From assembly GCA_002104895.1 (NCBI GenBank), contig MCFG01000448.1:1-51216 (forward strand): 51,216 nucleotides of DNA, given 5' to 3'. Positions within the stretch are counted from its first letter, which is position 1. Every line of letters begins with the position of its first letter. A program made the position numbers and the translations under genes. This DNA is from Anaeromyces robustus. Its lineage: Eukaryota; Neocallimastigomycota; Neocallimastigomycetes; Neocallimastigales; Neocallimastigaceae. This document shows, in pieces, positions 1-51,216 of this stretch. The notes below the pieces were generated by a model. It searched no databases. It saw only the letters and a program-made list of their open reading frames with translations, and had not been told where the DNA came from.

Positions 1-74
1 AATTTAAACTATATAAATAAACTAACTAATATTACTAATAGAAAATGAGTTATTAGTAATAGAAAATGATTAAT
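1..74 (+). repeat. Inverted repeat arm (left)
   Basis: Bases 1-74 are the exact reverse complement of 2313-2386, and the match stops at 75/2312. Because the window starts inside the arm, the repeat may extend further left. The arm contains a short internal repeat of the phrase TAATAGAAAATGA. It abuts the integrase remnant directly. It may be a pair of oppositely oriented copies of one short repeat or the ends of one element; the sequence does not decide. Confidence 0.9.
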
Positions 75-1635
75 ATCATACAAGCATTTAAATTACTAAA
101 TGATAATAATAAGAATAGGAAAATAAAAATTTTTAAATCAGATATGGGAAGGGAATACAATAATAAGAAAATTAATGATTTTTGTAACGAATTTGGTATA
201 TCAAAAGTGTATTCACCTCCCTATAATCCAGAAAATAATAGTTTAGCAGAAAGATATAACCAAACCATTATTTCTAGCACAAAGACTTTGTTATACTGGA
301 GTGGTTTAAGTGAAAATTTTTGGGATTTTGCAATTATTTATGCAAATTATATTCATAATAAAATCCTACACTCTAGTATAAACAATAAAATACCTGATGA
401 AATATTTTCAGGTAATAAAACAAATGTTAATCATATAAAAGTTTTTGGTTGCTTAACATATTATAAAAATTTTGAGCAACACAAAAATAAATTTTCACCA
501 AATGTAAAGAAAAGTATCTTTCTTGGATTTAGTGAAAAGTCTAATTGCTATATTATTATGGATTATAATAACTTTAAATTACATAAAGTAAGAGAAATAT
601 ATTGTTTGGAGGATACTCCATCCAATTTAAAATTAATTAACTTCACTAATATCAACGATAATGATCATAATTTATTCTCTTACAATATAAATATTAATTT
701 AGATTCAAATAATAATATTAAAGAAAATTTAAGCAATAAAATTTCACAAAATAATAACAATAAACAAATAAATATTAATAAAAATAATGAAAACACGACA
801 AATTTTTCAGAAGAAAGTAGTCATTATTCTTCAGAAATTTCTTCTAAAGGCGAAGATGATGGACTAAAAAACAATATAGATCCTGAAAGTTCTTTAAAGA
901 GGATCAAAATGATATAAATAACAACAAAAATTATAATACAAATTCTAAAGATATTGCTACTCAAAGTAGCTCCAAAAATTTAGATTCTGAAATTTCAAAA
1001 AATAAAAATCAAATTTTTGATAAAAAATTTTTTGATGAAAAAAATTTTATTAATAAAAATTTTTCAAAATTTGAAATAAAAAATAATAGTTCAAAATTAA
1101 AAATAATTTTAATGAAATTAACACAGACAAAACCTTATTTAATAATAAATTTGATGAATATAAAAATTTACATAATAATATATTAATTAATAATAAAAAT
1201 GAAAATTTAATTAATGAAAATTTTTATAATAATAATTCTGAACACAATAATATTAATAATTCAAATATTAATGAACAAATTAATAATAAGGTTTTTAATA
1301 TAAAAGACAATATAAATAACAATATTAACAATAAAAATTTTTCTAATAATGATAATAAAATTTTTAATACAAATAATTTAATTAACAATTCAAATAATAT
1401 ATTGCAGAATAATAATAATAATATACAAGTTTATAATAAAAATTTAGAAAATATTATTATACCATATGTAAACAAAAAGTCCATTTTATCATTTAAAAGA
1501 AAAGTCAAAACTTTATTTATTGATAACAATCCAAAAATCTCCAATTTTATTTCATGTTACAATGACCAAATTAATTTTAATAAATTAAATATTAATCAAG
1601 AAAAATTAAATATTAAAAATAAATCAAATATTAAA

Positions 1636-1668
<33 letters not shown>

Positions 1669-2023
1669 TATAATAATAATTTTATCAACCATGAATTTTC
1701 TGAAAATAAAAATAAAAGGAATTCGGACGAAGTTAAAGATTCCAAAAATCAAATTAAATTCAGAAAGTCAAACAGATGTGAAAAAATTTTGGCTAGTATA
1801 AGCCATATGGTTCCAAGTAACTTCTACCAGGCTGTCAATTGCTACGACCATGATAAGTGGGAAGCTGCCATGGATGAAGAACTTAGTAACCTCTATGATA
1901 ATGAAGTTATGACTTATGTTAGTTTTCTACCTAAAGGGAAGAAAGTTATTCCTCTTATATGGGTATTTACTAACAAGATTGATAGTGAAAGCAACGTCAT
2001 AAAACACAAAGCTCGTATCGTGT

Positions 2024-2181
2024 CAATAATATATTAATAAATATAATAAAATTATTTTTTATTAATAATAATTAATAATTAAAATTTATTTCAAGCCTTA
2101 AACAATAATATATTAATAAATATAATAAAATTAATTTTTATTTAATAATAATTAATAATTAAAATTTAATTCAAGCCTCAA
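2024..2181. repeat. Two-copy tandem duplication, 79-bp period
   Basis: The block starting CAATAATATATTAATAAA at 2024 is repeated at 2103 with few differences, each copy ending near TTCAAGCCT. It begins exactly where the copia reverse transcriptase reading is interrupted, so it belongs to the inserted DNA. The remainder of the insert (2182-2700) is AT-rich, with a poly-A run near 2582 and no gene seen. Confidence 0.75.
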
Positions 2182-2312
2182 AAATAGTTTAAGAATAATT
2201 TAAATATTTTATCAATTTTTTTTTATTAATAATTAGAATATTTTAGAAATTATTTTATTTCTGTAAAAATAATAATTATTAATGTATTAATAATATTTTT
2301 ATGCTTTTAGTA

Positions 2313-2386
2313 ATTAATCATTTTCTATTACTAATAACTCATTTTCTATTAGTAATATTAGTTAGTTTATTTATATAGTTTAAATT
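2313..2386 (-). repeat. Inverted repeat arm (right)
   Basis: Exact reverse complement of bases 1-74. It lies within the AT-rich insert that interrupts the copia fossil, about 290 bases after the interruption starts. Confidence 0.9.
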
Positions 2387-2578
2387 TAGAAAAAAAAATA
2401 TAAATATGAAGAAAAATCACTTTTACATTTTTTCTTCATAAAAGAGATTATCGTCTGAATAATCCAAATTGAAGATTTAACCATAATCTTTATTAATTAA
2501 TTTTTTATATCGATAGTTAGAAACAATTTATAAATTTAATTACTATTTAACTTTAATAAATAATAATATTCTTAAACT

Positions 2579-2609
<31 letters not shown>

Positions 2610-3438
2610 ATTTATTACAAGCCACATTTAATAACTTTCAGCCTATTTCGTTTGTTTAACCTTTTGATATATCGTTGCACAAGGTTTTAGACAACGTTAC
2701 GGTATAGACTTTCATTTTCTTCCCTACTATAAACATGGATTGTATCATTAATTTTAATTATTACTGCTAGATATAAATGGTTAATTTTACAGTTAGATAT
2801 AAAAGCAGCATATCTTAATGCCGCCATTGATGCTGATATTCACACCACAATCCTGCCTGGTGATAAAAATTTTGGGAAGGGATATTGGAAGCTGAACAAG
2901 GCTCTTTATGGTTTAAAACAATCTGGTCGTCAATGGTACATTACCATCTCTAAATTTATTATAAGACAAGGATTTATCCAATTAAAATCAGAACATTGTA
3001 TTTTTATTAAAAATAGAAATAGTAAAATCGTTTGCATTATTGGTCTTTATGTGGATGATATGATCAGAAATAAATAGAAATATTTAATTTCAATAAAACT
3101 ATTGATGTATTTACTGATAATATGGCAAGTAAAATCGCTATGAAAAATGGTGATTTAAATCCTAAATTAAAACATCTTTCCATCAAATATCATTTCGATG
3201 TAGATAACATTAAAAAGAAAATTATAAAATTAAACTACATTGAATCTGAAAAAATGCTTGCCGACGTATTGACAAAATGCGTAAATAGTAATAAAATAAA
3301 ATCCTTTGCAAATCAAATTTTCAATACTTATAAATTTAAATCTTAACACTCCCCTCAAATCAAAATTTCTAACTTTATTTTATTAATCACGTGTAAATAG
3401 TATATTTATGTTTTACTAACATTATTTATGTAAATATC

Positions 3439-3505
3439 GGGAGTATTGCATTTCGACATAATTTATGTTTGATGGTTTTTTAATGTATTACAATGTGGCT
3501 TATAA
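3439..3505 (+). repeat. MULE-type terminal motif, left end of MULE copy 1
   Basis: The sequence GGGAGTATTGCATTTCG (3439-3455) opens the AT-rich leader of the transposase remnant at 4261. About 40 bases further in is GTGGCTTATAAA. The same layout is seen at 6167 and 7472. Reverse-complement forms without the GGGAG tip occur at 10,107-10,151, 13,682-13,711 and about 13,780-13,793. I take it as the terminal inverted repeat of the local Mutator-like family. Confidence 0.6.
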
Positions 3506-3792
3506 AAATATAATATATAAATAAATGAATAAATAAATAAAATAAAAAATTTAACCTTTGTATTTTTAAATAAGAGTGATTATATTGTAAATTAAAAATA
3601 AATAATATTCTTTTAAAAATATTGTAATATATGTTTATTATTTGAATTATAATAAAAAAAGGTGTTGTTAATATATTGATTTCATGTTTAACAATAATTT
3701 TACTTCAAGGTTTTTTAAACAATCACACAAATTTTAGATTTTTGAATATTTAAATTCATATAATATATTTTAACTTATAGTATTTATGATAT

Positions 3793-3962
3793 TTTATTTT
3801 ATTTTATTTGTACTTGTAACTTATTCTATATTACTATTTATTTTATTTTATTTGTACTTGTAACTTATTCTATATTACTATTTATTTTATTTTATTTTAT
3901 TTTATTTTATTTTATTTTATTTTATTTTATTTTATTTTATTTTATTTTATTTTATTTTATTT
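3793..3962. repeat. 44-bp tandem duplication running into a (TTTTA)n microsatellite
   Basis: A unit containing TTTGTACTTGTAACTTATTC occurs twice with 44-bp spacing (about 3807 and 3851). It is followed by about 80 bases of pure TTTTA repeats to 3962. From there to 4260 the DNA is A-rich and shows no gene. Confidence 0.85.
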
Positions 3963-4260
3963 TTTAACAATAAATAAATAAATATCAAAAAAAAAAAAAA
4001 ATATGATATATAATAGTATATATTATTATATTAAAGTAATATAAAATAAAATAAAAATGAAATGATGTAATAATTTAATATTACCTTTTAAACTAAAAAT
4101 AAATAAAGAATAAAATGAAATAAAAAAATATATAAAGAATAAAATAAAATAAACAAAATAAATAAAAAAAAAAGATTAAAACAAAAAAAAATTAAAAAAT
4201 AAATAAATAGAAATAAAAAAAATAAAAAATAAAAATTATAATTAAAAATATTTATAATAA

Positions 4261-5680
4261 ATGGTTGATAAATTAGAAATAAGTGAAACTAATAAAGAAA
4301 GAAACCAAATCATTGTAAACAGAAAGTATATATTTAATTTATGGTATATAACTAATAATACAAAAGTATTCAAATGCACTGAATATAAAACAGTAAATAA
4401 ATGTAAATCTTATATTACTTTAAATGACAATAATAAAGTAATAAAATATGAAAACAAACATACTCATCCAGGAAAAGAATATGATGCATCTGTATCAATA
4501 GTAAAACATAAAATGAAAAATGAAAAATGAAATTAGAAAAAACTCATTCCCTTTTGATATAAAACCAAAACGTATATATGAAGAAATATCTCAAGAAATT
4601 GGATATATATGCGCTGAATATAATACAATTTTAAATCCCAAATATCAAGATATAAAAACAAACAACTACCACCTGATATATCAACATTTAATGAAATTCC
4701 AGATGAATCTGAATATTATATAAATGAAAGAAATGAAAATTTTATGATATTCAAAAATTCTAATATTATAATTTTTCAATCACCATTCCAAACAGAATTG
4801 TTTATTAAATACAACGAAAATATGTTTGTTGATGGTACATTTTATATTGCACCAACATTTGGTTACCAAGTGTTTATAACAAGAGTATATGCTCCAGAAA
4901 TAAATAGTTTTTATACTACATCACTATCTATATAAATAATAAAGAACAATCAACCTATGAATTGTTATTTGAAGAATTAAAAAAAAAATGCAAGTAAATA
5001 TAATAATAATATTATAATTACACCAAAAATTTTGTATTGAGATTTTGAAAAAGGTATATCCAATGCTGCCATCAAAATATTTCCTAATATAACTATTAAA
5101 TATTGTGTATTGCATTATATATAAGATCGTTAAAAATTCAAAAATATAAATTATGTCATGAAGTTGAACATAATCATAATATTTATTTATTTTATAAAGC
5201 TGTTACAAATTTTCCTTTTAAAAATCCTGAATATATATTTGATATTTATAATTATATTAAAATTATATGTCAAGTATATAATTATTTTCATTTTTTAAAT
5301 TTTTTGGAATATTTTAATAAGACTTATTTATATAAATATGATATTCAATGTTGGAATTATTATAATGATATAAACCACATAACATATAATGCTTCAGAAT
5401 CTTTTAACAATTACTTAAAAAAATTGTTTTACAAAAAACCTTCTTTCTATGAATTGATTTATCATTTAAAAAAGAAGAGTCTTTATCTTACAATAATTAC
5501 AAAAGGAAAATTGGAGGAGTTTGGAAAAAAAAAAGAAGAATATTAACAAAAACTGATGAAATCAATGATTTAATTAAAAAATATAAAAAAAAGGAATCCG
5601 AGTTAATTTATAAGGGATGTGATAGAAATAATATCATTGATTTATGGTATAAATGTTTATTAGAATTAAACAAGCTCTAA
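4261..5680 (+). pseudogene. Mutator-like (MULE) transposase with FLYWCH-type zinc finger, degenerate copy 1
   Basis: This is a remnant of a DNA-transposon transposase. The first stretch (4261-4530) encodes an N-terminal FLYWCH/WRKY-like zinc finger (KCTEYKTVNKC followed by HTHP). Then comes the MULE catalytic region with FVDGTFYIAPTFGYQVF near 4825, where the Asp of DGTF is the first catalytic residue of the DDE triad. A later stretch contains DFEKGISNAAIKIFP near 5043, and the C-terminal region to 5680 contains HITYNASESFNNYLKK. It aligns along its whole length with the better copy at 8132-9558. The reading is broken at several points: a short duplication near 4515-4530 causes a frameshift, and at least three further frame changes or stops follow. 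Its left terminal motif is at 3439; no matching right end was found directly downstream. Confidence 0.85.
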
Positions 5681-5731
5681 ATTTATAAATAATAATTAAC
5701 TAGAATTAACTAGAATATAGTTTAAATTATA

Positions 5732-5850
5732 TTAATATCAATATCAATATATTTTAAAAATATCAATATCAATATATTTTATTAATATCAATATCAATAT
5801 ATTTTATAATACCAATGTCAATATATATATATAATACTTATATCAATATT
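5732..5850. repeat. Tandem ATATCAATATCAATAT array after MULE copy 1
   Basis: Four to five imperfect units of about 27-30 bases, each built on AATATCAATATCAATAT plus an AT spacer, begin about 50 bases after the transposase stop. A similar array (7111-7245) follows the MULE fragment at 6598-6942 at a similar distance. This suggests a subterminal array belonging to this MULE subfamily. Confidence 0.75.
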
Positions 5851-6002
5851 TGAATTTTATTTAAAAATATTTAATATGATAATAAATTTTATTTTATTAT
5901 TTTATTAGTATTAAAATATTTAGTAAAATAAAATGGAAAGAAAAACTAATTAAAGAATTGAAGTAAATAAAAATTAAATAAAATTCTTAACAAAAAAAAA
6001 TT

Positions 6003-6386
6003 TATAATAGTTTTATTTATTTAGTAATAATAATAGAATAAAGTCCTTATTTATATACAATTTTTAACAAAATATTATTTAAAAGATTATTAATAAAATA
6101 TTATTTTGATTCTATTTTATTTTGATTTTATTTAGTTATTTATGTATTTATTTATTTATTTATTTTGGGAGAAGTGCATTTCGGAATCGTGCATTATTGT
6201 ATGTGGCTTGATGATAAAATATTTTATAGCCACATTTATCAAAAATAAATAAATAAATAAATATATAAATACCTAAATAAAATCTAAATAATATTTTATT
6301 AATAATCTTTTAAATAATATTTTGTTAAAAATTATATTATAAAAAAGGACTTGTTCTGTTATCATTAAATAAATAAAACTATTATA
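6003..6386. repeat. Foldback (MITE-like) element
   Basis: The left arm 6003-6117 is the near-perfect reverse complement of 6286-6386. Shared phrases include AAAGATTATTAATAAAATATT and TATAATAGTTTTATTTATTTA. The centre holds the terminal motif at 6167-6247. It has no coding capacity. A partial direct copy of the right half follows at 6420-6565. Confidence 0.8.
6167..6247 (+). repeat. Terminal repeat arm matching 13,719-13,793 in inverse orientation
   Basis: It starts GGGAGAAGTGCATTTCG and continues through a hairpin (GTGGCTTGATGATAAAATAT against ATATTTTATAGCCAC). About 75 bases recur as reverse complement at 13,719-13,793 with only two mismatches noted. The pair encloses 7.6 kb containing MULE copies 2 and 3 and the CRESS Rep genes. 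Confidence 0.8.
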
Positions 6387-6419
6387 ATTATTAAATAAAT
6401 AATTATTGTAATAAATAAT

Positions 6420-6565
6420 AAATAAATAAATAAATAAATAAATACATAAATAATTAAATAAAATTAAATATTATTTTATTAATAATCTTTTAAATAATAT
6501 TTTGTTAAAAATTGTATATAAAAAAGGACTTGTTCTGTTATCATTAAATAAATAAAACTATTATA
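6420..6565. repeat. Partial direct copy of the foldback right arm
   Basis: About 145 bases repeat 6240-6386 at a distance of 180 bases, including AAAAAAGGACTTGTTCTGTT and the preceding AAAT-rich run. It ends just before the MULE fragment at 6598. Confidence 0.8.
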
Positions 6566-6597
6566 TTTTAAAAATAATTATTTACATAAATATAATA

Positions 6598-6942
6598 CTA
6601 ATTATTGGAATTATTATAAGAATATGGAGCATATAACAAATAATGCTTCAGAATATTTTAATAATTACTTAAATAATTTATTTCCAAAAAAACCTTCATT
6701 TTTTTAAATTAATTTATATATTAAAAAAAGAAGAATCCTTATCCTACAATGATTAAGAAAGGAGAATTAATGGAATCTGGAGAAAAAAACAAAAAATAAT
6801 TAGAAAAACTGATGAAATAAAAAATATAATTGAAAATTATAAATATATGGAAAAAGATTATATTTATAATGGATATGATAGAAAAGATATTGTTGAATTA
6901 TGGTATAATTGCTTAATTGATTTAAATAATAAAAAATACTAA
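6598..6942 (+). pseudogene. MULE transposase C-terminal fragment (copy 3)
   Basis: Broken reading frames contain NASEYFNNYLNNLF near 6640 and KDIVELWYNC near 6890, matching the last 110 or so residues of the transposase at 8132-8692. The stop TAA is at 6940-6942. Only the 3' end of the gene survives. At least two frame changes are visible, one in a T-run near 6700 and one near 6750. An ATATCAATATCAA array follows at 7111, as after copy 1, so copies 1 and 3 belong to the same subfamily. Confidence 0.8.
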
Positions 6943-7110
6943 TTTTTTATTATAAATTAGTATTTTTCTAACCTTTTTAAATTATATGTTATGCTTAATT
7001 ATTGTTCTTGTAACAATATAAGGAAATAAAATTACTTTAAGATTTTTTTTAGCTAGTTTTTAGCTAAATTATATCTAAAACTGATCTATTTAACTATAAT
7101 TAAAATATAA

Positions 7111-7245
7111 TTAATATCAATATCAAAATTTTTAGTATAAAAATATTATTAATATCAATATCAAAATTTTTAATATAAATATATTATTATTAATATCAAT
7201 ATCAAATTTTTTAGTATAAAAATATTATCAATATCAATGTCAATC
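7111..7245. repeat. Tandem TTAATATCAATATCAAAATTTTT array after MULE copy 3
   Basis: Four imperfect units of about 36-40 bases share TTAATATCAATATCAA and TTTAGTATAAAAATATT. The array sits about 170 bases past the transposase stop, equivalent to the array at 5732-5850. Confidence 0.75.
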
Positions 7246-7471
7246 TTATTTAGTAAAAATAATAATATCAATTATGTTTAAAAAATCATTAAATAAATAT
7301 TTTTTTATTTTTTATTATTTTATTAAAATTTTAGTTATTATTATTACAATTTAATAATAAAATAAATTAAAATATTTTATATCGTGGCGTAGTGACTGTG
7401 CCTTACTACATAGATACAATACCGTGATATCAAGCCACTCACGTGTCGTGTATTTTTTTAGAAATTTTTTT

Positions 7472-7500
7472 GGGAGAGTTGCATTTCGCAATGGGGCGCA
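7472..7500 (+). repeat. Terminal motif at the 3' side of MULE copy 2
   Basis: GGGAGAGTTGCATTTCG is followed by CAATGGGGCGCAT. Its reverse complement, ATGCGCCCC..ATTGCGAAATGCAAC, stands at 10,091-10,121. The two bracket the minus-strand transposase, so they are best read as its terminal inverted repeats, giving an element of about 2.7 kb. The GGGAG tip has no counterpart at the right end. Just upstream (7380-7440) is a less AT-rich stretch of unknown nature with GTGGCGTAGTGACTG and a CACGTG. Confidence 0.6.
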
Positions 7501-7559
7501 TAATTATATAAATAATTAAATAAATAAAAATATAATATAAAAATTATTTAAAAATTTTT

Positions 7560-7985
7560 TTTTTTATTTAATAATATTTTTTTTATTTAATAATATTTTT
7601 TATTTAATATTTTAATAATATTGAATATTTTTTTTAGTATTTTAATAATATTTTAGTTATTTTTTTTAATTAATAATATTAAATATTTTTTTTATTTAAT
7701 AATATTTTTTTACTTAATAATATTTGTTTATTTAATAATATTTTTTATTTAATATTTTAATAGTATTGAATATTTTTTTTTTATTTAATATTTTAATAAT
7801 ATTGAATATTTTTTTTATTTAATAATGTTTTAATAATATTGAATATTTAATATTGAATATTTTTATTTAACAATATTTAATAATATTGAATATTTTTTGA
7901 ATATTTTTTAATATTATAATAATATTGAATATTTTTTTTTATTTAATAATATTTAATAATATTTAATAATATTATTATTTATTAA
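7560..7985. repeat. Degenerate T-rich minisatellite
   Basis: Repeated phrases TTTTTTATTTAATAATATTTT and AATATTTTAATAATATTGAA form irregular units of about 30-45 bases between MULE copy 2's terminal motif and its gene. No coding signal. Confidence 0.7.
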
Positions 7986-8131
7986 TAAATATATTAATAT
8001 TTTTCAAACTAACCCAATCAATGATAAATAAAATTCTTTAATCATTATTATTGAATTAGATTTATATTTTTTAGAATAATTTTGATAGTCAATTAATTAT
8101 AATTTATAATTTTTGTGATCATCTTCATTTG

Positions 8132-9558
8132 TTATAATTTATATTTATTTAAATCAAATAAACAATTAAACCATAATTCAACAATATCATTTTTATTATA
8201 GCCATTTTTAATTAGCTCGGATTCCAGTTTTTCGTAGTGTCTAATTAAACCATCAATTTCCTCCTTTCTTCCTAATATTCTTTTCTTTTTATTCCATATT
8301 CCTCCAATTCTTCTTTCGTAATCATTGTAAGATAAAGATTTTTCTTTTTGTAATGTATATATTAATTTATAGAAAGAAGGCTTTTTTGCAAATAAATTAT
8401 TTAAGTAATTATTAAAAGATTCAGACGCATTATTTGTAATATGTTCTATACTTTTGTAATAATTCCAGGATTTTATATCATAATTATTTAAGTATGTATT
8501 CTTAAAATATTCTAAGAATTTTAAAAATTGGAAACGATCACATGCTTCGCATGAACTTTTAATTTTATTATAAATATTAAATATGTATTCAGGGTTTATG
8601 AAAGGTAAGTTAGAAATAGCTTTATAATAAATATATAAAATATTATTATCTTCTACTTCTTTATAACATAATGCATTTTTGTTAATTTCCAATGATCTTT
8701 TATAATGCCAAATGCAATATTTAATATTTATTTCCGGAAAAGTTTTTTTTACTGCATTTGATATACCTTTTTCAAAATCACAGTGGAAATTTTTTGGTGT
8801 GATTTCAATATTATTATTATATTTAATAACATTTTTTTTATTTCCTCAAATAATATTTCATAAGTAGATTGCTTTTTATCTTTTAATACCGAAAAAGAAG
8901 TAGTATAAAAGCCATTTAATTCTGTAACATATGTTCTGGTAATAAACACCTGATAACTAATTGTAGGAGCAATATAAAATGTTCCATCTGCAAATATATC
9001 TTTATCGTATTTAGAGAATAGCTTTGCTTGGAATGGAGATTGAAAGATTACTAAATTAGAATTTTTGAAAATCATAAAATTTTCATTTCTTGTTGTTTTG
9101 TAATATTCTGATTCATCGGGAATTTCTTCGAAAGTTTTAATATCAGGAAATAATTGTTTATTTCTACTTCTTGATAATTGGGATTTAATTGAATTATATT
9201 CAGGACATATAAATCCCAATTCTTGAGAAACTTCATCATATATTCGTTTAGGCCTCATATCTAAGGGAATTAAGCTCTTTCTTATTTCATTTTTAATTTT
9301 ATGTTTTGTGATTGAAATAGATGTACTAAATTCTTTCTCAAGATGATTATGTGAACTTTCATATTTTAAAACTTCTTTATTATTATTTAAAATAATGAAA
9401 GATTTACATTTATTTGACGTTCTATATTCAGTACATCTATATACTTTTGTATTATCTTTTTTAAGAGTTGAAAAATTATATTTATATTTTTTATTTATTA
9501 TAATTTGTTCTTTTCCCCTATTTGTTTCACTTATCTCAATTTTTAGTTTATCGTCCAT
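8132..9558 (-). CDS. Mutator-like (MULE) transposase with FLYWCH-type zinc finger, near-intact copy 2
   Basis: DNA-transposon transposase that would bind terminal repeats and cut and paste the element. It is read from ATG at 9558. Residues 15-75 form a FLYWCH/WRKY-like zinc finger (Cys42, Cys51, His70, His72). Residues 155-230 hold the start of the MULE catalytic core, with FADGTFYIAP carrying the first catalytic Asp (191). Further on are CDFEKGISNAVKKTFP, CIWHYKRSLE, and a C-terminal region with HITNNASESFNNYLN, ending at 8132. The only defect seen is a one-base shift in an A8 run at about 8832-8839 (T8 on the plus strand), which splits it into reading stretches of 269 and 186 codons. That could be recent decay, slippage during expression or a base-calling error. 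Terminal motifs lie at 7472 and about 10,091-10,151. Confidence 0.88.
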
Positions 9559-9599
9559 TTTATATTAAAAATTTTTTCAAATCAAAAAATTTTTATAAA

Positions 9600-10090
9600 A
9601 ATATTTAATTTTTTAATGAATTTTTATTTTTATATTTTTTTTGTAAATAAATAATTAATAAAAAAATATTTATTTATTTGTTTCTTTTCTTTATTCTAAA
9701 GTTTATATTATTTTTTTATATTTATTATTTGTTATCGTCTTTTTAATAAAAATACATATATAATACTGTTATATTATTTATTATATATTATATTTATTAT
9801 TATTCATTTATAAAAAAAAATTTAATAAATATATTTAATTTTATAATGAATTTTTATTTTTTTTTTTATTTTTTTTTTATTTTTTTTTTATTTTTTTTTT
9901 TAGTAATAAAAAAAAAATTTATTTATTAGTTTTATTCTATTCATTTATTTATATATTTTTTTTTTATTTATTTATTTAATTTTTTTTAATTATATATTAT
10001 TTTATTTCATAACGTGGCTTTTATAATTTGTGTTAAAAAATTTTTCATTTTTTTATTTGTTTTTTATGCGCCTCATTGCAAAAATTTAAT
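9600..10090. other. Non-coding T-rich leader of MULE copy 2
   Basis: Long T runs with scattered A, no gene seen. Near 10,013 AACGTGGCTTTTATAA is the counterpart of the GTGGCTTATAAA found inside the other MULE left end (3490). ATGCGCCTCATTGCA near 10,057 is a degenerate copy of the terminal motif. Confidence 0.6.
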
Positions 10091-10161
10091 ATGCGCCCCA
10101 TATCATATTGCGAAATGCAACATTGCGAAATGCAACATTGCGAAATGCAACACATTCATTT
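10091..10161 (-). repeat. MULE terminal motif with a three-fold 15-bp tandem repeat
   Basis: ATGCGCCCC is followed by three exact 15-bp units ATTGCGAAATGCAAC (10,107-10,151) and then ACATTCATTT. The same organisation (two units ATTCCGAAATGCAC plus one base, then ACATTCATTT) recurs in the same orientation at 13,682-13,721. The CRESS segment is therefore flanked by direct copies of this block. Confidence 0.8.
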
Positions 10162-10200
10162 TTTTAACTATATAAGCGAGATCTTTAGATCGAGCTCTGT

Positions 10201-10362
10201 AATAGGGGTGGTGGTAATAGGGTCCTTTTAATTAATTAAAGAGGGTGCCGTAGCAATATATATAAATCCATATTGACCAATAGGATGCCGTAGCAATACG
10301 TTATATACGGTGCAGGGGAAAAACATTTCCGTAATACTAGTAAGGGAAATGTTTTTTGCACC
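10201..10362. other. CRESS-type replication origin: stem-loop with TAGTATTAC and iterated sites
   Basis: A stem is formed by GGTGCA (10,309-10,314) plus AAAAACATTTCC (10,319-10,330) pairing with GGAAATGTTTTTTGCACC (10,345-10,362). The loop contains GTAATACTA at 10,331-10,339, whose minus-strand reading is TAGTATTAC, the nonanucleotide nicked by Rep in many circular single-stranded DNA viruses. Upstream, TGCCGTAGCAATA occurs twice (10,246-10,258 and 10,286-10,298), 40 bases apart, as expected of Rep-binding iterons. GGGGTGGTGG at 10,205 is another GC-rich patch. The stem-loop and sequence are seen directly; the role is inferred from the family. The fossil origin lies upstream of Rep copy 1 and on the opposite strand to it. 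Confidence 0.85.
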
Positions 10363-10390
10363 GCATATATTTAAATTGATTATTATTATA

Positions 10391-10555
10391 TTCTAATATA
10401 TGTCCAATATAATAGTGCAAAAACTCAAGAGATACATTTGCACTACGTAAAATAAATTAACGTATTAGACTCTAAAATTATATAAACAATATATTTTTCT
10501 TAAATTTTTCTCTTTATAAGATTTATTATTTTTTAAAAATAAAATTAAACTACAG
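10391..10555 (+). repeat. Rep upstream direct repeat, first copy
   Basis: About 165 bases before the Rep start match the 167 bases before Rep copy 2 (12,157-12,323), period 1766-1768 bases. Shared items are CTAATATAT..CAATATAATAGTGC, the hairpin GTGCAAA..TTTGCAC (arms 10,415-10,421 and 10,437-10,443), AACGTATTAGA, and ATAAGATTTATTATTTTTTA just before the ATG. The first 22 bases correspond to the last codons of Rep copy 1, so a Rep tail once preceded this point. Confidence 0.85.
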
Positions 10556-12178
10556 ATGTCTCGTTATTTCGCTTTCACTTTAAACTCATACTCAGAAGAT
10601 GATGAGTTAGCTTTACAAACCTTTGCCAAAAACCCAAGAGTAATGCATCTACTTTATGGCAAAGAAGTTGCTCCTACCACCGGTACTAACCATCTTCAAG
10701 GATGCTTCTGTTTAGTGAAAAAAACCAAATTATTAACTATAAAAAATTTTATTGGACTTCGTCAACTCCATATCGAGCCTTGTAAAAAAGTTTACGAGGC
10801 TAACTTAAAATACTGCCAAAAATCCGGATTAGTCTGGCAATGGCCTTTGGAATTCATCAGAGAAGAAAAAAATGACAACAAACAAACATACGCCCAAGCT
10901 ATCGAACTCGCCAAACAAGGAAGGTTTAATGAAATTGCCGCCGATAAACTACTAAAGTATGACAACAAATTTAAGAAAATTTACGCTGAAACAGTAGCAA
11001 ATGTTGAAACACTATACTTCAATAACAAATTTGGAGACTTTTTCAAAGATTTTAATATATTTATTTACGGTCCTACTGGAACAGGCAAATCTTTCAGAAT
11101 TGATCAAATCATTTATATTTTAAACGAATTTTGGAAGATATACTGTAAAAATACCCATAAAGAATATCATCCATTTAGAAGTTACAAAAAAAATAGAAAC
11201 AAGTGGTGGGATGATTATATGGGTGAAGAAATATGCATTATAGAAGAATTGGAACCAAACTGGTGCCAAATGGCCGCTTCAAATTTGAAAACATGGTTTG
11301 ACCAATATTCATTCCCAGGTGAAATAAAAGGAAGTAGCATATCCAAAATCAGACCTTTATTTTGGATTCTCACAAGCAATTACTCCTTAGAACAACTTTT
11401 TACAAACAAAGATGGTAAACTTATCGAAGAAGACTACAAACCACTCAAAAGAAGACTATATATTGTTAAAACAAACAATATACATGATGACATCAACTGG
11501 CCTAAACTAGATAGAATAGCTTATTATTTTGATACAATAGAAAATGTTAAATTTGAAATAAACTCACAATACAAAAATATATTTGATAAATATATGAGAA
11601 GTTACAATATTTATAAACAAAATATTATCGAAAATGAAAACAATCCATTATTCAATACCTACAATGAAATTTCAAGTATTGAATGTGAACAAGGATCTGA
11701 ACCAAGAGTCCTATTAACGGATGAAGAATCAACAAATGAACCCATCTTATTAGATACAATCGATGATGAAGGTACATCTACAGAAAATGATTGGCCACTT
11801 TGCAAAATATGTTGCCAAAATGATATAGCCAACTCCTATGAAGAAAGATGTGAAGAATGCATCAATAAAGGTCTTGTTTACAGACCAGATATAGAACCTG
11901 CCTACAAAAACAATGAATACTTCGATCAATTATTAGAAAGTGCATACAAAGTTCAGGATGCACACAAACAACAAAAAAAATTTAATTCACAAATTTACCA
12001 TGTAAATATAGTAACCGATTTTATATGGGATAAACCTGAAGAAAATAATGAATTAAACATGTATAAAATTATGATCAAAGATTTCAATTTAAAAATAAAA
12101 AATTCCAGAAGAAAAATCTCTGCAATTCAAAAAGAATTGTCTAAATTGAGATTACACTCTAATATATTGTCAATATAA
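10556..12178 (+). CDS. rep: CRESS-DNA virus-type replication initiator (Rep), fossil copy 1, looks whole
   Basis: Rolling-circle replication initiator with an HUH endonuclease and a superfamily 3 helicase, 540 residues. The endonuclease motifs are I FTLNSY (7-12), II HLQG (46-49) and III YCQK with the catalytic Tyr86. The helicase has Walker A GPTGTGKS (172-179), WWDDY (217-221), Walker B CIIEEL (227-232), motif C ILTSN (271-275) and KRRL (298-301). Circovirus-like Reps are usually about 300 residues, so the last 200 residues are extra. They hold an acidic/Asn-rich region and CxxC(416-419)-x12-CxxC(432-435), a possible zinc-binding cluster. The stem-loop at 10,309-10,362 and the conserved leader sit directly upstream. 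No capsid gene is next to it. The reading looks whole. As part of a genome-embedded virus-like copy it could be inert or kept by the host; expression cannot be judged here. Confidence 0.92.
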   Translation: MSRYFAFTLNSYSEDDELALQTFAKNPRVMHLLYGKEVAPTTGTNHLQGCFCLVKKTKLLTIKNFIGLRQLHIEPCKKVYEANLKYCQKSGLVWQWPLEFIREEKNDNKQTYAQAIELAKQGRFNEIAADKLLKYDNKFKKIYAETVANVETLYFNNKFGDFFKDFNIFIYGPTGTGKSFRIDQIIYILNEFWKIYCKNTHKEYHPFRSYKKNRNKWWDDYMGEEICIIEELEPNWCQMAASNLKTWFDQYSFPGEIKGSSISKIRPLFWILTSNYSLEQLFTNKDGKLIEEDYKPLKRRLYIVKTNNIHDDINWPKLDRIAYYFDTIENVKFEINSQYKNIFDKYMRSYNIYKQNIIENENNPLFNTYNEISSIECEQGSEPRVLLTDEESTNEPILLDTIDDEGTSTENDWPLCKICCQNDIANSYEERCEECINKGLVYRPDIEPAYKNNEYFDQLLESAYKVQDAHKQQKKFNSQIYHVNIVTDFIWDKPEENNELNMYKIMIKDFNLKIKNSRRKISAIQKELSKLRLHSNILSI

Positions 12179-12323
12179 TAGTGCAAAAACTTAACTGATA
12201 CATTTGCACTACGTAATTAAATTAACGTATTAAATTAACGTATTAGAAAATATTATATATAAACTAAAATTTTTTCCTATTTTCATCTTTATAAGATTTA
12301 TTATTTTTTAAAAATATATTACA
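12157..12323 (+). repeat. Rep upstream direct repeat, second copy
   Basis: Second copy of the leader repeat described at 10,391, overlapping the last 22 bases of Rep copy 1. Hairpin arms are at 12,181-12,187 and 12,203-12,209, and AAATTAACGTATT is doubled. The TAGTATTAC stem-loop is not repeated here. Confidence 0.85.
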
Positions 12324-13392
12324 ATGTCTCGTTACTTTGCCTTCACTTTAAATAATTATACTGAAACTAATGAACAAACACTTCAAGACTTTGCCAAGAA
12401 TAGCAGAGTAATGCATTTACTCTACGGCAAAGAAACAGCTCCTACTACTGGTATTCCACATCTTCAAGGCTGTTTCTGCTTACACAAAAAAACTAAATTA
12501 GTAACAATTAAAAATTTTATCGGTATTAGAGAGCTTCATATAGAACCATGCAAAAAGGTTTATGAAGCTAATCTTAAATATTGTAAAAAATCAGGACAAG
12601 TTTGGCAATGGCCTTTAGAGTTTATCAAGGAAGAAACTCCTGATAATAAACAAACTTACGCTAAAGCAATTGAACTGGCCAAACAAGGAAGATTCGACGA
12701 AATAGCCGCTGATAAACTTATAAAATACGATTATAAGTTCAAAAAAATTTACGCTGAAAACCTCGCAAACTCAGTAGAAACACTATATTTCCAAAACAAA
12801 TACGGGGACTTCTTCAAGGACTTCAATATTTTAATCTACGGTCCAACAGGAACCGGTAAATCTTTTAGAATTGAACAAATTGTTTATATTCTAAATGAAT
12901 TTTGGAAAATCTACTGCAATAACACCAACAAAGAATATCACCCACTAAGAAATTACAAAAAAAATAGAAACAAGTGGTGGGATGATTATATGGGCGAAGA
13001 AATCTGTATAATCGAGGAATTGGAACCTACTTGGTGTCAAATGGCCGCTTCAAATTTAAAAACCTGGTTTGATCAATACAGTTTTCCAGGTGAAATAAAA
13101 GGTAGTAGTATATCCAAAATTAGACCTCCATTTTGGATACTAACAAGTAACTACTCCTTAGAACAACTATTCACAAATAAAGAAGGAAAATTATTAGAAG
13201 ACTACAAACCACTAAAAAGAAGACTATACGTGGTTAAAACTAATAATATTTATGACGATATATAATGGCCCAAGTTAGAAAGAATCGCTTATTATTTTGA
13301 CACTATAGAAAGTGTCAAATTCGAAATTAACCAAAAACACAAAATTATATTCAACAAATATATACAATCCTATAACATATATAATCTTTAAA
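12324..13392 (+). pseudogene. rep: CRESS-DNA virus-type Rep, fossil copy 2, broken
   Basis: Same family as the gene at 10,556 and about 87% identical to it in protein by eye over the first 310 residues. It keeps the endonuclease motifs FTLNNY, HLQG and YCKK, and the helicase motifs GPTGTGKS, CIIEEL and ILTSN. Many nucleotide differences between the copies are at third codon positions, for example in the first 11 codons. The two therefore diverged while the protein was under constraint, either as virus lineages or after a selected duplication. This copy is broken and lacks most of the C-terminal extension. After it (13,400-13,680) only T-rich non-coding DNA is seen. Confidence 0.9.
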
Positions 13393-13681
13393 TATAAATG
13401 AAAAATATTATAAAATATTAAATAAAATAAAAGACTTTGAAAAAATATGATTTTTGTTTGTTTGTAAAAGTTAATGAATAACTTGAATCTTTCTTTTTTA
13501 AATTTTTTTTTTTGTATTCTTTTGTATTTTTTTTTTCAATTCTTTGATTTTATTATAATTTTTTTAATTATTTTTATTTCATTTTATTTCATTTTTTAAT
13601 TTGTAATTATTAATTATAATTTTTAATTATTATTTATTTATTTATTCATTTATTTAATATATAAAATTTCATGCGCCACAG

Positions 13682-13711
13682 ATTCCGAAATGCACAATTC
13701 CGAAATGCACC
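13682..13711 (-). repeat. Two-fold 15-bp repeat, right flank of the CRESS segment
   Basis: Two units of ATTCCGAAATGCAC plus one base, preceded by ATGCGCCACA and followed by ACATTCATTT. It is a direct counterpart of the three-fold block at 10,107-10,161. Confidence 0.75.
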
Positions 13712-13718
13712 ACATTCA

Positions 13719-13793
13719 TTTATTTTTGATAAATGTGGCTATAAAATATTTTATCATCAAGCCACATACAATAATGTACGATTCTGAAATGCA
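13719..13793 (-). repeat. Terminal repeat arm, reverse complement of 6173-6247
   Basis: A 75-base near-perfect reverse complement of the arm at 6167-6247, with two mismatches noted (near 13,778 and 13,785). It includes the internal hairpin GTGGCTATAAAATATTTTAT..AGCCAC. With 6167 it encloses the nested MULE and CRESS material. Confidence 0.8.
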
Positions 13794-13799
13794 CGATTC

Positions 13800-15071
13800 C
13801 GTAATTAATACGTGTAGCAACATATTAGTATATTTAATAATAATGAAATTATTAAATATTAAATTCATATTTTATTAATAATTTTAATATTTTATATTTT
13901 ATATTTTATATTTTTACTAAATATTTTATTTTAAAAATTATTCAAATTATTATATTTTAATATATTATTAATATAGTCGAATTATATATTAAAATTGATT
14001 ATATTTATATTGATAATTTATTTTAAATTATTAAAATTATATAGTTTTATATATTATATTATTTATATATTATAATTAATATTATTAAAATATTTATATA
14101 TTAATTATTATTTATATATATAATATTATTATATTTATACTATATATTAAATTATATTTTATATATACTATTAATATTATATTAAATATAAAAATTTATT
14201 AATAATAACAATATTAAATAATTGTAAAAAGGACTTTTAAAAATTATTAAAATAAATAAATAAAATAATAAATAAGATATTAAAATACAAAAAGATACCA
14301 TATTTCGACTACAACATAAAATTTACTCATATCAATATGGTGATCATGTGATAATTTGGGGTCAAAATTAATTTGATCCAGGGATCAAAAAAAAATTTTT
14401 TTGTGTAACATAAAAAAATATAAAAGGAAACTGGTCTAACTTGAGTCTGAAATAATAACATTAAATATATTTCAGACTCATGTCAAACTTCAATTTTAAT
14501 AAATTATTAATTAAAGTTAAAAAGTAAAAAAAAAAAAAATTATTTTTTACATTATACTTTATTTTTTAATAAAAATCTTTTATTAATATTAATAAGAAAA
14601 ATAATAATAAAGATGAATAAAAACACACTTTTCAAAATTAAAGAAAGTTTTACTTATTTATATTTTTTCGAAAATTACAAAAAATTATAAATTTTTAAAA
14701 TATTAAAAAATACGTTTATGAGACTCTGTGTTTAACACAAATATTAAAACCCGCTTGGAATGCCTTTTTCAGTATACCAGGCTGGAAAGATGTTTAATAA
14801 TGATAGTGTTGGATATAGAGAATAAATTAAAATGTAAATTTAAAAATTATAACAAATAAATTAATTTATTTATTATTTCAGTACTTACCTATTGTGTTAA
14901 CAAATCAACAAGTATATAATTTATTTATATATTTGTTATAATAATAAATAAATCATATTATTAAAATCTAATTTTAAATTTTTAATTTTATATATGTAAC
15001 ATTAAATTTATAATAATACATAATAATATTAATAATAATGGATATTTGAAATAGCACTTAATAAGTTAAAA
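13800..15071. other. Non-coding AT-rich interval with two perfect palindromes
   Basis: No gene recognised. TTTGATCCAGGGATCAAA (14,372-14,389) is an 8-bp stem with a two-base loop. GAGTCTGAAATA (14,444-14,455) pairs exactly with TATTTCAGACTC (14,468-14,479). Near 14,740 a short reading KPAWNAFFSIPGWKD stands out from the AT background but is too short to assign. Confidence 0.5.
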
Positions 15072-15576
15072 ATGAAAGTCTTTATCATTTTAATAATTAG
15101 TTTAATTAGTATCAATGTTGTTTTAAATTCACTCAACTAATTAGAAATATTAAAGAAATTTGTTTCATTTGATGAAATAAAATGAGACAAAAAGAAGGTA
15201 TGACAGATGAATTGGTAACTTTTATAGTAAAGCAATCGAATTTTTAAAACACCGTTAAAAACAACATTACTTCTGTAGAAAAGTTTATTCTTTTCATGGA
15301 GATTATACTAAATATCTTTTAAGTGAAGTTAGTGATTTATCCTATGATAATAATTTAGTCAAGAGAGATAGTTGCAGTTTTTTTGAAGCGTTAACTTGTA
15401 TTGGTTCATTCGGTGTTTTTGTTACTGCTTGTGCGACTGTTGCAGGGCTCTTATTATTGTTAAAATTTTCAAATTTAATAATAATTTGTTATATCTTTTT
15501 TCTTATTATTATTATTATTATCAGTCGTGTAATTAGTATTTTTATTATATATATATTTTTTTTATTTTCTTTTTAA
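15072..15576 (+). pseudogene. Decayed gene for a small secreted, probably Kex2-processed peptide
   Basis: No family recognised. At 15,072 a start is followed by MKVFIILIISLISINVV, a typical hydrophobic signal peptide, then an early stop at about 15,138. A different frame (15,181-15,576) continues with FYSKAIEFLKH, then DYTKYLLSEVSDLSYDN. Next come a Lys-Arg pair and a Cys/Gly/Ala-rich segment, DSCSFFEALTCIGSFGVF followed by VTACATVAG, around 15,370-15,445. The last part is hydrophobic and low-complexity. In-frame stops at 15,208 and 15,256 and one frame change separate the parts. It could be a dead host gene or a gene with small introns I cannot define. Signal peptide, pro-region, KR and Cys-rich mature part resemble fungal secreted pre-pro-peptides. 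It is the only host-like coding sequence seen in the window. Confidence 0.4.
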
Positions 15577-15690
15577 GTGTCTAAAATAATTAAAATGAAT
15601 TACATAGTTTATTAACATTGAAGTTCAAAGTTTAAGCTATTAATACTTTTAATATTTATCTATAAAATATTAAAGAAATATAAATGTAAC

Positions 15691-15981
15691 TGTTAGAAAT
15701 AAAGTTTAATATATATTAATATATAATAAATATTATAATAAATATTATGTTTATTCTTATATAGTTATAAATATTTAAGTATCATAAAAATATTGTTAAT
15801 GTATAAATTTATTTTATTAAAATGTACAGAGTGGCGTATTATTACATCACCTGATATATATGATTAATATATGTAAAATTATTATAGATAGTTAATATAA
15901 AATGTTTACTAATAATGTAATTATTAATATGTGGGTTCTTAATAAATAAAATATAAAATATTAATTAATCAAATTCTAAGA
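15691..15981 (+). repeat. 5' LTR of the copia element
   Basis: 291 bases from TGTTAGAAAT to TTCTAAGA, matching the 3' LTR without a difference that I could see. Shortly after it, GAGTCTCATGGACTC forms a small palindrome near 15,987-16,001. A primer-binding site starting TGG may lie there, but I cannot assign the tRNA. Confidence 0.95.
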
Positions 15982-16059
15982 GATTAAGAGTCTCATGGAC
16001 TCAAATTATTTTTAAATAATAAAAGGAATATTATATAATAATAAATTAAAAATTAAAAA

Positions 16060-17040
16060 ATGAGTAATAAAGAAGGAAACGGTACAAAGGACCTATTAGA
16101 TGGTTCTAATTTCAAAACCTGGAAACAACAATTATATCTGTTATTAAAGGAAGAAGATTTAACTCAATTTATTTATGATAAAAAATTAAAGAAAATTTCA
16201 AAAGACAATATAGCTGAAGATGACTTAAAAAAACATATTCCAGTGGATGGAATTAATAATTTATTTTATGAAAAATCTGTCACTAAAGATATGGTTAAAA
16301 AAGATGCTAAAACTAAAAAAATTTTAATGAATAGCATCAAAAATGATTTGGCAGTAAATATTGATTTCATATCATCAACAGCATATGAAATCTATAATTT
16401 AATAAAAGGAATTAATTTAAGTGATGACAATGATAGAATAGAGGAAATAAAAAATTATTTAAATTCAATGAGATTCAATGAGAATCAAGATATTCCTCTA
16501 TCAATATTTATTTCAAATATGAATATGAAATTCAATGAATTAGAACAATTAAAATCCCCTTTAAAAGATTCAGAAAAATTTGATTATTTATATAATTCTA
16601 TCCCAGAAGAATTAGCAATCAAAACTAATATAATAGACCATCAAGAAAACTGGGAAGAAACAACAAATTATTTAATAAAAACACATCAACAATTAAAAAG
16701 ATTAAAAGAGAAAAAATTAAAGCAGTTAGATGTAGAATCAAATAGTGTAAATGTATCATCTAATAAAAAATATAGTAATTATAATAGTAATTATAATAAT
16801 AATTATAATAATTATAATAATAATTATAAAAATACAAAATTTAATAAATTTAATAATAATAATAATAAATATAAAAATAAAAATAATTATAATAAAAATA
16901 ATCATGATAATAATAATAAAATAATTAAATGTAAAAATTGTGGTAAATTAGGACACACAATATATACTTGTAGATTTAAAAACTATAAGAAAAATAATAA
17001 AAATTTTAAACAAAATAACGGGAGGCAAGAAAATAAATAA
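16060..17040 (+). CDS. gag: Copia gag polyprotein
   Basis: Structural protein that forms the virus-like particle and packages element RNA, 326 residues. The central region (about 60-220) resembles the copia gag domain. Near the C terminus is an Asn/Lys/Tyr-rich stretch, then one zinc knuckle KCKNCGKLGHTIYTC (CX2CX4HX4C). The start follows the 5' LTR by 78 bases. Its last 89 bases overlap the open pol frame, which is shifted by +1. Confidence 0.93.
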   Translation: MSNKEGNGTKDLLDGSNFKTWKQQLYLLLKEEDLTQFIYDKKLKKISKDNIAEDDLKKHIPVDGINNLFYEKSVTKDMVKKDAKTKKILMNSIKNDLAVNIDFISSTAYEIYNLIKGINLSDDNDRIEEIKNYLNSMRFNENQDIPLSIFISNMNMKFNELEQLKSPLKDSEKFDYLYNSIPEELAIKTNIIDHQENWEETTNYLIKTHQQLKRLKEKKLKQLDVESNSVNVSSNKKYSNYNSNYNNNYNNYNNNYKNTKFNKFNNNNNKYKNKNNYNKNNHDNNNKIIKCKNCGKLGHTIYTCRFKNYKKNNKNFKQNNGRQENK

Positions 17041-20000
17041 CTCCTATTATAGTACTAGTAATAGTCAATATAATAAGAATATTATTATTGATAAAAATAA
17101 TAATATTATTAAAAATAATAATATTGAAAATAATAATAAAATTAATAAAAATAATAATTTAGAAAATAAAAATAATAATCTTAAAAATAATTGTAAAAAT
17201 AATAATAATAGTATAGATAAATATGAAGAACAATTTTTTGAAGATTATAATGATGCAATTAATGCTGAATCAAGCAATGTTTCATTAAAAAAATCTTCAT
17301 ATAAAAAATTAAAATATTTTTCTTATTATAATAATTTTTCTAATAATAATAATAATAAATATCATGAAAATAAAAATGATTATAAAAATAATTTATATAA
17401 TAAATATAATTATTATAATAAAAATAAATATAATTATTATAATAAAAATAAAAGTAATTACTATATTAAAAATAATAATACCAATTCTTATAAAATTAAA
17501 AATAATAATACACAAGTTAAAAATAATATAAATAAAAGAAATGATACATTAATTCCTTGGACTTTAGATTCAGGTGCCACTTTTCATATGACTGGCAATC
17601 CTGATATTTTAATTGATAAAATAAAATATAGCCAAGATATTTACTTTGCAGATGGAAACAATGTTCGTTCCATTTATAAAGGTACATACAAGGGATATAT
17701 TGGAGATAATAAAATATGTTTAAAAAATGTTTTGTATATCCCTGAATTTAAAAGAAATTTAATATCAATTGATTGTCTTTGTCTACAAAATTTTAAAACT
17801 ATTTTTCAACAAGAAAATAATAAAAACAAAGTATCAATATATAATAAAAATAAAAATAAAATTTATAGTACTTTTTCAAATGACTCAAATACTTATATTA
17901 TTTGGACGTCAAAAAACAAATTTAATTTTAATAATATTAGTAATAATTTAAAAGATAATAATATAAATAGTTTAACAAATACAACAAATAATGACGACGA
18001 AAATTTAGAATTATGGCACCGTCGTCTTGGGCATTTTAATATTAATAATCTTAAAAATACATTAAAGAAAATAAAAATTAATAATAAATGTAAAATTTGT
18101 TCATGCTCGAAATTAAAAAATTTTCCATTTTACAGTGCAGAAAATAAATCAAAGGAACCCTTCGAATTAATACACATGGATACAGTTACAGTTAATGAAA
18201 ATTCTTTATATGGAAATAAATATTTTTTAACAATTTTAGATGATTTTACGCGTTATGGTTGGGTATTCTTCTTAAAATCTAAAACTGAAGTTTTTGATAT
18301 TTTTCTTAATTGGTATAACAAAATTACAAATATTTTTAACAAAAATATTAAATATATAAAAACCGATAACGGTAAAGAATTTTTTAATAATAATTTTAAT
18401 AACTTCTGTAACTTACATGGGATTATTCACCAACATACAGTCCCATATAACCCATCACAAAATGGACGCGTTGAACGTCTTCATGGAACTTTGCTTTCTA
18501 CCGCCAGAGCCATGCTACATGATGCCAAGCTTAGCCATGTTTTTTGGGAAGATGCTGTATCTACAGCAAATTATATTCATAATAGAATTCCTCATAAAGG
18601 TATTAATTTTAAAATTCCTTATGAATTATTATATAACGAAAAAGTTGATTATAATAAATTTAAAGTGTTTGGTTGCCAAGTATTTTTCTTTGTTCCCAAA
18701 CAATTTCGTTCAAAATTATCTAATTCTACTCTTCCAGGTATATTTATTGGTTATGATTCCAATCCTTCTGCTTTTAAAATTTATGATACTACCAATAATA
18801 AAATTATTATTTCGCGTGCCTTAGAATTTTTTGAAGATACTCCAGGTAATTTTTCATCTCCTTCCTCCATTCCAGAAACTATTAATTTTATTCCGTATTA
18901 TGAAATCGGGGGAGATGATGATGATATCGTTTCTATTTCTTCTATAAATACAAATAATAACAATTTAAATAATATAAATAATGACAATTTAAATAATATA
19001 AATAATAACAATTTAAATAATATAAATAATAACAATTTAAATAATACAAATAACAACAATTCAAATAATACAAATAATAACTCAAAAAACAATTTAAATA
19101 ATATAGACACAAATAATAATATAAATAGTACAGATAATAAACTAAACTATGTTAACAATAATTTAAATAATATTAATAATATTCCAAATAATAATAATAA
19201 TTTATATAATAATAATTATTCAAATAATAATAATTTATATAACAATAATTATCTAAATAATAATAATTTATATAACAATGTCAATTACCCAAATAATAAT
19301 TTATATAATTATACAAATAATAATTTATATGATTTATATAACAAAAATTATAATAATAATAATAATATTAATTATTTATTAAACAACAAAAATTTATTAT
19401 ATAATTATCTTTCATATCCTCCTAATAATAATAATTATTTTATTCCAAATTATGCTTATTATCCATATTATCCAAATTATTTTAATCCAACAATTTATGA
19501 AAATAATTTACAAAATAAAAATAATTCATTTGATGAATATTTTGATTACAATAAATACTATAATGTAAATTCAAAAAATCAACTTGATAAAAATAAAAGT
19601 GATAATATTAATAACTTAGAAAATAATTCCATTAACAATTTAAATAATTTAAATCAAAACATTCAACAACAAAATTTAAAGAAAAACAATACTGAAAATA
19701 TATTAAATAAAGAAAATAATATTGAATTAAATAAAAATAAAAACAACAACGAAAATTTAAATAATAATATTGAATCAAATAAAAATAAAAACAATAATGA
19801 AAATTCAAATAATAATATTAATAGAATAAATATGGAAAACAATAGTAAAGTTTTAAATAATAAAATTTTAAATAACAATGAAAACAATAATAATTTAAAC
19901 AAAAATTTAAATAATAATAATTTAAATAATAATTATTTAACAAATAATAACAATAATTTAAATAATAAAAGTATTAATTTAAATAATAATTATGAATCAA

Positions 20001-21736
20001 ATAAAAATAATACAAATAAAATAAACAACTCAAATAATAATTATTTAAATAACAACAATGATAAACTAAATGATAATATCACTGGAAATGATAACAAAGA
20101 AAAAATATATAATGTAAAAAAGAGAAAGAATATAGACGAAATAACAAATGACATTAAAAAATCAAGATATGTAAGTAATTTAGTGGTAGTTTTTGATAGT
20201 GAAATATCACCTCCTAACAATTTTAAAGAAATATTTAAGAGAAAAGATAAAAACAAATGGTTGGAAGCAATAGATGTGGAATTAAATAACTTAAAAGAAA
20301 AAGAAGTTTACGAAATCATAGACAACATTCCAGAAGGTAAAAATATAATTTCTACTAGGTGGGTTTTCACTTACAAGAAAAATGACAAGGGGGAGATTAT
20401 AAAGTACAAAGCAAGACTGGTTGCAAGAGGATTTTCACAAATTTATCTTATAGATTATATTGAAACTTTTTCACCTACTTTACAACAAGATTCATTAAGA
20501 ATTATAATTTGTATTTCATTATATTATAATTTTGATATTTATCAACTAGATGTAAAAGCAGCATATTTGAATGCTGAACTTGAAGATGACATATACTTAG
20601 AAATTCCTGAAGGTGTAGAGAATAATAAGAATAAATTTTGGAAATTAAAAAAGGCATTGTATGGTTTAAAACAAGCTGGAAGAATGTGGAATAATAAATT
20701 AGATAGTATATTAACAAAATTGGAATTTATAAGATTAAAAAATGAACCATGTATATATATAAAATTAAATAATGAAAACAAAATAATTTGCATTATTGCA
20801 GTTTATGTGGATGATATTTTAATTTGTGGTAATATAAATAATATTAATAAAATTAAATTACAATTAAAAAATGAATTAGATTTAACTGATATTGGTTTAG
20901 TAGATTTCATAATTGGAATAAAATTTATAAAATGTGAAAATGGTTATATTTTGCATCAATTATTATATTTAGAAAAAATCTTAGAAAAATTTAATATTAA
21001 AGAAAATAATAAATCATCAAATATGATTTATATAGAAGACGAAAATAAAAGAAATGAAAAATTTGATTCAAAATTATATGTGCAAGCCGTGGGCAGCTTA
21101 TTGTACTTAGCCATGGGTACCAGGCCAGATATTTTATTTGCTGTTAGTAAAGCTTCCAGAAAGAATAAAAATCCTACCTATGAAGACTGGTATAATGTAT
21201 TAAAAATTTTTAAATATTTAAATGCAAATAAATATTATGGAATAAAATATAATAAAAATATAAATATTAAAGCATTTGTTGATGCTGATTTTGCAGGTGA
21301 CAAAGAAACATATAGGTCCACAAGTGGATTTATAATTACAATGGGTGGAACACCAATAACTTGGTATTCAAAACTACAACACTGTGTTTCAATATCAACA
21401 GCAGAAAGTGAATATTATAGCCTAAGTGAATGCGCGTTAAAATGTGTTTGGCTAATTAATTTATTAAATGAATTAAAAATTAACATTAAAAATATTACAA
21501 TAAATATAGATAATAAAGCAGCAATTTATATAAGCAAAAATGAAACAATAAATATAAAATCAAGACACATAAATATCAGATATCATAAAATTCGCGAACT
21601 TATTAAAAACGATATAATAAATTTAAAATATATTAAATCACAATATAATTTGGCGGATACTTTAACCAAATATCAAAACGGAAATTTATTATTTAATTTT
21701 AGAAAACAAATTTTATATGAATTAAAGAAATATTAA
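16952..21736 (+). CDS. pol: Copia pol polyprotein (protease, integrase, reverse transcriptase, RNase H)
   Basis: The frame is open from 16,952 to the stop at 21,736, about 1594 codons, in +1 relation to gag. An Asn/Lys/Tyr-rich lead-in is followed by the protease motif TLDSGATFHM near 17,560. The integrase has a zinc-binding region (LWHRRLGH ... CKICSC) near 18,010-18,110 and the core (HMDT, KTDNGKEF, PYNPSQNGRVER) to about 18,860. An asparagine-rich linker of about 390 residues fills 18,940-20,130. The reverse transcriptase has WVFTYKK, QLDVKAAYLNAELEDD, ALYGLKQAGR and YVDDI (near 20,810). RNase H has VDADFAGD, STAESEYYSLSE, IDNKAAIYIS and LADTLTK. Expression presumably uses +1 frameshifting as in yeast Ty1, since pol has no start of its own in the overlap. 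Confidence 0.95.
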   Translation, partial: DTQYILVDLKTIRKIIKILNKITGGKKINNSYYSTSNSQYNKNIIIDKNNNIIKNNNIENNNKINKNNNLENKNNNLKNNCKNNNNSIDKYEEQFFEDYNDAINAESSNVSLKKSSYKKLKYFSYYNNFSNNNNNKYHENKNDYKNNLYNKYNYYNKNKYNYYNKNKSNYYIKNNNTNSYKIKNNNTQVKNNINKRNDTLIPWTLDSGATFHMTGNPDILIDKIKYSQDIYFADGNNVRSIYKGTYKGYIGDNKICLKNVLYIPEFKRNLISIDCLCLQNFKTIFQQENNKNKVSIYNKNKNKIYSTFSNDSNTYIIWTSKNKFNFNNISNNLKDNNINSLTNTTNNDDENLELWHRRLGHFNINNLKNTLKKIKINNKCKICSCSKLKNFPFYSAENKSKEPFELIHMDTVTVNENSLYGNKYFLTILDDFTRYGWVFFLKSKTEVFDIFLNWYNKITNIFNKNIKYIKTDNGKEFFNNNFNNFCNLHGIIHQHTVPYNPSQNGRVERLHGTLLSTARAMLHDAKLSHVFWEDAVSTANYIHNRIPHKGINFKIPYELLYNEKVDYNKFKVFGCQVFFFVPKQFRSKLSNSTLPGIFIGYDSNPSAFKIYDTTNNKIIISRALEFFEDTPGNFSSPSSIPETINFIPYYEIGGDDDDIVSISSINTNNNNLNNINNDNLNNINNNNLNNINNNNLNNTNNNNSNNTNNNSKNNLNNIDTNNNINSTDNKLNYVNNNLNNINNIPNNNNNLYNNNYSNNNNLYNNNYLNNNNLYNNVNYPNNNLYNYTNNNLYDLYNKNYNNNNNINYLLNNKNLLYNYLSYPPNNNNYFIPNYAYYPYYPNYFNPTIYENNLQNKNNSFDEYFDYNKYYNVNSKNQLDKNKSDNINNLENNSINNLNNLNQNIQQQNLKKNNTENILNKENNIELNKNKNNNENLNNNIESNKNKNNNENSNNNINRINMENNSKVLNNKILNNNENNNNLNKNLNNNNLNNNYLTNNNNNLNNKSINLNNNYESNKNNTNKINNSNNNYLNNNNDKLNDNITGNDNKEKIYNVKKRKNIDEITNDIKKSRYVSNLVVVFDSEISPPNNFKEIFKRKDKNKWLEAIDVELNNLKEKEVYEIIDNIPEGKNIISTRWVFTYKKNDKGEIIKYKARLVARGFSQIYLIDYIETFSPTLQQDSLRIIICISLYYNFDIYQLDVKAAYLNAELEDDIYLEIPEGVENNKNKFWKLKKALYGLKQAGRMWNNKLDSILTKLEFIRLKNEPCIYIKLNNENKIICIIAVYVDDILICGNINNINKIKLQLKNELDLTDIGLVDFIIGIKFIKCENGYILHQLLYLEKILEKFNIKENNKSSNMIYIEDENKRNEKFDSKLYVQAVGSLLYLAMGTRPDILFAVSKASRKNKNPTYEDWYNVLKIFKYLNANKYYGIKYNKNINIKAFVDADFAGDKETYRSTSGFIITMGGTPITWYSKLQHCVSISTAESEYYSLSECALKCVWLINLLNELKINIKNITINIDNKAAIYISKNETINIKSRHINIRYHKIRELIKNDIINLKYIKSQYNLADTLTKYQNGNLLFNFRKQILYELKKY

Positions 21737-21749
21737 ACTTTAGGGGGAG

Positions 21750-22040
21750 TGTTAGAAATAAAGTTTAATATATATTAATATATAATAAATATTATAATAA
21801 ATATTATGTTTATTCTTATATAGTTATAAATATTTAAGTATCATAAAAATATTGTTAATGTATAAATTTATTTTATTAAAATGTACAGAGTGGCGTATTA
21901 TTACATCACCTGATATATATGATTAATATATGTAAAATTATTATAGATAGTTAATATAAAATGTTTACTAATAATGTAATTATTAATATGTGGGTTCTTA
22001 ATAAATAAAATATAAAATATTAATTAATCAAATTCTAAGA
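21750..22040 (+). repeat. 3' LTR of the copia element
   Basis: 291 bases matching the 5' LTR, preceded directly by the purine tract TTTAGGGGGAG and followed by the target duplication GTAAC. Confidence 0.95.
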
Positions 22041-22045
22041 GTAAC

Positions 22046-22378
22046 TAAAATATAAATATATAATATTTATTTGTAATATATATATTTATTTAAAATATAT
22101 AAATTCATATATTTACAATCAAAATAAACAAAAAAAATGAATTATTTAATAAAGTATTTTCCATTTCTATTTATTTCAATTAATTTATTTTATTTTTAAT
22201 TAACCAATAAATTATACATGTAGAAATTTTATTTATAATATTTTGATATTATTTTAAAAAAAATATCATCGTGTGATCTTAAATCAACTCCTATAATATT
22301 AGATGAGTGGTTGATTTATTTCACATTACATTCAATTAAATTGATTCCATATATTAACTAAAATTAACATATGGGAAT
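22046..22378. other. Non-coding flank of the copia insertion
   Basis: AT-rich, no gene seen. A small less AT-rich island near 22,268-22,340 contains GTGTGATCTTAAATCAAC and GTGGTTGATTTATTTCAC, which are partly complementary. Confidence 0.4.
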
Positions 22379-22705
22379 ATGAATTTAAACGACAATTTTA
22401 AAATTAAGGAGGAGCAAAAAATAAATGATAAAATAAATTTAAACAATAATTTTAAAATTGATAAAGATACAAACAATGAAAATATAAGTAAGAACAACAT
22501 AAATAATAAAATCAATACAACAAAAAAATTCAAAATTAAACATAAGATAAACAATGATAAAATCAATCTTCACAATAAGAACAATAATAATATTTCAAAT
22601 TCATATAAGAAAGATAATAAAATTTACAGTTATCAAACAACAATAAGAAAATAAAAATAATATTTATAGAAAGGAATTTAATAATGAAAATATAAAATTT
22701 TTCTC

Positions 22706-22753
<48 letters not shown>

Positions 22754-22930
22754 TAATAATAATAATATCTACTTACCTTTTAAATTCAAGTGTACTTTAA
22801 CAAATAGTAATTCAAACGTTTTAGAGAAAAATAATGTTAAAAGAAAAGGTAACTTAGAAAACAAAAATAGTAATTCAATAAATAAAAATAATTTTATTTT
22901 AAAAAATATTGATTGGTGTAAAGATATTAT
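22379..22930 (+). pseudogene. Asn/Lys-rich coding remnant, unassigned
   Basis: A stretch from 22,379 to 22,654 reads as an Asn/Lys/Ile-rich, hydrophilic sequence with a repeated FKIK/NNFKI flavour. After an (AAT)n run (22,704-22,758), another reading contains YLPFKFKCTLTNSN and ILKNIDWCKDI. The composition resembles the Asn-rich linkers of the local retroelements. It may be the front part of the retroelement whose RNase H remnant is at 23.7 kb. At 22,931 ATGCGCCACATT recalls the MULE terminal motif. From 22,940 to 23,600 only AT-rich non-coding DNA is seen. Confidence 0.35.
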
Positions 22931-23689
22931 GCGCCACATTATAATATAATTGTAAATTCAGCCACTTTACAAGTAACTGAATTACAAAAAATATTTCTGT
23001 AAAATTATTGTGAAACAATAATTTAAAACAATTAAATAAAGTTCAAAACAAAATAAATTATTAATTTATTTTGTGAAATATTAATTTTTTCACTTTTAAT
23101 TTATGAAATTTTCCATTGTTTTTAAATTCAAAATATATAATAAATATAGTATTAATAATAAAATAAATAAATAATAAATAGAATAAATTCAAATAAAATA
23201 GTATTTAGTTTAAATTAGTAATTTTAGTTTACTAAATTTAGTTATAGTTTATATTTTATTAATAAATAAAATTTATTAGGATAGTTTTATATAGAAATAT
23301 ATTATAAATAAATAGGATAAATATATTATATTATAATTAATAGAAAATATAAATAGTCAAGAAAATTTTATGTAATTTGGAAAAAAAGGTAATTGTTATT
23401 AACTTATATTTTTTTAATTCTTAAAAAAAATTAATAAAACTTATATTTTAATAAAACAAATTTTTATTAACGTGTTTTTTTTTTAATTCTTGTGTTAGTG
23501 TATTTTTATTTGTTGTTGTAATCTATTTAAACAAACTCTTTACACCCTCTTTGTGGTCTTTTTTAATAAATGAATAAATAAAGTAAATAAATAAAAATAA
23601 AAAAAAATTTTAGGTATATATTAAACTTTAACCGAAACTTTACTGCCATTATATAGTTGTTTAACCAATTATAAACAAGATGTAGTTGA

Positions 23690-24240
23690 TAAATACTTTA
23701 ATAAATGCATTAATAAATTAAAATTTTATCCTTGTTCCGCTTTAGATTTTAATGAAAATTACTTTCTTATTTCCGACGCTTCGGAATTTTCAGAATCTTC
23801 TATTCTTTTCCAGACCTTTTTCAGTGGTGATAACTCCGATTTTAAGAAACTTTTGATAGAAATCGGAAATAATAAAAGCTCATGAAACAAAATCAAATAA
23901 TTGATAAAAAAAAAAATAAAGACCATTACTTCTCACAGCCACAAATTTAATAATGCCGAAATGCATTATAACGCATTTGATAAGGAACTTCTCACATTTA
24001 TTAAAGGAATTGAACACAATCAAATATTTTCTTAAAAATTCTCCAAGAACAATATTTATTATTACCGACAACGAACCTTCTAGCAAAATACTTAATGGAC
24101 AAAGTCAAAAAATTGTAGATAATCGGAGATTAAGGTATTTAGAAAGACTTCTGCCAAAAAAAATAAGTGTAATTTATCTCAAAGGATCGAAAAAAATGAT
24201 CTTGGCTATCAAGAAACTTACTTCCAACAGAATTAAATAA
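23690..24240 (+). mobile_element. Retroelement RNase H fossil (Ty3/gypsy-like)
   Basis: Readings on the plus strand contain FLISDASEF near 23,765, FNNAEMHYNAFDKELLTFI near 23,950-24,000, and IFIITDNEPSSKIL near 24,050. The SHKFN-AE--Y---DKELL pattern is typical of the RNase H region following the reverse transcriptase in Ty3/gypsy-type elements. Only this part is recognisable. It is broken and old, with no LTRs found. Confidence 0.6.
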
Positions 24241-24365
24241 AATTTCTGAACTAATTAAACCTTATTGAACGATTATTAGATAATAGTTATTAATATAATA
24301 ACAGTATAATAATAAATATATTCATAATATATAGTACATAGTATAATAACATAGTTTAGTAATTA

Positions 24366-24725
24366 TTAAGGTTCAACTTTATTTTTGTTGAGATAGTCTT
24401 CAGTAATATAATCTCTTATTTTATCTTCTCTAATAAAAACATAAACAGGGTAGTTAATTTCAATATCAAAATTATTTGTTCTGAAAGAATTACTAGAAGG
24501 AAGATCAACATAACAATGAACATGGTCTTGATGAATTTCTTCATCGGCCTGTTCCTTAGCAATCACACATTTAGTTCCATTGGGAATTTTTTCAAGAAAC
24601 TCGGTGATAACTCCAACACTAAGACCTGTAGCATAGGTGATAATAAAGGTAGAAAATTTAATAAAAGTCATTTTTATAATAAATATGGTTTGTTGAAATA
24701 AAACTAATGCTATTATTTCAGCCAT
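24366..24725 (-). pseudogene. HUH Rep endonuclease domain fossil (gemini/genomovirus-like CRESS type)
   Basis: 119-residue reading on the minus strand with the three rolling-circle motifs in order and spacing: I FIITYAT (27-33), II HVHCYV (68-73), III DYITED (105-110, candidate Tyr106). Between them are CVIAKEQ and FRTNNFDIEINYP, resembling the FD.....HPNI segment of geminivirus-type Reps. The helicase half is absent, so it is only a fragment. Its motif I differs from the FTLNNY type at 10,556, so this derives from another virus lineage. A capsid-like remnant lies divergently to the right, which fits an ambisense CRESS genome. A weak stem ATAGGT/ACCTAT (24,724-24,744) lies at the start; no clear nonanucleotide was found. 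Confidence 0.6.
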
Positions 24726-24959
24726 AGGTCACGGTCACACCTATTTATATTTTTTATTTACAATTTTTTACAATATGTATTTATTTTAAGTTTAATTTAA
24801 TTATGATGTTATCAATCGGAGTTTTTTAATTAATAATTTGATTAGTCATATGATACTGTGACGGAATTACCATAAATAGACTGAGCTTTTTTATATTTTT
24901 TTAAAATTATTGTTGATTTTATTTAGTAAAACGAATAAAAGAATTTATTATAGAAATAA

Positions 24960-25345
24960 TTTTAGTGCACATAAAAGGTCAGGCGGAAATTTGAGAGCAA
25001 GTAAATAAGCAAATAACACTGTAACATTTACAGTTGCAGTTAATCACCCATTTGCGATTAAAAATACACCAGTATATTATAATTCCACTACTCAAATATT
25101 CAATAATGTTGCTACTAGTAGATATAATACTTATAATTGTTCGGTTTATGCACTTTATATGGGATATATTAAGTAAAGCTGATAATTTTAAAGCATATCA
25201 AAAAATGTATGATCAATATAAGTCGGATTATATTCAAGTTATCTGACTAAATAAACATAATGTTGTTGAAAAAGCATATGTAAATTGTAATGATGTTAAA
25301 GGTTGGCATGATACAGTTAAAACAAATGAAGTATATTATAATAAA
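24960..25345 (+). pseudogene. Capsid-like fossil of a CRESS-type virus
   Basis: Broken plus-strand readings contain TVTFTVAVNHPFAIKNTPVY, then SRYNTYNCSVYALYMGYIK, then FKAYQKMYDQYKSDYIQV. The last resembles the segment F--Y--LYDQYKI--V-V common to jelly-roll capsid proteins of circular ssDNA viruses. It starts about 235 bases from the Rep fragment on the opposite strand. The assignment rests on pattern resemblance and on position. It is broken by a few defects and seems about half the length expected for such a capsid gene. Confidence 0.42.
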
Positions 25346-25363
25346 TAAACTTTATTAATATCT

Positions 25364-25431
25364 TATAAAATTCAATATTAAATAAAAGTTTTATAAAATA
25401 TTAAGATTAATTTAATATTGAATTTTATAAC
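25364..25431. repeat. Perfect hairpin downstream of the capsid-like remnant
   Basis: TTATAAAATTCAATATTAAAT (25,364-25,384) pairs exactly with ATTTAATATTGAATTTTATAA (25,411-25,431), loop of 26 bases. Its position just after the capsid-like remnant suggests a transcript end or an element border. Confidence 0.7.
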
Positions 25432-28400
25432 TTTATTATAATAAATAATATTTAAATAATATTTTATTAATATTTTATAATAATTATTTTATCAATATCA
25501 AATATTTTATAATACTTTATTAATATATATTATTTATATTCTTATAACAATAAATTAACATTTATAATAATAAATTTAAAAATAATTATAAATAAATAAT
25601 AATATTATCCATTCTTTTTCCTTTTTCCCTTATTCTTTCCCTCCTAATTAAAAATCCTGTACAAATACAGAAAATAAATATTCTGATATTATTTAAATAA
25701 AAATGAAATAAATAAAATAATAAAAATTAATTATAAAATAAATGAATTATTTATAAAATGTATAATACAGAAGTTAAATGTATTTCTGTATAAAAGTATA
25801 ATATTTATTTTTAATTTTTATTTAAAACACTAAATAGCTTAATAAAATATTTAATAATTAGAATAGAAAACATTATTAAATAATAATAACAGTAATAATT
25901 AATATTAAAATAAATCTTAGAATATAATATTTAGAATAGTGAATTATAAAATAAATAGTAATAATTAGATTATTTAAATAAATAATAATAATAATAGTTG
26001 AAAGACTATATTAATAAAAATTCATGTATTATAAAAAGAGGATAATTTTTCTTTTATAAAACGATCAATAATTTGTATTTAAAAATAAGAATAATAAATA
26101 ATGAAGAGTTTAAAATAAAAGATTATTTTATTTTAATTTTATTGAATCCAAGTAATAATTATTTATTATAAAGTTATACATTTATTGTTTATGAATATAC
26201 TATTTCCTGCATCAGTTGATACAGTTACAATTTAAATGAATATTTCTTTCACATTAAAATTATATGTTTTTATCCTTTATTATAATAATATGAGACTTTT
26301 ATTATTTAATATATAATTAAATTTAATAAATAAATTTATATCATATCTAAAATAATAAAAGTATTTGAAATATAAAAATTTTGTAATATGTTATTTTATG
26401 TAATATATTATGTAATATATTAAAGATATAAGAAGACAGGATTATCACTGAATTTAATAAATTTTATCTAGAATTATACGAAGAAGTCCTTATTTGAAGG
26501 AAGTGTATTCAATAACACGAAAACTATAAAGTAAACAAGAGAATCTTGTCAAGCCAATTTTATATGAAGTAAATTATATTATATACCTGTAAAATTAGAT
26601 TTTAAAAGAATAATATATAAGGAAAGTATTTCTTATAGACTGTCCCTTTATTTCTGGTTATATACTAACTACTGTTAAACAGGTAATAAATTATATGTTT
26701 ATAAGAATAGAATTTATTTAGTTATTAAAGAAAAATTAGACAGTAATCTCTATTCTACAAATATTTATATTAAAAGAGTTTTGGTGGAAATCTTTTCAGG
26801 ATCCGTTATAGTCCCTGATAAATCTTCCTTGATTTGGCTTTGTCATTACGTTTGCTGACTTACACACCTCTTAAACCGATGTTCTTTCTAGGTTTTATTA
26901 TTCTATTTGGATACCTAGGAGGTTTTTCGCTGATTTACGACCTTTTTCGAGGTTCCTTTACGAAAAATCCACTCAAAGCAAACCAAATAATATTTTGCTT
27001 AATATAGTGTTATTTATACAAATAATTAATAATTGTTTAGTCTTGCAGCAATTTAAATAAGCTGGTACAATTACAAACCAAAGTGATACTGAAAACTAAT
27101 TAAAATTTAAAACTATATAAAAAGTTAATCTTATAAGTGTCCTTATAAGATTAACTTTTATATATTATTATATTAATTTTATTTATATTTAATAGAAATT
27201 TAAAAATGCTTTTATAAATTTTATTACTATTATTCATTTATATTATTTTTATAATAATTATAAATAGTTAATAATTAAATATTATATAAGTAACTAAAAA
27301 TATATAAAATATTGTTCTGTAATATAATTTTTATTTATAACAATTGAATAATAATAATATTAACAATTAAAAATCAATTTAAAATTTTTTTATAATTGTT
27401 AAATTATATGAGTTTTATTAAAAAATTTTAATACTTTTTAATTTTTGAACATAATAAAATTGTAAATTTATTTATTAATAAATATATTTCAATATATTTA
27501 AAATTTGAAATTATAATCTTAATATATACCAATGTTATTTATTTATATATTTAATGATATAAATGATAAAGAATCTTTTATTATAACTTTTTGCCTTAAA
27601 ATTATATTAATAATATTAAAAAACTAGAAATTGAATTTATATTTATAATTCTGTATATAATAAAAAAATTAATAAATATATCAGAAGAATATAAATTATT
27701 TATTTTTAAATATTTGTTAGATAATTTTATTGAATTTAGATACTTTTAGATTAAAAATTAAAAAAGTAAATTCTAATAATTGCAAATGAAAAAAAGATCT
27801 TCCTATAATATATCATTATAATCCTTTATGTTATATAAATTTAAAAAGGTGATATATTATTAAAATTTTAGAAATGTTTTCTTTTATTATAGTTGTATAA
27901 AAATTTTATTATATTTTTAAAAATTAATTATATATAATTTTAATTTGATAAAAAATTATTTATAATAAAAATAAATCATTTAGTTTTAATTCCTAAGTTT
28001 AGATAAATTAAATATTCCTATTACAAATGCTAGAATTTATAGCGATAATATTTTATAAGAATATAAAATTAATAAGGAAGAAGGTTATGAAATTTTTATA
28101 GCTGATATACTAATAGGATATAAGAATATTGTTTAAAATGTTACAATTTATTATGATGAAAAAGATAGTAAATTTTATATATAGTTATTGGAAATACAAC
28201 TAAAGTTTTTTAGAATTAAGACCTAATAATCTTTCTTATAAAGTTTTAAAATTATATTATTTTAATTAAAATATTAATATATAATAAAGTTTTCATGTTA
28301 TATAATTTTCAATTAGATTTTAATTATTGATATAAATTTTTTGTATAATCATTTATTATCAGATTTAGAAAATTTATTATTAATTTTAATATATAATTAG

Positions 28401-29027
28401 ATGAAATAATATTGTTTTTATGGTTTAATAGAAAATTTAAAAGTTCCTTTTTGTTCTAGATAAGAAATTATAAATATACCATATTTATCATTTAAATGCA
28501 TAATATATCTATTTATAACTTCAGATGATTTAGTAATAATATTTGAACAAGTATAAATTATAAATAAAATAATTAACAATTATTAAATAAAATAAGTAAA
28601 AATGTATAAAAATAATAATAAAATAGATAAAAATAAATAATATTATGATTATTTTTATTATTAATATTATCATTCTTAATAGAAATACAAATAATAATTA
28701 GTAATAATTCAACACTGTGGACATTAATTAAATAAGGAACTTTTGATACTTTTTCTACTATTTTTTAGATCTATATTATATTTTGCTATTTGATATATCA
28801 GATACGGCTTAAGTTAATCTAATTAAATCATCAAAATTAATATTTTCTATTTTTTAATGTCTTTTTATATATTAAAAATATACACAATTAAATAAGAAAT
28901 TAAAAATTTATATTAAAACAGGTACTAATGATAATTTTGTTAAACATTTATTTCTAATAAAAATTTAATATTAATATTAATTTATTTCCAATAATTAAAA
29001 TTTTTAATATTTATAAATTGATAAAAT
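25432..29027. other. Gene-poor AT-rich interval with one less AT-rich island
   Basis: No gene recognised in 3.6 kb. At 26,780-26,990 the base composition is clearly richer in G and C (for example CAGGATCCGTTATAGTCC, GGATACCTAGGAGGTTTTTCG). The plus strand is open there for about 50 codons, including FGYLGGFSLIYDLFRGSF, but with no recognised family. Around 28,470-28,560 the reading NIPYLSFKCIIYLFITSDDL, amid stops, hints at a dead gene. Bases 28,575-28,650 recur as a direct repeat at 50,577-50,645. Confidence 0.45.
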
Positions 29028-29122
29028 AATTATATTACCATTGGCATCATTATTAGGATTAAATAATGATGCCAATGGTAATATAATTTTTATTTCAAAT
29101 ATAGATATATTTGAAATAAAAA
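29028..29122. repeat. Two adjacent perfect hairpins
   Basis: The first hairpin has 27-bp arms with no mismatch (29,028-29,054 and 29,062-29,088), a 7-base loop, and contains ACCATTGGCATCATTA. The second starts at once: 16-bp arms 29,087-29,102 and 29,107-29,122 with loop AGAT. Such long perfect stems are not expected to survive in decayed DNA, so they may be recent or functional. They could form a small structured RNA, a foldback element or a transcription end. Confidence 0.85.
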
Positions 29123-29149
29123 TTCTACTATTTATAATTAATTTCATTA

Positions 29150-30480
29150 AATGATTCGATATTATTTTTCCATTGGAATTAAATCATTCATACCTACTAA
29201 TTCATTTGTTTTAGTATAATCATTAGTAATAGGACTTTCATATTTATGTAAATTATTTTTAATAATCTCTTTTAATATTTACGAAAGATTCTTTAGAATT
29301 AATTCTGATATATAATATTATTTAAAAGTATAAGGTATAGAATTTCCAGAGGTTACCATAACTGTATTGATAACTTTCGAATAAATTACAATAGTAGATT
29401 TAAATTCCCATTTACATTTTTGTCATTCACTTGATAATATTACTTGGATTTTTTTTATTATAATCTTGAGCAAATTCATTTATATTATCTCGAATTTAAC
29501 TATTACTATAAAATTCTAATCTATTTTTAATTCATCAGGTGTAATAAAAGTTTCAATAACATTAGGACTTCTTGATAAGCTATATTTATTAAATTCAATA
29601 GCAAAAGCATGAACATCATCATAATTCTGTAATAATTCAGAATCTTTACCATTATTAGGGGATTCATAACTCATAATTTTTTATTTTCTTAATCAATTAA
29701 TTTATGAAATGCTATAAGTTTATTATATATAGCTATTAGGTAAATTAATTATTTCTTTTTTCATATCAAAAATTTAATATAATTAAATAATATTTAAATC
29801 CAATAAATTTCTCTTGATCATTTTCATAGATAACAGAAATACTAATAACTTTAAAAATCTCAATTTCATTTTGATTAATTTTTCTTAATTTATTAGTAGT
29901 ATCAGTGTTAGATATTAAATTACTATTAGGTTCAAAATTATTTAATAGCTTGCAAAATTTTCTTTATAAAGATAATTTTAATTTTCTTATGGAAAGTTTT
30001 TTTATTTTTTATTTCGACAATATTAATAAAATTTATCATTTGTATCAAAACTTTCAATACGTTTTGATAAATAATTTACATTATAATTAATTTCTAAATT
30101 AATGTTAACAAGTAACCCAATATCATAACTTTTAAAGTAATTATTACTAATATTATCAAATAATTTTTTAGTAACTCTCTAAATTATCTAATGATGATAT
30201 TAATTTTTCTTCATTTGATAAATAATTTTCATTATCTTTATTTTCAACATTTTATTTATTTATTTTATTTTTCAAAAAAAAATATTTTTAGAAAAAATAA
30301 TATTATCAATATTATTTATAATAGATTTTGAAAAATATATATTGTTTAAATTACCATTATTATAATACATAGTAATTTTATTATTAGTATTTGCTATAGT
30401 TTTAGAGTTAGAATTATAACACTTATTAAATTCTTTTGTATGATTAGGATCTGGAAATTCTTCATAAATACACTAGATTT
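29150..30480 (-). pseudogene. Decayed coding remnants, minus strand, unassigned
   Basis: Several short minus-strand readings look like protein rather than random AT sequence. Examples are MSYESPNNGKDSELLQNYDD starting near 29,673, then HAFAIEFNKYSLSRSPNVIE and WEFKSTIVIYSKVINTVM (near 29,400), and YEEFPDPNHTKEFNKCYNS (near 30,450). The last faintly recalls the C..FP......KC region of plavaka/CACTA-type transposase-domain proteins, but this is weak. Many stops and frame changes separate them, so the gene or genes are dead. No intact neighbour explains them. Confidence 0.35.
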
Positions 30481-31234
30481 AGACAAAAAAATAATTATAA
30501 TAATTATTTAGATGTAGCAACTTTTAAAGATCGTTTTATAACTTAAAAGTAAAAGTTACTTGGAAATAAAAGTAATTTTATACAAATAACTAAACAATGA
30601 AATTAATTCAATAAATATCTAGTATAAATAATTTATTTTCTACAATATAAAATTTAATTTAAATAAATATATAGTTTCTATAAATAATATTAATATAATA
30701 ATATTAATTGAAAATTATTATTTAAATGTTAATATTTATTAAAATATTTTAGTTATAAAATTATCTAAATAATTAATATAATTATTAATATAACTATAAA
30801 ATGATTAATAATATAAAATTAAATATTTATTTGATTTTTTAAAATATATTTGTATTATAATATTATATAATTATATTATATAATAATTAATTTACAATGT
30901 TGATAATTAATATTTTATTATGTTAATATTTTTATTAATAGAGCAATATCTAGCGCTAATAATCTTTAGCAGCAGATGAGATGAAGGAACGTATGATTCT
31001 ACTGGTAATGTACTTACAGGAGGAAAATAACACGTAATCTCAATAATAATGATGAATATTATAAAATAATAATAGAAATGTTGATATTACTAGTATTATA
31101 ATAAACATTAACTGAATTTAAAATGTAGTGAATATTAGTTGATTTAAAATTGATATTTACAAAATAGATCCAATTGAAATTAAATTTAATTATTAACTAA
31201 ATCACATTAAATTCGATTTTCAATAAAATAAATA
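30481..31234. other. AT-rich interval without recognised gene
   Basis: Nothing identified. A slightly less AT-rich patch near 30,945-31,040 (GAGCAATATCTAGCGCTAAT, GATGAAGGAACGTATGATTC) has no recognised identity. Confidence 0.4.
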
Positions 31235-31720
31235 TTAGAAAGTATTTAAATTATTATATTAATTTAAAGAATTTCTTAAAATTCTAAAAACATCTAAAGT
31301 TATTTGATAATCTTACAAAAATAAAAGAATTTGTATTTTCAATTTCTATTTATACTTTTTTCTAAACTATAAATTACATATCTAATTATTTAAGATTTAA
31401 AATTACTTTTAAAATCTTAAATAATTAAAATAACCATTTTATCTATATTTAATTATACAGAAAATAATATAAAATTAAAAGATAAAAATAATTATTTTAT
31501 AGACAATTATTTAATAGTATACTTTATATATATAGTTAGAAATCTAAAATCTTATAATTTAATTATAATTCATTATAATTAAATTATTAATAGTTTTATA
31601 TTAATTTTTATTATTAGAGTTTTATCAATATTTTTTATTCATATATTTTATTTAATTTTATACATGAATATATTGTAATAATTAGATATCAAATAATTTA
31701 GAAATTCAATAACTTAATAA
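31235..31720. repeat. Dispersed repeat, inverse copy of 47,105-47,610
   Basis: Extended similarity to the reverse complement of 47,105-47,610 through many phrases, for example AATTTCTTA-AATTCTAAAAA, ATTTTATCTA..AATTATACAGAAA and TTATTCATATATTTTATTTAA. Divergence is substantial, so the copies are old. No coding signal. Confidence 0.65.
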
Positions 31721-31919
31721 TCTAATTATTTTTTCTATATTTTCTCAATAAATTATTAAAATATTTTAATAAAACTTAAATTTTTAAGTGTTAAATTAAT
31801 TCTTGTGTAATTAATTAACTATTACTTAAACAAACAATCCAAACTTAACAGATAATAGTATTGTTAAGAAAGAATTTTAGTAATACTTATTTTAATTTCT
31901 AATTAGTTTAAATACTTCA

Positions 31920-32830
31920 ATTTTTATTATGAATTATTATTAACCATTGCCTTTATATTTTTTATTAATTCTTCCATTTCAATTAACAATTTCTTTTGAT
32001 TCATTAATTTTAAATTATATTAGATCTATATCTTTAGTATTAATTGTTTCATCATTAATTCTTTTACGTATATCTTGTAGAAAGATCATTTCTTATTCCT
32101 GAAATAATACTATTAGTATTAACAAGAATAAAATTACCACTATTTTCAAATATGCCTCTAATTTCTCTTCCAACTACAATATCTTTAATTTCATCTTCAT
32201 TATAACTATAATCTTATTGATAAATAGTTTCATTTCATCATATGCACTAGTACCACTTATTCCAAATTGATTTTTAGATAATAGTATATTAGCTAAAGAA
32301 ATTATACCATCTTGTTTTATAGTATTATTATTTTTATTTAATCTTTTATGACTGTTTTCTTAAATAGTCTTTAAATATATGAGTTTAAAATACGATAATT
32401 ACTATCAGGTGTATTATTTATAATATCTCCATTATTTGTAAATTCAAATTGTAATACTTCTTTAATACCTTTATAATTTTCAAGATTAGTTTCTTAAAAG
32501 GTTTTATCTAAAATTTCTTTTCTATCCTTCAATTGATTTAAATTTGGTTTAGTTAATATTAGTCTATAAGTTGCGCCATTAAATTTATTTGAAATTATAT
32601 CATATAAATCATTAACTTTAGTATATATCTATTAGAATCAGTATAAAAATTATCGTTTAGTTAATATTAATAATTCAAAAATATCTTAAATGATGATATA
32701 CCAAGAAATAATATTGATAAGTATCATCGATTTTAATTAGTGAAGAATATGATATTATTTCATTACATTCAGTATGTTTACAATCATTAATTAATGTTGT
32801 TGGTATATTTTTTATACTTTACATTTTTCT
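31920..32830 (-). pseudogene. Decayed coding remnants, minus strand, unassigned
   Basis: Minus-strand readings with protein-like composition include IPTTLINDCKHTECNEIISY (near 32,800), FNGATYRLILTKPNLNQLKD (near 32,570), DGIISLANILLSKNQFGISG (near 32,290) and DIVVGREIRGIFENSGNFIL (near 32,150). They lie in one strand and roughly one order over 0.9 kb, so they probably derive from one dead gene. I do not recognise the family. Multiple stops and frame changes are present. Confidence 0.35.
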
Positions 32831-33479
32831 TCTCTATCACAATCATTTTTAGTTAATTAGTTAATTAATACCAAATATTTAACAAATAATTGTGATATAG
32901 GAGAAAAATTTAATATATACCTGTTGTTCTAGGAAGATTTATTCTATTATTCAATAGATCATCTAATTTAAATTTATAATTTTATTCAGATTCTCATACA
33001 GTTTTAATAAAACCAGTTAAAAATATTAATATATATTGAATAATAAAAATTAAAAAGGAAAATTTATAAATTATGTTTTATTATAAACTTTTTATTACTT
33101 ATTAATTATAAAAAGAATAATAAAAACTATTACTAAAACTATTAATAAATTAATATTAAATATAAATATTCAAAAGAGGAATCATTCCTATTTATTAATA
33201 TAAATTTATTAAATAATAATTTTGAATTTTTTACTTTTCATATTTTGATTTATTCCTTGAACCATAACATAAAAATTGGTGAAGATATCGGGGAATATAT
33301 ATCAAAAGAATAAGATAAATTATTACATATAGTATGTATTATTAGATTGATCGAATTAGAGTAAAAATAATTTAATATTAATGAAAAATTAATTAATAAT
33401 AATTATTAAGAGAATTTCTAAAAAAAAGGAGAAAAGATTTCAATAAAATAAAAATAAATTATAATATTAAATTAATGTA

Positions 33480-33736
33480 AAATAACTAAAAAAATAGATA
33501 GTTGAAGTGTGTTCTTATCAATTTTTGAATTAAATAGGTTTTATCAGCATAAATAACCCTTGTTAACCATCAACAGAGGAATAATAAGGGTGATATTAAG
33601 ATCCTGAAGCTTGTGACGGAACTTAGATCACATACTGTTACTGTGTTGAAACTCTTATAGAAATTATTTTTAATTGTCCTGTAAAATACGAATCTAGCTT
33701 CCTTCGATTAAAATACTTTAACGAGAACTAAGTCAC
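33480..33736 (-). mobile_element. Possible Ty3/gypsy integrase C-terminal fossil
   Basis: Minus-strand readings contain PGDLVLVKVF near 33,735, then FNTVTVCDL and FRILISPLLF. This is reminiscent of the post-core integrase region (GD-VLVK ... FNTVTVRDL ... HISRL) of Ty3/gypsy elements. It is short, broken and old. The identification is tentative. Confidence 0.35.
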
Positions 33737-34900
33737 CTGGTAAATTTAATATTAAAAGTTTAACATAAATTTTAACTAAAATAAAATATTATAAAAATAT
33801 TATAAAAATATTAATTAAACCTAATATTAAATTAATCAGTATACTAACTTAATAGTATACAAAAATAATTAAGTTTTCTAGAAGAAGTAAATATCAATAT
33901 TAATAATATTAATTATTTTGTTTATTTTATAATTAATATTTATAATCAACTTTTTAACTATTTACATTTATTATTTACAATTTTTAATTATTTACAAATT
34001 TTAATTATTTTTGTGGATTTATTAAATTATTTAAAAATTATTTTTCTTTTAAATTTTATTAATATTTTTATTAATATTTATTTTATTCTAGAAATTATTT
34101 TAATTTAGCTGATAATCATTAAATGATTATTATTTATAAATTAAATAGAAATAATTTCTATTTCTTTATTCTTTTAATTCTTTTAAATAATAAAAATTCT
34201 TATTTATCATTTTTATTCTTTATTTTCTTTTCTATAAAAACTGTTCTTTATTCTTATTATTAAATATTATAAATACTTTAAATTATTGTAAAAATATAAA
34301 TAAATGTTAAAATTTAATAAAAATTATTTCGTTGTTATTAAAATAGTAAATAATAACCAAAATAATAAAATATAATAATTAATTAGTAATAGTAAAATTA
34401 GAACTATTTAACATAATAAATTTAAAATAATTTATAAAATAATAAAATAATAAATTTAAATAATACATTTATAAAATAATATAATAATAAAATAGTAAAT
34501 TAATAACAATAAATAATAAAATATAATATATTAAAAATAAAATAATAATTCGTATTATAATATAATTTTTAGTGTAATTAAATAAAAATTATTATTAAAA
34601 GTCTAATAAAAAAATTAATAATTAAAGAAATAATTATTAAAATTTAGTATAATAAAATAATAAACTTAGAAAGATTTAATATTGATAAAATTAAGAGAAA
34701 ACCATTAATAGAACATTAATATTAATAAATATAAAATAACAATATTTGATAAGAAGTCTAAACAGAAATTGAACCTTTAAACTAATTCTGGAAATCTAAT
34801 GTAAGTATTAAGAAAATTCTTTTGATAAAACTATTATCATTTTTGAAGCTCATATTCAAATTAAGATAATAGAACAACTTATCAACGATGATAAGCGTTT
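33737..34900. repeat. Dispersed repeat, inverse copy of 48,270-50,097 (without the LTR there)
   Basis: Aligns in reverse complement with 48,270-50,097, interrupted there by the LTR at 48,634-49,348. Shared phrases include TTTGTATACTATTAAGTTAG and the AATAATAAATTTAAATAAT block. Within it, about 33,950-34,110 matches about 49,750-49,920 in the same orientation instead, so an internal segment has been flipped in one copy. Near 34,820-34,970 the plus strand reads EAHIQIKIIEQLINDDKR before a stop, an unassigned remnant. Confidence 0.7.
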
Positions 34901-35490
34901 ATTATTATCAAATTCTAAAAGTGATAATAAACTTATCAATGAACTCTTAAAACGAAGAATAGATGATTTTTAAAGGTTTTATTAGAAACACTTTTAAATA
35001 TATTTTATTAACACAAAATTAAGAACATTTAAACTTAATATAAGTTTATATTTTAGTTCTTTTATTCAGAAATAATTTTATTAGTAATATTAATTTTATT
35101 AATAAGCATTTTTAAAAATTTAAAAAATATTTATTTGAACTTAATAAATTTATTAATTATTATAAGTTTATAAGTTATTGATTAATTAACGAAATTTTAC
35201 ATGTTTGTATATTGTTATCTTATACTATTAATATCTAACTAGAAAATATTACTTATTTTATTATCATTAAAAATATAAAAATTATTAATTTAAATGTTTT
35301 ATTCTTTTAGACTAATATTATTTTAAATATGTTATTTTTAAAAATAACTATATAATTTTAATTTTAAAAGTGTTTATTTTTATTTTTAAATAATATTTAC
35401 TAATTTTATTTTTATAATTTATTTTTAATCTACGATATTTAATTTTATTTCTTATTGAATATTAATATTTTTAAATTATTAATTATAAAT

Positions 35491-35795
35491 GTTAAGGATT
35501 TGAATTAATTACAGATATAAGACATATTATATCTACTAAGTAATAATTATTCAGCATGATCATGCGCTTTAAATCCTTAAATAGTTTAATTATTATTAAT
35601 TTTATTAATAATACAGTTGAATATAAATTATACTTTTATTTTATTAACATTATTTTTAATATATATTATTATATTTAATATAAATATTAATTTACTTGTA
35701 TTGTTCAATGAAAATGTATAAAAGATTTATGAAATATGTATTCTTACATTCTTTTATAAGATTAAGATTATTACAGTATTAATAATCTAATAACT
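35491..35795 (-). repeat. Dispersed repeat R, copy A
   Basis: Inverse copy of 38,352-38,673 and of 46,062-46,304. It starts GTTAAGGATTTGAATT and includes TTCAGCATG, AATACAGTTGAATATAAATT and the TTTACTTGTATTGTTCAATG phrase. It ends about 95 bases before the gypsy gag fossil. Confidence 0.75.
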
Positions 35796-35888
35796 TATAA
35801 TAATAAATAATTAAATAAAATTAAAAAAAGAAATAATAATTATATTAAAACTAATTATATTAGAACACCATACGTTACTATTAGATTA

Positions 35889-37345
35889 TTGTGCATTCCG
35901 ACTAAGTTGCCTATTAAACCAAAAATTAAGTTTTGTAATTTCCTTGGAATGCCAAAGTTCTCTTTAAGAAAAAACACTAGTTATTCTGCGAAATCGGACG
36001 AAGAAATGGAAATTAACCAAGACGACTCTGTTCAACAATTAAGAATGGAAGCCTCGCAAGCTTGCAACTCTCTAGCCGAAGGAGTAGAACAACTAAGTAA
36101 TGAGACTTCTCAAGCCTGTTCCAATATTGTATCTGGTGTAAATCAAGGCTTTGTCTCAAAGGATGATCTACAATGTTACCATCAAGAGGTAATGAAGCAG
36201 TTTCAATCCTACAAGCATTTTAATAATGAAATATTGAATTCTTTAGAGTCTTTGAAGAAGGCTACTCTCTACTTTAAGCATGAGCTTAACCAAAAAGAGA
36301 GACTTTATCCTACTGCTATGGCTTCTACTAATGAACAACCAATTCCGGTAGCTACCACTTCTGTCCCTCAACCGACTTTTGATGACAACGCTTCTACTAC
36401 TATCAGGTATGACTTGGATCAAGATGTTATTATGAGAACAGCTTTTCCTTACACTGTTGCTCAAATACATGAAACTGGTCTCTTCTATGGTGATATCTCC
36501 GAAATTGAACTATTCTGTCAATTTTGCGGAGATACTTTTAAAACCTACTTTGTAAGTTATGGCCTGAAGGAGCAAAATCAACTTTGTTCAGTCTAAGTTA
36601 TGTGGAGCTGCTAGAAGTTGGTACCAAACAAAATATCCCATTGGTACTGTTCCATCCTCCTTATGGATCCTCCTGGAAGAATTAAAAAGAGCTTTTCCTG
36701 ACGTTTAAAACAGGAAATTGAAGAAAATCAAATTAGCAAATATAAAACATACGGAATTCATCAATGTATTCATTGATTTTCCCATAAGTTGACTGCTGAC
36801 TTAGCTTGGCCTGAAGAACCCTTAGCATTGTTCTTCTAAAAAGGTCTTCATCCTAAATATAAGGATGAAATAATAAAATGGAAAAGTTTCTCAGGAAGTT
36901 CGAAGAAATCATAACAAAGTGTATCTTGTTAGAGTCTTCTCAAGAAATGAATGCAAAGATAAGTTAGTTCTCCGGTTCTCCGGAACTAGAACTGACAAAA
37001 AGAAAAACTCAAATTCCCGTCAGCAGAGTAATGAAAAGAAGAACAAAAATAACAACTTTAATAAAAACAATAATTTTTACAATAAGTCTAAAAACAACAT
37101 TAACGACAACAGTGTTACTGATGTTCAAAAAATTAATTCAGAAAACTAGTCAATGGACTTCAACAGAAGTCCTCACCTTTGAACTCCTCAAAGGAAGTTC
37201 ATCATAATTTATCAACTTTAAATAATATCCCCCTAAGTCATTTTTCTCATTTAAATCCCACATTTCTATTTTAAATGAGAATAACAAAATTATTAAATAT
37301 CAAGTTAGATTCATTATAGATAGTGGATCACTTTTTAACCCACCA
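35889..37345 (+). mobile_element. Ty3/gypsy gag fossil, plus strand, truncated
   Basis: Gag part of a Ty3/gypsy element. An N-terminal region with coiled-coil-like heptads (QLRMEASQACNSLAEGVEQL) is followed by the capsid segment GLFYGDISEIELFCQFCGDT shared with the minus-strand element at 44 kb. A Lys/Asn-rich tail comes next, then the beginning of a protease (IIDSGS near 37,320). The copy ends abruptly at an A run and an AAAT microsatellite. It is broken by several defects and no LTR is attached. Confidence 0.8.
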
Positions 37346-37380
37346 TTAAATGAATAAAATAAAATTAAAAAAAAAAAAAA

Positions 37381-37383
37381 TAA

Positions 37384-37442
<59 letters not shown>

Positions 37443-37444
37443 AT
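37381..37444. repeat. (AAAT)n microsatellite
   Basis: About 16 AAAT units, preceded by an A run. It marks the border between the truncated gypsy gag fossil and the MULE-related repeat that follows. Confidence 0.9.
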
Positions 37445-37585
37445 TTTCTGTTAAGAATTTTATTTAATTTTTGTTTTCTTCAATTCTTTAATTAGTTTTC
37501 CTTTCCATTTTATTTTACTAAATATTTTAATACTAATAAAATAATAAAATTTATTATAATATTAAATATTTTTAAATAAAATTGG
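37441..37585 (-). repeat. MULE-associated repeat, inverse copy of 5866-6001
   Basis: Close reverse complement of the sequence 3' of MULE copy 1. Shared phrases are GTTAAGAATTTTATTTAATT, CAATTCTTTAATTAGTTTT and CCATTTTATTTTACTAAATA. This shows that the 5866-6001 block is a mobile repeat in its own right. Confidence 0.8.
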
Positions 37586-37678
37586 AGTGAAGAATTAACT
37601 CTTCTTCTTATAGAACACAAAGTCTATTCATATATAGAAGAAGAAAGACTTAAGAAAATTCCTTCAAATAATATTAAG

Positions 37679-38150
37679 TGTAAAGAACAGAAGTCCAACA
37701 ATAATAATTCTTAATAAACTTAAAAACACCTCAATATTAAAAAATAAACAAGAATTATTGGACACAAACAAACAACAGGTTAGTATCAAATAATTTTATT
37801 TATTTTATTATTTCTTTGTTAATAAAAACTCGAATTTTCAAATGAGAAAATTCTTGAATATTTATAAACATTATTTCAAAATATTTTAATTACATTTTTC
37901 ATGAGTTATTATATTCTAAATCTAATTGGTCTATTAACCTTTTTATAATAAAATAATATTATCATTTAATACACTTTATAATATATTAATATATAATAAA
38001 ATAATAATAAAAAATAAAATAATAAAATAGTAAAAAATAAAAATATAAATTTTAACAAAAGGCATTCCTGTGTATTGAACCCAGGAATACTGAGCAGAGT
38101 TCTAGAGCTTAACGAGTAAGCCAACTCTATAATTTCTAGTATTCGTTACA
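37679..38150 (-). mobile_element. Solo LTR of a Ty3/gypsy element, minus orientation
   Basis: 472 bases from TG (37,679) to CGTTACA (38,150), flanked by the 5-bp target duplication TTAAG (37,674-37,678 and 38,151-38,155). It aligns with the LTR at 45,575-46,061. No internal region adjoins it, hence a solo LTR. In its own orientation a tRNA-like block lies 26-83 bases from the start: TGGCTTACTCGTTAAG as A-box and GGGTTCAAT as B-box, with T-arm stem CCTG/CAGG. Confidence 0.85.
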
Positions 38151-38351
38151 TTAAGAAGGAAAACTTAAGTAAATACATTAAAGTCAAAGGTGACAAAATG
38201 TAAAGTTTTGATTTGGTTTAAAGTTTAACTTGATCGAAATGCTCAATAATCTAATACGTAGGGTGTTCACTAATATAAATTTTATTATAAGTTTTATTAT
38301 AAATCTAGTTTATTTATTTAAATTTGTTTAATTATTTTATTATTATATTTT

Positions 38352-38673
38352 ATTAGATTATTATTAGGTTAATAATCTTACAAAGAATGTAAGAATACAT
38401 ATTTCATCAATCTTTTATACATTTTCATTGAACAATACAATAATATAAGTAAATTAATATTTATATTAATTATAATAATATATATTAAAAATAATATAAG
38501 ATAAGAATATAATTTGTTAATAAAATAAAAGTATAATTTATATTCAACTGTATTATTAATAAAATTAATAATAATTAAATTGTATAAGGATTTGGGGCGC
38601 ATAAACATGCTGAATAATAAATATTTAATAGATATAATGTGGCTTATATCTATAATCCATTCAAATCCTTAAC
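38352..38673 (+). repeat. Dispersed repeat R, copy B
   Basis: Longest copy of the repeat also found at 35,491 (inverse) and 46,062. Its right end is a small unit bounded by the inverted sequences AAGGATTTG (38,586) and CAAATCCTT (to 38,671). Within this unit are GGGGCGCATAA and ATAATGTGGCTTATAT, motifs also present in the MULE ends. It could be a short non-autonomous relative. Confidence 0.8.
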
Positions 38674-38679
38674 AACGTC

Positions 38680-39795
38680 CTCTTCCAAGAATTCGTATTC
38701 CAGGCGAATTCAAAGAGTTATATAATTAAAATTTAAATATAAAATTTTATAAGGTTAAAATTTGAAATTTTTTTTTTTTTTTTTTTTAGATTAAAGTATA
38801 CTTTAAAAATGGTCTTTTAAATTTCACTCGAACAAAAGTTCGATTGGCCATGTGAAAAATAAAAGATAATAAAGTTTTTGGAATATAAAATTTGTTGAAT
38901 ATAATATTATTATTAAATATTAATAAAAGATAATATATATTGATAAAAATATTTTAATATTAATATTGATATAAATATATAAATATTTTATAAATTTTGC
39001 TATTGATATATTGATATTAATAAAATTATAAGATTGATAATTATATATTTTTATATTTTAAAAAAAAATTATTTTTGATTCAAAAATTAAATTAAAAAAA
39101 AAATTTTAAAAAATTTAATTTTTGGCTGTAGATTGAAATTTTTGAAATTTTTGAAAAATTTAAAAATTTTAAAAAAGTATTGATTTTTCAAATCTTAATT
39201 TATTAATTAATTTATTATTAATTTATATTAAAAATTTTTTAGGCTATATGGATAGCCCAATTGATTTTTAATTAATGAAAAAATCAAAAATTTCTGAAAA
39301 ATACCCCATGTGCATGGGTATCACAGAAAAAATGATTTTTTATATATGAAAAGAAAAAAATTTTTTATTTTTCTTTTTGAAAAAATTTATTGAAAAAAAT
39401 TTTTGAAAAATTTAATTGAAAAATTTTATTAAAAATTTATTGAAAAAATTTTTTGAATAATTAATTTGAAAAATTTTTTGAAAAAATTAATTTGAAAAAT
39501 TTATTTGAAATTATTTAAAAATTTTTGATAAAATTTATTGAAAATTAAATTGAAAAAATTATTTGAAAAAATATTTTAATTGATAAAAATTTTTAGAAGA
39601 TTAAATTGAAAAATTATTTGAAAAATATTTTAATTGATAAAAAATTTTTTGAAAATTTTTTGATAAATTTTTTTTTTTTTTTTTTTTTTTTTTTGAAAAA
39701 AAAAATATTCGGAAGCAAACAGAGGGTAGTGGCAAAAAAGTGGTGCAAAAAGTAGAATAAAAAAAATATTGATAAATTATCTAAAAAAATTATTA
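38680..39795. other. Non-coding low-complexity interval
   Basis: No gene seen. Long T or A runs occur at about 38,769-38,788 and 39,668-39,694. Irregular repeats of TGAAAAATTTTTTGAAAAA fill 39,350-39,660. There is a near-perfect palindrome ATACCCCATGTGCATGGGTAT at 39,301-39,321, and a small hairpin TCGAAC..GTTCGA near 38,838. It follows the 3' end of the gypsy fossil, but no LTR is recognised here. Confidence 0.5.
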
Positions 39796-39807
39796 AAAAA
39801 ATAAAAA

Positions 39808-42800
39808 TTAGTTGTCATAACTAATAGAAGCAGAGGTTCTATTACTATTAAGGTATTCCATAAAAATGCGTTGGTTTCGAGGGTTATCTTCGACTTCAGA
39901 AGATGGAACCCAATTATAAGCAGTACGATATTTATAACGAACTCTATATTCGTACTGTTTCTTCTTGTAATTAGTTCTGAAATCAGAAATTTCAACTATA
40001 TCCTTGATAGATTCAGGATCTTTGTTTCTTTTGGAGAAACGAGTGGGCACAGGAGTGAAAGGTTCTAATTCTGACACATGGAAAACATTGTAGTGTTTAG
40101 GAAAAGGTGACTTTTTTAAATCAATTTCATAATTGTTGTTGTGGAGGACATTGGTTACCTTATATGGACCATATTTACAGGGAGCGAGTTTAGAGCTGGA
40201 TTCGAGGTTCAAAGAAGGAGGAGCTTGTATCCAGACAAGATCATCAATCTTATACGTAGGAGCGGTCATTCTCTTCTTATCGGATGCGCGCTTGTATAAT
40301 TCTTGAGAACGGAGAAGGACATCCTGTATATGATTGAATCCTTCGGCAACCTTTTGAATGGTTTTGTGATTTATATTAGTTGTTGGAAGTAGGGTGAATT
40401 CGTCCATATACGGGTGGAATCCATAATTTACAAAGAAGGGAGTTTCGTTGGTAGAAGGGTGAATTGAGTTGTTGTAGGCAAACTCAGCTAACGGTAGAAA
40501 GTCAGCCCAGTCATTGTGATAAAAAGATCTTGAGAAACAGCGGAGGTATTGTTCGATGTAAGAATTACATCGTTCTACTTGTCCAACAGTTTCGTGATGA
40601 TCGGTAGTTGCTATTTTTGATTGAACACCTAAAATAAGAAGGAACTCTTGCCATAAATCACTAGTAAATTGAGATCCTCTATCGGTTATTATGTCATAAG
40701 GAAGCCCATGCAGTCTATAAATTGAATTAATAAAAGCTTTAGCTGTTTGTGCTGCATTGGGTATATCCTTAAATGGAACAAGGTGTATCATCTTAGAAAA
40801 GCGATCAACAACTACCATTATTACAGTGTAATTTTTGAAGGAGGAAGCCCACAAAGAAAGTCGATTTCGATTGATTTCCAGGGTCTTTCAGGAACTTCTA
40901 AGGGTTGAAGTAATCCAAATTTACGATGTCTTGACTTTTTATTTCTCATGCATGTTTCGCATGATTTAACAAAGTCTTTGACATCATTATCCATTTTAGG
41001 CCACCAAAAGTTCCTAGAGATAAGTTCCAAGGTTCTTTTGACACCTAAATGACCAGCAGCGGGAGTCTCATGATATCTCATGAGTATTTCTAAACGAAGT
41101 TCCTTAGGAATATAAATCAAATTATTATAAAATATAAGATTGTCTTCTATTTTAAATTTATTCATTTTTCTAAATGGTTTGTAAAAATAACCTTGATTTG
41201 CATTATTGGGAGCGAAATAAAGACGAAGGTCTTCGGCTACAGGATCATTTTTAAGATGCTTTTTAATATTCGAGAGAAAATCATTTGTTATACTAACAAC
41301 AGGGGTAGAACTAATATTCTTCTTGTCCAAATGAATTCAGGTTCTTTTTTCATCCTCTTTGATGTAGTCAGGTCTTCTTGATAAAGAATCTGGCTTTCCA
41401 TTTTTATTACCCTGGCGATAAATAAGTTCGAAATCATACTCTTGGAAAAATAAATGCCAACGATGTTGTCGTTGGTTACCAATTTTACCACCAAGAGTGT
41501 ATATTAGGTTCTTGTGATCGGTGAATACTTTCACCTTGAACTTAGCACCTAATAAGAGATGACGCCAGGTAGAGAAAGAATCCTTAATAGCCAAAAGTTC
41601 TTTATCAGTAATTGGATAGTTCAATTCTGCGTTATTAAGACTTCTCGAATGGTACGCAACAGGATGAAGTTTGTTATCATCATCATATTGCGAAAGTACA
41701 GCGCCAATAGCAAAATTGCTAGCGTCGCATTCGACAATAAATTGCTTAGTATTGTCGGGATGGAGAAGGACGGGAGAAGTCGTCAAACGTTTCTTTAAGA
41801 TTGAGAATGCAGAGTCGCATTCTGGAGACCAGATAAATTTCTTCCCCTTTTTTGTTAAAGAGTGTAAAGGTTTAGCGATTGAGGAGAAGTCCTTTACAAA
41901 TCTTCTATAGTAATTGCAAAGACCAACGAATCTTTGCACATCCTTTACACATTTAGGGACAGGCCATTCTTCAATTGTCTTGATTTTTTCGGGTCGGTAG
42001 ATATACCTGATCCTGAGATTACGTGACCTAAGAATTCGACTTTGTCTTTATCGAATTCACATTTGATAAGTTTAGCGAACAAGTTGTTTTCAATTAACTT
42101 CTTAAGAACATCACGAACGGTTTTATGATGTTCTTCTAGATTATCAGAGTAGATGAGTATATCATCAAGATACAAAATAACTGATTTTTCTAAAAGGGTC
42201 TAAGAACGGAGTTAATAAACGATTGGAAGACAGCTGGGGCATTTTTTAATCCAAATGGCATTACTAAGTATTCGTAATGACCATATTTAGTACGGAAGGC
42301 AGTTTTATATTCGTCACCTTCCTTAATTCTAATTAAATTATAAGCGGAGCGTAAATCTAATTTAGTAAAGTATTTTGCTCCCTTCACGCGTTCGATTATA
42401 TCCCTGATAAGCGGAATTGGATAAGAGTTCCTAACAGTAACCGCATTTAATTTTTTATAATCGACGCAAAGTCTAAGAGAACCATCACGTTTCTTCTGGA
42501 ATAAGACAGGATAACCTGCAGGAGAGTTGGATTCTCTGATAAAGCCCTTTTCTGACATGTCTTTGATATATTCCTTGAGGGTTTCTTCTTCTTCTAGGGA
42601 TAATTGGTAGATAGGACCATAATGAAGAGTAGCACCATCTTTTAGAATAATTTCACAATCGGTAAGACGGTGTGGAGGGAGTTTGTCTGCTTCTTTTTTG
42701 CTAAAGACAACTGCAAGATCTCTATATGGTTCTGGGATATCTTCAATGTTAGGTTCCTCAGATCCAGAGACATCTTTTTGTGAAAGGAAAGAGTAAATTA

Positions 42801-44084
42801 AAAAATTATAATTATAATGATTCGACTCATTATTTTTATTATAAGAAAAAGTTTTTATTAAATCATTTTTAAAATGATTTAGACTAAGAGTAGAATAAAC
42901 ATATTTATTTCGATAATTATAGTGGATTTTATATTTCTCCATAAATTGATTACCAAGAAGTAAATCGACAGGGAGATGGTCTGAGACCAAAAATTTTTGT
43001 TTAAAACGGATAAATCTAAATTTCTTGTTGATAAATAATTTTATTTGAAATTTTAGAGATACAAAGCTATTTATTGAATCTGTATCTCCACTGATTCCTT
43101 TTATTAAGATTTTATTTTGACATTTGTTGATATTTAAATTAAGTTTTTTGACAAGATTTGATGAAATAAAGTTACAAAGTGATCCAGTATCTAGAATGGA
43201 TCTAACTTGGTATTTAATAATTTTGTTATTCTCATTTAAAATAGGAATATGTGATTTAAATGAGAAGAATGATTCAGGGAGGCTATTGTTTAGGGTAGTT
43301 AAATTATGTTGAACTTCCTTTGAGAAGTTCAAAGGAGAGGACTTCTTTTGAAGTCCATCAACTAGTTTTTTGAACTGATTTTTTGAACATCAGTAACGCG
43401 GTTGTCGTTACTGTTGTTTTTAGACTTATTATAAAAATTGTTGTTTTTATTAAAATTGTTGCTTTTATTCTTCTTATCAGTATTCTGCGGACGGGAATTT
43501 GAATTTTTCTTCTTGTCAGTTCTATTTTAGGAGAACTGACTGATCTTTGCATTCATTTCTTGAGAAGACTCTAACAAGATACACTTTGTTATGATTTCTT
43601 CGAGCTTCTCAGGAAACTTTTCCATTTTGTTTATTTCATCCTTGTATTTAGGATGAAGACCTTTATAAAAGAACAAAGCTAAAGGTTCTTCAGGCCAAGC
43701 TAAATCAGCAGTTAGCTTACGGAATTCATCAATGTACTCATTGATTTTTCCGTAATTATGCTTTATATTGGCTAATTTAATTTTCTTTAATTTCCTGTTA
43801 ACAACATCAGGAAAGGCTCTTTTTAATTCTTCTAAAAGAGTCCATAAAGAGGATGGAATAGTACCAATAGGATATTTTGTTTGATACCAACTTCTTGCAG
43901 CTCCACGCAACCTAGACTGAACGAAGTTGATTTTTGCTTCTTCGGGCCATAACTTACATGGGTAGGTTTTAAAAGTATCTCCGCAAAGTTGACAGAAGAG
44001 TTCAATTTCGGAGATGTCGCCGTAAAAAAGACCAGGTTCTGGTACTGCCGGCCATTTTGGTATTCGCAAAACTTTTGCTCTCAT
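39808..44084 (-). mobile_element. Ty3/gypsy (chromovirus-like) gag-pol fossil
   Basis: Parts from right to left are as follows. Gag is at about 44.08-43.5 kb (GLFYGDISEIELFCQLCGDT). Protease is near 43.2 kb ([13 protein letters not shown]). Reverse transcriptase is at about 42.6-41.95 kb ([29 protein letters not shown]). RNase H is at about 41.8-41.45 kb (ECDASNFAIGAVLSQ, TDKELLAIK). Integrase is at about 41.1-39.8 kb (H-H-C-C zinc finger, VVVDRF, TDRGSQF, C-terminal GPYKV). A chromodomain-like end (IVEISDFR ... YRTAYNWVPSSEV) completes it. It is broken by about four to six defects but the protein sequence is well preserved, so moderately young. It lacks the front of gag and its 5' LTR. At about 44,085 it joins another gypsy copy head to head. 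No 3' LTR adjoins it. Confidence 0.92.
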
Positions 44085-44091
44085 CGCCCGT

Positions 44092-45434
44092 GATTTTTAG
44101 TGGCCTTCTCTCTCTTCTGATGTCAAAGACTATGTTCGATCTTGCGAAATTTGTAGTCGTGCCAAGTCTTCTCGTCATAAACCTTATGGTTTCCTTCATC
44201 CTTTAAATATTGGTAATCGCCCCTGGTCTTCTATTGCTATGGACTTCATTACCAATCTCCCTTATTCAGATGGCTTTAATTGTATTTTTGTAGTTATTGA
44301 TCGACTTACTAAAATGATTCATCTTATTCCTTTTCACAATGTTCCTTCTGCCTCGGACACAGCTTCTGCTTTTCTAAATCACATTTTTAAACTTCACGGT
44401 CTCCCTTCAGAAATTATTTCTGATAGAGGTTCCCAATTCACTTCTAAATTCTGGAAATCTCTTTGCAAATCCCTGAATGTCGACCTAAAGCTTTCTTCAC
44501 CTTATCACCATCAATCAAATGGTCAAACGGAGAGAGTGAACTCCGTTATAGAACAATACTTAAGATGCTTCTCTAATTATAAGGGTACTAACTGGAAAAA
44601 ATTTCTTTGCTTTGCAGAATTCAGTTATAATAACTCAGTTCAAGAATCAACTGGAAACACACCCTTCTTCTTAAATTATGGATATCATCCCAGACACTCG
44701 CCAGTAATTCCAGATCAATCCAATGTTCCTAGAACAGAAGAAATTACCAAAAACTTTGATGACTTAATCAAAAAATTAAAGGAAAACTTAAGAAAAGCAA
44801 TAGAAATACAGAAAATTAAAGCGGATAAACATAGAACAAAACCTCCAGATTTTAAAACTGGTGATAAAGTATGGTTGGACAGCTCACTAATAATCCACAA
44901 AGGCAATAAAAAATTTAAACCCAGAAAATTAGGTCCCTACAAAATTTTAGAAAAAATTTCTGAAGTTTCTTATAAACTAGAATTACCAAAAACAATCAAG
45001 ATACACCCAGTAGTTCACGTTTCTAGTTTAGAGCCATATTATGAAGATAGATTTAATAGAAACCCTCCTGCTCCACCTCCCATAATAATTAACGACGAGC
45101 AAGAATATGAAGTAGAAGAAATACTCGACAAGAGAAAGTATTATGGAAAAATTCAATATTTAATTAAATGGAAAGGCTACCCTATATCTGAAGCTTCTTG
45201 GGAACCTGAATCAAATTTAAATTGCCCTAAATTGCTTAAAGAATTCAACTCAAGAAATAAACAATAATTTCAATTTACCTTATCTTAAATTTTACTATGA
45301 ATAGTTTTCTATCCAATGAATCATCAATATTAATTATAACAACTTTAATAAAACATAAAAAAAAAAAAAAAAAAAATTTTTAATAACTTTTTCATTTTAT
45401 ATTTAAGTAGTTAATTTCACTAGATAGATAATAA

Positions 45435-45466
<32 letters not shown>

Positions 45467-46061
45467 TTTTATTTCATGTAAATTTTTCAAAGATTTTTAT
45501 GATAATATTTCAGTCAAATTAAGCGAGAGTAGTATTATAGATTCGTCTGGTATCCGAATCCTAGAGGAGGACCATGTAACGAATCACTAAACCAAGTAAC
45601 TTGTCTTAGTAGTTAGTAACTAAGACCAGAGTCTATAATTCTCGAGTTCAAAACCCATTAGTTCCAATTATCAATTTTAATTTTATTATATTATAATTTA
45701 TTTTTATTTTATCTTTATTTTACTATTTGATTATATTTTATTTTAGTTTATATTCTTTATATATTGTTATTAATTTTTTATTGGATAAGAAATAGTTTAA
45801 ACCAATGATAATAATAATAAGTTAATTCATAAAAAATATAAGAAATGTAATTAGAAATAATGTTTATAAAAATAAGAAATAATTCTCGATTGTAAATTCG
45901 AGTTTTTATTAACAAAAAATAAAAATTAAAAATAAAACCTAATATTATTTATTTGATACTAACCTGTTTGATTGTTAGTGTCTAATAATAATAATCTTTA
46001 TTGTTTGATCAAAAGTGTATATTTAATAAAAGGAATATTATTGGACACGCCCACCGTCACA
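44092..46061 (+). mobile_element. Chromodomain Ty3/gypsy element, 3' half with 3' LTR
   Basis: Only the integrase end of pol and the 3' LTR remain. Integrase zinc-finger remains (CEICSRAKSSRHK) are near 44.14 kb. The catalytic core (MDFITNLPYSDGF, SDRGSQFTSKFW, YHHQSNGQTERVN) runs at 44.24-44.65 kb. The GPY-type region (RKLGPYKILEKIS) is near 44.93 kb. A clear chromodomain (YEVEEILDKRKYYGKIQYLI, WKGYPISEASWEPESNL) is at 45.11-45.25 kb, and pol ends at 45,267. Two A runs follow, then the purine tract AGAGGAGGACCA and the LTR at 45,575. The 5' half is missing. It is a different lineage from the minus-strand fossil it adjoins. The surviving integrase end reads openly from 44,239 and looks well preserved. 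Confidence 0.9.
45575..46061 (+). repeat. 3' LTR of the chromodomain gypsy element
   Basis: 487 bases from TGTAACGAATC to ACCGTCACA, preceded by the purine tract. It aligns with the solo LTR at 37,679-38,150. A tRNA-like block lies 27-80 bases inside: A-box TGTCTTAGTAGTTA (45,602-45,615) with D-arm-like stem GTCTTA/TAAGAC, and B-box GAGTTCAAAACC (45,644-45,655). Confidence 0.85.
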
Positions 46062-46304
46062 TTGAACAATACAATAATATAAGTAAATTAATATTTATAT
46101 TAATTATAATATTATATATTAAAAATAATATAAGATAAGAATATAATTTGTTAATAAAATAAAAGTATAATTTATATTCAACTGTATTATTAATAAAATT
46201 AATAATAATTATATTGTTTAAGGATTTGCGCATAAACATGCTGAATAATAATTATTTAATAGATATAATGTGGCTTATATCTGTAATCCATTCAAATCCT
46301 TAAC
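46062..46304 (+). repeat. Dispersed repeat R, copy C
   Basis: Matches 38,418-38,673 closely, beginning at TTGAACAATACAATAATATAA directly after the LTR. The LTR thus sits at, or cut, this repeat. The same AAGGATTTG..CAAATCCTT unit is at its right end. Confidence 0.8.
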
Positions 46305-46317
46305 AAAAATATAAATA

Positions 46318-46430
46318 TGTAACGAATCTCTCAATTGAAACAATGTTGAAATTATCTTAATTCTATTAAATAGAAAGTGATAACTTCATTGTTCAAGATA
46401 TGATTGTATAAATCATATTTAATTAAAAAA
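46318..46430 (+). repeat. Possible LTR start (TGTAACGAATCTCTCAATTG)
   Basis: The first 20 bases equal the start of the solo LTR at 48,634, but no tRNA-like block and no matching end (CGTTACA) follow. Probably a truncated or decayed LTR; the right limit is not definable. From 46,430 to 47,105 only AT-rich non-coding DNA is seen. Confidence 0.4.
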
Positions 46431-47104
46431 TTTAAAAGAAATTTATTAAGTTTAGTATTTTAGTTTTAAAATTATTTTTATTAAAATTATAAATTTATTT
46501 AATACATCTCGTTTATGTATTAAAAATATTAAAATCTAGTTATTAAAAACATTATAAAATTTATTATTATAATCTTTAATTATTATTAATCTAGTAGTTA
46601 TTTTAATTAATATTATTATTATAATTATTATTATTATTCTAATTATTATTATTTTTATTATTATAATTTTTATGGATAATTAGTAACAATTTTTAAAAAT
46701 ATTAATTTTACATTTTCTTTTTATATTATTTTCTTATTTTTAAGTTTGTTTATAAATAAAATATTAATTTATTAAAATTAAGAACATTAAATAGTTAAAA
46801 TAAATAATTTGTTTATATTAAATATTATTTAAATAATTAAATATTTTATAATTTATATTTAAATAATTTTATAATATTTTTGATGTTAAATGAGGGTAGT
46901 TTTGGTTTAATAATGGTCAGGTCAAGATGTTTAATTAATAACAAAATAACTAATTAAACAAATATATAATTAATAGGCAAATTTAATTGATTAATACACA
47001 ATAAATTAATTAATTAAAGAACACGTTTTAAAATAATTAAGTTTTATAATAATATTTTTTATTAATAATTAATTAAGAAAAGTTTAAATAATAATTAGAT
47101 TATT

Positions 47105-47610
47105 AAGTCATTAATTCTAAGTTATTTAATAATCTTACAAAGATTAAAAGGAATTGTAATTTCAATCCTTATTTATACTTTTTCTAAATCTAATAATTAT
47201 TAATACATTTAATTATTATAATATATTGATAATATATTTATACATGTATAATTTTAAATAAAATATATGAATAAAATAATATTGATAAAAATCTAACTAT
47301 ATAAAACTAATATAAAACTATATAAACTATTAATAAATTTAATGATAAGAATTTATAATCTTAGATTTAGATTTATAACTATTCTAATTATCTAACTAGT
47401 TAACTATTTAATTATTTAATTATTTAGTATACTATTTAATTATTTATCTATATATTAATTATTTTTATCTTTGGATTTTTATGATCTTTCTGTATAATTA
47501 ATTCTAGATAAAATGGGATATTTTTAATTATTTAAGATCTTAAGTAAATTTTAAATCTTTTTGAGATTTTTAGAATTCTAAGAAATTCTGTAAATTAATA
47601 TAATAATCAA
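47105..47610. repeat. Dispersed repeat, inverse copy of 31,235-31,720
   Basis: See 31,235. Phrases such as GAATAAAATAATATTGATAA, TCTGTATAATTAATTCTAGA and TTTTTAGAATTCTAAGAAAT appear there in reverse complement. Confidence 0.65.
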
Positions 47611-47849
47611 CTATTCTAATTTTTTATAAAATAATTAACAATTATTATAATATATTATATAAATTATTATTATTATTCTAATTAATATTTCATAAATTAT
47701 TTGAAGGCGTTTTCTGTATATCTGAATGAATTATTATTATTATAAATTATAATATAATTATTGAAATAAAAAGATTTTATCTATATAAATTTTATAATTA
47801 TTTATTTATGGATCCTTGTAAATATTTAATTATATTTTTATATTGTGTA

Positions 47850-47990
47850 AACCTTTAAAGTCCAATATCTCGCCAACCAGTGGTCCAAATGGGCTGAAAT
47901 TCAGATATGTTGTAGCTCTTGAGCAGAGCTTCCCAATGAGCATAAAATCAAAGCGAAGCGGAGGAAATCTTCAATATTTGCCAAGTTATC
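47850..47990. other. Less AT-rich island of unknown nature
   Basis: Bases 47,850-47,990 contain CCAATATCTCGCCAACCAGT, GGTCCAAATGGGCTGAAATT, GAGCTTCCCAATGAGCATAA and AAGCGAAGCGGAGGAAATC, in sharp contrast to the surroundings. No open reading or RNA family was recognised; it may be a fragment of an unidentified gene or element. Confidence 0.4.
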
Positions 47991-48269
47991 GTTATTTTTC
48001 TTCTGATTATTTTTATTAATATCTTAAGGGTTAAATTAAGTTGATTAATATTTATTTAATTTGTCCAAACCCTTTACAATATCAATTTAATTACTTTTTA
48101 ATATTTGTTTATTTTATTGAAAATCGAATTTTAAGTGATTTAGTCAATAACGAAATTTAAATGTAATTGATCTATTAGTGAATTTCAATTTTAAATCCAC
48201 TAATATTCGCGACATTTGAAATTCAGCAAATATTAATTATATTTTTATAAATTTCATTCTTTATCACAA

Positions 48270-50097
48270 TGATAAATTCGTCTATTATCTTAATTTGAAA
48301 AATGCCTTCAAAAGTGATAATAGCTTTATCAAGAATAATAATTTTGTAGATACTTACTTAATTCTTTATAGTTCTTGTTTGAAAGTCAATTCCTTTTCTA
48401 AGTTTACTACTTTACTTCACTAAGTTTTTGATAATTATTCCTTTAATTATTAATTTTATTTATTAAACTTCTTTAACTATAATTTTTATTTGGTTACACT
48501 AAAAATTATTTATAATACGTTTTATTATTTAATTTTTAATATTTTATATTTTATTTATTATTTTATTAATTTATTGTTTTATTATTGTTTTATTTTATAA
48601 ATTTGTTATTTAAATTTATTATTTTATTATTTTTGTAACGAATCTCTCAATTAGTAAAATAGTAATCATGGTCTAGTGGTTAGTAACTATGACCATCTGG
48701 GCGAACACTCTGGGTTCGACTCACACCTTGTTCCAAATTTTATAAAAATTTTATTTTAAATTTATTTATTATAAATTTCTGTATTTTATTCTGTATTTGT
48801 TTCTGTATTTTATTTCTGTATTTCTTTATAGAATTACATGGAATAGAATTAGAAACTTTAAGAAAAAATTATATAATATTTCTTTATTTTTCTATGAGAT
48901 TCATTTTATATCAAAATATCTTAGTTTCTAGCAATTTTTTATTATTTTTATGAACTTTTATTTTTAAAACTATTTTTCCGCAAAAAGTATAAATAGGTGT
49001 AAAATCTTTAGTTAAAATATTTTTCTTTGTGCTTTTATTCTTTTATAACTTTATATATATTAGTAATAATTAATTCATAAGTAGTTTGAAATACTACAAA
49101 GATTAGTTATTATTAATTTTTAATAATTAATAAAACTAAATTCTAATAAAACATATTTTAAATAAAAATAAAATAAAACTTAAAACTAAATCTTACTAAT
49201 ATATATATCTCGACACCGACCTTTCAGGTTAACAAAGGAAAGGTGTTCTGATATTGCAATAAGTATCTTTTATTTTAAATTTTATTTTGTTTGTGTTTAC
49301 TTCAGATTTTGGTGTCAATTGTAATATTGGAACTACCGTTCCGTTACAATTTTATAATTTTATTATTTAAATTTGTTATTTTAACTAATTCTAATTTTAT
49401 TATTAGTTTTATAATTATTATTAAATTATTATTATATTTTATTATTTTATTTTGGTTATTATTTACTATTCTAATAACAACGAAATAATTTTTATAAAAT
49501 TTTTACATGTATTTATATTTTTACAATAATTTAAAGTATTTATAATATTTAATAATAAAATAAATAAAAGAACAATTTTTATTATAGAAAAGAAAATAAA
49601 GAATAAAAATGATAAATAAGAATAATTTTTATTATATAGAAGAAATAAAAGAATAAAGAAATAGAAATTATTTCTATTTAATTTATGAATAATAATCATT
49701 TAATGATTATCAGCTAAATTAATAATTTTAATTATTAATTTTGTTATTTACAACTTTTTAACTATTTACATTTATTATTTACAATTTTTAATTATTTATA
49801 AGTTTTAATTATTATTAAAGATTTATTTAATTATTTAAAAATTATTTTTCTTTTGAATTTTATTATTAATATTTTTATTAAATTTTATTTTATTCTAGAA
49901 ATTATTTTATTTAATTTATAATTAATATTTATAATATTTATTCTCTTTTTATTTATTTCTTTCTAGAAAACTTAATTATTTTTGTATACTATTAAGTTAG
50001 TATACTGACTAATTTAATTTTAGGTTTAATTAATATTTATATTATATTTTATTTTAGTTAAAATTTATGGTAAATTTTTAATATTAAATTTACCAGG
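48270..50097. repeat. Dispersed repeat, inverse copy of 33,737-34,900, carrying a solo LTR
   Basis: Reverse-complement counterpart of 33,737-34,900. The LTR at 48,634-49,348 is absent from the other copy, which therefore represents the empty site. About 49,750-49,920 is in direct rather than inverse orientation relative to its partner. Confidence 0.7.
48634..49348 (+). mobile_element. Solo LTR of a Ty3/gypsy-type element, 715 bp
   Basis: It runs from TGTAACGAATC to CCGTTCCGTTACA with terminal inverted TGTAACG/CGTTACA. It is flanked by the target duplication ATTTT (48,629-48,633 and 49,349-49,353). No internal region adjoins it. A tRNA-like block lies inside: A-box TGGTCTAGTGGTTA (48,669-48,682), which equals the D-arm sequence typical of tRNA-Glu/Asp genes. 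D-arm-like stem ATGGTC/GACCAT follows, and B-box GGGTTCGACTC is at 48,712-48,722. A to B spacing is 44 bases, as in tRNA genes. The insertion is confirmed by the empty counterpart at about 34.43 kb. Confidence 0.88.
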
Positions 50098-51216
50098 AAT
50101 TATGATTTAATAATTCCATTGTTTATCAACAATAATACAAAATGGTAATATCTTAATTCTTTATAGGGAAGAAAGTGATATTACCTATGTATTTTCAGAA
50201 TAACTGTCTAAGTTATTTTCCAGTAGATTGTAAATTTAAACACTAAAATTGTTTTATAAAAACACAGTTTTATTATTAAGTTTAAAATATAAAATTTATT
50301 TATTAAAATTTTATTAAATTTATTATTATTTATTAAATAGTAGTTTTATTCTTAACTAAACTATTTTATGTTGATTATATATTTTAATTTAGTAATTTAT
50401 TCTAATAATTATTAATTTATTATATTTATGACTAAGCTATTATTAAAAATAGTAGTAAAGAATTAATTTACATAAAAATATTTACATGTATTTATATTTT
50501 TCTTTAAAATTAAACTATTTACAATAATAAATAAAATAATACAAGTATTTATAAAAATATAAATAAAATAATTAAAAATTATTGAATAAAATAAGTAAAA
50601 ATGTATAAAAATAATAATAAAATAAATAATAAAAATAAATAATATTATTAATAAAATTATAAAGATAAACTGTTTATTTATTTATAAAGTAAATAAAATT
50701 AGTTGTTATTTCTAATTTAGAAATGTTTAAGTGTAAAGAATATTTAAAAAGTATTTAGAAGGTATTTTAAAAGTGTTTTTAGAAACTATTTTCGAGTCAT
50801 ATTATTTAATTAAAATATTTTAGAATCGTTTATTATTTTTATAATATTAATTATAAATTGTTTATAATTTATAGAAATTTAATATTCAATAATATTTTTA
50901 AGAATTGATTTAGTTTAAGATAATAATGATAAAGATATTGTTTTAAAATATAATTTAATAATCTTATTATTTTTTTATTAATGTTATTAATTATTTTAAA
51001 TGATAATTCAATATAATATTAAAATTTATTAATTATTTGAAGTTTAGAAAATAATTATAATTAAAGTAAATTAATAATAAATTATAGAGAATAATAATAA
51101 ATAAAACTAATTAGAATTTTTAAAAGTTAATATTATAATTAAAAGTACTATAAAAATTTCATTATTTATCAATTCCTCCGGGGTTAAGTATGAACTTCGT
51201 CCCTTGAAGTTAAATT
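50098..51216. other. Non-coding AT-rich end of the window
   Basis: No gene recognised. A direct repeat of 28,575-28,650 lies at 50,577-50,645 (AATAAGTAAAAATGTATAAA). The last 50 bases are less AT-rich (TCCTCCGGGGTTAAGTATG) and may be the edge of another feature. Confidence 0.5.

Follow-up and report, generated by a model that had tools for sequence, protein, structure and literature searches.

Integrated copies of circovirus-like Rep genes with a replication origin in the anaerobic gut fungus Anaeromyces robustus

The genome of A. robustus carries, on a 51-kb contig (MCFG01000448.1, analysed over its positions 1 to 51,216 and referred to here as the window; 19.6% G+C), a pair of CRESS-type Rep genes together with a replication origin at 10160-13376. 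This segment is very probably an endogenous viral element, made up of partial integrated copies of two related, capsid-encoding, circovirus-like CRESS-DNA viruses that infected A. robustus or its ancestors, the infection being read from the integration. For many CRESS-DNA viruses recovered from gut and faeces, no host is known. Integrated copies that retain origin and capsid genes link one deep clade, for which public assemblies contain 385 capsid relatives, to an anaerobic fungus of the gut. The sister copies that retain capsid genes suggest that anaerobic gut fungi are hosts of this little-known circovirus-like group, and since A. robustus is a cultured organism, the host claim is directly testable. 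The available text of a 2022 paper gives Genomoviridae as the only CRESS family recognised as infecting fungi (PMC9603141), and a review, as far as its accessible portion goes, describes viruses of anaerobic fungi as very little known (PMC8692978). If such viruses are still active, it is tempting to speculate that they could matter for rumen ecology. No earlier report of these elements was found in the literature searched; one survey may already list A. robustus Reps.

The integrated segment and its origin

The boundaries of the virus-derived segment (10160-13376) were placed from the ends of the repeats that flank it. To the left lies a non-viral DNA transposon (8132-10159, minus strand) that encodes a FLYWCH domain and is probably MULE-like. 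The boundary near 10159 was set where matching stops after ACACATTCAT, a terminal string shown by four of the seven repeat copies examined. To the right, a high-copy repeat (13377-13718, plus strand), with copies elsewhere in the assembly, terminates the viral sequence; every one of the 39 other scored copies starts matching at 13377-13378 (40 of 80 candidate copies were scored, the window itself being one of the 40). Further out, positions 13714-13851 match 6118-6254 in inverted orientation at 81%, a pair that could possibly represent outer terminal repeats around the viral segment along with the transposon on its left.

A stem-loop origin lies upstream of the Reps at 10302-10369 on the minus strand, with its loop at 10331-10344, as judged by single-stranded DNA folding. 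The minus strand of 10300-10375 folds into a hairpin with a z-score of -8.92, a stability equalled by none of 200 shuffles, while the plus strand of 10290-10380 gives -5.98. Within the loop, as in CRESS-DNA viruses generally, sits NANTATTAC, here as part of the nonanucleotide TAGTATTAC (10339-10331, minus strand), which by analogy with known CRESS biology is the presumed Rep nick site. The window contains 39 NANTATTAC sites, and this hairpin scores highest among them, bearing out the stem-loop that the initial annotation had proposed. Also confirmed is its 13-bp candidate iteron, TGCCGTAGCAATA, an exact repeat at 10246-10258 and 10286-10298 (plus strand) whose 10-bp core occurs nine times in 70 Mb, versus once for a reversed control.

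The same origin-Rep arrangement, sought elsewhere in the genome, recurs at two other loci, C130 and C222. Both keep the iteron core of the first copy; the second copy is present at C130 with the same spacing and one base changed, and was not seen at C222. These three loci represent different Rep lineages, yet retain the same loop core on different stems, and the origin lies 194-218 bp upstream of the Rep start at each. Between the origin and the first Rep gene, a leader (10385-10541, plus strand) is repeated ahead of the second, with matches of 88% (D12), 82% (D13) and, in a further comparison, 78%.

The two Rep genes

The first gene, Rep1 (10556-12178, plus strand), encodes 540 residues, with an HUH endonuclease domain at about 1-105, an SF3 helicase at about 150-310, and a helical, probably coiled-coil tail that is cut near residue 530. 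Rep2 (12324-13376, plus strand) is 87% identical to it in amino acid sequence over 312 codons. In both proteins, Viral_Rep (PF02407) and RNA_helicase (PF00910) score above the Pfam cut-offs, and the Gemini_AL1-type Rep domain typical of Geminiviridae and Genomoviridae gave no match at E 0.01 in either. All three HUH motifs are present in Rep1 (T8/N11, H46-L-Q48, and Y86-C-x-K89), and H46, Q48, Y86, C87 and K89 are invariant in a 21-row alignment. The SF3 set is likewise complete, with Walker A at G172-S179, Walker B at I229-E231, motif C at T273-N275 and an arginine finger at R299/R300. Walker B of Rep1 ends in EE, not DD.

Structural comparison agrees with the domain assignments. A sequence search of the PDB found a circovirus-type Rep (7lar) at 1.6e-11 with Rep1 alone and at 1.4e-26 with profile A3. 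The HUH and helicase blocks of the Rep1 model were predicted mostly at pLDDT >90, and the top Foldseek matches of this model were the Vientovirus FB Rep (PDB 9pqq, 1.8e-13, 21% identity) and domains of PCV2 Rep, its HUH domain matching those of PCV2 and duck circovirus. Both sequence and fold place the Reps among those of CRESS-DNA viruses, as the initial annotation had anticipated. In the Rep tree, built without named circoviruses, nanoviruses, protist viruses or fungal plasmids, they fall in a clade of their own, with 41 rows on one side of the branch (support 100/96) and 42 other rows. The protein search meant to bring named virus families into the tree listed 120 of 5731 rows, most of them Reps without a family name, so the clade is presented here outside any named family. 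This clade includes 33 database relatives; its Reps are 310-922 residues long, often 540-660, and the contigs of relatives reach 8.0 kb.

Copy 1 had initially been considered whole and copy 2 broken. The second part holds: Rep2 is open from 12324 to 13265 (313 aa), after which stops follow, and the repeat that begins at 13377 cuts the gene. Rep1, on the other hand, is without about 95 C-terminal residues, its conserved tail giving way near 12150 to the unit 2 leader (12151-12316, plus strand), which is joined into the 3' part of the gene. No origin stands in front of this leader; no NANTATTAC site was found in unit 2, which therefore has no origin of its own.

Divergence between the two copies is saturated at synonymous sites (pS 0.758) and low at non-synonymous sites (pN 0.079). 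Such saturation alongside 87% protein identity indicates that they diverged as working viral genes, and on the same ground an origin of the pair by duplication within the genome is rejected. Strong constraint is also evident between the Reps of loci C222 and C625a (dN/dS 0.037).

Capsid genes at sister loci

The A. robustus genome contains about ten Rep loci and about eight capsid loci, the capsid search having returned nine matches. Rep and capsid genes are joined at three loci, and two of these, C222 and C130, also keep the origin. At C222 (Rep 44.7% identical to Rep1 over 295 aa), a 330-aa capsid gene adjoins the origin and Rep in a divergent Cap/ori/Rep layout; at C130 (63.5% over 241 aa), the capsid gene lies downstream of Rep. 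Two C130 loci show circularly permuted gene order, which lends indirect support to a free circular genome. Among database relatives, a Rep with 64% identity to the window Rep (P0004) and a capsid (P0076) both have a longest contig of 5125 bp, and probably share one contig.

The absence of a neighbouring capsid gene, as first described for the window, holds for the immediate surroundings of the Reps, where none adjoins. About 12 kb away, however, lies a decayed capsid remnant (24931-25240, plus strand), detected by tblastn as two collinear pieces (E 2.7e-12 and 4.7e-10; 0.0017 and 0.007 in an earlier search) and attributed to a separate insertion of a related virus. A nearby open reading frame, 24366-24725, looked HUH-like by eye from the string 'DHVHCYVDL'; it was set aside, having no Pfam or PDB match, no second copy in the genome, and a best E of 0.6 among 282 compared proteins.

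At the sister loci, the capsid is predicted to adopt a jelly-roll fold (pLDDT 83, pTM 0.77). Foldseek matched the model to CRESS capsids with values to 1.2e-18, and to parvovirus and circovirus capsids in the PDB, where TM-scores were low, the query TM being at most 0.38 among the 50 chains listed. By sequence, the resemblance to known circovirus capsids is weak: Circo_capsid (PF02443) matches six of eight proteins and reaches its cut-off in none (best 34.9 versus 36.2 bits; 23.1 for the A. robustus protein P0050), and the capsid of locus C114 scores 15.7 bits. The same family appears in 17 of the 120 capsid entries listed in a precomputed domain resource, and the capsid profile found nothing in the PDB at E 1. 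Constraint is less evident in the capsids than in the Reps, the pair C114/C222 giving a dN/dS of 0.59. Finally, scans of IMG/VR with Rep1, the capsid and profile A3 found no relative, A2 found no usable one, and A1 gave a single match, L056, covering only residues 2-91.

Origin of the segment and comparison with known systems

Several other explanations merit consideration. Rep-only CRESS plasmids exist, and the window Reps adjoin no capsid gene, so the segment might be an integrated, plasmid-like fungal replicon that never possessed one. This option, raised in the initial annotation beside that of a partial virus copy, is now very unlikely because C222 and C130 join the same kind of origin and Rep to capsid genes; the probable linkage of P0004 and P0076 also argues against it, and the partial virus copy is the option that the evidence favours. 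Slightly better placed, though still unlikely, is the adoption of Rep1 as a host gene, for example as an antiviral or DNA-processing protein. Its 540 codons remain open in AT-rich sequence while Rep2 is broken, which leaves room for either recent arrival or host selection, and some transferred CRESS genes in other organisms are reported, in the available part of PMC3198968, to be conserved and expressed. Against this, Rep1 has lost its conserved tail to the leader of unit 2, and the purifying selection between the copies is explained by their divergence as viruses. Nothing seen in the segment points to a function today.

The Rep might instead be the cargo or engine of a transposon with MULE-like spread, comparable to Tuber's geminivirus-like transposon (PMC3198968, accessible text). 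High-copy transposon ends on both sides, MULE-like DNA also beside C222, and the inverted 81% pair would fit such an element. The immediate flanks, however, belong to different repeat subfamilies in direct orientation, and while some 39-40 other scored copies of the flanking repeats are 93-100% identical, the longest other match to the origin-leader DNA, at C130, is only 76% identical. The genome thus contains no near-identical copy of the origin and leader, the kind of copy that amplification of Rep between terminal inverted repeats in the Tuber manner would leave, and this explanation is highly improbable. A contaminant, or unassembled free viral DNA, is extremely unlikely. All that speaks for it is that the genes are viral, whereas transposon copies fill the contig and recur on dozens of others in this assembly, those of the flanking repeats at 93-100% identity. 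The claim that a Rep is preserved with its own origin in a eukaryotic chromosome is supported.

The window copy retains one origin, one tail-less Rep, and the first ~350 residues of another Rep that comes from a distinct viral strain; with no adjoining capsid gene, it could not make particles alone. For the parent viruses, we infer nicking, replication, packaging and a route of integration. If what is established for CRESS viruses applies here, the iterons would be bound by Rep, which would nick the loop at TAGTATTAC and start rolling-circle replication; its SF3 helicase would unwind the DNA, and Rep would re-join single-stranded circles that the capsid would pack. Two extra genes, together with copies in circularly permuted order, are a hint that the genome had four genes and ~6-8 kb. 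It is a plausible, if tentative, extension that these elements derive from a new family-level group of CRESS-DNA viruses still living in anaerobic gut fungi. Their circular genomes of ~6-8 kb would encode four proteins: a long, helical-tailed Rep, a capsid with a jelly-roll fold, a protein of beta-repeats with a possible role at the particle surface or in attachment, and a conserved protein of 314 aa. The genes would be arranged either all in one direction or with Rep opposed to the others, modules would be exchanged by recombination, and the viruses would have entered the A. robustus genome many times. Neither the beta-repeat nor the 314-aa protein had a relative in phage records.

Among the known systems close to these elements, Circoviridae share a Viral_Rep plus SF3 Rep, an HLQ-type motif II, a TAGTATTAC-type stem-loop with adjacent repeats, an arginine-rich capsid N-terminus and, at C222, the divergent Cap/ori/Rep layout. 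A circovirus Rep has ~300 residues and the genome ~2 kb, whereas Rep1 has 540, its relatives reach 922 on contigs of up to 8.0 kb, and the genomes here are probably larger. The Reps of the present group, often 540-660 aa, are also set apart by a tail of helices and by some 20 residues inserted behind Walker A, and the capsids here are 330-360 aa; the Rep clade stands apart from the 42 other rows of a tree that includes no named circovirus. The best overall fold match of Rep1, at 21% identity, is the Vientovirus FB Rep (9pqq), from Redondoviridae. Endogenous geminivirus/genomovirus-like Reps, as presented in the available portion of PMC3198968, are likewise CRESS Reps in fungal chromosomes; those carry a geminivirus-like domain, whereas the A. 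robustus domain is of circo/nanovirus type, and capsid genes and origin have been kept. Finally, the Entamoeba and Giardia CRESS elements offer a parallel, in that hosts of gut CRESS viruses were there likewise assigned from integrated copies (PMC7493932, accessible text), the host in the present case being a fungus.

Rep genes and replication origin

The window, from the anaerobic gut fungus Anaeromyces robustus, carries a well-preserved origin and truncated Rep genes that derive from a group of circovirus-like viruses of this fungus that encode capsids. As the initial annotation had proposed, two related Rep genes are present, Rep1 (10556-12178; 540 aa) and Rep2 (open over 12324-13265; 313 aa), with Viral_Rep and RNA_helicase matches exceeding the Pfam cut-offs in both. 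The HUH and superfamily 3 helicase motifs ascribed to them were also recovered, with HUH residues H46, Q48, Y86 and K89 and Walker A residues G175, G177 and K178 invariant in a 21-row Rep alignment. The Walker B motif of Rep1 reads IIEE, DD being the more familiar form, and an insert of ~20 residues follows Walker A relative to the database rows P0038-P0049. For an AlphaFold model of Rep1 (pLDDT 81, pTM 0.52), the Rep of Vientovirus FB gives the best fold match (E 1.8e-13), along with Rep domains from porcine circovirus 2; a sequence search of the PDB ranks 7lar first (E 1.6e-11).

The first copy had been described as whole, and this did not hold. Rep1 can be aligned with the Reps of two other A. 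robustus contigs, C130 and C625, as far as residue ~530-538, and near 12150 it gives way to ACACTCTAATATATTG.., where the leader that separates the origin from Rep1 (10385-10541) begins for a second time. The C130 Rep (P0012) and the C625 open piece continue together for ~93 residues past this break. At the junction near 12150, the Rep1 tail and the leader resemble each other over a short stretch (TAAATTGA), a setting that fits recombination between two co-replicating strains. Within the leader, a short inverted repeat, AGTGCAAA..TTTGCACT, is kept in both units (10414-10421/10437-10444 and 12180-12187/12203-12210) and is possibly regulatory.

The predicted stem-loop was confirmed as a minus-strand hairpin (10369-10302) whose loop carries TAGTATTAC (z -8.92; none of 200 shuffles as good), and the candidate 13-bp iteron was found in two exact copies, at 10246 and 10286. 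Its 10-bp core, TGCCGTAGCA, occurs nine times in 70 Mb vs once for the reversed control; four of the nine lie at the origins of the window, C130 and C222, one within the C459 Rep gene and four elsewhere. The origin-Rep arrangement, which the initial annotation proposed to seek in related genomes, recurs at C130 and C222 within the A. robustus genome. Window 10222-10542 shares 76% DNA identity with C130:30112-30420, and 10215-10255 shares 98% with C222:20286-20326. Common to all three origins are TTTAATTAATTAAAGAG..TGCCGTAGCA and, at the loop, CCGTAATACTA; the second iteron has one base changed at C130 and was not seen at C222. The three stems differ, each being self-complementary (z -8.92, -4.79 and -4.69), and, small as a set of three is, altered stems that still pair are the pattern expected under selection for a working origin. 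When every NANTATTAC site of the window and of 12 further stretches was scanned, the three were the best hairpins, scoring 27, 35 and 33 vs 22 for the next. In unit 2, the leader is kept without any NANTATTAC site.

By analogy with known CRESS biology, Rep would bind the iterons, nick TAGTATT/AC in the loop through Tyr86 and drive rolling-circle replication with its SF3 helicase, and the capsid would pack the resulting circles. The helical Rep tail, the end of which is lost in Rep1, may serve oligomerisation, and integration could have proceeded via Rep-made nicks or ordinary repair.

Capsid loci and Rep phylogeny

The genome (70.17 Mb in 769 contigs, the window being contig C388) contains ~10 Rep units: two each in C388 and C625, those of C130 at 30.4-32.0 kb and 77.6-78.5 kb, and others in C222, C459, C249 and C632. 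Capsid matches occur in eight places, namely C222, C114, C233, C130 (32.8 and 74.2 kb), C146, C243 and the window. The C222 locus has its capsid gene on the minus strand and Rep on the plus strand, with the origin between them. The C222 capsid (P0050) has 330 aa and an arginine-rich start, and it matches Pfam Circo_capsid at 23.1 bits, under the 36.2-bit cut-off; among eight proteins scanned, six gave some match and none reached the cut-off. A database search returned 385 relatives, and precomputed annotation places Circo_capsid in 17 of the best 120. A model built on a 37-row alignment drawn from those best 120 (pLDDT 83, pTM 0.77) is mostly strands, and its Foldseek ranking is headed by CRESS capsid proteins (25% identity at E 1.2e-18). 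Against the PDB, parvovirus capsids were top, with bat and porcine circovirus capsids among the best 50. Counting against the assignment are low TM-scores to PDB chains, the lack of any match at E 1 between the capsid profile and PDB sequences, and a dN/dS of 0.59 for the C114/C222 capsid pair.

In the window, the decayed remains of a capsid gene from a related CRESS virus (24931-25240, plus strand; two collinear pieces, E 2.7e-12) are a second viral insertion. An adjoining 119-aa ORF (24366-24725, minus strand) has an HUH-like string, DHVHCYVDL, and no match in Pfam, the PDB or the collected proteins. At C114:112553-115673 (L065), an open 339-aa capsid ORF is followed on the same strand by ORFs of 320 and 174 aa, with no strong origin hairpin in the 7 kb scanned.

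The Rep tree was built on 83 rows trimmed to 420 residues apiece: 49 of them from a first database search, 30 of 113 new ones from a later search (six picked by name or source, 24 drawn at random) and four open pieces of the A. robustus genome. A branch with 100/96 support, present in 100% of 200 bootstrap trees, separates the 37 best first-search rows and the four genome pieces from all others. Because this 41-row group was defined by search rank, its clustering is partly expected, and the branch support is the informative part. Eight of its rows come from A. robustus and 33, taken to be metagenomic, from Logan, ENA or JGI assemblies. Rep1 and Rep2 pair together, sister to P0003 and P0004; the next rows outside the clade, P0039 and P0044, have very long branches and unsure placement. 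The phylogenetic placement called for by the initial annotation was made among these 83 rows, none of them a named circovirus, and the clade is therefore given no family name.

Divergence, gene exchange and insertion

Rep1 and Rep2 share 86.9% protein identity over 312 aligned codons, with pN at 0.079 and pS saturated at 0.758. Synonymous sites are also saturated in the C459-C249 and WIN1-C222 pairs (WIN1 and WIN2 being Rep1 and Rep2). For C222-C625a, dS is 0.26 and dN 0.01 (ratio 0.037), and dN/dS is 0.114 for WIN1-C130, 0.127 for WIN2-C130 and 0.128 for C625b-C459; these Nei-Gojobori values are rough at ~30% G+C, though the contrast is large. Rep1 and Rep2 therefore represent two strains rather than a duplication: the copies grew apart while still functional genes, for the most part ahead of integration, making repeated integration most likely. 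The C625 Rep (C625:9918-11792, L011) is a mosaic produced by recombination between viral lineages: its N-terminal 298 residues share 97.7% identity with C222, and the last 248 bp of the window-shared tail match the window at 86.7%. Protein identity with the window across the full 195-residue tail alignment is 50%, and the tail end is close to the window/C130 type.

Additional genes may belong to the same genome. At 30.4-36.3 kb of C130, four genes lie in one direction in the order Rep, capsid, beta-repeat and 314-aa protein; a second C130 locus, at 74.2-78.5 kb, has capsid, beta-repeat, 314-aa protein and the Rep C-terminal half, again in one direction. Both arise from one circular gene order cut at different points, the pattern that a circle would produce. 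At C130:34209-36337 and C130:75146-77405 (L009, L071, L067), the capsid gene is followed, in matching order, by the beta-repeat gene, with repeats resembling NKSLTVTSNGTQxVIPSxGYxGLSxVxxTTNV, and the conserved 314-aa gene. Facing the Rep 3' end are a 314-aa gene in C459 and a beta-repeat gene in C249. The two are also found as a pair at C130:81.8-83.8 kb, and a 314-aa gene recurs at C364, where neither Rep nor capsid matches were reported. The 314-aa genes (dS 0.26-0.29; ratios 0.29 and 0.49) are far closer to each other than are the adjacent Reps, so that either there was exchange of modules or the host was where these genes spread, and this closeness counts against a simple four-gene genome. 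Among the 33 clade Reps outside A. robustus, nine have a longest contig of 6-8.1 kb, and none has a longer one; of 119 listed capsid rows, two have longest contigs >7 kb and one >8.1 kb (11,414 bp). This ceiling fits free genomes of 6-8.1 kb and is no proof of genome size, because most contigs are shorter.

The window is transposon-rich (G+C 19.6%), with a copia-type polyprotein (17588-21736; RVT_2), a gypsy-type piece (42190-43332; RVT_1) and a FLYWCH-domain transposon ORF (8749-9558), labelled MULE-like by inference; neighbouring ORFs were identified by eye. On the right flank, all 39 other scored repeat copies match the window from 13377-13378 onward, which places the end of the viral part at ~13376; by tblastn, the Rep2-Rep1 likeness extends to 13382. 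On the left, matching ends after ..ACACATTCAT, at ~10159, in the four displayed repeat copies (seven looked at); in a separate comparison, many copies stop sooner, at 10137, and some extend to 10176. Three 15-bp tandem repeats (ATTGCGAAATGCAAC; 10107-10152) lie at the flanking transposon's end and are present at other genomic copies too. An inverted pair (6118-6254, minus; 13714-13851, plus; 81% over 139 bp) brackets the viral segment together with the left transposon; its two halves could be the termini of a single outer element or belong to two related elements. MULE-like DNA adjoins both the viral segment and the C222 viral locus (L012), where a 592-bp MULE-like piece lies inverted on either side (16140-16731/21526-22117; 99.8% identity).

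CRESS viruses in fungi

Among the papers listed in searches of the openly accessible literature, none reported CRESS viruses in anaerobic fungi; a survey of CRESS Reps across eukaryotes may already list the A. robustus Reps. A rumen phage review describes very little as known of viruses of anaerobic fungi (PMC8692978), and a yak faecal CRESS virus paper does not contain 'neocallimast' (PMC12819777). Fungal copies of CRESS Reps bearing geminivirus-like domains, and a Rep-bearing transposon in Tuber, have been reported (Liu et al. 2011, PMC3198968), and five CRESS families are listed as having confirmed hosts, fungi included (Kinsella et al. 2020, PMC7493932). A 2022 clinical-fungi study names Genomoviridae as the one CRESS family recognised as infecting fungi and traces its own CRESS finds to reagent contamination (PMC9603141), a problem that the integrated copies in A. 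robustus, unlike those finds, avoid. Endogenous CRESS viruses are already known as a kind; as far as searched, the host group is new, as are the Rep clade, the long tailed Rep and the possible four-gene circle.
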